DNA of 35,080 nucleotides from a virus. The stretch covers positions 1-35,080 of IMG/VR virus record IMGVR_UViG_3300032238_001215. One strand, 5' to 3'. Below are positions 1-35,080 of the stretch, one piece after another. Under the pieces are notes generated by a model. The model saw nothing but the letters and a program-made list of their open reading frames with translations, had not been told where the DNA came from and ran no database searches. The position numbers and the translations under genes are program-made. Numbering within the stretch: the stretch's first letter is position 1; each line of letters begins with the position of its first letter.

Positions 1-149
1 AGCAGATAGACCCAGAAAATACCAAGCTTTCAGGCCAGTACGTCTTTATGGACAGTTCGAACACCAACTTGGCAGAGCAAATTGAGAAGATCAAGAAGTT
101 GCAGGGAGATCTCCTGACCATAAGGAACGGGCTCAGTAAGTCTGAGTAA
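1..149 (+). CDS. 3' end of a plus-strand gene, product unknown
   Basis: The reading frame is open from base 3 and ends at TAA 147-149, giving the last 48 residues of a protein that starts outside the window. The tail is hydrophilic, with a short Lys/Glu/Leu-rich helix (LAEQIEKIKKLQGDLL) that may form a coiled coil. No domain is recognised. It reads in the same direction as the next gene, and a TTTACA hexamer follows directly after its stop codon. Confidence 0.6.
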   Translation, partial: QIDPENTKLSGQYVFMDSSNTNLAEQIEKIKKLQGDLLTIRNGLSKSE

Positions 150-153
150 GTTG

Positions 154-182
154 TTTACATCTTTCTCTGGATTGGGTAGGGT
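154..182 (+). promoter_or_regulatory. candidate promoter TTTACA-17-TAGGGT
   Basis: TTTACA (154-159) is followed after 17 bp by TAGGGT (177-182), then 6 bp and a GTG at 189. The spacing to the start codon copies the strong leaderless promoters elsewhere in the window, but the -10 hexamer matches poorly. Weak candidate. Confidence 0.35.
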
Positions 183-188
183 CAGACC

Positions 189-779
189 GTGAAATTCTTT
201 TTGGTTAGTGGAATCGGTGTTAGCCAACACATCGAAAATACAGTCCAAGGCCAGGAAAACATGGTGATTCCAGAGAATCCACACTTGGTGTTGAAATTCG
301 TTCTGGACCACTGTGAGTCTCAACCTCCACTTGATGTCTCAGAGGAGATCATCAAGAATTTCTGTGCTGTGCTGAACAAGTCATGGAAGTTTGTCTTCCC
401 CAATGAGCACGTGCCAAGAAATCCTTATCACTATGGCGCGGAATATCGAAATGTGTTGTCTCACAATCGTATAAGGATTCCACCTCCAGAAGACAGAAGT
501 GTGGAGGTGATTTTACGCAATGAAGTTCTGCCAAACTCAATCTCTGAAACTCAACTGAGGTCCATCATTTGGCGTCTGGCCAATGCGTTTGAGTGGTGCA
601 CATTGCCCAACAGAAAGAGGCTTTCTGGCCACTCATTCTTTACACGAGAGACATGGAATGCTATCTCTGTCTATCGATCGGCCGAAGTTTTGGCCAGAAC
701 TACTTCTGCCGATTCTCCCGCTCAAGATCTCGAATCCGCTGCTTCAGATCATCCAGCTCAGACTGACGCTGCTGAGTAA
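189..779 (+). CDS. hypothetical protein (plus strand)
   Basis: This 196-residue frame has no family I recognise. The start is uncertain. GTG 189 fits the leaderless spacing of the promoter candidate just upstream; ATG 261 has an AGGA-containing stretch about 5 bp upstream and would give 172 residues. The middle is a mixed alpha/beta sequence with Trp-rich helices (IIWRLANAFEWC). The last 80 bp are shared, on the opposite strand, with the end of the membrane/coiled-coil gene at 700-1026, and there the encoded tail is low-complexity (Ala, Ser, Asp). The overlap may mean the true protein is shorter or that the two transcripts interfere. Confidence 0.55.
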   Translation: MKFFLVSGIGVSQHIENTVQGQENMVIPENPHLVLKFVLDHCESQPPLDVSEEIIKNFCAVLNKSWKFVFPNEHVPRNPYHYGAEYRNVLSHNRIRIPPPEDRSVEVILRNEVLPNSISETQLRSIIWRLANAFEWCTLPNRKRLSGHSFFTRETWNAISVYRSAEVLARTTSADSPAQDLESAASDHPAQTDAAE

Positions 780-1026
780 CTGCGATGGCTGTATTAGCCG
801 CATTGACGCTATTGACAAGGGCGTCAATGCGGCTGTTTATTTGCTGCTGGCCTTGTGTGATGTCTTGTCTCAATGACTTGATCTCATTGGAGAAGTCTGA
901 CTTTGTGACGTAGTTTTGGTTCAACCACAGTACTGCCACAAATCCCAGTATGACTGCGAACCGGTAGACCCACTCACCGTAGGTGCTTAAAAAGTGTTGA
1001 AGCTTTTCTTGTCTTGGCTCGCCCAT
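700..1026 (-). CDS. small membrane protein with coiled coil (i-spanin-like shape)
   Basis: The 108-residue product has a cytoplasmic-type N-terminus, one transmembrane helix at about residues 20-38 (VYRFAVILGFVAVLWL), then a long polar heptad-like helix rich in Gln, Arg and Asp to the end. That layout is typical of phage inner-membrane spanins and of other accessory membrane proteins, but no lysis gene adjoins it, so the role is inferred from shape only. ATG 1026 lies inside the end of the preceding membrane gene (53-bp overlap) and has an AAGAAG purine run 5 bp upstream, one of the few clear ribosome-binding sites here. Confidence 0.6.
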   Translation of the reverse strand: MGEPRQEKLQHFLSTYGEWVYRFAVILGFVAVLWLNQNYVTKSDFSNEIKSLRQDITQGQQQINSRIDALVNSVNAANTAIAVTQQRQSELDDLKQRIRDLERENRQK

Positions 1027-1306
1027 AGGTCTTCTTTATGAAGCTATACAGCCATAATAACAGCACATCTGTCAAAACAAGCACACCCACTGCCACAAGG
1101 AATGGCCACTTGACGGGAGTTGTCCAGTAGATGAGCGACACCAACGCAGTTTGACACCAGCAAACCAGGAGGTGTAGAAACACAAGTGGCTTTACAAAAC
1201 GAAGCCATGGCACATTACTAGTGTCCAGAATTATCCGGAAACTAGTAATGGCCATGAATACCAGTTCACACAGAAGTGTGGCCTGAATTATGATGCCAAT
1301 AAGCAC
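974..1306 (-). CDS. small multi-pass membrane protein
   Basis: This 110-residue protein has three or four hydrophobic helices (about residues 3-25, 38-60 and 66-90) and a basic C-terminus (KKTYGRAKTRKASTLFKHLR). Size and topology would fit a holin or another phage inner-membrane protein; no family is recognised. The start is GTG at 1306, preceded by ATAGTTA and 4 bp, the spacing of the recurrent start-site motif. The gene follows the ribonucleotide reductase stop by 7 bp and shares its last 53 bp with the next gene, so the three are probably co-transcribed. Confidence 0.6.
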   Translation of the reverse strand: MLIGIIIQATLLCELVFMAITSFRIILDTSNVPWLRFVKPLVFLHLLVCWCQTALVSLIYWTTPVKWPFLVAVGVLVLTDVLLLWLYSFIKKTYGRAKTRKASTLFKHLR

Positions 1307-1310
1307 AGAC

Positions 1311-1317
1311 TAACTAT
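1311..1317 (-). promoter_or_regulatory. start-site motif ATAGTTA, N4 before GTG 1306
   Basis: Minus-strand ATAGTTA lies 4 bp before the GTG start and overlaps the nrdJ stop codon. It is a one-base variant of the GTANTTA motif found at many starts in this window. Confidence 0.4.
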
Positions 1318-4181
1318 GAGCAACCCAGGCTGGTGCCACAGTTAGTGCATGTTGCACATGTGCCACTGATTTGAACATTGGAGCTGCCGCACGTCGTGCA
1401 GCACTGGCCGCTCTTGTATGTGGAAGTGCTGGCGGATTTGGTTGCGCCTTCAACCATTGTAACAGGCGCGGGTTTCTGGGCAGAACCCGAGCTGACATCA
1501 AAGGTTTTCTCACGTTTTCCATGGTCCGGAAATTCGCTTTCCATCCAACGGAAGATGTAGTCGATGATTGAACTTGCAGTTCTGATCTTCGGATTACTAG
1601 TGTAACCATGGGGTTCAAAACGTTGGTGTGAGAACTTGTCAACCAATGTCTGAAGAGGCACTCCATACTGCAAGGAGATTGAAGTCAAGGTGCCAATGGC
1701 GTCCATCAGGCCACCCATAGTAGAACCCTCCTTGGCCATTTGGATGAAGAGTTCACCAGGGCGTCCGTCATCGTAGAGACCCACAGTGGCATAACCCTCT
1801 TGGCCACTGATGTTGAACTTGTGGGTAAGAGCCTCACGAGTGTCTTGCAGACGCTCACGATATGGTCCGCCCTTGGTTGTGACTTGGTGCAGGGCTGACT
1901 CCAACTGAGCCACTTTGGCCTCCAGCGCTTTCAAAGCAGAGGTATCAGCTGTGTCTGCGTTTGATGACGTGTTAAGAGGCTGAGAGCGCTTGGAGCCATC
2001 GCGATAGATGGCCACACACTTCAGACCAAGTTTCCAGGCCTCAATGTACGCGTTGCGAATGTCATTTGCCGTGGCATTGCCTGGCATGTTGACTGTCTTG
2101 GAGATGGCTCCAGAGATGAACGGTTGAACAGCAGCCATCACATTGAGGTGGGCCATCCAAGGAATGGAGCGTTGGCCTTTGGCCGCCTTGAAAGCACAGT
2201 CAAACACAGGAAGGTGGTAAGCCAGCAAGCCGCTTGTCTCACCTTCAACATCTTCAATAGTATCGTGCTTGAAGATGTAATCAGTGATACGGGCAATGTC
2301 AGCACTGGAGTAACCCAACTGCTTCAAAGCAGCCGGCACTGTGTTGTTGACAATCTTCAAGTGACCGCCACCTGCAAGTGTCTTGTACTTCACCAGGGCG
2401 ATGTCCGGTTCAATGCCTGTGGTGTCACAGTCCATCATGAAGGCAATGGTACCTGTGGGAGCAACCACCGTAACTTGAGCATTACGATAGCCGTGATTCA
2501 GACCCTCCTGATAGGCAGACTTCCATGAAGACTTGGCCTCTGCAATGACATCGCTAAGGTTAGCCGGAAGTTTCAGTGACGAGTCGAGCTTATCAGCGGC
2601 TGCGTTGTGAGCACGAATCACTTCAAGCATTGACTCCTTGTTGGAGGGAGCCAGAGGTTTCTGAATGTGAGAGCAACGGGCATCGTTGTATCCAGAGAAT
2701 GGTCCCTTGACTGAGGCGATCTCAGCTGATGTGGTGTAAGCCACACCAGTCATAAGGGCCGCCAACGAACCAGCCATTGTGTTGCCTTCTTTGGAATCGT
2801 AAGGCAGACCATAGCTCATGATGAGTGAGCCAAGATTTGCGTAGCCAAGACCCAGTGTACGGAAGATGTGAGAGTTCTCAGCGATAAGCTTGGTTGGATA
2901 GGAGGCCGAATCAACCAGAATCTCTTGGGCAATAATGAAGATACGAGCCGCAGCCTTGAACTTAGTAATGTCAAACTGACCGTCCTCAGTGCGGAACTTC
3001 ATCAGGTTCAACGAGGCCAGGTTACAGGCTGTGTTGTTGAGGAAGATATACTCTGAGCATGGGTTGGTGGAGTGGATGGGCTCTGTTCCCTTGCAAGTGT
3101 GCCAACGTTGAATGGCTCCGTCATACTGCAAACCAGGGTCACCACAAACCCAAGTTCCTTCAGCGATCTGGTCGAGAAGTTTGGAGGCGTCTTTCTCCTC
3201 AACCACATTGCCAGTTGTCACCGCTCGTGTCGGCCACTTCTCACCGTTGATGGCCGCGTTCATGAACTCGTCACTGACACGAACTGAGAGGTTCTCGTTC
3301 TGGTAAGCCACCGTGCCGTAAGCCTCACCGTTGAAGGAGCCATCATAGCCAGCATCGATAAGAGCGTGGGCTTTCTTCTCCTCCTTCATCTTGGCCACAA
3401 TAAACTCCTCGATGTCAGGGTGCCAATCACGAAGTGTGTTCATCTTCGCAGCACGACGTGTCTTGCCACCGGACTTGATGGTGTTGGCCACTTGGTCATA
3501 CACTTTCAGGAACGACATCGGACCAGATGGACGACCACCGCCAGAGAGACGCTCCTTAGAGGAACGAATAGTGCTCAGGTCAGTGCCAGTACCAGAGCCA
3601 AACTTAAAGAGCATCGCCTCAGACGCAGCCAGAGCCATCAGCGAGTCCATGTTGTCATCCACACTTTGGATGAAGCAGGCCGAACCTTGAGGACGAAGAT
3701 ATGGCAGAGTCTGCTTTTCAACTTGGCCCGTCTCGTAGTTGTAGGCCCAACCTCCTGAAGTTCCGTTGATGCCGGCCTTGTATTGGTGCCACAGGCCAAC
3801 GTTGAACCACACTGGCGAGTTGAAAACGCCGTACTGGTTGAGGCACAGAGCAGAAAGTTCCTGATAGAAAACCTCACCGTCTTCCGCATTGAAATAGCCA
3901 GAATCAATACCCCAATCAGCAATCGTTCTAGCTACGCGATGGATGAGCTTACGAACAGAATTCTCACGTTCAGACGTTCCATGCGTACCATAGAAGTACT
4001 TGCTAGCCACGATCTTGACCGCGAGATCAGACCAAGAAGCTGGGGCCTCAACATCCTTCTGCTCGAAGAGTGGCTTGCCACTATCATCGTTGATTACAAC
4101 AGTTCGTTTACTCCAAGGGATCTCATCATATGGGCTTGTGGTTGCGTTTGAGAATACACGGTCAATAGCCAGCGTAGACAT
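1314..4181 (-). CDS. nrdJ: class II (adenosylcobalamin-dependent) ribonucleoside-diphosphate reductase NrdJ
   Basis: This enzyme reduces ribonucleotides to deoxyribonucleotides, using a radical generated from vitamin B12 and therefore no oxygen and no small subunit. The 955-residue product has the NrdJ landmarks in order: NSPVWFNVG (121-129), GSACF with redox Cys169, FGSGTGTD (194-201), NPCSEY with the putative thiyl Cys375, and TACNLASLNL with the partner Cys386. The C-terminus carries a Cys-rich zinc-ribbon-like tail (CCTTCG...CATCTNCG) typical of the long NrdJ type, which would also hold the shuttle cysteines. ATG 4181 has no clear Shine-Dalgarno. It supplies dNTPs for phage replication and depends on host cobalamin. 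Confidence 0.95.
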   Translation of the reverse strand: MSTLAIDRVFSNATTSPYDEIPWSKRTVVINDDSGKPLFEQKDVEAPASWSDLAVKIVASKYFYGTHGTSERENSVRKLIHRVARTIADWGIDSGYFNAEDGEVFYQELSALCLNQYGVFNSPVWFNVGLWHQYKAGINGTSGGWAYNYETGQVEKQTLPYLRPQGSACFIQSVDDNMDSLMALAASEAMLFKFGSGTGTDLSTIRSSKERLSGGGRPSGPMSFLKVYDQVANTIKSGGKTRRAAKMNTLRDWHPDIEEFIVAKMKEEKKAHALIDAGYDGSFNGEAYGTVAYQNENLSVRVSDEFMNAAINGEKWPTRAVTTGNVVEEKDASKLLDQIAEGTWVCGDPGLQYDGAIQRWHTCKGTEPIHSTNPCSEYIFLNNTACNLASLNLMKFRTEDGQFDITKFKAAARIFIIAQEILVDSASYPTKLIAENSHIFRTLGLGYANLGSLIMSYGLPYDSKEGNTMAGSLAALMTGVAYTTSAEIASVKGPFSGYNDARCSHIQKPLAPSNKESMLEVIRAHNAAADKLDSSLKLPANLSDVIAEAKSSWKSAYQEGLNHGYRNAQVTVVAPTGTIAFMMDCDTTGIEPDIALVKYKTLAGGGHLKIVNNTVPAALKQLGYSSADIARITDYIFKHDTIEDVEGETSGLLAYHLPVFDCAFKAAKGQRSIPWMAHLNVMAAVQPFISGAISKTVNMPGNATANDIRNAYIEAWKLGLKCVAIYRDGSKRSQPLNTSSNADTADTSALKALEAKVAQLESALHQVTTKGGPYRERLQDTREALTHKFNISGQEGYATVGLYDDGRPGELFIQMAKEGSTMGGLMDAIGTLTSISLQYGVPLQTLVDKFSHQRFEPHGYTSNPKIRTASSIIDYIFRWMESEFPDHGKREKTFDVSSGSAQKPAPVTMVEGATKSASTSTYKSGQCCTTCGSSNVQISGTCATCTNCGTSLGCS

Positions 4182-4203
4182 AGGTGAAAGAATTGACGGG
4201 GGA

Positions 4204-5901
4204 TTACTGAAGTTTTACAGCGGCGACGGAGTGCAACAACAATGAGGACGACCCTTGATTCTGGTCATTCCAACAAATGTTGATTGCATCCAACGTACCA
4301 TAGGGTGTGCCGCTAGTGATATTTACAGAACCGCCATTTTGAAGCAAAACTCCGTCAAGGGAGAGCACATCGGCTTGTTGCACCAACGAGCTAAATTTAG
4401 AATCAGTAATGTCCACCCGGGCTAAATCCATGTCAAGAAACCAGGCTTGAATTTGGAACGTTGTTGAGTTTACAACCGTGATGTCTGCCACAACAACAGA
4501 ACGCCGATATGCTCCCGACAATGGGGCCAGGCAGGGCTTTTGAGAGGTGGGGTTTTCAGTATCACCTCCACCCGTCCAAACGCCAACCAGAGCATATGGT
4601 TGTGCTGAATCGGTGGAAACAAAAATGGGTGGGTTGTAATCGTTATTGAACGTCAAACCCTGTGTGCATGAAAAGCCCATGAAAAGCTTTGTGGCAAGGC
4701 TCTCACCCACTGGCAATCCTGAACTATCGCACATTCCCAAGAATAGCTCAGCAGAGTTAAGATTTTGTGCATAGTTAATAGTGCACAGCATGGCTACCCT
4801 AACTTTTGTGAATGACCCCAAAGACAGTTTACGAACGATGGAGGAGTTGTAGAGTGCCAATGACTTTCTCCCACTGATCTCAACAATTGATGGTTGAATA
4901 GTGGATCCATCAGTTTGAGTGATAACCCACTCATCCTTCAGAAAGACACCATTCGACATGTTTTTGGCCAAGCCTTTCTCATATTGGGAGAAGTCATCAT
5001 AGGCTGTGGTGAAAGTGGGTATAGCAATGACAGGGCCGGGTGGAGGCAGAGGGCTTCTGGTGTTGAGCACCTCATTGTCTTCGGTGCTTCTCAAGTCCAA
5101 AGCTGTACCACCGAATATCCAGGCCAAATCTTGTGGAGCCATGGGTGCAGTGCTGTTGACTCGCAACTTCCAGAAAGCTGGTACAAGGTCGTAGTCAGCA
5201 TCAAGCTTGTAGCCCTCAACCACAACTGTTATGGAGGTACGAAACTCTGTTATGCTGTTAGCTTGTGGAGCCTCCATAGTCATGTTTTGTGGTTGGCCCA
5301 CCAGCCGTAGACGGACATATCGAGTGCCAAACCATTCAGGGTATGGAACCTCAATCCATGTCTGTGGCTCAGGTCCGCCAGAACGCCAAAACTCACCCAT
5401 GAGGCACTCAACAAAGTAGGCTTGAGTGTCTGGTCTCAAGCAAAGAAAGTCGATCTGGTACTTGAAGTCCCAAGCCATGGGCCTCTGACGTTGTATGACA
5501 TAGGCCAGGTCATTCTTTGTGGGGTCATCCACATCAGTGGCCCAGCCATAGATTCTGGCCGGATGCAATGTGTAATTCTGAGAGTTGCGGAATGACCAGT
5601 CCTTGCGCTGAACTGACAACAGGGGGTATCTTATGTTGGCAGGGTATGGTTCATACAGGGGCTGACCATTAAAGTCTTTCAGGTCCAACAGGTAGGCGAA
5701 TGGATTGTTGGGGTCTTTCCACAGATTTTGAAACTGTGAGAATGCATCCATCACAGGCGCAAAGATAACGGGAACTGGGTAGCCATCTTGAACCTGGAAG
5801 ACCTTGTTCAGCCAATACTGCACAGCCAGCTCATGGAACCGCATGGCTGACAGGTTCGTATCACTAGACGAACGTGGGCCCTTAATGATGATCTCATTCA
5901 C
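4204..5901 (-). CDS. putative virion structural protein
   Basis: The 565-residue product shows no enzyme motif. Residues about 100-260 (a Pro/Trp/Tyr-rich segment with RIYGW, QRQRPMAWDFKYQIDF and WIEVPYPEWFG) resemble tail or neck-completion proteins of large tailed phages. Residues about 300-565 are beta-rich and Gly/Ser/Asn-rich, as in carbohydrate-binding or receptor-facing virion domains. This is a judgement from composition, not a family match. The start is GTG 5901, preceded at 4 bp by GTAGTTA and further up by AAGAAGG. It lies just upstream of nrdJ (22-bp gap) and is divergent from a glycosyltransferase gene. Confidence 0.5.
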   Translation of the reverse strand: MNEIIIKGPRSSSDTNLSAMRFHELAVQYWLNKVFQVQDGYPVPVIFAPVMDAFSQFQNLWKDPNNPFAYLLDLKDFNGQPLYEPYPANIRYPLLSVQRKDWSFRNSQNYTLHPARIYGWATDVDDPTKNDLAYVIQRQRPMAWDFKYQIDFLCLRPDTQAYFVECLMGEFWRSGGPEPQTWIEVPYPEWFGTRYVRLRLVGQPQNMTMEAPQANSITEFRTSITVVVEGYKLDADYDLVPAFWKLRVNSTAPMAPQDLAWIFGGTALDLRSTEDNEVLNTRSPLPPPGPVIAIPTFTTAYDDFSQYEKGLAKNMSNGVFLKDEWVITQTDGSTIQPSIVEISGRKSLALYNSSIVRKLSLGSFTKVRVAMLCTINYAQNLNSAELFLGMCDSSGLPVGESLATKLFMGFSCTQGLTFNNDYNPPIFVSTDSAQPYALVGVWTGGGDTENPTSQKPCLAPLSGAYRRSVVVADITVVNSTTFQIQAWFLDMDLARVDITDSKFSSLVQQADVLSLDGVLLQNGGSVNITSGTPYGTLDAINICWNDQNQGSSSLLLHSVAAVKLQ

Positions 5902-5905
5902 ACCC

Positions 5906-5912
5906 TAACTAC
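5906..5912 (-). promoter_or_regulatory. start-site motif GTAGTTA, N4 before GTG 5901
   Basis: Exact GTAGTTA on the minus strand, 4 bp before the GTG. It sits in a 43-bp divergent intergenic region with no upstream gene on this strand, so it cannot be a by-product of a stop codon. Confidence 0.5.
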
Positions 5913-5944
5913 CTTCTTGGGAAACCTGCCAGTTCTTCATTTTT

Positions 5945-6973
5945 GTGAAAAGGGTGATCCACATCATTGTCATGGGTAAAGCATTGCAATACTCCCACCA
6001 TACACTGCAGTCCATTGTGGCCTATGGAGTAAAATGCAAAGCAGACGTGCACATCACAACTAGCACAGATGAAAATCCTCCAAACTGGGAGAGGTTGAAT
6101 GTCTTAAAAAGAGCCCATGGTGAGGACTGGGATCAGCTTCTGATGATGGACGCCGACATTTTTGTTAGCCCAGAGACACCATCCATATTTGATGAGTTCC
6201 CCACAGGCTTCCATGCTGCCAAGGATGAGTTCATCTCAGAGGAGCAAACTCAAAAGTTCAACACTTGGCTGATGGCGTGGGGACTTTCCAACAAGGTACA
6301 CTTTAATGGAGGTGTCATGCTCATGGACAAAGCCTCATTGGCCGCATTGCAACCGTGGCTGCATCTTCCCAAGATAGTGGGGCCATTTCCAGCCACGGAT
6401 CAGCACCACGAGAATGTGGCTGTCTATGCCACTTGGCCAGACATGCAACTCATTCCATCAGACTGGAACAAGCCCATACCTGGAAAGCCTGGGCCCATGA
6501 ACAAAACTGTTGAACCAGCTTATTTCCACCATGCACATGCCTCAGAGGACGCGCTAGGAAAGGAATTGGTTTTGGGCAAGGTCAAACGTCAGTACAGGAA
6601 AAAGTTTCTACAGCGAATGGACGAGGCTGGGTCCATACTCTGTCTTTTTAGACTGATAGACCAGATGGGATACCATGCTGGAGTCGTCCACCCAGTGTGG
6701 TATGATGGACCATTTGGAACATTTCTGAGTCACTACATGAATGCCAAGATTTTTCCCTGCACACCTGGTGTGCTGTCAAATGTGGGCCCACTTGTTGACT
6801 TCGCGTTTGTGGACAATCTTGACGTCTTGAAAGATGTGGCTCTGGCTTCAGAGTCCATCGTCATGGCCAGAGACACCGAATACAACGAGGGCCTTTTGAA
6901 AGAGAAAGGCTGGAAATACAAAAAGCTTGGGTCCTTCTTTGGACTCCAAGCTTTTGTAGCCTGTGTAGTTTAG
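5945..6973 (+). CDS. GT-A fold glycosyltransferase (GT8-like)
   Basis: This 342-residue protein probably transfers a sugar from a nucleotide donor. It has the metal-binding DxD motif in MMDADIFV (Asp69, Asp71) and a downstream FNGGVMLMDK segment (from residue 120), the arrangement seen in GT8-like enzymes. A C-terminal region of about 100 residues after VVHPVWYDGPFG is unassigned. It is one of the few plus-strand genes, starts at GTG 5945 with no clear ribosome-binding site, and converges on the amidoligase gene with a 4-bp overlap. The acceptor (modified DNA base, virion protein or host surface glycan) cannot be read from sequence. Confidence 0.75.
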   Translation: MKRVIHIIVMGKALQYSHHTLQSIVAYGVKCKADVHITTSTDENPPNWERLNVLKRAHGEDWDQLLMMDADIFVSPETPSIFDEFPTGFHAAKDEFISEEQTQKFNTWLMAWGLSNKVHFNGGVMLMDKASLAALQPWLHLPKIVGPFPATDQHHENVAVYATWPDMQLIPSDWNKPIPGKPGPMNKTVEPAYFHHAHASEDALGKELVLGKVKRQYRKKFLQRMDEAGSILCLFRLIDQMGYHAGVVHPVWYDGPFGTFLSHYMNAKIFPCTPGVLSNVGPLVDFAFVDNLDVLKDVALASESIVMARDTEYNEGLLKEKGWKYKKLGSFFGLQAFVACVV

Positions 6974-7929
6974 CGAAGGGTCCGTGTGCGGCGGACTCGA
7001 GGACGAGGTTGAGGAAAGAGTGGCCCTGCATCCGCAGCTGGAGCAGGACCAAAAGCCTCATCCAGTGAAATGGCCTGGGCCACAGGTTGTTCAGCTAGGG
7101 CTTCAAGTTGCTGGATACTTGGGGCCTTGATTCTACGGTCAGCCTGACCAATCTTGGTTGTGTAAGTTGACAGGGCCCACTTGCGTGCAGCTACAATAGT
7201 GGGCTTGTCCCTCTGGTTGAACGGTCCATAGAAACCAGCTTGGCCGAGCATGGTCTGAAGCAAATCCCTGTCACTAGCACACTTGGCTTGGCCCCAGCTG
7301 ACGTGCTTGCCATTGAGAAGGTAGTCAACGGCATGGAGGAGGAAGAGCACCCAACCCACAATGTACTCAGACTCAAGATGAGAGGCCATCAGGCGAAACT
7401 CCAGTGTGCCTTGGCCGGCCAAGTGAGTTCCGTTGAGCCAATAGTGCTTGTAGTTCCAAGCTCTACGGAAATTTGCAGGATCCGTTTGGATGGCCTTGGC
7501 TTGGCCATCAAGTTTCTTGCAGTACTGGTTGTTCTGGCGGCACTCATCAGCCAACAGGAAGAAAGCGTTTTCATACCTGGACATAAAACGCATGACACGT
7601 TCAAACTTCTCAGGGGTGACGCCATTCATGTCAACATGGACATGAAGACCACACTTGTTGTTGACACTGCCACCAGCGCGCTTGATGATGTCAACAATCT
7701 TAACAGCTTTCACCAGACCTTCGTAGGAATCAATGACAGGTGAGGCAATTTCAAATCCACATGAACTGTCAAGTTTAAGGTCCCAGTGGGATCCAGTGCT
7801 GTGGCGATAGTGGCCAACGTTAACAACTTCCCAATTCATGCGTCGAAGGACACGTTCGATCTCACGAAGAGGATTGACTGGGCAGGTAAACTCAACTTCG
7901 AAACCAATCTTGCGGAGCAGCGTTTGCAT
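6970..7929 (-). CDS. amidoligase family protein (glutamine-synthetase-like fold)
   Basis: Amidoligases of this family join a carboxylate to an amine at the expense of ATP. The 319-residue product has the diagnostic motifs: IGFEVEF (8-14), GLHVHVD (94-100) and TLEFRL (175-180), which carry the metal and nucleotide ligands of the glutamine-synthetase-like fold. The C-terminal ~40 residues are Pro/Arg-rich and probably disordered. ATG 7929 lies only 7 bp after a perfect -10 hexamer, so the mRNA should be leaderless. Family members often occur with a gamma-glutamyl cyclotransferase; one is encoded at 21823-22206. The substrate is unknown. Confidence 0.8.
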   Translation of the reverse strand: MQTLLRKIGFEVEFTCPVNPLREIERVLRRMNWEVVNVGHYRHSTGSHWDLKLDSSCGFEIASPVIDSYEGLVKAVKIVDIIKRAGGSVNNKCGLHVHVDMNGVTPEKFERVMRFMSRYENAFFLLADECRQNNQYCKKLDGQAKAIQTDPANFRRAWNYKHYWLNGTHLAGQGTLEFRLMASHLESEYIVGWVLFLLHAVDYLLNGKHVSWGQAKCASDRDLLQTMLGQAGFYGPFNQRDKPTIVAARKWALSTYTTKIGQADRRIKAPSIQQLEALAEQPVAQAISLDEAFGPAPAADAGPLFPQPRPRVRRTRTLR

Positions 7930-7936
7930 GGGGAGG

Positions 7937-7964
7937 AGTATACTCCGTGCGAGGAGTTTGTAAA
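7937..7964 (-). promoter_or_regulatory. strong promoter TTTACA-16-TATACT (leaderless start)
   Basis: On the minus strand TTTACA (7964-7959) is separated by 16 bp from TATACT (7942-7937). Only 7 bp then separate the -10 from ATG 7929, so the start point should fall on or next to the start codon. An AT-rich stretch, the hairpin element and parS lie upstream in that order. Confidence 0.8.
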
Positions 7965-7980
7965 CAATTTTTGAAAATTA

Positions 7981-8005
7981 TTTTCAATGCGCCTGGCATT
8001 GAAAA
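7981..8005. repeat. CATTGA hairpin element, copy 1
   Basis: A perfect inverted repeat with 10-bp arms (TTTTCAATGC / GCATTGAAAA) and the 5-bp loop GCCTG. The core ATGCGCCTGGCATTGA (7987-8002) recurs at 31512-31527 (inverted, one mismatch) and 34751-34766, each time upstream of a TTTACA/TATACT promoter. It could act as a terminator for the gene ending at 8031, but the copy at 31512 follows no gene, so a protein-binding or RNA role is more likely. Confidence 0.7.
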
Positions 8006-8012
8006 AACTCAT

Positions 8013-8028
8013 TGTTCCACGTGGAACA
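8013..8028. promoter_or_regulatory. parS: parS-like ParB-binding site, copy 1
   Basis: The 16-bp perfect palindrome TGTTCCACGTGGAACA matches the bacterial chromosomal parS sequence bound by ParB. It lies between the stop codon at 8031 and the hairpin element, about 50 bp upstream of the amidoligase promoter. An identical copy is at 31487-31502. No ParB gene is seen in the window. Confidence 0.8.
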
Positions 8029-8030
8029 CC

Positions 8031-8825
8031 TTACTCTTGGTCAGCTGCTGACGAAGTGCCAAGCATGCGCAGCACCTTTTCCACGTCATCTTCATAGATG
8101 TGGGCACTGTGAGCTGTGTGCGTGTAGTGGCCTTTAGTCAGTGATGGGTAGACAGGCTTCAGAGCCTCGACCATTCTGTCCTGAATGTGGACAAACCATG
8201 GCATGTCATATGCCAGACCACGAACAAGATCATTGGATCGCATCACCATGCTGAGATTCAGTTGGTTGTTGCGAATTTGAAATACGCCGTGAAGAGTGCA
8301 GACTTGATCTTTGTTGCCATCCCAGTAGTGGTGAGGCATAGCGAATGGCATCACAGCTTGGCGACTGTTGATGTCTTTCTTGAGTGAGTGAATCACCCAC
8401 TCCCATGGGCTTCTCAAGGTCGCACTGCCTGTTACCTCTGTCTCAAATTCTGGGTGACCAAGTGAAGGAACTTGCCAGATCAAGTGGCCATAGGCTGAGT
8501 TGACTGTTCCATCTGGATTTGCCAGGTTAAGCCAGAACTTGCTGGCTTTGCCAAACTCTTTGGCGTCATTCGTCATCGAGTCATAGACGACTTTCTCCTT
8601 TGCGAAGTAGTCAGCCAAGACCTTGTTTCTCTCAGGGTCTGAGGTGATGATCGACTCTGAGATGGGATGGTCCACACGGAATGAGACGTCAGTGATCTCA
8701 TAGACCGTCTTGCCTCTCGTGGCGACTTTGTACTCAGGGTGATAGAGTACACTCTTTAGGAGATAGCTGTATGCGGAATGAATTGTCTTTCTGGAAAATT
8801 GCCGATAATGATTGGAGATACTCAT
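8031..8825 (-). CDS. thymidylate synthase / dCMP hydroxymethylase family enzyme
   Basis: The 264-residue product has the thymidylate-synthase-fold signatures: SRQAVM (154-159, phosphate-binding Arg), catalytic Cys176 in QVCTLHG, the Q-I-R-N-N strand, MRSND (195-199) and the AHIY motif (241-244). The residue equivalent to E. coli ThyA Asn177, which selects dUMP, is Asp207 here (GLAYDMPW). In T4 dCMP hydroxymethylase this position is also Asp. That favours dCMP, and therefore production of 5-hydroxymethyl-dCMP, over thymidylate synthesis. The start at 8825 overlaps the upstream gene by 92 bp; the N-terminal family segment requires a start in this region. Confidence 0.75.
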   Translation of the reverse strand: MSISNHYRQFSRKTIHSAYSYLLKSVLYHPEYKVATRGKTVYEITDVSFRVDHPISESIITSDPERNKVLADYFAKEKVVYDSMTNDAKEFGKASKFWLNLANPDGTVNSAYGHLIWQVPSLGHPEFETEVTGSATLRSPWEWVIHSLKKDINSRQAVMPFAMPHHYWDGNKDQVCTLHGVFQIRNNQLNLSMVMRSNDLVRGLAYDMPWFVHIQDRMVEALKPVYPSLTKGHYTHTAHSAHIYEDDVEKVLRMLGTSSAADQE

Positions 8826-9678
8826 CGCGTTTATTAAATCTCTTGGCCCAGGAAGGGTGCGGTATAGAGAACTCTGGAGTTATGCCAAGGGATTGCAATC
8901 CCTTGGTAGCTTCCCTTCCAAGGGCAATGACTTGGGCGTTTCTGCGTCCCAGGAATTTTTTGATGACTGACGAATCTTTCTCGTGGTTTGCGTTTGACCA
9001 GGCGATTTTCTCCTCAGGCACACCCAATTCTTGCAAGATCGAGGTGATGAAAAAAGCCGAGGCACTATCATCATGGAAAGGCCAGTGGTTGAAATGACTA
9101 AATTTCGGATTTATCTGGTCGCCGACGAGTAAGTAGTCAGCGTCCGCGATGTTGCCGTTGAGGTTCATGGAGTCCAGACCTTCGGGCTGGACGCAACGAT
9201 TAATGGACAGAGTGAGGATAATGTCCTCAACGCTGGCGATATTTCGATCCCAGGTCAAGACGCCAGACCTTTTTGAAAAACCTCTGAATGCAGCGTCAGA
9301 AAGTTCGGTGGCTCCTTGTGTCAAGAAATACAACGCACCGTACCTCAGGGCCACTCGATCCAAGATTCGGCTGGTCACGATCCAAGAGTTAAGCATCTTG
9401 GTTTGGTACTTGTGCTTGGAAGTACCCATCTCCATAATGCTAGAAGCGCCCAGAACTCTACTGAGAATGTCGACCCAACTGGAGGTTACTACCACCAGCT
9501 TGGTCTTACTTAAGCGTGAGGCTAACCTCAGGGCTGCGGTGAAGTGTACGAAAGGTTTGCTGTACATGGACTTTCGTCCATGAGCACGAATCACTGTCGC
9601 GCCAGCCTCTTTGAAGGCTTCAGCTAGTTTTGACCTCTGATGGTCGTCAAAACCACCAAGAAGGATTATGCCTTTCAC
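8734..9678 (-). CDS. two-domain protein with C-terminal uracil-DNA-glycosylase-like domain
   Basis: The 314-residue product appears bipartite. Residues about 1-165 look Rossmann-like (IILLGGF... then LVVVTSSWVDILS) and I cannot name them. Residues about 180-300 resemble the UDG superfamily: a GDQINP loop (186-191) where family 4 enzymes have GEAPG, IALGREA (251-257), and IPHPSWAKRF (272-281) matching the HPS DNA-intercalation loop. The call is tentative. GTG 9678 overlaps the stop of the preceding glycosyltransferase gene (TTGTGA). The gene overlaps the TS/dCMP-hydroxymethylase-like gene by 92 bp, which suggests joint expression and perhaps a joint role in base modification. Confidence 0.5.
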   Translation of the reverse strand: MKGIILLGGFDDHQRSKLAEAFKEAGATVIRAHGRKSMYSKPFVHFTAALRLASRLSKTKLVVVTSSWVDILSRVLGASSIMEMGTSKHKYQTKMLNSWIVTSRILDRVALRYGALYFLTQGATELSDAAFRGFSKRSGVLTWDRNIASVEDIILTLSINRCVQPEGLDSMNLNGNIADADYLLVGDQINPKFSHFNHWPFHDDSASAFFITSILQELGVPEEKIAWSNANHEKDSSVIKKFLGRRNAQVIALGREATKGLQSLGITPEFSIPHPSWAKRFNKRDEYLQSLSAIFQKDNSFRIQLSPKECTLSP

Positions 9679-10661
9679 AAATGTTCGATTTCCTCACCTG
9701 GAAGAACCCATTCCCCCTGCTTGGAATAGCGAACAACTCCAGTATTGGAGTCTCTCACAGCCATGGTGGCCACACCAGAGCTGGCAATGAATTTTCTCGA
9801 GTCAGGAAAATCGTGAAGAAGCATGTCAATCATGTCATGAATGAATGCATCTCTAGCTCTTGAATGGTCTCTGTACCCTCTCTTCGAATTCCAGAGGTGT
9901 GTTACCATGGAATTCTCAGCCATGTGGTCTGAGAATCGATCGTAAGACGTGACAGTCTTTATCTTCTTGCCAGTTTTCTTGGCCATCAAGGCCAGAATCA
10001 TCTGCTCAGCAAACACCATCTCATCGATGTAGCTTGGGCCGTGAGTCCAATCCACTTTCTGGCTAGAAAGCTTTGAATTAGAAAAATCACGCATGAAACT
10101 GAAGCATGCTTGAATGTAATCCTCCTTGAACTTGTCATTCAAGAAAGCAAGAATTCCTGTGTTGACTGGACTAACTTGATTGGTGTCTATGTCAGACCAG
10201 GGACCTACGATTGAAGGCCACTTGTTTGTGTAGGGCGTCCAATCAGACGGTTCAGTGTGTAATGCCACTGCAGCTGAAGCATCCAAAGTCTTGTAGACCG
10301 GCTTCCACACAATTGCGTCCATGTCCACTGACACAGACGGGCATGGCATCTGAGCGTGGGCGAATATCTTGCCAGCAGCCCAGAAAACTTTTGGGTTGAT
10401 GGAGGTGTCCACCTTCATCTCAACCACTTTGTCATACAAGGCAGTGAGGCGAAGAGAGTTCAGGTACTCAATGCCTCGTCTATCAGCTACGAGGTACATC
10501 GGACCTGAGTGCGATTTGTAGTAGAGAACGCTCGCTATAAGTGAGATAAGCTCGTAGTCCTGCATCTCAACCTTGGCCATGGGTTGAGTCCACAGTGAAT
10601 GATAGCCCGGAACCTTACGGGCCAGAAGTGTCATGTTTTTGAGGAAGCCTAGCACACTCAT
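9675..10661 (-). CDS. GT-A-like glycosyltransferase (DUF6734-like)
   Basis: This 328-residue protein has a DxD motif in SVDMDAIVW (113-115), a preceding strand (PMYLVADRRG), and a SPVNTGILAF segment that corresponds to the acceptor-side loop of GT-A enzymes. Together they suggest a nucleotide-sugar-dependent transferase; the donor and acceptor are unknown. ATG 10661 is preceded by CTGTTCT at 7 bp and no Shine-Dalgarno. It overlaps the next gene by 4 bp, so the two are translationally coupled. Confidence 0.6.
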   Translation of the reverse strand: MSVLGFLKNMTLLARKVPGYHSLWTQPMAKVEMQDYELISLIASVLYYKSHSGPMYLVADRRGIEYLNSLRLTALYDKVVEMKVDTSINPKVFWAAGKIFAHAQMPCPSVSVDMDAIVWKPVYKTLDASAAVALHTEPSDWTPYTNKWPSIVGPWSDIDTNQVSPVNTGILAFLNDKFKEDYIQACFSFMRDFSNSKLSSQKVDWTHGPSYIDEMVFAEQMILALMAKKTGKKIKTVTSYDRFSDHMAENSMVTHLWNSKRGYRDHSRARDAFIHDMIDMLLHDFPDSRKFIASSGVATMAVRDSNTGVVRYSKQGEWVLPGEEIEHL

Positions 10662-10679
10662 GACACTTAGAACAGATTA

Positions 10680-11123
10680 CTAGAAGTTCACTACAATTCT
10701 TTTCTCTTTTAAGTGGATGTCGACAGTGTTTGGAGCCAATGGCACAGCTTTGGGTCCCTCTTCGATCTCAATCTCCCACTTCTCACCGCGGAGCTGTGTG
10801 GCAGTGTCAAATTCTAAGTCAAACTCTACACTTTCGTCATTCTCGTCAAGCACAGTGAATGTGGCATGGGCAGCCACATTCACCACACTCACGTCTATGT
10901 CTTTGATGCCCCAAGTTCTCTCGTCAAGTTGGGCATTCCACTTTACGTCAGCCACAGCCCACTCAGTCTCAACATAGGACAAGTCAGCAAGCCAAAGACC
11001 CTTTAGTTGGGCTTGAAGACGAACCCACTGCTCGTGGCCGTAGAAATCTATGGCTCCACGTTCAACTCTAGTGGAATACTGTGATTCTTGCTCTTGCAAG
11101 ATCCGGCTGACAGACGCTTTCAT
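10680..11123 (-). CDS. hypothetical protein
   Basis: The 147-residue, acidic, beta-rich protein (IDVSVVNVAAHATFTVLDENDESVEFDLEF) has no recognised motif. Its ATG overlaps the stop of the tubulin-like gene as ATGA, so the two should be translated together. It may be an accessory of the tubulin-like protein, but only position supports that. Confidence 0.6.
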   Translation of the reverse strand: MKASVSRILQEQESQYSTRVERGAIDFYGHEQWVRLQAQLKGLWLADLSYVETEWAVADVKWNAQLDERTWGIKDIDVSVVNVAAHATFTVLDENDESVEFDLEFDTATQLRGEKWEIEIEEGPKAVPLAPNTVDIHLKEKRIVVNF

Positions 11124-12253
11124 TTTGGCCAGGGTTCAGCTGAGTCAATTACATTGCCAAACTTTCTAAGTTCGGCCAACTTGTCAGTCGGTCGTCCCAA
11201 ACCACCAATGATGGTGTAGACCACCAAGCCAGGTTTATTGCCACGATAGATGCCACGATGAACAGTGTTTCCAGGCTTAAGGATTCTGGTCAGCTGCTCA
11301 AATGCGGTGTCAAGATTGACCTGTGGAACCTCATTCAAGACATCCTCTGATCCAATGATCATTGCACCAGCTGTGTTGCCAGTCTCAATTGAGACACCAC
11401 CACTGAGGATGTTCTTCTTCAGTGAGTTTCTGATGGCAAACGAGATGCCCGTGGCATCCTTCCAATTCTCCACTGGAGTTGCACCGAAGGTGATCAGTCC
11501 AGAATCGAGAATCGTCTTAAGGTCTGATGGGTCGAATGATGTGTAACGACTCTCACGAATGGCCGTGAGGTTGAAGAGGTGGAATAGGGAGAGAAGACTA
11601 CGATTGGCAGTGTCCCAGAATGGGTCCACAGCGAGTTTTGGATAGAGGGTAGAAATCTTCTCATTGTCTACAAGGATCAGAGGAGAAACGATGCCCTTCT
11701 CGACCAAAGCAAATACATCACGAAGAACGTTGTAGGCATTAGCATTCAGCTTCTGGCCCTCAGAGATCTTTGGCAGAGCCAGTACCACGCCAACTTTTTG
11801 GCTGCTGGTTTTCAATGACTGTTGCAGCTCAATGGCCACATCCACCAGGTGCAACAAGGTACCGGATCCAGTGCCGCCAGCAGCCGATGCACAGCAGAAT
11901 ATGCGGTCAAAGCCTGGACCAAAGGAACGACGCATGAAATCCAAGACGTCTTCCTTTTTGTCTTTGATGAGTGAGGCCGCCACAGCCGGATTCTTGCCAG
12001 CGCCACCAGTGCCAATCAACAGCTTTCTATCAGCTGGCATGTCAATGGTGGCCAGATCCTGCTCAGAGGTGTTTATGACGGCGGTACGCTTGTACCCCAT
12101 CTTCCAGAAAGTTTGAGCCAGACGGCCACCACCTTGACCAGCGCCTACAACGGCAAACTTGAAGGCACCTTGAAAGGTATCTTCAATCTCTATGGTCTTC
12201 TCCTCCTCGGGCAAGGGGATATCGGGTACCTCAACATCAAAGTTGTCTGACAT
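11120..12253 (-). CDS. tubulin/FtsZ-family GTPase (TubZ/PhuZ-like)
   Basis: This 377-residue protein should polymerise with GTP. It has the nucleotide loop VVGAGQGGGR (35-44), a GTGGAGKNP segment (81-89) and the tubulin signature GGTGSGT (126-132). It lacks the C-terminal FtsA/ZipA-binding peptide of bacterial FtsZ, and the rest diverges from FtsZ, as in phage PhuZ and plasmid TubZ proteins. PhuZ centres the phage nucleus in large Pseudomonas phages and TubZ segregates plasmids; either role fits here, and the two parS sites in the window make a segregation role worth considering. ATG 12253 is preceded at 6 bp by GTAGTTA. Confidence 0.85.
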   Translation of the reverse strand: MSDNFDVEVPDIPLPEEEKTIEIEDTFQGAFKFAVVGAGQGGGRLAQTFWKMGYKRTAVINTSEQDLATIDMPADRKLLIGTGGAGKNPAVAASLIKDKKEDVLDFMRRSFGPGFDRIFCCASAAGGTGSGTLLHLVDVAIELQQSLKTSSQKVGVVLALPKISEGQKLNANAYNVLRDVFALVEKGIVSPLILVDNEKISTLYPKLAVDPFWDTANRSLLSLFHLFNLTAIRESRYTSFDPSDLKTILDSGLITFGATPVENWKDATGISFAIRNSLKKNILSGGVSIETGNTAGAMIIGSEDVLNEVPQVNLDTAFEQLTRILKPGNTVHRGIYRGNKPGLVVYTIIGGLGRPTDKLAELRKFGNVIDSAEPWPK

Positions 12254-12259
12254 ACAACC

Positions 12260-12266
12260 TAACTAC
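12260..12266 (-). promoter_or_regulatory. start-site motif GTAGTTA, N6 before ATG 12253
   Basis: Exact GTAGTTA in the 47-bp intergenic gap ahead of the tubulin-like gene. It does not overlap any stop codon. Confidence 0.5.
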
Positions 12267-12300
12267 TGCCAATAGGGTTGAGGCAGAGGAGTGAGGCATG

Positions 12301-12399
12301 CTAGCCCCACAACTTCTGAAGACCTTCAATGACCAAAGCCAACCACAACAGGGCCAAAAATGCCATGGCTAGCTGAATCTTGGTACTATTTTTGTGCAT
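12301..12399 (-). CDS. 32-residue single-pass membrane peptide
   Basis: ATG 12399 opens a 32-residue frame: a short polar N-terminus (MHKNSTKIQ) and one hydrophobic helix (LAMAFLALLWLALVIEGL), ending at TAG 12301. It overlaps the end of the preceding gene by 14 bp and has a TTGGAAAA purine-rich stretch just upstream. The hydrophobic run and compact placement support a real small gene; there is no family assignment. Confidence 0.45.
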   Translation of the reverse strand: MHKNSTKIQLAMAFLALLWLALVIEGLQKLWG

Positions 12400-13222
12400 T
12401 TTTCCAAGCTTTAGACTCTGGACGACCTTTCTCACCAGGCTTGGCAGGTCGGTAGTTCTTGCCCATACGCTTTCTCTTCTGGTGGATATTGTGCCAGAGT
12501 CCCTTGTTGGACTCAGAGAATGACTGTTCATCATCTCTCTTGGACTTCAAGTCATTCAACTTTGCCTGGATCTTTTTCCAAAGCTCATCCGGCTTGCCAC
12601 TGGCCTCCCAATCATTGGTTTGGTACTCAGCAACAGCGTCTCGAATCTCGTCAGCATTGACCAACACCCAGCCAGACCCAAAGTCAATGGCAAGAGGACC
12701 ACTTCCCTTCATGAAGTCACTGGCATACCAGCTTCCGGGTGTCTTGTCAATCTGGACAATGGGCTCAGGTGATTTGCCCACCATCATTTGCATCTGCTTA
12801 GTAGCCACATCTGGGTGTATCAAATACACGTCATGGTGGTAAGTCTTGCCGCCAGCTGCAGATGTGGCCTGCACTGGAAGTTTGATCTTGTTGCGATTGT
12901 CAGCTTCACCAATCGCCGCAACCCGTTGGGCCAACTTGTGGTCAGAGCTCTTTTGGCTCATGATCGGGTAGTTTTGACCACTGTACACATCGGTGTCCAC
13001 CTCTGTCTCCGTGTCAAAAGCAGCCCTAATCGTTTTCAATGAGTCAGTCATGCTGTCCTCAGTGGACAAATCCAAAAGAGCAGTTTGACCATTTTTTGAA
13101 ACGGTATACTGATTGGAACCCTCGTCATTCGGCTCAACCATAAAACCTTGGTTTTGAAGATCAGTGATGACAGAGTTGTCACCACCAACCTCAACCTCAA
13201 TCAGCATCTTAGAAAACTTCAT
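12386..13222 (-). CDS. hypothetical phage protein with a basic C-terminal tail
   Basis: The 278-residue product has an N-terminal acidic region and a middle domain (about 110-210) with a KTYHHDVYLIHPD segment. The basic C-terminal tail (GLWHNIHQKRKRMG then KPGEKGRPESKAWKNAQK) is of a type I know from the ends of many phage virion-associated proteins. A role in head or DNA packaging is possible but not shown. ATG 13222 is preceded at 4 bp by GTATTTA. It sits 3 bp after the GDP-fucose synthase stop. Confidence 0.55.
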   Translation of the reverse strand: MKFSKMLIEVEVGGDNSVITDLQNQGFMVEPNDEGSNQYTVSKNGQTALLDLSTEDSMTDSLKTIRAAFDTETEVDTDVYSGQNYPIMSQKSSDHKLAQRVAAIGEADNRNKIKLPVQATSAAGGKTYHHDVYLIHPDVATKQMQMMVGKSPEPIVQIDKTPGSWYASDFMKGSGPLAIDFGSGWVLVNADEIRDAVAEYQTNDWEASGKPDELWKKIQAKLNDLKSKRDDEQSFSESNKGLWHNIHQKRKRMGKNYRPAKPGEKGRPESKAWKNAQK

Positions 13223-13225
13223 GGC

Positions 13226-14164
13226 TTAAATACGGACTGAGTTTGTCAAGAAGTCGCTGTAGGCGATTGGCAGACCCTTGTCCAGGTCCACCTTTGGGGT
13301 CCATGAAGTGATGTTTCTAAGGCGACTGGAATCGAGAATCTTGCGAGGTGTGCCATCTGGTTTAGATGGATCCCACACAATTTCGCCCTTGTAGCCCACA
13401 ACCTTGGCAACTTTGTGGACCAAGTCTCTGATTGAGATGTCAGAACCATAGCCAACATTGACCAAGCCACTGACCTCACTCATCTCTGCGAGACTAATAG
13501 CCGCATCAGCCAGATCATCTGAGTAGAGAAACTCTCTAAGTGCTGACCCTGTTCCCCAGCAAGAATAAGTGGGATCACCTTTGATCTTGGCTGCATGCAG
13601 CTTGGCAATAAGACCTGGAATGACGTGGGACGCTGTGGGGGAGTAATTATCATTGGGCCCATACAGATTTGTGGGCATCAATGCCACATAGTTGAACCCG
13701 TGTTGAACCCTAAAGGCCTCACACATCGTGTAGCCTGCAATCTTGGCCACAGCATAGGCTTGGTTGGTGGGTTCCAATGGTCCAGACAGGAGCTCTGACT
13801 CCTTGATGGGTTGCTTGGCCATCTTTGGGTAGATGCATGAGGAACCGAAGAATACAAGCCTCTTTACGTCACAAAACAAGGAGGCATGTATGACGTTGTT
13901 TTGAATCTGAAGATTGTCCAGTATGAAATCGCCTGGACGTGTTGAGTTGGCCACAATGCCACCCACAGTGGCAGCCGCAAGATACACCACGTCTGGGGAG
14001 TGTTCCTTGAACCAAGCCATCACAGAGGCTTGGTCCCTCAGGTCTACATTGCGACGATCACAGGTAAGGACACACAGATTTTTTCTGTGGGCCCAAGTTC
14101 GATTTAGGCCACGAATTATTGCTGACCCCACGAGACCTTTGTGCCCAGCCACGAAAATCTTCAT
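13226..14164 (-). CDS. fcl: GDP-L-fucose synthase
   Basis: This 312-residue SDR-family epimerase/reductase converts GDP-4-keto-6-deoxy-D-mannose to GDP-L-fucose with NADPH. It shows the nucleotide-binding GHKGLVGSA (7-15), SSCIYP (108-113, catalytic Ser) and the Tyr137-x-x-x-Lys141 pair in YAVAK. LREFLYSDDLADA and the total length match Fcl/WcaG. The upstream enzyme Gmd is not in the window and may be elsewhere or supplied by the host. With the dTDP-glucose dehydratase-like gene and several glycosyltransferases it forms a glycan toolkit. Confidence 0.9.
   Translation of the reverse strand: MKIFVAGHKGLVGSAIIRGLNRTWAHRKNLCVLTCDRRNVDLRDQASVMAWFKEHSPDVVYLAAATVGGIVANSTRPGDFILDNLQIQNNVIHASLFCDVKRLVFFGSSCIYPKMAKQPIKESELLSGPLEPTNQAYAVAKIAGYTMCEAFRVQHGFNYVALMPTNLYGPNDNYSPTASHVIPGLIAKLHAAKIKGDPTYSCWGTGSALREFLYSDDLADAAISLAEMSEVSGLVNVGYGSDISIRDLVHKVAKVVGYKGEIVWDPSKPDGTPRKILDSSRLRNITSWTPKVDLDKGLPIAYSDFLTNSVRI
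13227..13233 (-). promoter_or_regulatory. start-site motif GTATTTA, N4 before ATG 13222
   Basis: Minus-strand GTATTTA, 4 bp before the ATG. It overlaps the stop codon of the upstream gene. Confidence 0.35.
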
Positions 14165-14191
14165 GGATCTAAGAACAGAATAGGTTTTGTA

Positions 14192-14755
14192 TCAGGCTCC
14201 TTGCCACTTCCACTTGATCCAGGTGTCACTCTCACGGGTGGCGGTGGACAACGGAATGTAAGGTGTGTTGGCCATCTTGAGAACCACACCCTCGATGGTG
14301 GGCATGTTGGCCCTCATCTTTGACAGGACTGATTGTGTGGGCTCATACAGCCAGTCAACACCCACTTGGCCGCAGAGCCACTTAGCTTTAGCTTCACGCT
14401 CAGCGGGTGTGCTTCGGTCCAGACTCTGACCTGCGTAGGCCACCACCTCGAAGGGGTAGAATTTCTTCTTGAAGACCTCACCATCCAACAGTGTGCCAGC
14501 TGGCAACTGCTTCCACTCAGTGAGATCCACTGTCAGGCCATACCACCCACCGTGGCGATTGGCCACATGGATGCCATTCTCGTTGACACCCACCTGAGCA
14601 CGGTCCCCGTTGATCTTGAGCTGGACTGTCCACCCACCTTTGATGCGAGTGAAAATGTCCTTGACGTCTGTCTTAGAGGTGATTTTACGGCCACTCTTTG
14701 GCCGCATGGGAAACATGGGCATTGAGAGGCCAGGGAGAATTGCTTGCTTAGTCAT
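14192..14755 (-). CDS. minimal ATP-dependent DNA ligase (nucleotidyltransferase domain only)
   Basis: This 187-residue protein carries the covalent nucleotidyltransferase motifs in order: motif I K47-I-N-G-D-R52 with the AMP-accepting lysine, LLDGEVF (89-95, motif III/IIIa), EGVVLK (155-160, motif IV) and WIKWKW (179-184, motif V). It would seal nicks via an enzyme-adenylate. It is much shorter than standard ligases and has no room for a full OB-fold domain, so a partner domain, or a role in RNA or nucleotide chemistry, remains possible. The start at 14755 lies 6 bp after a TATACT box, giving a leaderless mRNA. Confidence 0.75.
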   Translation of the reverse strand: MTKQAILPGLSMPMFPMRPKSGRKITSKTDVKDIFTRIKGGWTVQLKINGDRAQVGVNENGIHVANRHGGWYGLTVDLTEWKQLPAGTLLDGEVFKKKFYPFEVVAYAGQSLDRSTPAEREAKAKWLCGQVGVDWLYEPTQSVLSKMRANMPTIEGVVLKMANTPYIPLSTATRESDTWIKWKWQGA

Positions 14756-14761
14756 GGGCCG

Positions 14762-14790
14762 AGTATACTCGAACCCAAGAAATTTGTAAA
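14762..14790 (-). promoter_or_regulatory. strong promoter TTTACA-17-TATACT (leaderless start)
   Basis: TTTACA (14790-14785), a 17-bp spacer, TATACT (14767-14762), then 6 bp to ATG 14755 of the ligase gene. The -35 box abuts the stop codon of the FkbM gene. Confidence 0.8.
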
Positions 14791-14793
14791 CAA

Positions 14794-15402
14794 TTACTTT
14801 TTGGCAACGACGTTCATAGTCACGCCTGAACAGAGGTCAATCACCTCTAGGGTGTAGCCACTGGACTCAAGCTTCTGCGTAACTTTAGCCGACCTCTCAC
14901 CAGCGTTAAAGGGTCCATCCATGTGGAGACTCTCATACTGGATCCAAGGAATTTTGAATCGATTCAAGTCAAGGCCCAGGAGAATTTTGGCATCGTGTCC
15001 CTCTGTGTCAATGTAAAGCCGATCAATGCCTGCTTGCAGGGACACAAAACTCTCCAAGAAACAGTTGATCGTGAGACAAGGAACCCACGTGGTGTTGATT
15101 TTACCCACGGGTATAAAGCCAGTGAAATGGTGTGCTATGATGTGGTCTGTGGAGAGTGAGGCGACCAGACTCATGTCATCATCTGCTGGACAGAAGAACG
15201 GCTCTATGGCATTGTTCTCGCTGATAGCACATTGAACCACAATTAGCCGCTCTGACAGAAACTGGTATTTTTCCTGGGCTGCATGGACACACTTCTCGAG
15301 TGGATCCACAACGATGAGAACCTCTATGAGATCCTTGTTTTTTGACACGAAGTCAAACACGTGGTCCTCACAGTTGTTGCAGCCGATTTGTACGATTTTC
15401 AT
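14794..15402 (-). CDS. FkbM-family methyltransferase
   Basis: The 202-residue protein starts with a short SAM-binding strand (MKIVQIGCNNCEDH). It contains IDRLYIDTEGHDAKILLGLDL, the FkbM signature whose Asp and Glu lie near the acceptor. FkbM enzymes O-methylate sugars and small molecules, which fits the nearby sugar enzymes. It is short for the family but complete through the core. It is followed upstream by tRNA-Thr, with 7 bp between. Confidence 0.75.
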   Translation of the reverse strand: MKIVQIGCNNCEDHVFDFVSKNKDLIEVLIVVDPLEKCVHAAQEKYQFLSERLIVVQCAISENNAIEPFFCPADDDMSLVASLSTDHIIAHHFTGFIPVGKINTTWVPCLTINCFLESFVSLQAGIDRLYIDTEGHDAKILLGLDLNRFKIPWIQYESLHMDGPFNAGERSAKVTQKLESSGYTLEVIDLCSGVTMNVVAKK

Positions 15403-15409
15403 AGGAAAG

Positions 15410-15485
15410 TGGAGCCAGCTGTCGGGATTGAACCGACGACCTTCGCTTTACAAAAGCGTTGCTCTGCCGCTGAGCTAAGCTGGCT
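15410..15485 (-). tRNA. tRNA-Thr (UGU)
   Basis: A 76-nt cloverleaf with acceptor AGCCAGC/GCTGGCT, D-arm TAGCTCAGCGGCAGAGC, anticodon loop TTTGTAA (anticodon TGT), T-loop TTCAATC and an encoded CCA end. It decodes ACN codons, mainly ACA. Confidence 0.95.
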
Positions 15486-15488
15486 AAA

Positions 15489-15565
15489 TGGCGTCTCTGG
15501 CAAGGTTCGAACTTGCGACCATCCGCTTAGAAGGCGGATGCTCTATCCAACTGAGCTACAGAGAC
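15489..15565 (-). tRNA. tRNA-Arg (UCU)
   Basis: A 77-nt cloverleaf with acceptor GTCTCTG/CAGAGAC, anticodon loop CTTCTAA (anticodon TCT), T-loop TTCGAAC and encoded CCA. It lies 3 bp from tRNA-Thr and is probably on the same transcript. It decodes AGA/AGG. Confidence 0.95.
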
Positions 15566-15577
15566 ACAGGTGACACC

Positions 15578-15817
15578 CTACGACTTGGTGTCTTCATGTA
15601 CACCACGACGTTTAAGTTCACGCTTGATGTAAAAGGCGGCCTTCTGAAGATCTTCGATCGCATTGGCCTTAAGGTCAGCCCGCCAGATGTACTTCACTGC
15701 ATTGCCCAAGTTGAAGCCCATGTGCTCCACAATGTCAATGCACTCCACACCAGATGGATGACTGTTGTAGTGGACTGGGTGATCTACTGGCGTGTTTCCT
15801 TCTGTGGTGACTGGCAT
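15578..15817 (-). CDS. DUF3310 family protein
   Basis: This 79-residue protein matches the small DUF3310 family, common in phages and sometimes labelled nucleotide kinase. It has HYNSHPSGVECIDIVEHMGFNLGNAVKYIWRA-type features: the VECID motif, the NAVKYIWR helix and a C-terminal DLQKAAFYIKREL helix. The function is unknown. It is separated from the next gene upstream by one base and lies 12 bp from tRNA-Arg. Confidence 0.8.
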   Translation of the reverse strand: MPVTTEGNTPVDHPVHYNSHPSGVECIDIVEHMGFNLGNAVKYIWRADLKANAIEDLQKAAFYIKRELKRRGVHEDTKS

Positions 15818-15818
15818 A

Positions 15819-16709
15819 CTATTGGATAAATGGTGAGTTAGAGGCTCGGTCTCTTACTTCATGGGGAAGAACACAGAAACCTGGATAGGTGTGAGGGTTG
15901 TGGATATCAGACACAAAACCAGGGTGCCTATAAAGCGCCTCAAACTGTTCCTCAGTCATTCCGGCCTGATCAGCATAGTGGTAGCTCAGGCCAAACTGTT
16001 TGTTGGCATCTGAGACTCTGCCACCTTTCTGGAAGACACGCTCCTTGAAAAAGTTAAAACCCAGTTTGGGGTAGTGCAAGACTTTGAGTCTGTCAATGAT
16101 GGGCTCATGATCAAAGGTGTTCTCACCAGGGACACGATAGCCAAACTCCTTGAAGTGGAAATCCTTCTTGTATTTGGTGTTGAAGGCCAGTCGCTTGACA
16201 CCTTCAATAGAGGGGTCAATGTAACCCTGTGGCACCAAGCGATGGAGCATGGCAGACGAGTCGTGCTTTGGAAACTCACGTGACAGCATCTGAATGTTGG
16301 TGGGTGATGGGAACGAGATGCCTTGAGAATCGTACTTCTGTAGCTTGGTCCTGACACCCATGGGGTGCCAAACAAACTCATCGCAGTCCACAACGAAAAC
16401 CCACTCTGGCAGACCCTCAATCTCTTGAAAGAGACTACGCCAGCCATGTGTACGAATGTAGTGCAGTGACTGGTTGGGACAGTGGGAGAATGATGGGTTG
16501 TAGATGTCGACAGTGCCCACAGATGGATTGACTCTTAGCTCAATGTGACACGACGTTGTGCCCATGTAGCTGAGAATGATCTCTCTGGAACGGTCTGTGG
16601 ACTTGCCGTCGAAGAAGATGATGTAATCGCAGATGCGAGTGTAGTAGTCCAGAAAGAATGGGAGCATGGGCTCCTCGTTGTAGATGGGAACAATGGCTGT
16701 GATGTGCAT
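15819..16709 (-). CDS. family 2-like glycosyltransferase
   Basis: The 296-residue product begins with the GT2 signature MHITAIVPIYNEEPMLPFFL, followed by FFDGKSTDRS and the metal-binding VFVVDCDEFVW at about residues 103-113. The pattern matches the Glyco_tranf_2_4 branch, many of whose members modify surface glycans. The acceptor is unknown. ATG 16709 overlaps the stop of the GIY-YIG gene closely (TGACATG). Confidence 0.75.
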   Translation of the reverse strand: MHITAIVPIYNEEPMLPFFLDYYTRICDYIIFFDGKSTDRSREIILSYMGTTSCHIELRVNPSVGTVDIYNPSFSHCPNQSLHYIRTHGWRSLFQEIEGLPEWVFVVDCDEFVWHPMGVRTKLQKYDSQGISFPSPTNIQMLSREFPKHDSSAMLHRLVPQGYIDPSIEGVKRLAFNTKYKKDFHFKEFGYRVPGENTFDHEPIIDRLKVLHYPKLGFNFFKERVFQKGGRVSDANKQFGLSYHYADQAGMTEEQFEALYRHPGFVSDIHNPHTYPGFCVLPHEVRDRASNSPFIQ

Positions 16710-16710
16710 G

Positions 16711-17022
16711 TCACTGAGCGATGATATGGACTGGATTAGACTTCCACGCAGTCATAAGCTCACGCTTTTGGTCATGCGTCAAATCCTTGACTTTAAGCTC
16801 CGTCTTGAGAGCTGTGGACTTGCTGTCGCATGTGACTGAAACGACAAACTTGAATGGCTGGCGACAGGCTGGTCTCAGGTACTTGGCTCCCTTTCCAGAG
16901 AGGTGCTTCTTTATTCTGCGCTCAACGTTGATTGAGATGCCTGTGTAGATGGTGTCATCTGCACATTCGATCATGTAGATGCTCCAAACGTTATCACCAC
17001 TTTTGTGGGTCATGTGATTCAT
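16711..17022 (-). CDS. GIY-YIG nuclease domain protein (YhbQ/UPF0213-like)
   Basis: This 103-residue protein is a single GIY-YIG domain: SIYMIEC (14-20), IYTGIS (25-30), catalytic Arg in VERRIKKH (33-40) and a Glu at about 75 in ALKTELKVK. Stand-alone forms are structure-specific or homing-type nucleases. The start could be ATG 17022 or the in-frame ATG 17013. It lies beside tRNA-Val, a common neighbourhood for mobile or homing endonucleases. Confidence 0.8.
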   Translation of the reverse strand: MNHMTHKSGDNVWSIYMIECADDTIYTGISINVERRIKKHLSGKGAKYLRPACRQPFKFVVSVTCDSKSTALKTELKVKDLTHDQKRELMTAWKSNPVHIIAQ

Positions 17023-17029
17023 GTGAAAT

Positions 17030-17104
17030 TGGTAGGGACTACAGGATTTGAACCTGTGACCATCACCGTGTAAAGGTGCAGCTCTACCACTGAGCTAAGT
17101 CCCT
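17030..17104 (-). tRNA. tRNA-Val (UAC)
   Basis: A 75-nt cloverleaf with acceptor AGGGACT/AGTCCCT, D-arm AGCTCAGTGGTAGAGC, anticodon loop TTTACAC (anticodon TAC), T-loop TTCAAAT and encoded CCA. Confidence 0.95.
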
Positions 17105-17110
17105 GGAAGG

Positions 17111-17235
17111 TGGAGCGGGGCCCTGGATTGGTTACCAGGACTACAACCCATCTGATCAGGATAGGCTTAACGTGAGCTAGGTACCAACTCACGAAACGGT
17201 TTAACGAACCAGCGTGCTAATTACACCAGCCCCGC
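17111..17235 (-). ncRNA. oversized noncanonical tRNA-like RNA (possible GUU anticodon)
   Basis: This 125-nt element lies between tRNA-Val and tRNA-Pro. It has a perfect 7-bp acceptor (GCGGGGC/GCCCCGC), an encoded CCA, a D-like stem GTGT/GCAC and a T-like stem CCTGG/CCAGG. The D-loop (AATTA) lacks GG and the T-loop (TAACCAAT) lacks TTC, so the normal elbow contacts cannot form. A CTGGT/ACCGT arm would present the loop TCGTTAA (GUU, Asn) but has C rather than U at position 33. Between that arm and the T-arm lie about 55 nt forming two more hairpins (CGTGAG/CTCACG and AACCTATC-like/GATGGGTT with a bulge). It could be a decayed tRNA, a processed decoy, or a tRNA carrying an insertion. Confidence 0.5.
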
Positions 17236-17240
17236 AAAAG

Positions 17241-17317
17241 TGGTCGGAATGACAGGATTTGAACCTGCGACGTCTTGCTCCCAAAGCAAGTGCTCTACCG
17301 GGCTGAGCTACATTCCG
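17241..17317 (-). tRNA. tRNA-Pro (UGG)
   Basis: A 77-nt cloverleaf with acceptor CGGAATG/CATTCCG, D-arm AGCTCAGCCCGGTAGAGC, anticodon loop TTTGGGA (anticodon TGG), T-loop TTCAAAT and encoded CCA. Confidence 0.95.
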
Positions 17318-17355
17318 TTCTCATTGAAAGAACACTCTTAAGGTACAACCTCAAG

Positions 17356-17547
17356 TCAGTTTAGTGAAACTATTTCATCTGCTTTCAGATTTTTCTCGCT
17401 GTAGACATGAAGCACACCTCTGTCATCCTCGACCACCAGTCGAATGGCTCCTGACAGCTTGGTAAAGACAGCCACGACAGTTCCTTCAAAAGTGTAGTCA
17501 CCACCAACCTTTGAAACCTGGTCACCAATCTTGAATTTAGCGTCCAT
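17356..17547 (-). CDS. small SH3/KOW-like phage protein
   Basis: This 63-residue protein (KFKIGDQVSKVGGDYTFEGTV...VVEDDRGVLHVYSEKNL) belongs to a widespread family of short phage and proteobacterial proteins with a KOW-like beta-barrel sequence. The function is unknown. ATG 17547 lies 2 bp after the stop of the preceding gene, so it is co-translated. Confidence 0.7.
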   Translation of the reverse strand: MDAKFKIGDQVSKVGGDYTFEGTVVAVFTKLSGAIRLVVEDDRGVLHVYSEKNLKADEIVSLN

Positions 17548-17549
17548 AA

Positions 17550-17972
17550 TCAGGTCAGTTGGAACACATTGCCAGTGGTGGAGTCCACAGCCATGTAGCC
17601 TACATTAGGCACAGTGTAGATGTAGAGGGGAGGATACTTGACAGAGTACAGTGGCTCTCTGAGCAGAACGACCGTCCACTTGTCATAGCCAGCAGCAGTC
17701 AGGTACTGCTCAGACTCAACCTGGGACATCTTGATTGGCGGGTGAATCACACAATCGTCCATGTAAGGTGAATCAATCGTGGTGATACTGATCTTGCCTC
17801 GGCTGGTGCAGTTCACCATGATGGTGTCGTACTGCTCATTACCTCTGAAGATGCAATGGATAAAGCTAAGGCCCTTTGGCGATGAAGCCTGGTAGAATTT
17901 GGCTTGTTTGGTGATACCAAGTGCTGTTTTCCAGCACAGGTCTAGCATTTGGTTGAAGTCTAGTTGGGCCAT
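17550..17972 (-). CDS. hypothetical protein
   Basis: This 140-residue beta-rich protein has no recognised motif; the C-terminus reads YIYTVPNVGYMAVDSTTGNVFQLT. The ATG has no Shine-Dalgarno, and GTAGTTG (a one-base variant of the start motif) lies about 30 bp upstream, which may give a short leader. Confidence 0.55.
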   Translation of the reverse strand: MAQLDFNQMLDLCWKTALGITKQAKFYQASSPKGLSFIHCIFRGNEQYDTIMVNCTSRGKISITTIDSPYMDDCVIHPPIKMSQVESEQYLTAAGYDKWTVVLLREPLYSVKYPPLYIYTVPNVGYMAVDSTTGNVFQLT

Positions 17973-18097
17973 AAAAGATTGGACAGATAGATGGGTTGGT
18001 CATGACCCCAACTACAATTTAACTGCTCCTTTTCCGTGTGCTTGCGTCATAGCTTCTACGGTCACCCTCAGCTCAACAAGCACTTACGTTACCCGAG

Positions 18098-18181
18098 TCA
18101 AGAGTACAGAGCTAAGCTGTCTTTCCAGCTGTCAATGTGTGTCAATGAGTCGACCGGGTTCTCCCAGTCCGTGTACCACAT
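18098..18181 (-). CDS. possible 27-residue peptide
   Basis: ATG 18181 opens a 27-residue acidic frame (MWYTDWENPVDSLTHIDSW and 8 more residues) in the 252-bp gap between 17973 and 18224. The composition is protein-like, but no ribosome-binding site or start motif supports it. The rest of the gap shows nothing else. Confidence 0.2.
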   Translation of the reverse strand: MWYTDWENPVDSLTHIDSWKDSLALYS

Positions 18182-18224
18182 CGCTCATCTGTCTGTCCAC
18201 CTATAAGAACAAGACAACCATCGA

Positions 18225-18362
18225 CTATCTGGGGTCGAAGTCGGTGTCCTCCAGCCGGCGCTTCTGAATCTCAGCCTCATCACTCATGCACCAGCGGTAG
18301 CCAGACCAAAAACCAAACATGAAGATACAGGTGAATAGTACAACGTAAAGCACAGGGTGCAT
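18225..18362 (-). CDS. 45-residue single-pass membrane protein
   Basis: ATG 18362 starts a frame with an N-terminal transmembrane helix (VLYVVLFTCIFMFGFWSGY), then an acidic cytoplasmic-type tail ending DTDFDPR. It lies 30 bp after the preceding gene. A TTTACA hexamer sits between them, but there is no convincing -10. The hydrophobic profile supports a real gene; function unknown. Confidence 0.5.
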   Translation of the reverse strand: MHPVLYVVLFTCIFMFGFWSGYRWCMSDEAEIQKRRLEDTDFDPR

Positions 18363-18392
18363 CTTGAGCAGAGAGGTAAGATTTGTAAACAC

Positions 18393-18845
18393 TTACTCCG
18401 TATGTGGCTGCCAAGGTTCAGATGGTGTGAACTGGCCCACCAAGGCTTTGGCCTCAGAGTCATAGGAGCCCAGTTGTTCCAGCAACTCAACAATAAGATT
18501 CACTAGGCCATCACGAGTCCGAATTACATACGCATTTAACGGCTCATCCTCTAGACTTACCATATCAAAGATATAGCTGTGTATCTCGCGGGTCAGATAC
18601 GACAGTCTGTATTCTCTGTTTCGGTTAAACAAATCTCTTAACCTATTTCTTACTGCTCCTACGGGCTGTAGCAACTCATAACGTGTGTCTTTGAGGTCTT
18701 GCAAAGCTCGGCCGTGTATGATGTCACCAACTAGGTCGTTGCCGGCCCTCTCGACATCAAGCATGTGGCGAAGCAGTGACTTGAGTTCTTGGGTCAACTC
18801 TTCCCTGTAAGGTGACCAATTGTCTGCGGTTTCTTCGCCATTCAT
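18393..18845 (-). CDS. hypothetical helical protein, paralogue of 19048-19461
   Basis: This 150-residue, mostly helical protein contains NDLVGDIIHGRALQDLKDTRYEL. That aligns with DDLVGRIIQGTPLSDVDEQRREV in the gene at 19048-19461, and both have a second helical half with Tyr/Trp/Ile-rich segments. The two are probably a duplicated pair separated by one small gene. ATG 18845 is preceded at 4 bp by GTAATTA. The function is unknown. Confidence 0.6.
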   Translation of the reverse strand: MNGEETADNWSPYREELTQELKSLLRHMLDVERAGNDLVGDIIHGRALQDLKDTRYELLQPVGAVRNRLRDLFNRNREYRLSYLTREIHSYIFDMVSLEDEPLNAYVIRTRDGLVNLIVELLEQLGSYDSEAKALVGQFTPSEPWQPHTE

Positions 18846-18848
18846 GAT

Positions 18849-19046
18849 CTAATTACGCATCTTGTACGGCTTCACGATGTCACCTCTGGCAATGGCTCTG
18901 GCAAAGATCTCTGGGGCTTCCCTTCGGAGGTCAGCCGACAGTTGACTGACTGTCTTAAGCTCTGATGATGTGATCTTCAGCGGCTTCTGGTGGTTGTTAA
19001 GCTTGGCCTTCTTCTGTGGCACACGACCGGTTCTGGCTGGTTGCAT
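18849..19046 (-). CDS. small basic protein
   Basis: This 65-residue protein has a Lys/Arg-rich N-terminus (MQPARTGRVPQKKAKLNNHQKPLK) followed by a helical segment. I chose ATG 19046, which overlaps the upstream stop; a TTG three codons earlier is also possible. No family is recognised. It is sandwiched between the two paralogous helical genes. Confidence 0.5.
   Translation of the reverse strand: MQPARTGRVPQKKAKLNNHQKPLKITSSELKTVSQLSADLRREAPEIFARAIARGDIVKPYKMRN
18850..18856 (-). promoter_or_regulatory. start-site motif GTAATTA, N4 before ATG 18845
   Basis: Exact GTAATTA, overlapping the stop codon (AAT TAG) of the upstream gene. Confidence 0.4.
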
Positions 19047-19047
19047 C

Positions 19048-19461
19048 TTATTCAAACTTGAGTTTTGTCTTGGTTAGGTTGTCTGTAGCACTCAAGGTGT
19101 CGTTGATACAATCAATAAGCTTTTTTCTGTATCTCTCCATGAGGAACTCATCGATGTAGTCACGGTCAAATGTCAGGTTTTCAATCCACCAGAACGAGTA
19201 CTCTGAAATTTTCTGGAGTCTCATGCTCTCAGCGTAGGTCCACACCGCTGAAACTTTGAGCAACTCCCAGAGCTTTTCTCTAAGCTTTTGAACTTGGTCA
19301 TGAACTTCACGACGTTGTTCATCCACATCTGACAGTGGAGTGCCTTGGATAATTCGGCCAACTAGATCGTCTGCCTCAGTGTAATTCTCAGCCAAGTCCT
19401 TCAGGCCAATAAGCACCTCGGCCATTTCTCTTCGGGTCTTGTCGTAATAGTCTTCTGACAT
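19048..19461 (-). CDS. hypothetical helical protein, paralogue of 18393-18845
   Basis: This 137-residue, charged, helical protein shares the DLVGxIIxG segment and flanking helices with the product of 18393-18845. It is the first gene after the tmRNA terminator, and ATG 19461 is preceded at 4 bp by GTAGTTA. That motif follows directly on the U-tract of the terminator, so a new transcript should start here. The function is unknown. Confidence 0.6.
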   Translation of the reverse strand: MSEDYYDKTRREMAEVLIGLKDLAENYTEADDLVGRIIQGTPLSDVDEQRREVHDQVQKLREKLWELLKVSAVWTYAESMRLQKISEYSFWWIENLTFDRDYIDEFLMERYRKKLIDCINDTLSATDNLTKTKLKFE

Positions 19462-19465
19462 GGGT

Positions 19466-19472
19466 TAACTAC
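19466..19472 (-). promoter_or_regulatory. start-site motif GTAGTTA, N4 before ATG 19461
   Basis: Exact GTAGTTA, directly after the terminator T-run and before the ATG. There is no upstream stop codon, so the motif is not incidental. Confidence 0.5.
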
Positions 19473-19500
19473 AAAAAGAAGGCCCACCTCGCGGTGGGCC
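19473..19500 (-). terminator. rho-independent terminator of the tmRNA transcript
   Basis: A perfect 8-bp stem GGCCCACC/GGTGGGCC (19500-19493 and 19488-19481) with loop GCGA, followed on the minus strand by TTCTTTTTG. It ends the transcript carrying the tmRNA and the tRNA-like element. Confidence 0.9.
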
Positions 19501-19503
19501 AAA

Positions 19504-19600
19504 GTCGAGTGGTGGGATTTTTACCCAACATGGAGACCACTTAAGGGTCTCCTCGGTGCATTCCTGCATCCTTAGCGTCTGTCGTTTCCGCCACACTCAA
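19504..19600 (-). ncRNA. tRNA-Leu/Ser-like element without an anticodon loop
   Basis: This 97-nt element lies 5 nt downstream of the tmRNA. It has a 7-bp acceptor TTGAGTG/CACTCGA (one U-G), a class II D-arm like that of tRNA-Leu (GCGGAAACGACAGACGC) but lacking GG, and a long variable arm GGAGACC/GGTCTCC. The T-stem has only about 4 pairs and its loop TAAAAAT lacks TTC. Where an anticodon arm should be, the sequence folds as TGCA-GGAA-TGCA, a tetraloop with no 7-nt anticodon loop. CCA is not encoded. It may be a decayed tRNA or a structured RNA 3' to the tmRNA. Confidence 0.4.
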
Positions 19601-19605
19601 CTAAA

Positions 19606-20065
19606 TGGTGGACCTGGAGGGAGTCGAACCCTCGTCTTGACAAGGACTAAAAGAGACGTGAATCACATGCTTTAGACATCTGTAGATTAGCACAGCTTAG
19701 CCGATGTCCGCTAGGCTGTGCTTTTACCACTGAGCCCAGTGATCAAGTCAACCAGCACACCTGATTGATCGTGTCTCGCAATTTTCGCCCACACCCCTTA
19801 GCGAGCATCAGGGGGTGGACGGTGTGGCTTAAGCCACAGCAGCTTCGGTCTCAGCAACCAGAGCGCCGCCCTCAGTGAGGAACTCATCAGCATTATTGAT
19901 GATGTAGTCCGCCTGGGCGAGGAGGCTCTCCACGCTAGCATCGACTTCCGCGTCAACAGCAGTATTGGCAGTTGATGTTTTAATGGGTAGTTTTAACGAG
20001 GCCAACCATCATCCTCGGCATGTGGTCTACAATCGGCATCTGCCAATCGAAACCAGTACAGGCCC
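19606..20065 (-). ncRNA. ssrA: tmRNA (ssrA) with an extended tag reading frame
   Basis: tmRNA rescues stalled ribosomes and tags the nascent protein. The 5' end GGGCCUG pairs with CAGGUCC before an encoded CCA. Close by follow UGGUUUCGAUU, AUGCCGAGG...GGUUGGCCUCGUUAAAACUA (pseudoknot 1, as in E. coli) and, at the 3' end, CUAAAGCAUGU...GACGAGGGUUCGACUCCCUC (the T-arm). The resume codon is probably GCC at 19969-19967. From there 46 sense codons (beginning ANTAVDAEVD, ending AETEAAVA) run to TAA 19831-19829, which sits in a GTGGCTTAAGCCAC hairpin like helix 5. E. coli encodes 10 residues. The whole RNA is 460 nt, against 363 nt in E. coli. SmpB is not in the window, so the host protein may serve. 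Confidence 0.9.
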
Positions 20066-20094
20066 AAAATTTGAAAGAACGGTCTGAAATTAAA

Positions 20095-20128
20095 GCTGGC
20101 CAGTTGGCAATGAAAACAACTGGCCAGC
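20095..20128 (-). terminator. strong hairpin between gene 20217 and the tmRNA
   Basis: A perfect 12-bp stem GCTGGCCAGTTG/CAACTGGCCAGC with a 10-nt loop, followed on the minus strand by TTTAATTTC. It is probably a terminator or a processing hairpin ahead of the tmRNA. Confidence 0.65.
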
Positions 20129-20134
20129 GGGGGA

Positions 20135-20141
20135 TAACTAC
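20135..20141 (-). promoter_or_regulatory. motif GTAGTTA upstream of the tmRNA
   Basis: Exact GTAGTTA in a non-coding stretch, with no start codon near. Its presence ahead of an RNA gene argues that the motif acts in transcription rather than translation. Confidence 0.4.
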
Positions 20142-20190
20142 GGGTTAACCCTCCACCAGCGCTGTGGTTAGCAGCGACACCCTTAGTTTA

Positions 20191-20211
20191 ACACCCTGAG
20201 ATGGGGTGTAA
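20191..20211 (-). terminator. hairpin after gene 20217
   Basis: ACACCC/GGGTGT stem with a 7-nt loop just after the stop codon of the gene ending at 20217. A weak possible terminator; a further short hairpin (CGCTG/CAGCG) lies at about 20160-20177. Confidence 0.4.
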
Positions 20212-20216
20212 ACTAC

Positions 20217-20681
20217 TTATTCGAAGTCTTCGAAACCTCCAACTGTAAAACCTTCAAAGTAACTCCATGGAGCAACGCTTTCAAATGCCATTTCCTTGAG
20301 CTCATCCGTAAGTTTATCACAGGCATCCAAGATAACGAGAGCAGCATCGAGAGCTGGGAACCTAACTTCCATGGCTGTGTCCCAGTCTCTGTCTCTACTA
20401 TAGTTACCTCGTTGAGTGTAATGCATAGCGATGACTTGATCCAGGCCCTTGGACAATTCTCGGATGTGGTCAGATGTAACAAATGGACAACCGCCCAAGA
20501 GATTGTTGACCCATGTTTCGTGGCTGAGCATCTGGTCCAGGCGATTTTTCAGGGCCACCAGATTGGCCTTGGATGAGACCTCTGTCCCGGCTATTTCACG
20601 AATGACCATCTCAGCAATGGTTGCAATGTCCATTGCCTCTTGTTCCTGTACCTCTGTGATTATTCGGTCGACTCTGTTCAT
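20217..20681 (-). CDS. hypothetical helical protein
   Basis: This 154-residue acidic helical protein ends FEGFTVGGFEDFE. It has no recognised family, though its helical, charged character and size recall the paralogue pair at 18393-19461. ATG 20681 is preceded at 4 bp by GTAATTA. It is the last gene before the tmRNA locus. Confidence 0.55.
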   Translation of the reverse strand: MNRVDRIITEVQEQEAMDIATIAEMVIREIAGTEVSSKANLVALKNRLDQMLSHETWVNNLLGGCPFVTSDHIRELSKGLDQVIAMHYTQRGNYSRDRDWDTAMEVRFPALDAALVILDACDKLTDELKEMAFESVAPWSYFEGFTVGGFEDFE

Positions 20682-20685
20682 GAGG

Positions 20686-20692
20686 TAATTAC
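20686..20692 (-). promoter_or_regulatory. start-site motif GTAATTA, N4 before ATG 20681
   Basis: Exact GTAATTA overlapping the upstream stop codon (GTG TAA TTA). Confidence 0.4.
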
Positions 20693-20985
20693 ACCTTTAC
20701 TCTAGATTTAGGCACAAACTGATAGGTCCTTAAAAGTCGACAGTGAACACACACCTTTCGTCCGTCAAACAAGGTCAAATCAAATTGGTGTCCAACTTTT
20801 TGACAGTGGGCTTTTTTACGGGACAAAAGCTGATCTCTCTTGGCTTCAGCGGCTTCCTCTTCGAGTTCCTCCTCGAGGCTCTTCTTTTTATTCCTGCCAG
20901 GACGCAAGTCACCCAGACTCAGAGCACCTATTGGGCCATGGCCATAATTTCCGTACTCTAGAAGAAATGGGCTGCTTCTGTTCAT
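20689..20985 (-). CDS. small zinc-ribbon-like protein
   Basis: I start this gene at ATG 20985, which overlaps the lysozyme stop as ATGA, giving 98 residues; longer upstream frames only shadow the lysozyme gene. It has an acidic coiled segment (KKKSLEEELEEEAAEAKRDQ) and a C-terminal CQKVGH...KVCVHCRLL segment that could bind zinc through two Cys, one His and one Cys. The function is unknown. Confidence 0.5.
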   Translation of the reverse strand: MNRSSPFLLEYGNYGHGPIGALSLGDLRPGRNKKKSLEEELEEEAAEAKRDQLLSRKKAHCQKVGHQFDLTLFDGRKVCVHCRLLRTYQFVPKSRVKV

Positions 20986-21383
20986 AGGTTTTTCTTGAAG
21001 TCCTCCCAGTACGAAAGGGTAGCCACTGTCTGATGGCCACTTGGTCCACCGTTGTGAACTCTTGCCATCTTCTTGTAGTCCATGCTTCTCAGAGCATCTG
21101 GCACATGACGACTGAGGTATGCCCTCACAACCTTCACTGAGTAACCCCACTTGTTGCAATCTGAGTATTTGCCACCGATGCTGGGATCTGCCTCCAGCGC
21201 ATCGAGCCAGTACTTGTAATGGATCTGCAAGGGCCCAATTGCTCGGCCATTATCACCTGGCTTCACGCCTTTCTTCTGGCCTCTGGCTTCGACCTTGTTC
21301 AAAACTTGAACAAAGGTATGGAAGTCCTTGGCCTCTGACTTGAGGGCGAGTGCCAACACCAAGATTGCAAGGGTAGTTTTCAT
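20982..21383 (-). CDS. i-type (destabilase-like) lysozyme with N-terminal signal
   Basis: The 133-residue product has a hydrophobic N-terminal signal or signal-anchor (MKTTLAILVLALALKSEA) and then an i-type lysozyme-like domain. Glu32 in NKVEARG is the likely acid. GPLQIHYKYWLDAL (50-63), a YSDCNKWGYSVKVVRAYL helix and the HNGGPSG motif (110-116) fit the family. It would cleave peptidoglycan at lysis, and the signal could allow export without a holin. It is followed with an ATGA overlap by the zinc-ribbon-like gene and preceded by the APS-kinase-like gene (4-bp overlap). Confidence 0.75.
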   Translation of the reverse strand: MKTTLAILVLALALKSEAKDFHTFVQVLNKVEARGQKKGVKPGDNGRAIGPLQIHYKYWLDALEADPSIGGKYSDCNKWGYSVKVVRAYLSRHVPDALRSMDYKKMARVHNGGPSGHQTVATLSYWEDFKKNL

Positions 21384-21811
21384 GCATGAATGGGGGTTAG
21401 ACTGTCTATGATCTTGGCAAGACAGACATCGGGTGTAAACAAAAACGTGTTCACCTCAAGAAAGTACTGGACGGGCGGTTCGTAGTAAGGCACATGGTGG
21501 GCTGTCTTGTGATTGGGTGGCGTGGGCAAGTAGACCTCAAGCACGTTGTGCCTCTGCTTGAATGCATCACGCTGATCTCTGAACGGAGCCACAGCAGATA
21601 CGACGCAGTACTTGTTGTGCCTATCAGAGACCAGGGCGATCTGCTGAATCAAGCTTATGTTTTCACGACGACCCTCAATGGAGTAGTCGTGGTTGCCGAC
21701 CATTTCACGGACCCTATCACCATCAATCCACGGACACCCCAGCTCCTTGCTCAATGAGCGGGCCAAGGTTGTTTTTCCTGACTTTGGTTGACCTGTGAAC
21801 CAGATGATCAT
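21380..21811 (-). CDS. adenylylsulfate-kinase-like P-loop kinase
   Basis: This 143-residue protein has the Walker A motif GQPKSGKTT (7-15), DGDRVREMVGNHDYSIEGRREN, which matches the APS-binding region of CysC, and a VVSAVAPFRDQRD strand. It is shorter than CysC (about 200 residues) at the C-terminus. In phages such kinases may phosphorylate nucleotides or modified bases rather than APS, so the substrate is open. ATG 21811 is preceded at 8 bp by GTAGTTA. Confidence 0.7.
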   Translation of the reverse strand: MIIWFTGQPKSGKTTLARSLSKELGCPWIDGDRVREMVGNHDYSIEGRRENISLIQQIALVSDRHNKYCVVSAVAPFRDQRDAFKQRHNVLEVYLPTPPNHKTAHHVPYYEPPVQYFLEVNTFLFTPDVCLAKIIDSLTPIHA

Positions 21812-21819
21812 GGATAGTC

Positions 21820-21826
21820 TAACTAC
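21820..21826 (-). promoter_or_regulatory. start-site motif GTAGTTA, N8 before ATG 21811
   Basis: Exact GTAGTTA overlapping the upstream stop codon (CGT AGT TAG), with an 8-bp gap to the ATG. Confidence 0.35.
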
Positions 21827-22206
21827 GATCTTAAACGAAATACTGAGTAATCACACTGCGGAACATTCATGAAGAATTGGTTTTCTGTGGGAGGATAGAG
21901 GTAGACAAGGGCCCTAGTATTCTCACCGTTATCCAAAACAATTGGCCTCCACTTGGCCTCATAGCCAGCAGAGACCTCCATGCCGTGGATTGGCATCAGG
22001 TCCTCCTCGTTGATCTCGTACAGCTCACCTCGCAGTGGCTTACCACCCTCATCTGGCCAAGTGAAGGGGATGCCATGGCCACGATGAACCATAAGCCTCA
22101 TGTTGTGATAGGTGCGACCATCACTGACGTGCTTGGCATTCCTCATGAGATCGTGGTTGTGAAAGCCACGACGAAGGGTGCCATAGACAAAAAGCTTGTA
22201 GGTCAC
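21823..22206 (-). CDS. gamma-glutamylcyclotransferase-like (AIG2/GGCT) protein
   Basis: The 127-residue protein begins with the family signature FVYGTLRRGFHNHDLM (6-21), then GELYEI and a VSAGYEAKW segment. GGCT enzymes release 5-oxoproline from gamma-glutamyl amines. Members of this family often accompany amidoligases such as the one at 6970-7929, where they would undo or trim the same bond. GTG 22206 directly follows the upstream stop (TAAGTG). Confidence 0.8.
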   Translation of the reverse strand: MTYKLFVYGTLRRGFHNHDLMRNAKHVSDGRTYHNMRLMVHRGHGIPFTWPDEGGKPLRGELYEINEEDLMPIHGMEVSAGYEAKWRPIVLDNGENTRALVYLYPPTENQFFMNVPQCDYSVFRLRS

Positions 22207-22827
22207 TTACTTATTGGGGTTGTAGCCGTGGCTTGTCACAAAGGCCAGAATGTCATTGACCTGAGTGTTAAGTTCCTTGAGCCTGTCAGCCACATGGGCC
22301 AAACCCAAGTGAAGGGTTTTATTCTCCAGAGCCTGAGCCTGAAAACTAATCTCCAAGTCTTTGAGTCGACGATCCAAGTCAGGCTTTGGCATCAACTCCA
22401 AATTGGTTTGGGTCGGCTTTGGCTTACTTGGCTCAAGTACGACGGCAGTTTCCAGTGGCAGCGAGCCTTGAACCTCAGTCGTTTTCTCCTGACTTGCTTG
22501 GTGCCGAACATTGGCCACAACCCACGAGTACAATGGCAGATTGTAGTGTGGTCGACCAGAGTTCGGCCAGTCACGAAGTTTCAGGCTTGACACGACATTC
22601 ACCACGATGCTGTAGGTGGTGTTGTTCCTGAGCAAACCGTATGGCTCTGATACCCAGATGTTTGGGGTAAGACTGGTCTTGGCTCTACGACGTTCTGGGC
22701 TCAAGACCCTTTGGGCCAAAAAGAGAAGGGTGGTCCAATCACTCCTTGGGTGTGTTTTGGCAACGGCCAACTCCACGAGTCGTTGCTCAACTTGCTTAAT
22801 CTCTGATTCTGTCCAGCGAATTTTCAT
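22207..22827 (-). CDS. hypothetical protein, possible DNA-binding N-terminus and C-terminal coiled coil
   Basis: Using ATG 22827 the product has 206 residues. The N-terminus (KIRWTESEIKQVEQRLVEL) begins like Myb/SANT-type helical modules. The C-terminal third (LDRRLKDLEISFQAQALENKT) predicts a coiled coil, so an oligomeric DNA-binding protein is plausible but unproven. A strong promoter lies 25 bp upstream; unlike its relatives it would give a short leader. Confidence 0.55.
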   Translation of the reverse strand: MKIRWTESEIKQVEQRLVELAVAKTHPRSDWTTLLFLAQRVLSPERRRAKTSLTPNIWVSEPYGLLRNNTTYSIVVNVVSSLKLRDWPNSGRPHYNLPLYSWVVANVRHQASQEKTTEVQGSLPLETAVVLEPSKPKPTQTNLELMPKPDLDRRLKDLEISFQAQALENKTLHLGLAHVADRLKELNTQVNDILAFVTSHGYNPNK

Positions 22828-22852
22828 AATTTGGTGTCTGATTACAGGCGTG

Positions 22853-22881
22853 AGTATACTTGACTTGAAGGCCAGTGTAAA
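22853..22881 (-). promoter_or_regulatory. strong promoter TTTACA-17-TATACT
   Basis: TTTACA (22881-22876), a 17-bp spacer and TATACT (22858-22853), with the start codon 25 bp downstream. The -35 box is embedded in the T-tract of the preceding terminator, so one gene ends exactly where the next promoter begins. Confidence 0.8.
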
Positions 22882-22912
22882 CAAAAAGCCCACGGATCTC
22901 TCCGTGGGCTTT
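22880..22912 (-). terminator. rho-independent terminator of gene 22931
   Basis: A 12-bp stem AAAGCCCACGGA/TCCGTGGGCTTT with loop GAGA, followed on the minus strand by TTTTTG. Confidence 0.9.
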
Positions 22913-22930
22913 GCTTGAACTTTGAGCCGA

Positions 22931-23356
22931 TTACATCTTGCTAATCACTGTGGACAGCTGATGGGTTGTGAGCAACAAGTTTTGAAGGAGACTTTGCAAT
23001 TCTGACTTGGCATCAGAGGCTTTAACCTCAGGATCATAGTAGTACGAGATCCTGTAGAATCCCACATTGTTTGGATTCGTTGGTTCGCTGAATGTGTAGG
23101 AGAGATCCTTCAACTTTTCCATGTGGGACTTGCAGAAGAAGATCAAGTTTTCCTGGTTCTTCTCGTGGCCCTTGAAGAGATAATTCTCTACCATTCGAGG
23201 TCTGCCATTCACCTTAATCTCTCGTGCAGGTTGCCAAGGGAGGTTGTATCCATTCTTGATAAAGAATGTGTGTTTATGGGTGGTATCCATACTGTGTGCT
23301 GTACTATCTGTGGTCATTGAAGTGTTTTTCAATGACAGGAATCTGATTGTTCCCAT
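22931..23356 (-). CDS. hypothetical protein
   Basis: This 141-residue protein has a short N-terminal extension before MTTDSTAHSMDTT. ATG 23356 or the internal ATG at about 23317 could be used; the first has CTGTTCT 5 bp upstream, as do two other genes. The middle has a Cys-containing LIFFCKSHMEKL segment and a YYYDPEV strand. No family is recognised. Confidence 0.5.
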   Translation of the reverse strand: MGTIRFLSLKNTSMTTDSTAHSMDTTHKHTFFIKNGYNLPWQPAREIKVNGRPRMVENYLFKGHEKNQENLIFFCKSHMEKLKDLSYTFSEPTNPNNVGFYRISYYYDPEVKASDAKSELQSLLQNLLLTTHQLSTVISKM

Positions 23357-23386
23357 AAATCAGAACAGCACCTTATGGACTCGGAT

Positions 23387-23872
23387 TCAATTGGATTCTT
23401 GAATCTCAAGCCAACGGTCAAACACCAACTGGCCATCACACTGACCATCGAAATTCTTGACACCGTGACTCACGTAGTCAAAACTCTCCTGTTGAAGGAA
23501 AGCAATGATGGCAGGCAGATATCGATCGTCAGGAGGACACTGGTTTCGAATGCCACGAATCTGGGTGATGACAGGCTTATCGACCTTGCCACTGTAGGAA
23601 CTCTGGGTCAGTGACAGCTCCATGTCCACCTTAGGAAGGCCATCGCGAAGGTCGATCAGTGAGAACTGTCGCTGAGCCCCAGTCTTCATCCTCTCAGCAT
23701 ACTCACGATAGCAGTACTCCAGGCAATGTTGCATGGCCACGCCTTCATGGTAGAGAAACTCAGGATCAGCTGGCATCTCCATGATGAAGTAGTGGCCATG
23801 ACGGAAGATCGCTCGCTTGATCTTCTCAAAGAGCGGCATGGGCGTTTGGAACCTTGGGTGTTTAGACATCAT
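23387..23872 (-). CDS. PcfJ-like domain protein
   Basis: Starting at ATG 23872 (or 23869), inside the end of the preceding gene, the product has about 161 residues. The segment LYHEGVAMQHCLEYCY, followed by FSLIDLRDGLPKVDMEL and ITQIRGIRNQCPP, resembles the C-terminal half of PcfJ-like proteins found on plasmids and phages (E-G-x-x-M-x-H-C, then Q-I-R-G-x-x-N). The biochemical role of that family is not known to me. Confidence 0.5.
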   Translation of the reverse strand: MMSKHPRFQTPMPLFEKIKRAIFRHGHYFIMEMPADPEFLYHEGVAMQHCLEYCYREYAERMKTGAQRQFSLIDLRDGLPKVDMELSLTQSSYSGKVDKPVITQIRGIRNQCPPDDRYLPAIIAFLQQESFDYVSHGVKNFDGQCDGQLVFDRWLEIQESN

Positions 23873-24224
23873 AATCTCGCTTAGCAATTTTGGCCAAAAA
23901 TTCATAGTGGGTAAAGCTGTAAGCCTCCAAGACTTTGTCAAGCAGGCACCACTTCTTACCATCGCTGATGACCCTCACAGTCTTGTCAACGTATGCACCA
24001 TCAGGTCGACCAGGAATGAATGCAGCGACAACTCTGTCACCACCAGCCTCGCTGATCCTGATAAGATCCTCGATACCTTTCTGGTCAGAGGTATCAGGCT
24101 TAAGGGTCAGCTCAATCTTGTTGATGGTCGCATAGGCTTTGAAGCTTTCAAAGAGATCAGCTGCATGCATGATCCAGTCCATCTGGCGATTGCCAGCGAT
24201 AAGGATGCAGGTGAGTTTGCTCAC
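23862..24224 (-). CDS. hypothetical protein
   Basis: This 120-residue protein begins MSKLTCILIAGNRQMDW from a GTG start 5 bp after the upstream stop. It has alternating strands and helices with AAFIPGRPDGAYVDKTVRV. It overlaps the PcfJ-like gene by 8-11 bp, so the pair is probably co-expressed. No family is recognised. Confidence 0.5.
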   Translation of the reverse strand: MSKLTCILIAGNRQMDWIMHAADLFESFKAYATINKIELTLKPDTSDQKGIEDLIRISEAGGDRVVAAFIPGRPDGAYVDKTVRVISDGKKWCLLDKVLEAYSFTHYEFLAKIAKRDYDV

Positions 24225-24229
24225 AGTTC

Positions 24230-24868
24230 TTATTTGCGGTTGACCAAGATCTTCATCAATTCGTCCACATCAAATCGACAAGATCCATTGAAGACGATGG
24301 TTTTATTAGAGTTAGAAAACGTGTAAATAGATTCGACTTTTGTGGCATTTCTAAGGAGCTCCTTTTCAAGAAACTTACGGTTTTTATCCTCAATCCAGAT
24401 TCGTTGTTCTTCGAGCGTGCGGATATCACCTTCCTTTGTGAAAACCTGGTCCTCTTGGGCCTTTGTCATTTTAGTAGGATCCACCAAAAGTGTGTCTCCT
24501 TTGTCAACAAGTAGTTTGATTCTTTCTTTTGCACACAACTCTTGGACGGAAAATGGCAAGTGGATAAGCTTACGAACTCCTGGATTTTCCCAATAGTGCA
24601 TGAAGCCGTGATAAATCTCACCACGGCCCAATCGTGCAAAACGTCGAACAAGAACTGCTGGACATCTGCCATCAGTGAGTTCATCAACCACGTCGGGGAA
24701 TTTTGGATTTTTTGCCACGGCTTCAGCCACAATGCGGGCTGCTTGGAGGAACAGTCCAGTCCCTTTGTTAAAGGCATCTGTGAAAGCCCGAGCAGAATCA
24801 ATCGTAGATTGATCTAGGCCACCATTAGTAATTTTTTCTTCTGACAGTTTGATAAGAGTCATATTCAT
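24230..24868 (-). CDS. hypothetical helical protein
   Basis: This 212-residue protein has an N-terminal helical domain (DAFNKGTGLFLQAARIVAEAV, RCPAVLVRRFARLGRGEIY) and a charged C-terminal half (MTKAQEDQVFTKEGDIRTLEEQRIW). No family is recognised. ATG 24868 is preceded at 4 bp by GTACTCA, a one-base variant of the start motif, and a TTTACA hexamer lies about 33 bp upstream. Confidence 0.55.
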   Translation of the reverse strand: MNMTLIKLSEEKITNGGLDQSTIDSARAFTDAFNKGTGLFLQAARIVAEAVAKNPKFPDVVDELTDGRCPAVLVRRFARLGRGEIYHGFMHYWENPGVRKLIHLPFSVQELCAKERIKLLVDKGDTLLVDPTKMTKAQEDQVFTKEGDIRTLEEQRIWIEDKNRKFLEKELLRNATKVESIYTFSNSNKTIVFNGSCRFDVDELMKILVNRK

Positions 24869-24872
24869 GTCT

Positions 24873-24879
24873 TGAGTAC
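24873..24879 (-). promoter_or_regulatory. start-site motif variant GTACTCA, N4 before ATG 24868
   Basis: One-base variant of GTANTTA at the usual 4-bp distance. A TTTACA at 24906-24901 lies further upstream, without a good -10. Confidence 0.3.
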
Positions 24880-24881
24880 TT

Positions 24882-25475
24882 TCAAGCGACGGGTTTGCTG
24901 TGTAAACAAAATTCAGAAAGGGCCATCATTCTCATGAGATTTTTCGCTCTTTTGCGCGCATGGTACCAGGCATAGGTCCACTTACGGCTCTTCTCCCGGC
25001 TCTTCTCCACGTCGATCATGTACCTCACTCGTGACCGCGCCCTGATCTTATCCATGTTGGCCTCACGCCAGGTTTTTACCCGTGCTATGATCTTGTCCTT
25101 GTAGACCTTATGATAGACCTTTTTACTTGCTCTGACTTTTTCCTTGTTGGCCTCACGATAGGCCCTATTCTTTGCTGATATCTTCTCCTTGTTGGCCCTA
25201 TAATGGGCTTTAGCATAGGATCTCCTCTTATCTTTGTTGGCCCGCCTCTTCACTAAGAGCTTCTCCTTATTGGCCCTATAATTGGCTTTACGTTGAGATC
25301 GTACTTTCTCCTTGTTGGACTCACGATAGGCCTTTTGCTGGGCCGAAATCCTCTCTTTGTTGGCCGCATAGTAGATCTTACGGAAGGCACTGTCCTTTAT
25401 GCGTAGCTTCTCCTTATTGGCCTCACGATAGGCCTTATGGTAGGCCTTACGTTTTTCAGGACATTTAATAGGCAT
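24882..25475 (-). CDS. tandem ANKEK-repeat protein, copy 1
   Basis: This 197-residue, extremely basic, helical protein is built of about 13-residue repeats of the form (A/K)-Y-R-E-A-N-K-E-K-(I/V)-x-(A/S), more than ten in number, ending in KRAKNLMRMMALSEFCLHSK. It is a paralogue of the next gene upstream, with which it shares 63 of 65 bp at the 3' end. Repeats of this type are common in phage genomes, but I know of no assigned function; the charge suggests nucleic acid binding. Confidence 0.65.
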   Translation of the reverse strand: MPIKCPEKRKAYHKAYREANKEKLRIKDSAFRKIYYAANKERISAQQKAYRESNKEKVRSQRKANYRANKEKLLVKRRANKDKRRSYAKAHYRANKEKISAKNRAYREANKEKVRASKKVYHKVYKDKIIARVKTWREANMDKIRARSRVRYMIDVEKSREKSRKWTYAWYHARKRAKNLMRMMALSEFCLHSKPVA

Positions 25476-25498
25476 AAGTCAGGTGGACACTTTCTGTC

Positions 25499-25930
25499 TT
25501 AGGTTTTGCTGTGTAAACAAAATTCAGAAAGGGCCATCATTCTCATGAGATTTTTTGCTCTTTTGCAACCATTCCACAAGTCCATAGATCTCGTCCTTTG
25601 TCTAGCTCTAAGTTTATCTTTGTTGGCCTCATAGTAGGTCTTCAGATGAACTCTATTTTTATCTCTGATTTTTTCCTTGTTGGCCTCACGATAGGCCTTC
25701 TGGCTAGCTGAGATTTTTTCCTTGTTGGCCTCACGATAGGCCTTTTCTCTTGCCAATATCTTCTCCTTGTTGGCCTCACGATAGGTCCTATTCTTTGCCG
25801 ATGTTTTCTCCTTGTTGGCCTCACGCCAGGCCTTTTCCCTAGCTGAGATTTTTTCCTTGTTGGCCTCACGATAGGCCTTAAGCCAGGCCTTACGGTAAGC
25901 TTGTTTTTCGTCAACAGTAGCACTACTCAT
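25499..25930 (-). CDS. tandem ANKEK-repeat protein, copy 2
   Basis: The 143-residue product is a shorter, more regular form of its neighbour. Five to six repeats read YREANKEKISA with little variation, then a divergent KDKLRARQRTRS segment and the shared KRAKNLMRMMALSEFCLHSK end. At DNA level the repeats are 39 bp long and nearly identical. It lies 23 bp upstream of the start of copy 1. Confidence 0.65.
   Translation of the reverse strand: MSSATVDEKQAYRKAWLKAYREANKEKISAREKAWREANKEKTSAKNRTYREANKEKILAREKAYREANKEKISASQKAYREANKEKIRDKNRVHLKTYYEANKDKLRARQRTRSMDLWNGCKRAKNLMRMMALSEFCLHSKT
25675..25880. repeat. 39-bp coding tandem repeats
   Basis: Five to six consecutive units with the constant block TTGTTGGCCTCACGATAGG recur every 39 bp. 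They encode the ANKEK repeats and are prone to copy-number change by recombination. They are not CRISPR: no spacers, and the frame stays open. Confidence 0.8.
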
Positions 25931-25938
25931 GTGGGTGC

Positions 25939-26562
25939 TTACATCGATTGGTATGACTCAGACTTCGACCAGGCAGAACTCCAGGCGTCAAAGTCAGGAT
26001 AGACCTCTGACTGGCTGACCTTCTTGACTGTGGTCTTGCCGCCGAAGATCGGGCCAAGATTCACGGTGTTTTTGAACACAGCACGAACTTGCATCCAGCC
26101 AGTCTTGTACTTGACGATGGTTCCCTTAGAAAACTTAGGATTCATGGGTTGGAGTATGCCAGTGTGTTTGACTCGATAGGCTTCCAGATATTTGTTGATA
26201 AGCGTTTTTGGTTCGGTTTTTGCCTCACACCACTTAGCAATCTCAGTCATACTTTTACGACCAAGATTTCTGGTGTAAGGGAATTTTCCACTGTCGAGCA
26301 AGGAACAAATCTCCTCCCTATTCGTTAGCCCCTTTTCCACCAGGCAGTTAAACGATCGTGCGCTCAGCTGACACATGGGATGAGAAGGGTTAGAAGCTTT
26401 CAAACATTTAAGAGGCTGCGGTCCTTTGAATCCCCAAGGTTCCAATTCGCCAGTCTTACGATTTTCCCAGCATGATACACCACACACCAGACAGGTGCGA
26501 TTGTATTGAGGCTTGGACCACACATGACTTTCACAACCAAATTCAAACGGGTTTTTATTCAC
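25939..26562 (-). CDS. RNA polymerase alpha C-terminal-domain-like protein
   Basis: The 207-residue product has an N-terminal Cys cluster (CLVCGVSCW, 24-32). It then has LSARSFNCLVEKGL (67-80) with TRNLGRKSMTEI (97-108), which align with the helix-hairpin-helix alphaCTD of RpoA (LTVRSANCLKAEAI...PNLGKKSLTEI in E. coli). The C-terminal ~75 residues look like an SH3/KOW strand module. AlphaCTD binds AT-rich UP elements and activators; a stand-alone phage form could redirect host polymerase. GTG 26562 lies 6 bp after a TATACT box, giving a leaderless mRNA. Confidence 0.65.
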   Translation of the reverse strand: MNKNPFEFGCESHVWSKPQYNRTCLVCGVSCWENRKTGELEPWGFKGPQPLKCLKASNPSHPMCQLSARSFNCLVEKGLTNREEICSLLDSGKFPYTRNLGRKSMTEIAKWCEAKTEPKTLINKYLEAYRVKHTGILQPMNPKFSKGTIVKYKTGWMQVRAVFKNTVNLGPIFGGKTTVKKVSQSEVYPDFDAWSSAWSKSESYQSM

Positions 26563-26568
26563 GAGTCA

Positions 26569-26597
26569 AGTATACCCAGACCCCAGGCACTTGTAAA
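26569..26597 (-). promoter_or_regulatory. strong promoter TTTACA-17-TATACT (leaderless start)
   Basis: TTTACA (26597-26592), 17 bp, TATACT (26574-26569), then 6 bp to GTG 26562 of the alphaCTD-like gene. Confidence 0.8.
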
Positions 26598-26610
26598 CAA
26601 AATTCTAGAC

Positions 26611-26934
26611 TTATTCGATGGGCACCAGCTTGTAGTCATAGCTGTCAGCGTAGCCAGTCTCCCAGTTCAGACGTTCATTGATTGTGATCACTCTGTACAG
26701 GCCATCCTCAACTTCGTCGAGGTTGATGATTCGTGGTATGACTTCATCAGCACCAACCATCGAAACGTCCTCAAACAAGAAGTCGTGGCCTCTGCTCAGG
26801 CGTCTCATGACCCTGATTGTAGTCTGACGTACAAGAGTTCCTGAACGTGGCGAGTAGAAACTAGTCTGTACTCTGACGACCAGATTTGGCCGTGGTTCGC
26901 TAGAGCAGGAAGGCCCCACAAGTATTGCATCCAT
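26611..26934 (-). CDS. hypothetical beta-rich protein
   Basis: I choose ATG 26934 (107 residues, beginning MDAILVGPSC), since the longer upstream frame only shadows the zinc-ribbon gene. The sequence is beta-rich (NLVVRVQTSFYSPRSGTLVRQTTIRVMRR) with no recognised family. It overlaps the previous gene by 35 bp. Confidence 0.5.
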   Translation of the reverse strand: MDAILVGPSCSSEPRPNLVVRVQTSFYSPRSGTLVRQTTIRVMRRLSRGHDFLFEDVSMVGADEVIPRIINLDEVEDGLYRVITINERLNWETGYADSYDYKLVPIE

Positions 26935-27145
26935 AGTGCATGTTGTCATCCCAGAGATCCTTGCTGCCGCACTTGCTGCATCGGCCAGTGAAGTGGCCCG
27001 TGGGCTCAGCATTTGGGTTGTTGGCCCTTTGCTGAGGCGTCATGTTTTGAAGCCTTTGCCTTTTGGTCCGCTCGTCCCAATAGGCATCATCACCTTGCTT
27101 GGTGCGAAGGTAACTAAAGTCATTTGAGTAGTAGTTGTCTGCCAT
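26900..27145 (-). CDS. small zinc-ribbon protein
   Basis: This 81-residue protein, from ATG 27145, has a basic helix (DERTKRQRLQNMTPQQRANN) and a C-terminal zinc ribbon CSKCGSKDLWDDNMHYGCNTCG with two CxxC pairs. Such domains bind zinc and often nucleic acid. It lies 4 bp after the UvdE-like gene. Confidence 0.6.
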   Translation of the reverse strand: MADNYYSNDFSYLRTKQGDDAYWDERTKRQRLQNMTPQQRANNPNAEPTGHFTGRCSKCGSKDLWDDNMHYGCNTCGAFLL

Positions 27146-27149
27146 AAAT

Positions 27150-28028
27150 TCACAAGGATTCGTAGGCTTCGATGGCTTTGCTCTTGCCCTTGAGCTCGAT
27201 GTCAAGGTCAAAGAAAGCGTCATAGTGGTTGGCACGGCGAGTGGGCATCTCGCAGTGGGCTCGAAGATTGGATTGTGTGGGATCCGGCTCAGAATAGTGA
27301 AAGAGAGGTCGATACTGACGCCATGAGGCCAAAGCAAGTGAGAAAGCTTCGTACTCTGAATAACCACCCGGGTTGCACCAATGGTGATGATAATCGAAGG
27401 TGATTGGGCCACACCAACCTTGCTGAAAGAGAGCATGTGTGGTCCACTCGCCCTTGTCGTCGTTTTCGAGAACAAGACGATTGAAGACTCGTGATGACAT
27501 CTTCTTGATACTTTCCTGAAACCTGTACATGGTGTTTACAAGACCACCCGTTGAACAACCCATGTGAATGTTGATGGGAGCAGAGTGATTGCGAGGAGCA
27601 CCGCAGAGGTCAAGGATCAGTGCACTCATCTCCAGCTCAGACAGTGCAGCGTCAACTGTCTTGGGGTTGTCAGAACCAGGAATACAGAAGGCGCTGGGAT
27701 GCATGGACAGTCGGACCAGGCCGTATTCGTCAGCGATACCCTTGAATTCTTGTTCAATCTCTGGCCACAGCGGAAGTTCGTGTGGCTTGAGCTCAAAACC
27801 TGGCATGCCCATGAGAGGGAACACCGTCTGAGGAATGCGATAGTTCCAGCCACGCTGACCACAGAGATTGATCATTGCACGGATCTGGCAGACGTTGTGC
27901 AAGACAACCTCAGCGAGTTTCTGAGGACCACTAGCACCAGCTTTCTTGTAGCTGGCAAGAGTCATAGTACGCATGGGGTACGTGCGATCGTTGTCCCACA
28001 TGCAGCAGAGGCCAAGGCGTCCAGTCAT
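27150..28028 (-). CDS. uvsE: UV damage endonuclease (UvdE/UvsE family)
   Basis: UVDE is a TIM-barrel, metal-dependent endonuclease that nicks 5' of UV photoproducts. The 292-residue product shows LGLCC (5-9), YRIPQTVFP, RLSMHPSAF, the INIHMGCSTGG segment, LENDDKGEW and PITFDYHHHW with the metal-binding His cluster, then FHYSEP. Length matches the family. Host excision repair would complete the reaction. A candidate promoter lies upstream at 28039-28067. Confidence 0.85.
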   Translation of the reverse strand: MTGRLGLCCMWDNDRTYPMRTMTLASYKKAGASGPQKLAEVVLHNVCQIRAMINLCGQRGWNYRIPQTVFPLMGMPGFELKPHELPLWPEIEQEFKGIADEYGLVRLSMHPSAFCIPGSDNPKTVDAALSELEMSALILDLCGAPRNHSAPINIHMGCSTGGLVNTMYRFQESIKKMSSRVFNRLVLENDDKGEWTTHALFQQGWCGPITFDYHHHWCNPGGYSEYEAFSLALASWRQYRPLFHYSEPDPTQSNLRAHCEMPTRRANHYDAFFDLDIELKGKSKAIEAYESL

Positions 28029-28038
28029 CAGGACGAGA

Positions 28039-28067
28039 ACCTTACTTGGACCCTAGTAAATTGTAAA
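28039..28067 (-). promoter_or_regulatory. candidate promoter TTTACA-17-TAAGGT
   Basis: TTTACA (28067-28062), 17 bp, TAAGGT (28044-28039), then 10 bp to ATG 28028. The -10 box is poor, so this is a weak member of the promoter family. Confidence 0.35.
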
Positions 28068-28069
28068 CA

Positions 28070-28291
28070 TTATTCGTGGATATTTATGTCTCTGTCAACA
28101 AGAGCCTGAGTCAAGTAGTTTCTTGTGGCCTCCAAGGCCTCGGTGGCTGTGGCAAAGTTGTGGCCGTGTTTCAGCCAGTCTCTCAACTGGTTGTCCACCT
28201 CACTCAGAACGGAGCACAAGTTTAGACCTTGCACAGCTCTTTTGCATTCGTCGGCTTCTTCAGGAAGATTAAACTCCAGGTTTATTTTCAT
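28070..28291 (-). CDS. small conserved phage protein
   Basis: This 73-residue protein (MKINLEFNLPEEADECKRAVQGLNLCSVLSE...LRDWLKHGHN) belongs to a widespread group of short phage proteins starting with M-K-I-x-L-E-F-N-L-P-E-E. The function is unknown. There is no Shine-Dalgarno at ATG 28291. It borders the structured non-coding region. Confidence 0.65.
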   Translation of the reverse strand: MKINLEFNLPEEADECKRAVQGLNLCSVLSEVDNQLRDWLKHGHNFATATEALEATRNYLTQALVDRDINIHE

Positions 28292-28491
28292 AGCTGAAGT
28301 CTATCCAGAAAAAAATCAGTGTACAAACTAAAAAGGCTATCTCGTTTTATTTTCAAATATCCGCGGGGTAGATACTGTGATGAAACAGCGCTCTGCATTG
28401 AATGGAAAACCTTGTGTGCCGCTTATGTTCGTTTTATAGTCTTAAAACTGTCTTAATAGTCTAATCTATTTAGCTAAAAGAGGCCAAAATA

Positions 28492-28505
28492 ATGAACCGG
28501 TTCAT
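28492..28505. promoter_or_regulatory. palindrome ATGAACCGGTTCAT in unit 1
   Basis: A perfect 14-bp palindrome at the same relative position as the one at 28681 in unit 2. A likely binding site for a dimeric protein. Confidence 0.5.
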
Positions 28506-28674
28506 CTTGTTGGTGTTCCCCAGTGCTGATACCCCGCGTGACTTGGTTTGTGTCTTATAGTTCGCGGGGTAGACACTAACATGGAATGGCGCTCTGCATT
28601 GAAAAAATTTGGCAATAGACTTAAATAGGACATTATCTTAAATCTATTAAGTTTAATAAGGACTAGTGAGTGTC

Positions 28675-28700
28675 AAAATTATGAACCAGTTCATAATTTT
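28675..28700. promoter_or_regulatory. 26-bp palindrome around ATGAACCAGTTCAT in unit 2
   Basis: Perfect 12-bp arms (AAAATTATGAAC / GTTCATAATTTT) around a CA centre. Possible operator or replication site. Confidence 0.55.
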
Positions 28701-28846
28701 AGCAGCCTACCCCGTTGATTACCTGTAATCATTGACAGCTAACAGGGTAGATAGTGCTACGAAATAGCGCTCTGCATTGATAAAAGTACTATAAACGACT
28801 AATCTCTACAAACTTAAAATAAAACAAACTTAAAAACAATTATGGA

Positions 28847-29176
28847 CTAACGCAAGTCTAGAGAAGCCGTTATGAAGTGCAACAGACGACCCTCACTAAC
28901 AATAGTGTCTAAAGCTTTCTTGGCCGTGGTGCTGTCACCGTCCTTGAACATAACCACATCAGTGATTCGCTGTATCTGGTAGGTGGTCTCAGACTCGTCA
29001 TAGTGGACAATCGCCACCTTGTCTATGCCTAGGTCCTCGTAGAAAGAGGGAGCCGTGTTGATCTGTGTGGCTATTCGAGGTGACTCAATCTTAAGAAGCA
29101 CAGGGACCAGAGAGCCTTTGTTCCGTATTTGAAATACAAGGCCGTTAGCGAAGTCCAATTCGTCTATAGAAGCCAC
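28847..29176 (-). CDS. hypothetical protein
   Basis: This 109-residue beta-rich protein (NGLVFQIRNKGSLVPVLLKI, VAIVHYDESETTYQIQRI) has no recognised motif. The GTG start at 29176 is preceded at 4 bp by GTACTTA, which supports it. It is the first gene on the far side of the structured repeat region. Confidence 0.55.
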   Translation of the reverse strand: MASIDELDFANGLVFQIRNKGSLVPVLLKIESPRIATQINTAPSFYEDLGIDKVAIVHYDESETTYQIQRITDVVMFKDGDSTTAKKALDTIVSEGRLLHFITASLDLR

Positions 29177-29180
29177 GGAC

Positions 29181-29187
29181 TAAGTAC
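29181..29187 (-). promoter_or_regulatory. start-site motif GTACTTA, N4 before GTG 29176
   Basis: Member of the GTANTTA family at the standard distance, in a 25-bp intergenic gap. Confidence 0.4.
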
Positions 29188-29201
29188 AGTCATGAGCACT
29201 G

Positions 29202-30221
29202 TCACAAAAGAAAAGGATCACCAAAGTCTCCATAGTCACTGTAGTCTTCACCGTCATCTTCACCCTCTTTTTTGCCCATGATTCTTGTGAGTATATCTTC
29301 TTTCTGAGTCCTTAGGAATTGGTAATGATCACCAAATAGACTCTTGAAGAATGAACGTGGGCCTCTGGCAACAAATTGAAATTGAGGATTTTCACCTTCA
29401 ATTACTTCGCCAGTGTGGAAACTTTTTTTATCAAAAATGCTGCACAGTTGAGTGTCTGTTTGGTCTTCGAATGGATTACTTTCTGATGCTCTAATTCTCT
29501 CTATGGCATCCTCTGAGACATCACCCAACAAGAAAGTCCATTTAGACCCATGGCCCTGAGCGAACTCATCTCCATAGTCTGTAAAGCGCCAGTCTTCAGG
29601 AGAAAATCCTAATATCGCTGTTATGTCATTGACAGTAGCCACCACCATTCCTATATCAGTTCCAAAAAGCTTGGCGTGTTCTCGTGGATTCATCATCTCT
29701 TTAATGTCTTCCGGACATTTCATCCAAGTACGAATAGTTGGAAGTTTGAGTGAAGGACGAGGACCTGGAATTCTTAGGGAAACTGGATTTGAATCTAGGT
29801 CTAAGTTTTCAGCCTCCCACTGTTCTTGTTGTTCACGATTCATCATTGGAAATGGGTGTAGGGCGGACAGATTTACACCCGGCTCGGCTTCTTGAACATC
29901 GACAGAGAATTCTGTGCCTTCAATTTCTCTGGATCCAGTCAGAAGATCTCTTACGGCCCAAAACATCATGGCCTCACCGTCTTGATACTGAAGAGGTGTT
30001 CCACGATCAGATTTTAGGGGATTAAATGGGTAGTTTTCGCGCCATGTCGATTTGAACCAGTTGATAAATTGCTTTGACCTGCCAACGGTGTAAACGGCAT
30101 CTGTTGGGTCTTTTGCAAGCGTTGTGGCTGAAAATGACTCATTGCCTTCGTTGGTGAATGTCACCGTCCATGCAGTTTTAGCTTCAAAGAGCTGGTCCAC
30201 AAGTTTGGATACTTTTCCCAT
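29202..30221 (-). CDS. hypothetical acidic protein
   Basis: This 339-residue protein has no recognised family. Residues about 150-215 (SLRIPGPRPSLKLPTIRTWM, KLFGTDIGMVVATVNDITAIL) and a KSLFGDHYQFLRTQKEDIL segment are the most structured parts; the C-terminus is very acidic (EGEDDGEDYSDYGDFGD). ATG 30221 is preceded at 5 bp by GTAATTA. It is divergent from the glycosyltransferase at 30251. Confidence 0.6.
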   Translation of the reverse strand: MGKVSKLVDQLFEAKTAWTVTFTNEGNESFSATTLAKDPTDAVYTVGRSKQFINWFKSTWRENYPFNPLKSDRGTPLQYQDGEAMMFWAVRDLLTGSREIEGTEFSVDVQEAEPGVNLSALHPFPMMNREQQEQWEAENLDLDSNPVSLRIPGPRPSLKLPTIRTWMKCPEDIKEMMNPREHAKLFGTDIGMVVATVNDITAILGFSPEDWRFTDYGDEFAQGHGSKWTFLLGDVSEDAIERIRASESNPFEDQTDTQLCSIFDKKSFHTGEVIEGENPQFQFVARGPRSFFKSLFGDHYQFLRTQKEDILTRIMGKKEGEDDGEDYSDYGDFGDPFLL

Positions 30222-30226
30222 GGGGA

Positions 30227-30233
30227 TAATTAC
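30227..30233 (-). promoter_or_regulatory. start-site motif GTAATTA, N5 before ATG 30221
   Basis: Exact GTAATTA in the 29-bp divergent gap. A short dyad ACAAGA/TCTTGT (30232-30246) overlaps it and could be an operator serving both directions. Confidence 0.45.
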
Positions 30234-30250
30234 AAGAGGTTCTTGTCAGA

Positions 30251-30955
30251 GTGAAGAGACTAGTCTACACGGTCACATTCGGTTCAGTCTTCCACGACAT
30301 GGCCAAGCTGACCCATCCACACATCAGGAAGTATGCAGAGAGACACCATGCAGACTTCTTGGTTGTGGACGAGAGCAACAGGAAATACACACTGCACCAT
30401 GCCTCCTATGAGGATTTCCAGATTCCCATATGGCTTCAAACCTATGATGAGATCGTCCACTTGGACACTGACCTCATTGTGGCCAATGACACACCCTGGC
30501 TGTTGGATGCATCAGCTGGAAGGATGTGCATGTTTGACGAGAGCTTCAGAGATGCGGGTGATGTGTCTCGTACGAGAGTCCGTTACTATTTGGACTACTG
30601 CCAAAAGACAGGCAAGAATTTTCTGACCGGTCGAATCAAGCCTTGGGGACGGTACTTCAACATTGGTGTATTTGGCCTGACCAAAAGGGATGCAGGCCTG
30701 TTCAAGGATCCTGAGGGATTCTATGATGATGGCACAGGCTACCAAACCTTTATGAGCCACAGAATCATGGAGAGAAACCATGTGATCCATGACCTGGGCC
30801 CAGAGTTCAACTGCATGAACCAGGATTGGGAGCGATCTGACTTCCACCAGACCGCATTCGTGGTACACTACGCGTCCATACGCAACTACAACTGGCTCTT
30901 CCAGCAGATTGCTGTGGACAGTGACAGACTGAGATCCTTGGGCCGACTAGGCTGA
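30251..30955 (+). CDS. GT-A fold glycosyltransferase (GT8-like), plus strand
   Basis: This 234-residue protein has the DxD motif in VHLDTDLIV (Asp72, Asp74) and RYFNIGVFGLTKRD, the same motif order as the plus-strand glycosyltransferase at 5945. It begins GTG AAG AGA (MKRLVYTVTFGS); an AAGAGG purine run lies 13 bp upstream. It converges on and overlaps the next gene by 9 bp. The sugar donor and acceptor are unknown. Confidence 0.75.
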   Translation: MKRLVYTVTFGSVFHDMAKLTHPHIRKYAERHHADFLVVDESNRKYTLHHASYEDFQIPIWLQTYDEIVHLDTDLIVANDTPWLLDASAGRMCMFDESFRDAGDVSRTRVRYYLDYCQKTGKNFLTGRIKPWGRYFNIGVFGLTKRDAGLFKDPEGFYDDGTGYQTFMSHRIMERNHVIHDLGPEFNCMNQDWERSDFHQTAFVVHYASIRNYNWLFQQIAVDSDRLRSLGRLG

Positions 30956-31423
30956 GAAGGAGATGATACCCTTGTTGGTGCTGTCACCACGCTTGGAACT
31001 GAGCAAGTTGTTTAGTGTGGTAAGCAGCTCACTGATTCCAGGTGCTGTCTGGTCAGTCTCAGAGATCTGGCTGATGATCTGGCCAAGAACCTCAGGCCCA
31101 ACATTCTTGGGTACAATAATCACGCCAAGGGCCGTCTTAGACACCTCGAACTTCTCGAAGATGTCAGGATACTTCTCTGCAAACTTCTTGGCAAAGAGGG
31201 TGACGTTGAAGCACCACTTGTTCTCAGTGTCATCGACTGGGCTGAAGAGGATCTGGTCATAGGTCGCGTAGATCTTGAGGATCTCACTCTCTTCAAGACC
31301 AGTCTCCTTTATCACGGCAGGAAGTGATCTGATGGCCGAAGGGTACTTTGGATTGACAAAGCACTTGAAGACCTTGAGCTCACTCTCGTTGAAATCGCGT
31401 AGGATGTCTGACATGCTAGCCAT
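30947..31423 (-). CDS. hypothetical protein
   Basis: This 158-residue helical protein (DFNESELKVFKCFVNPKYPSA, ETGLEESEILKIYATYD, LFAKKFAEKYPDIFEKF) has a winged-helix-like N-terminal pattern. It could bind DNA, but I cannot name a family. ATG 31423 (or 31414) has GTAGTTA about 40 bp upstream. It is divergent from the parS-linked promoter region. Confidence 0.55.
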   Translation of the reverse strand: MASMSDILRDFNESELKVFKCFVNPKYPSAIRSLPAVIKETGLEESEILKIYATYDQILFSPVDDTENKWCFNVTLFAKKFAEKYPDIFEKFEVSKTALGVIIVPKNVGPEVLGQIISQISETDQTAPGISELLTTLNNLLSSKRGDSTNKGIISFSA

Positions 31424-31462
31424 GGTAAGACTTGAGTTGACCAGGTAAACCTGATTTTGAGA

Positions 31463-31469
31463 TAACTAC
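31463..31469 (-). promoter_or_regulatory. motif GTAGTTA, 40 bp before ATG 31423
   Basis: Exact GTAGTTA, but further from the start codon than elsewhere. If it is a promoter, this gene would have a leader of about 30 nt. Confidence 0.35.
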
Positions 31470-31486
31470 ATCTCACGGACTGGACT

Positions 31487-31502
31487 TGTTCCACGTGGAA
31501 CA
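31487..31502. promoter_or_regulatory. parS: parS-like ParB-binding site, copy 2
   Basis: TGTTCCACGTGGAACA, identical over 16 bp to the site at 8013-8028. It is again followed within 10 bp by the CATTGA hairpin element and then a TTTACA/TATACT promoter, here on the plus strand. Confidence 0.8.
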
Positions 31503-31506
31503 TCGA

Positions 31507-31531
31507 TTTTTTCAATGCCAGGCGCAGTGAA
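31507..31531. repeat. CATTGA hairpin element, copy 2
   Basis: TTCAATGC, CAGGC, then GCAGTGAA: the reverse complement of the copy at 7981 with one stem mismatch. It precedes the promoter at 31561 and follows no gene, which argues against a simple terminator. Confidence 0.6.
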
Positions 31532-31560
31532 AACGGCCTTGAAAAAGTTTACAAAATTTG

Positions 31561-31589
31561 TTTACAAGACCCTTGGCCTGGGGTATACT
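31561..31589 (+). promoter_or_regulatory. strong promoter TTTACA-17-TATACT (leaderless start)
   Basis: TTTACA (31561-31566), 17 bp, TATACT (31584-31589), then 6 bp to GTG 31596. A second TTTACA at 31548 is out of register. It lies inside a longer open frame starting at 31515, which shows that frame's upstream ATG is not used. Confidence 0.85.
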
Positions 31590-31595
31590 TCAACT

Positions 31596-31958
31596 GTGAT
31601 TATTAAATCTAAAATTCAATTCAATGCCTTTGGAAAAACCGTGCCGCTCGACGTGGTCGGCAGTTACAGCACCAAGGTGGCTCTGGTCAAAGCCGATGGA
31701 ACCATGAAAGAGCTTAAACGCCATGAGTGGAAGTACGTCAATGACGGGTTCGAGATCACCAGCGACGAAGGTAAGATTGGTGATGAGTTCGATGTCCTGG
31801 CCAAAGCTGAGGTTGACATCCTCTCAGTGACCTTCACCGGTGTCTTGGGAGGTCGTTTGCTGGAGGCCGAACCCATTGAGATGGACGCCCACCATCTCAG
31901 TATTCTTGAAGAAAAGATCAAAGAGTTGGGAATGAAGCAGGAATTTGCTGAGTGTTAG
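31596..31958 (+). CDS. hypothetical protein from a parS-linked leaderless promoter
   Basis: I choose GTG 31596 because the promoter -10 box ends 6 bp upstream; the frame is open back to ATG 31515, but that would lie before the promoter. The 120-residue product is beta-rich in its first half (IQFNAFGKTVPLDVVGSYSTKVALVKADG) and ends in a helix (LSILEEKIKELGMKQEF). No family is recognised. It is one of the few plus-strand genes. A 12-bp hairpin follows. Confidence 0.6.
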   Translation: MIIKSKIQFNAFGKTVPLDVVGSYSTKVALVKADGTMKELKRHEWKYVNDGFEITSDEGKIGDEFDVLAKAEVDILSVTFTGVLGGRLLEAEPIEMDAHHLSILEEKIKELGMKQEFAEC

Positions 31959-31965
31959 TAAACTA

Positions 31966-32000
31966 AAAAGTGGGTGTCAGGCCACTCAGCCTGACACCCA
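31966..32000 (-). terminator. terminator hairpin, best on the minus strand
   Basis: A perfect 12-bp stem TGGGTGTCAGGC/GCCTGACACCCA with a 6-nt loop. The minus-strand side is followed by CTTTTTAG, so it should end the transcript of the dehydratase-like gene. On the plus strand it also closes gene 31596 but lacks a T-run. Confidence 0.8.
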
Positions 32001-32013
32001 CTAAGCAGATGAC

Positions 32014-32020
32014 TAACTAC
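32014..32020 (-). promoter_or_regulatory. orphan GTAGTTA just ahead of the terminator
   Basis: Exact GTAGTTA between the stop at 32055 and the hairpin, with no coding sequence after it. If it is a promoter it would make an RNA of about 45 nt. Confidence 0.3.
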
Positions 32021-32054
32021 CCAGATGCAGGACGCGTGCATCTGTTCTAAAGAA

Positions 32055-33047
32055 CTAGATAAGCCACTTATCGGCGTTATTTTTTGTCCAAAGGATCGTT
32101 GACTTCAGCGACTCACTGAGTGGCATTGGTATCTTCCAACCCAATGACTTCATCTTAGAATCGTCCAACGCGTAGCGCATGTCCACACCAGGGCGATCAC
32201 TCTTATCTGGGCTTACCATCACATAGTTCAACTTCTGGCCAAGAGTATCAGCAATGATAAAGGCAACTTCAAGGTTGGTCAGTTCCATCTCACCAGCGAT
32301 GTTGTACTTCTCGCCAGCTCTTGATCCATGCTTCAGGATGTGAAGGACAGCAGCAGCCACGTTGCGAGCATGGATGTAGAATCGGCTGGAGCTTCTGGTA
32401 CAAGTTTGGTCAGAGTGAATGAAGACTGTCTCACCGGCCATGACCTTGCGTATGGTCATGGGCACAAACTTCTCAGGATCCTGTCTCTCACCAAACACAT
32501 TCATGGTGTGGGTGTTGATGACGGGCAACCCATAGGTGTTGTGAAAGGCCACACAGAATTCCTCAGCTGCAGCCTTGGACGCAGCATAGGGATTGCCGCT
32601 GTTGTAGCGGTCGTCCTCCTTGAATGAGACGCCATCTGGTGCTGGACCAAAGACCTCATCGGTGGAGAAGTTGACAAAAGTCTTGAGGTTTTTCAACCCA
32701 CGAGCATACTGAAGGAGATTGACTGTGCCCACCACGTTGTCCTCAACAAAGGACATTGGGTCGCTGATTGACCGATTCACGTGGGATGCTGCAGCCAGGT
32801 GAAGGATGATGTCAATCGGGCCGATGTTGCGTGCCACCGACTGGTTGATACTGGCACGGAGGTTGTGGTAGACCACCTTGAGTCGGTGCTTGTTAGCCTC
32901 AAAGCACTCGATGTCAGTGATTCGGTTAAGATTGCCGGCTGAGTCCAGCCGGTCCAACACAACTATCTCCCAGTCTGTGTTTTTCCACAGATGCTCAAGG
33001 ATGTGGTGGCCAATGAACCCTGCCCCGCCAGTTAGTAGTACTCGCAT
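32055..33047 (-). CDS. NAD-dependent sugar-nucleotide dehydratase (dTDP-glucose 4,6-dehydratase-like)
   Basis: This 330-residue extended SDR enzyme has GGAGFIG (7-13), LHLAAASHVNRSI, the catalytic STDEVFG (128-134) characteristic of RmlB-type dehydratases, YAASK (154-158) and a MNVFGERQDPEKFVP segment. It would make a 4-keto-6-deoxy sugar nucleotide as a precursor for the glycosyltransferases. The exact base and sugar cannot be read. The gene ends about 55 bp before a strong terminator. Confidence 0.8.
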   Translation of the reverse strand: MRVLLTGGAGFIGHHILEHLWKNTDWEIVVLDRLDSAGNLNRITDIECFEANKHRLKVVYHNLRASINQSVARNIGPIDIILHLAAASHVNRSISDPMSFVEDNVVGTVNLLQYARGLKNLKTFVNFSTDEVFGPAPDGVSFKEDDRYNSGNPYAASKAAAEEFCVAFHNTYGLPVINTHTMNVFGERQDPEKFVPMTIRKVMAGETVFIHSDQTCTRSSSRFYIHARNVAAAVLHILKHGSRAGEKYNIAGEMELTNLEVAFIIADTLGQKLNYVMVSPDKSDRPGVDMRYALDDSKMKSLGWKIPMPLSESLKSTILWTKNNADKWLI

Positions 33048-33068
33048 GCTGGCAAGAACTTATATTTT

Positions 33069-33902
33069 CTACTGTTGTGCATAATCTGCAGCATATCTTA
33101 GGGCTCTCCTTTTACTTTGTGGGTGGGTTTGACCTCCAAGGGGTGAGTGGCCGAGAAGCCATGGCTCGTAAGCGGGGATCCCTCCTTTAAGACGTTGAAG
33201 TATCTCGTCATTGGACAGTCCAGATCGTCTCAAGGCATCCACATGTTGTCTTGCTCTTGGCATCAACTCAACCTTTGAGTTTAGGTAATCATCCATACTA
33301 GCCGTAGTGTGGAACTGTGGCTTGGTGTATTTTTTCCCCGATTTTTTCTTATCGAGGTCTCTTTTATTAATTTTTTGGGTATATTGCGCATAATCCCATT
33401 TCGGATTGAGCCTCATTTTTTCCCACTGTCCTGAATGGACTAACTCATGAGTTATTACGCTTGTTAGCAAACTGTGGTCGTCCTTTGAATAATTTTGTGG
33501 AATGGTCACTTGTATTCCAGGCAACACCAAGGCCCACGTTGATCCTGTTGATCCTGGGGGTGTGAATTGACCTAGCCAGTCTTTTCCCAGAACGATAGTG
33601 ATTCTTAACCCTAAATAATCTGTCAACAACTTGCTTGAGTGACGAATAAAATCCTTCAGTGCCGATTCATGGGCTTTCCGGCGCATGCCCGCTTCGCCCC
33701 AGGGGTCTGGAGCAGACATATACTGCTTCGCCCAATTTTCGCCAGCTGCCAGTGCTTTTTGAAAATAGATCCATTCTCTGTTTTTCTCCAGAGGAGGGAC
33801 CCAATTGTCCCACGCGTCAGAAATGATCTCATAGATGTGGTTCACGTCCTCTTTGGATGGGCCCACTACTGCTTCGATGACTTCCTTGACCTCAGTGCTC
33901 AT
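33069..33902 (-). CDS. HExxH metallopeptidase-like protein
   Basis: The 277-residue product contains VITHELVHSGQ with the zinc motif His152-E-L-V-His156, and a later Glu in YLNSKVELMPRARQ (about residue 210) that may be the third ligand. N- and C-terminal regions are helical and basic. Zincin-like proteins of this layout occur among phage virion or maturation proteins; its substrate is unknown. Three ACTTTA repeats precede the start. Confidence 0.6.
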   Translation of the reverse strand: MSTEVKEVIEAVVGPSKEDVNHIYEIISDAWDNWVPPLEKNREWIYFQKALAAGENWAKQYMSAPDPWGEAGMRRKAHESALKDFIRHSSKLLTDYLGLRITIVLGKDWLGQFTPPGSTGSTWALVLPGIQVTIPQNYSKDDHSLLTSVITHELVHSGQWEKMRLNPKWDYAQYTQKINKRDLDKKKSGKKYTKPQFHTTASMDDYLNSKVELMPRARQHVDALRRSGLSNDEILQRLKGGIPAYEPWLLGHSPLGGQTHPQSKRRALRYAADYAQQ

Positions 33903-33919
33903 AGACTTTAACTTTAACT

Positions 33920-34165
33920 TTAAACCAAGTCTTCTGGATTATCAGCAATGTCCTTTGCCACATCTTTTGCAGCGTCTGAAATAGTGGTGCCAGCAGTTAT
34001 GCCAATGCTGTTGCCATCAGCTTTCCATTGTGCTCTATCTGTGGACTTTGTGGCATGTTTGACATCTCTGGCCTCTTGCCTGGAGTCGCCACTCTGGATA
34101 TCAGCCTTCTTGGTTTGTCTGGCCTGTTGTCTGTCTGATCGACGTGTTTTAGCAGCTGTGCCCAT
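33920..34165 (-). CDS. small basic protein
   Basis: Starting at ATG 34165 (MGTAAKTRRSDRQQARQTKK), which is preceded at 4 bp by GTAGATA, the product has 81 residues. The N-terminal half is strongly basic with Gln and Arg, and the C-terminus is amphipathic (ISDAAKDVAKDIADNPEDLV). It could be a DNA-binding or scaffold-like protein; no family is recognised. Confidence 0.5.
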   Translation of the reverse strand: MGTAAKTRRSDRQQARQTKKADIQSGDSRQEARDVKHATKSTDRAQWKADGNSIGITAGTTISDAAKDVAKDIADNPEDLV

Positions 34166-34169
34166 GCTG

Positions 34170-34176
34170 TATCTAC
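34170..34176 (-). promoter_or_regulatory. start-site motif variant GTAGATA, N4 before ATG 34165
   Basis: One-base variant of the motif at the usual distance; it supports the internal ATG over the upstream start. Confidence 0.3.
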
Positions 34177-34185
34177 ATCCTCTGA

Positions 34186-34692
34186 TTAGGCTGGTATCCA
34201 ACCTTTAGCAATCCATTCGGCTTTAGCTTCTGGGAAGAATTTGAGATACTTGCTACAGCTATCAGGCTTGTTTGACATTGACTTGGCAATGTACTGCTCA
34301 GCCTCAAGCCAGCGACTCTTCATGTGTCTGATGGCGTAGTCCACAGCATAGCATGGAAGTTGCATAATAGTCTTCTCACCTTCGATGAATCGGCCTCGAA
34401 TAACATTGCCAGCGTAAAGACACACTTGCGTGGGACACTTAGCGAGTGTTGCTTCAATCTGTGGCCAGCGACCCTTTATAACACAGTGACAATATTGGTA
34501 TGCCCAAGATGAGTGGCCAGCAATGGTGGCCTCGCCTTGTTCAAATCGGCCACGTAAGATATTTTTGGCGTACAGGAAGGAGAAGAACGGGTCAGTGGCG
34601 AGGATCTCCTCGAGACGAGGCTCGCGGCGGTTGATTTTCTCCGCAGCTTCATAGATTTCATTAAGGGAATTTTTAGAGTATTTTTTCTTCAT
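34186..34692 (-). CDS. phage repeat protein (xxYAxxVIKGRWxExExxI repeats)
   Basis: The 168-residue product contains four to five repeats of about 30 residues following the pattern aromatic-A-x-x-(V/I)-(I/L)-(R/K)-G-R-(W/F)-x-x-(G/A)-E-x-x-(I/L), for example LYAKNILRGRFEQGEATI and YQYCHCVIKGRWPQIEATL. Such helical repeats are widespread in large phages, with no known function. I start at ATG 34692, 8 bp after a TATACT box, so the mRNA should be leaderless or nearly so. Confidence 0.7.
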   Translation of the reverse strand: MKKKYSKNSLNEIYEAAEKINRREPRLEEILATDPFFSFLYAKNILRGRFEQGEATIAGHSSWAYQYCHCVIKGRWPQIEATLAKCPTQVCLYAGNVIRGRFIEGEKTIMQLPCYAVDYAIRHMKSRWLEAEQYIAKSMSNKPDSCSKYLKFFPEAKAEWIAKGWIPA

Positions 34693-34700
34693 CGGAGGTG

Positions 34701-34729
34701 AGTATACCTCCGGCCTCAAAAATTGTAAA
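34701..34729 (-). promoter_or_regulatory. strong promoter TTTACA-17-TATACT (leaderless start)
   Basis: TTTACA (34729-34724), 17 bp, TATACT (34706-34701), then 8 bp to ATG 34692. Confidence 0.8.
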
Positions 34730-34750
34730 CAAAATTTTATACAATTTTCG

Positions 34751-34766
34751 CTGCGCCTGGCATTGA
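34751..34766. repeat. CATTGA element, copy 3
   Basis: CTGCGCCTGGCATTGA, the same 16-bp core as copies 1 and 2, upstream of the promoter at 34701-34729. Here the hairpin arms are degraded and there is no parS. Confidence 0.6.
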
Positions 34767-34774
34767 TCCGGAGA

Positions 34775-35080
34775 TCACACCTTCATGATGTGAGCCGGGA
34801 TGGCGCCCATCGAGTGGTCGTAGTTCTTGGCCGAGGACAGCTGGAGTGGCATCAAACCAAGCTTCGGCCGGACCTCGTTCTCCATGGCGTCGCGAAGCGA
34901 GACCAACTGCTTGGGACTGAGATCGTCAGTGTAGACAAAGGAAACATACTCGCCTGGCACACCCTTGTAGTAGTCCATGGTTTTTGAGTAGTCAATATCC
35001 ACTGAGTAAAGCTTGTCACCATTCTTGGCCGTGTAAACCCAGTGAGACTCACCAAGTGGGTGTGGAACCTTGACAGACGC
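34775..35080 (-). CDS. C-terminal part of a protein running out of the window
   Basis: The frame is open from base 35080 to TGA at 34775, giving the last 101 residues; the start lies beyond the window edge. It has WVYTAKNGDKLYSVDIDYS, EYVSFVYTDDLSPKQLVSL and a C-terminal SAKNYDHSMGAIPAHIMKV. No family is recognised. Confidence 0.6.
   Translation of the reverse strand, partial: ASVKVPHPLGESHWVYTAKNGDKLYSVDIDYSKTMDYYKGVPGEYVSFVYTDDLSPKQLVSLRDAMENEVRPKLGLMPLQLSSAKNYDHSMGAIPAHIMKV

Follow-up and report, generated by a model that had tools for sequence, protein, structure and literature searches.

Long tmRNA tags with a conserved, predicted helical core in uncultured phages

The virus record analyzed here over its whole length of 35,080 bases (the window), which carries genes of large phages, encodes a one-piece tmRNA with a tag reading frame of 46 codons, and this tag belongs to a family of long, acidic tags that is spread over many loci of uncultured viruses. 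We have not seen this phage tmRNA family described before. The tag peptide of the window is ANTAVDAEVDASVESLLAQADYIINNADEFLTEGGALVAETEAAVA, followed by the stop codon. Judged by comparison of the related sequences, the conserved feature of the tag is an internal core of 16 residues and not its length. tmRNA tags are usually regarded as short degrons, but here the most conserved part is an internal predicted helix. That a long tag with a short predicted helix is common to many uncultured phages suggests that phages control the fate of the proteins rescued.

The tmRNA gene of the window and its resume codon

The gene matches the Rfam tmRNA model RF00023 over its full length (model positions 1–374 of 374) with 93.3 bits against a curated cut-off of 47 (Table 1), and its long frame closes with TAA, which confirms the tmRNA with a 46-codon tag frame that the original prediction had proposed. 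The acceptor stem GGGCCTG/CAGGTCC is 7 bp long with all positions paired by eye and with G-U as the third pair, which we take to be the G3-U70 alanine identity; the end of the molecule is therefore tRNA-Ala-like. The acceptor stem, the CCA, the pseudoknot-1 region, the A at position -4 and a tag with a stop codon are all shared with standard one-piece tmRNAs (RF00023), whereas the 46-codon tag, its conserved internal core and the failure of ARAGORN to find the gene set the tmRNA of the window apart from them. The region of pseudoknots 2–4 shows several broken pairs in the Rfam alignment. Terminator-like elements such as the one downstream of the gene were found three times in the window stretch, compared to 1.3 expected from shuffles.

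The UGC column of the covariance model falls on positions 19970–19968, which makes GCC at 19969–19967 the resume codon, exactly where it had been predicted. Among the 12 in-frame GCN codons of the tag, an A at -4 precedes just two, codons 1 and 44. All 69 distinct relatives described below have A at -4 as well; at -5, 62 of them carry T and seven carry C. The best-founded rule comes from E. coli tmRNA, where A86, at -4 from the resume codon, is reported to set the frame: the RNA is inactive with C or U at this position but withstands U85C, and its spacing from pseudoknot 1 is of no critical importance (PMC2481249).

Table 1. Features of the tmRNA gene and of other genes in the window
Feature	Position in window	Strand	Basis or remark
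One-piece tmRNA gene, 460 nt	20065..19606	(-)	RF00023, 93.3 bits, E 2.8e-35
Acceptor stem, 5' half GGGCCTG	20059..20065	(-)	Third pair G-U; pairing by eye
Pseudoknot-1 stem, 5' arm TGATGG	20006..20011	(-)	Complementarity search
Pseudoknot-1 stem, 3' arm CCATTA	19981..19986	(-)	Complementarity search; 11 nt upstream of resume codon
Resume codon GCC	19967..19969	(-)	Rfam alignment; A at -4, C at -5
Tag frame, 46 codons + TAA	19969..19829	(-)	Relatives in IMG/VR
18-nt extension at tag start, codons 1–6	19952..19969	(-)	DNA alignment, 39 distinct relatives
Conserved core LLAQADYIINNADEFL, residues 16–31	19877..19924	(-)	
C-terminal AVA of tag	19832..19840	(-)	
Acceptor stem, 3' half CAGGTCC + encoded ACCA	19606..19616	(-)	
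Terminator-like stem-loop + T run, downstream of tmRNA	19481..19500	(-)	Consensus match only
Tubulin/FtsZ-family protein	11120-12253	(-)	
Two distinct nucleotide-sugar epimerase genes	13226-14164 and 32055-33047	(-)	Both of family phrog_540

A family of long tags and the selection on its core

Relatives of the tag were found in IMG/VR in several ways. With a scaffold pattern, L015 and L017, whose tag is identical to that of the window, and L035, whose tag is AEDNTDALLAEANYIINHVDEFLTEDEYELAA, were recovered; L062 came from a motif scan; and scans with alignments of three and of 33 tags found 57 and 97 viral loci with related tags, respectively. The loci of the second of these scans that enter the family counts are those among the matches listed, 80 of 97. 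The matches listed include at least 69 distinct tag DNAs and at least 54 distinct peptides, with lengths of 32 (seven peptides), 33 (13), 34 (17), 35 (14), 45 (two) and, for the window, 46 residues. The 135 underlying entries contain some contigs twice, so that the tags were counted as the 69 distinct DNAs; the count leaves out L176, whose tag begins with A-K, was missed by the pattern and has one K, and L093, L171 and L190, which are cut by contig ends.

The shared core of the family tags is LLAEAEYIFNNADEFL, and the common form of the tag is AEDNTSD-LLAEAEYIFNNADEFL-acidic linker-YALAA. Ten columns are invariant in 33 aligned tags, including L, L, A, A, Y, I, N, D and F of the core, and the window fits the core pattern LLAxAxYIxNxxDEF with LLAQADYIINNADEF (alignments A3 and A4). 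The two 45-residue tags, of L182 and L187, have an insertion after the core that is DVVDSVVDFFNG or near it (around 2001-2135). In the window, the resume codon of 39 distinct relatives is aligned with GCG at 19951, whose -4 base is T, and the linker after the core is longer than those of the relatives. With the 18 extra nucleotides at its start and this longer linker, the tag of 46 residues can be read as a family tag with longer ends. The original prediction had presented the 46 codons as an unusual insertion; the long frame stands and exceeds the 8–35 residues given for tmRNA tags in a review (PMC8012679), as had been stated, but it is not unique, being a family tag of 32–35 residues, built around a conserved core of 16, to which the window adds an 18-nt extension and a longer linker.

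LAA ends 52 and AA ends 56 of the 69 distinct tag DNAs, while 13 are without an AA end. The tag ends in the family would be ordinary for a degron of the ClpXP type, to which the original prediction had likened the -AAVA end; the AVA of the window is a variant. The net charge of the 54 distinct peptides ranges from -8 to -12, and K, R, P and W are found in none of them.

Almost all the relatives lie in recognizable tmRNAs. In a first set, 49 of 50 family records matched RF00023, 47 of them over the cut-off, and the tag was inside the match in 49/49; in a second set of 43 records, all 32 that belong to the family matched and 30 were over the cut-off, the two below it (L158 and L165) being cut by contig ends. 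Both sets together gave matches in 81 of 82 family records, with 77 over the cut-off. The RNA scaffolds nearest to that of the window are found outside the family, in L002 (tag of 35 residues) and L030 (tag of 30 residues). The 5' part of the window tmRNA gave DNA scores of 83 with L002 and 81 with L030, compared to a best score of 51 among 68 family sequences, and the 3' part gave 47, 36 and a family best of 36, respectively; for the tag DNA the order was reversed, with 59 for the family vs. 21 and 17 for L002 and L030, which is background level. The tags of L002 and L030 may be distant forms of the family tag, and a mosaic origin of the window tmRNA by exchange is therefore not required.

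Variation in the core is mostly synonymous, as the comparison of synonymous and nonsynonymous changes proposed by the original prediction revealed: in the tag frame, pN was 0.064 and pS was 0.594, whereas pN/pS in the other two frames were 0.190/0.144 and 0.192/0.052, all values being pairwise means over related sequences and not tree-based. Entropy at core codon positions 1, 2 and 3 was 0.33, 0.09 and 0.89, and a previous count, made on 31 distinct cores, showed the same concentration of core variation at third positions. Amino-acid entropy was lowest in the core, at 0.34, and higher in spacer (1.08), linker (1.44) and end (1.04); the interior of the tag is therefore more tightly constrained than its degron end. 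The tmRNA of the window and those of L063 and L064, which lie in a block of 92.9% identity, differ at 10 sites, none of them in the tag (chance 0.025). Separately, overlapping self-similar matches to L063/L064 at about 24890–25880 of the window suggest internal repeats.

On this pattern of substitutions, the core is under strong purifying selection at the peptide level and in this frame only, and what the tag frame from GCC at 19969 preserves is its peptide, the 16-residue core in particular. An open run of 46 codons alone is unremarkable, its chance being (61/64)^46 or ~0.11; it is the homology, with 54 related peptides, length steps of whole codons and mostly synonymous core variation, that raises the frame above chance. 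Length differences among the homologues are whole codons, and the frame-breaking indels that the original prediction had named as evidence against it are not seen. Its description of the frame as acidic and helical is supported, the helix by prediction.

Predicted structure and possible roles of the tag

AlphaFold2, run on 35 tags, predicted a helix at residues 3–25, a break at 26 and a second helix at 27–45 with a mean pLDDT of 77.8; the peptides being short and so much alike, their alignment contributed little. The prediction is made with high confidence up to about residue 30 and with low confidence beyond it, with pLDDT of 58 and 54 for the blocks of the second helix. The hydrophobic moment of the core was exceeded in 103 and 142 of 5000 shuffles. 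Searches with the core in PDB and Pfam found nothing convincing; the weak matches to BepA in PDB (E 0.051) and to three single-member Pfam entries (best 0.038) were judged to be due to chance.

It is plausible that the core would be a functional domain that is put on stalled proteins. We propose that during infection the tmRNA would be charged with alanine and free stalled ribosomes together with the SmpB of the host; both SmpB and the proteases are taken to be those of the host, as SmpB was found in none of 26 carrier records, SspB in none of 17 and ClpP in five of 25. The rescued protein would then receive a tail in which two helices, the first acidic and the second short, with a break at N-N between them, may form a docking site for a specific partner, for which a host or phage adaptor or an unfoldase domain are candidates. 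Behind this docking site, an acidic linker would lead to a hydrophobic end (LAA in most tags and AVA in the window) to be gripped by ClpX-type unfoldases. In this way the phage may keep ribosomes free and influence the speed with which aborted proteins are removed or the protease that removes them. In the longer form of the window, the core would be kept and the spacers lengthened. Given that the interior of the tag is more conserved than its end, a docking site placed on an ordinary degron appears to be the most economical reading. That the tag is such a two-part degron, with an ordinary hydrophobic end and a conserved helical docking site for a putative partner, we consider an evenly balanced proposition. 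The broader idea that large phages use trans-translation for addressing, with a tag of 32–46 residues whose docking peptide (helix, N-N break and helix) directs every rescued protein towards one partner, in place of the host route or in addition to it, is more tentative, and we lean somewhat against it. If true, an address peptide would be encoded in an RNA gene and would have been overlooked because the standard finder misses or misreads the tmRNA. The retention of the predicted internal helix across differing phages and its absence in one bacterial scan suggest that stalled proteins are steered to a different fate by phages; the core may also serve as a small bait for finding the partner.

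Several other roles can be considered for the tag. The acidic peptide might be a solubility or anti-aggregation tail that acts until any protease does, with no specific partner. The net charges of -8 to -12 and the absence of K, R, P and W from all 54 distinct peptides are what such a tail would have, but charge alone would not fix residues, and the ten invariant columns make this role unlikely. Less probable still is a role inside the ribosome, where ~32–46 residues would fill the exit tunnel, push the aborted protein out or tune termination. The exit tunnel holds about 32–35 residues, the very range into which 51 of the 54 distinct peptides fall, but a pure length effect leaves both the conservation of the core and the freer spacers unexplained.

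Mimicry of Pup by the tag is very improbable. Both are acidic and have a helix with similar hydrophobic spacing, and a single hhalign comparison of the tag with the Pup helix gave a probability of 12.8 and P of 0.0022; the long helix of Pup (residues 21–51) is reported to bind the coiled coils of Mpa (PMC8755798). Pup, however, is a free protein and not a tag encoded in an RNA gene, and its GGQ or GGE end is found in 0/54 tags. The comparison with Pup was chosen after the fact, and the likeness does not exceed its nulls: the tag profile ranks Pup sequences between 21 and 1260 of 2606, with shuffled Pup scoring higher (7.2 vs. 5.2), and shuffled Pup profiles equalled the real hhalign score in 3/200 (columns shuffled) and 11/200 (pattern kept). 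The resemblance was accordingly rejected, neither a significant profile similarity nor a GGQ/GGE end being found. WhiB, which is a mark of actinobacterial phages, was found in 0/50 records (including L002, which is outside the family); this speaks against Pup mimicry, and an actinobacterial host was rejected as well. Five viral contigs (L221–L225) encode Pup-like proteins with GGQ or GGE ends, in DNA that may be of phage or of host origin.

We give equally little credence to the tmRNA being a degenerate passenger or a decoy, the tag of which is never put on proteins. RF00023 scores in the family are as low as 57 bits even with a full-length match, SmpB was found in 0/26 carrier records, and a tmRNA-like fragment of phage DS6A is reported to inhibit tmRNA (PMC4131195), but a much lower pN than pS, confined to this one frame, is not what an untranslated frame would show, nor would it be expected to keep the stop codon and the A at -4 in 69/69 tags. 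Finally, we hardly credit resumption at codon 44 (19840), which is near the TAA; the frame upstream of it would then be open by chance or be conserved for the RNA. Codon 44 shares the A at -4 and is in this formal sense an exception to the finding that the resume codon is far from the TAA, but Rfam puts the resume codon at 19969, the conserved core would be left untranslated, core variation is mainly at third positions of the tag frame, and the frame is open to the stop in 69/69 distinct relatives, contig-end-cut members left out.

Known tmRNAs, carriers and hosts

The 2025 tmRNA database holds 97,179 unique sequences, of which 79 are from phages, and its main search combined ARAGORN with BLASTN; the most frequent tag length is 10, tags of two residues are reported, and the accessible part of the paper reports no long tags (PMC11915505). 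The literature on tmRNA, surveyed by title and abstract, does not describe the long-tag phage family, a survey that does not establish its absence from print. The tags examined in named phages have 9–25 residues and none has the LLAEAEYIFNNADEFL core, in contrast to the 32–46 residues of the family; they include ANSNFALAA and ANSMNASAFALAA as annotated and tags of 13–21 residues in five phages by ARAGORN. Like the family tags, that of Gordonia phage GodonK, read by eye as AEADVVVSDSDIAEIEAYANEAALV, is acidic, long (25 residues) and without K and R. GodonK (L215; MK620899, 84631-85159, minus strand) matches RF00023 with 90.3 bits over 529 nt, and its tmRNA is unannotated in the stretch examined and missed by ARAGORN; an annotated tRNA-His lies inside the match. 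Huge phages with tmRNA and SmpB (Al-Shayeb et al., 2020; PMC7162821) are likewise large phages with a tmRNA, but that study is based on ARAGORN and does not discuss tags in its accessible part, and SmpB was found in none of the 26 records of the family searched for it.

ARAGORN found 27 genes in 63 family sequences that were cut out with full flanks, giving the right tag in six, a truncated tag in 20 and another in one; in 61 whole loci (L062–L122), it found 19 genes. With the right tag in 6/63, tmRNA catalogues built on ARAGORN may understate such tags.

Relatives in cellular genomes, plasmids and phage records were also sought. When genomes of 84,980 species of bacteria and archaea were scanned once with the pattern A[EQ]A[EN]YI[FI]N, 44 stretches and no confirmed relative resulted; the pattern misses the window form ADYIIN, so that the negative result applies to the commoner core form. 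The scaffold pattern found nothing in bacterial genomes and is too strict to say much. By tblastn, the reach of which is limited by short queries, no relative of the tag was found in 50,697 phage records or in 72,556 plasmid records, a match with E of 1 in a phage structural protein being judged to be due to chance. The window tmRNA had no blastn match among phages, and a search with the tmRNA of L089 gave 71 records, none of which covered 80% of the query and which, among the matches listed, matched its 3' end only.

The longest contigs that carry long tags have up to 224,703 bases. When the 51 loci with flanks were joined by at least two common neighbour families, eight clusters resulted, while one common family gave a single cluster; the most frequent neighbour family was in no more than 14 loci. 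A terminase (phrog_2) was found in 10/25 records, including L002. The terminases of two carriers are nearest, with ~35% identity, to those of Synechococcus, Sinorhizobium and Agrobacterium phages, presumably T4-like, which names no host. ClpP was found in five of 25 long-tag carriers (L203–L206 being the records of L070, L069, L065 and L163), SspB in 0/17 records and a Clp ATPase in 1/17, the latter as a fragment that is ClpC-like by eye in L208 (217 kb, the record of L154). With SspB in 0/17, SmpB in 0/26 and ClpP in 5/25, there is no phage-encoded partner that all carriers share; the absence of a gene is weak evidence here, as the records are fragments.

In addition to the tmRNA, the window contains four tRNAs, as found by ARAGORN, and genes for a thymidylate synthase, an amidoligase, two nucleotide-sugar epimerases and a class II ribonucleotide reductase, the top phage match of which (46.3% identity) is in a 485-kb uncultured phage. 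The tubulin/FtsZ-family protein had no tblastn match in the 50,697 phage records. An amidoligase and a gamma-glutamyl cyclotransferase family protein are encoded together in this one phage (6970-7929 and 21823-22206, minus strand).
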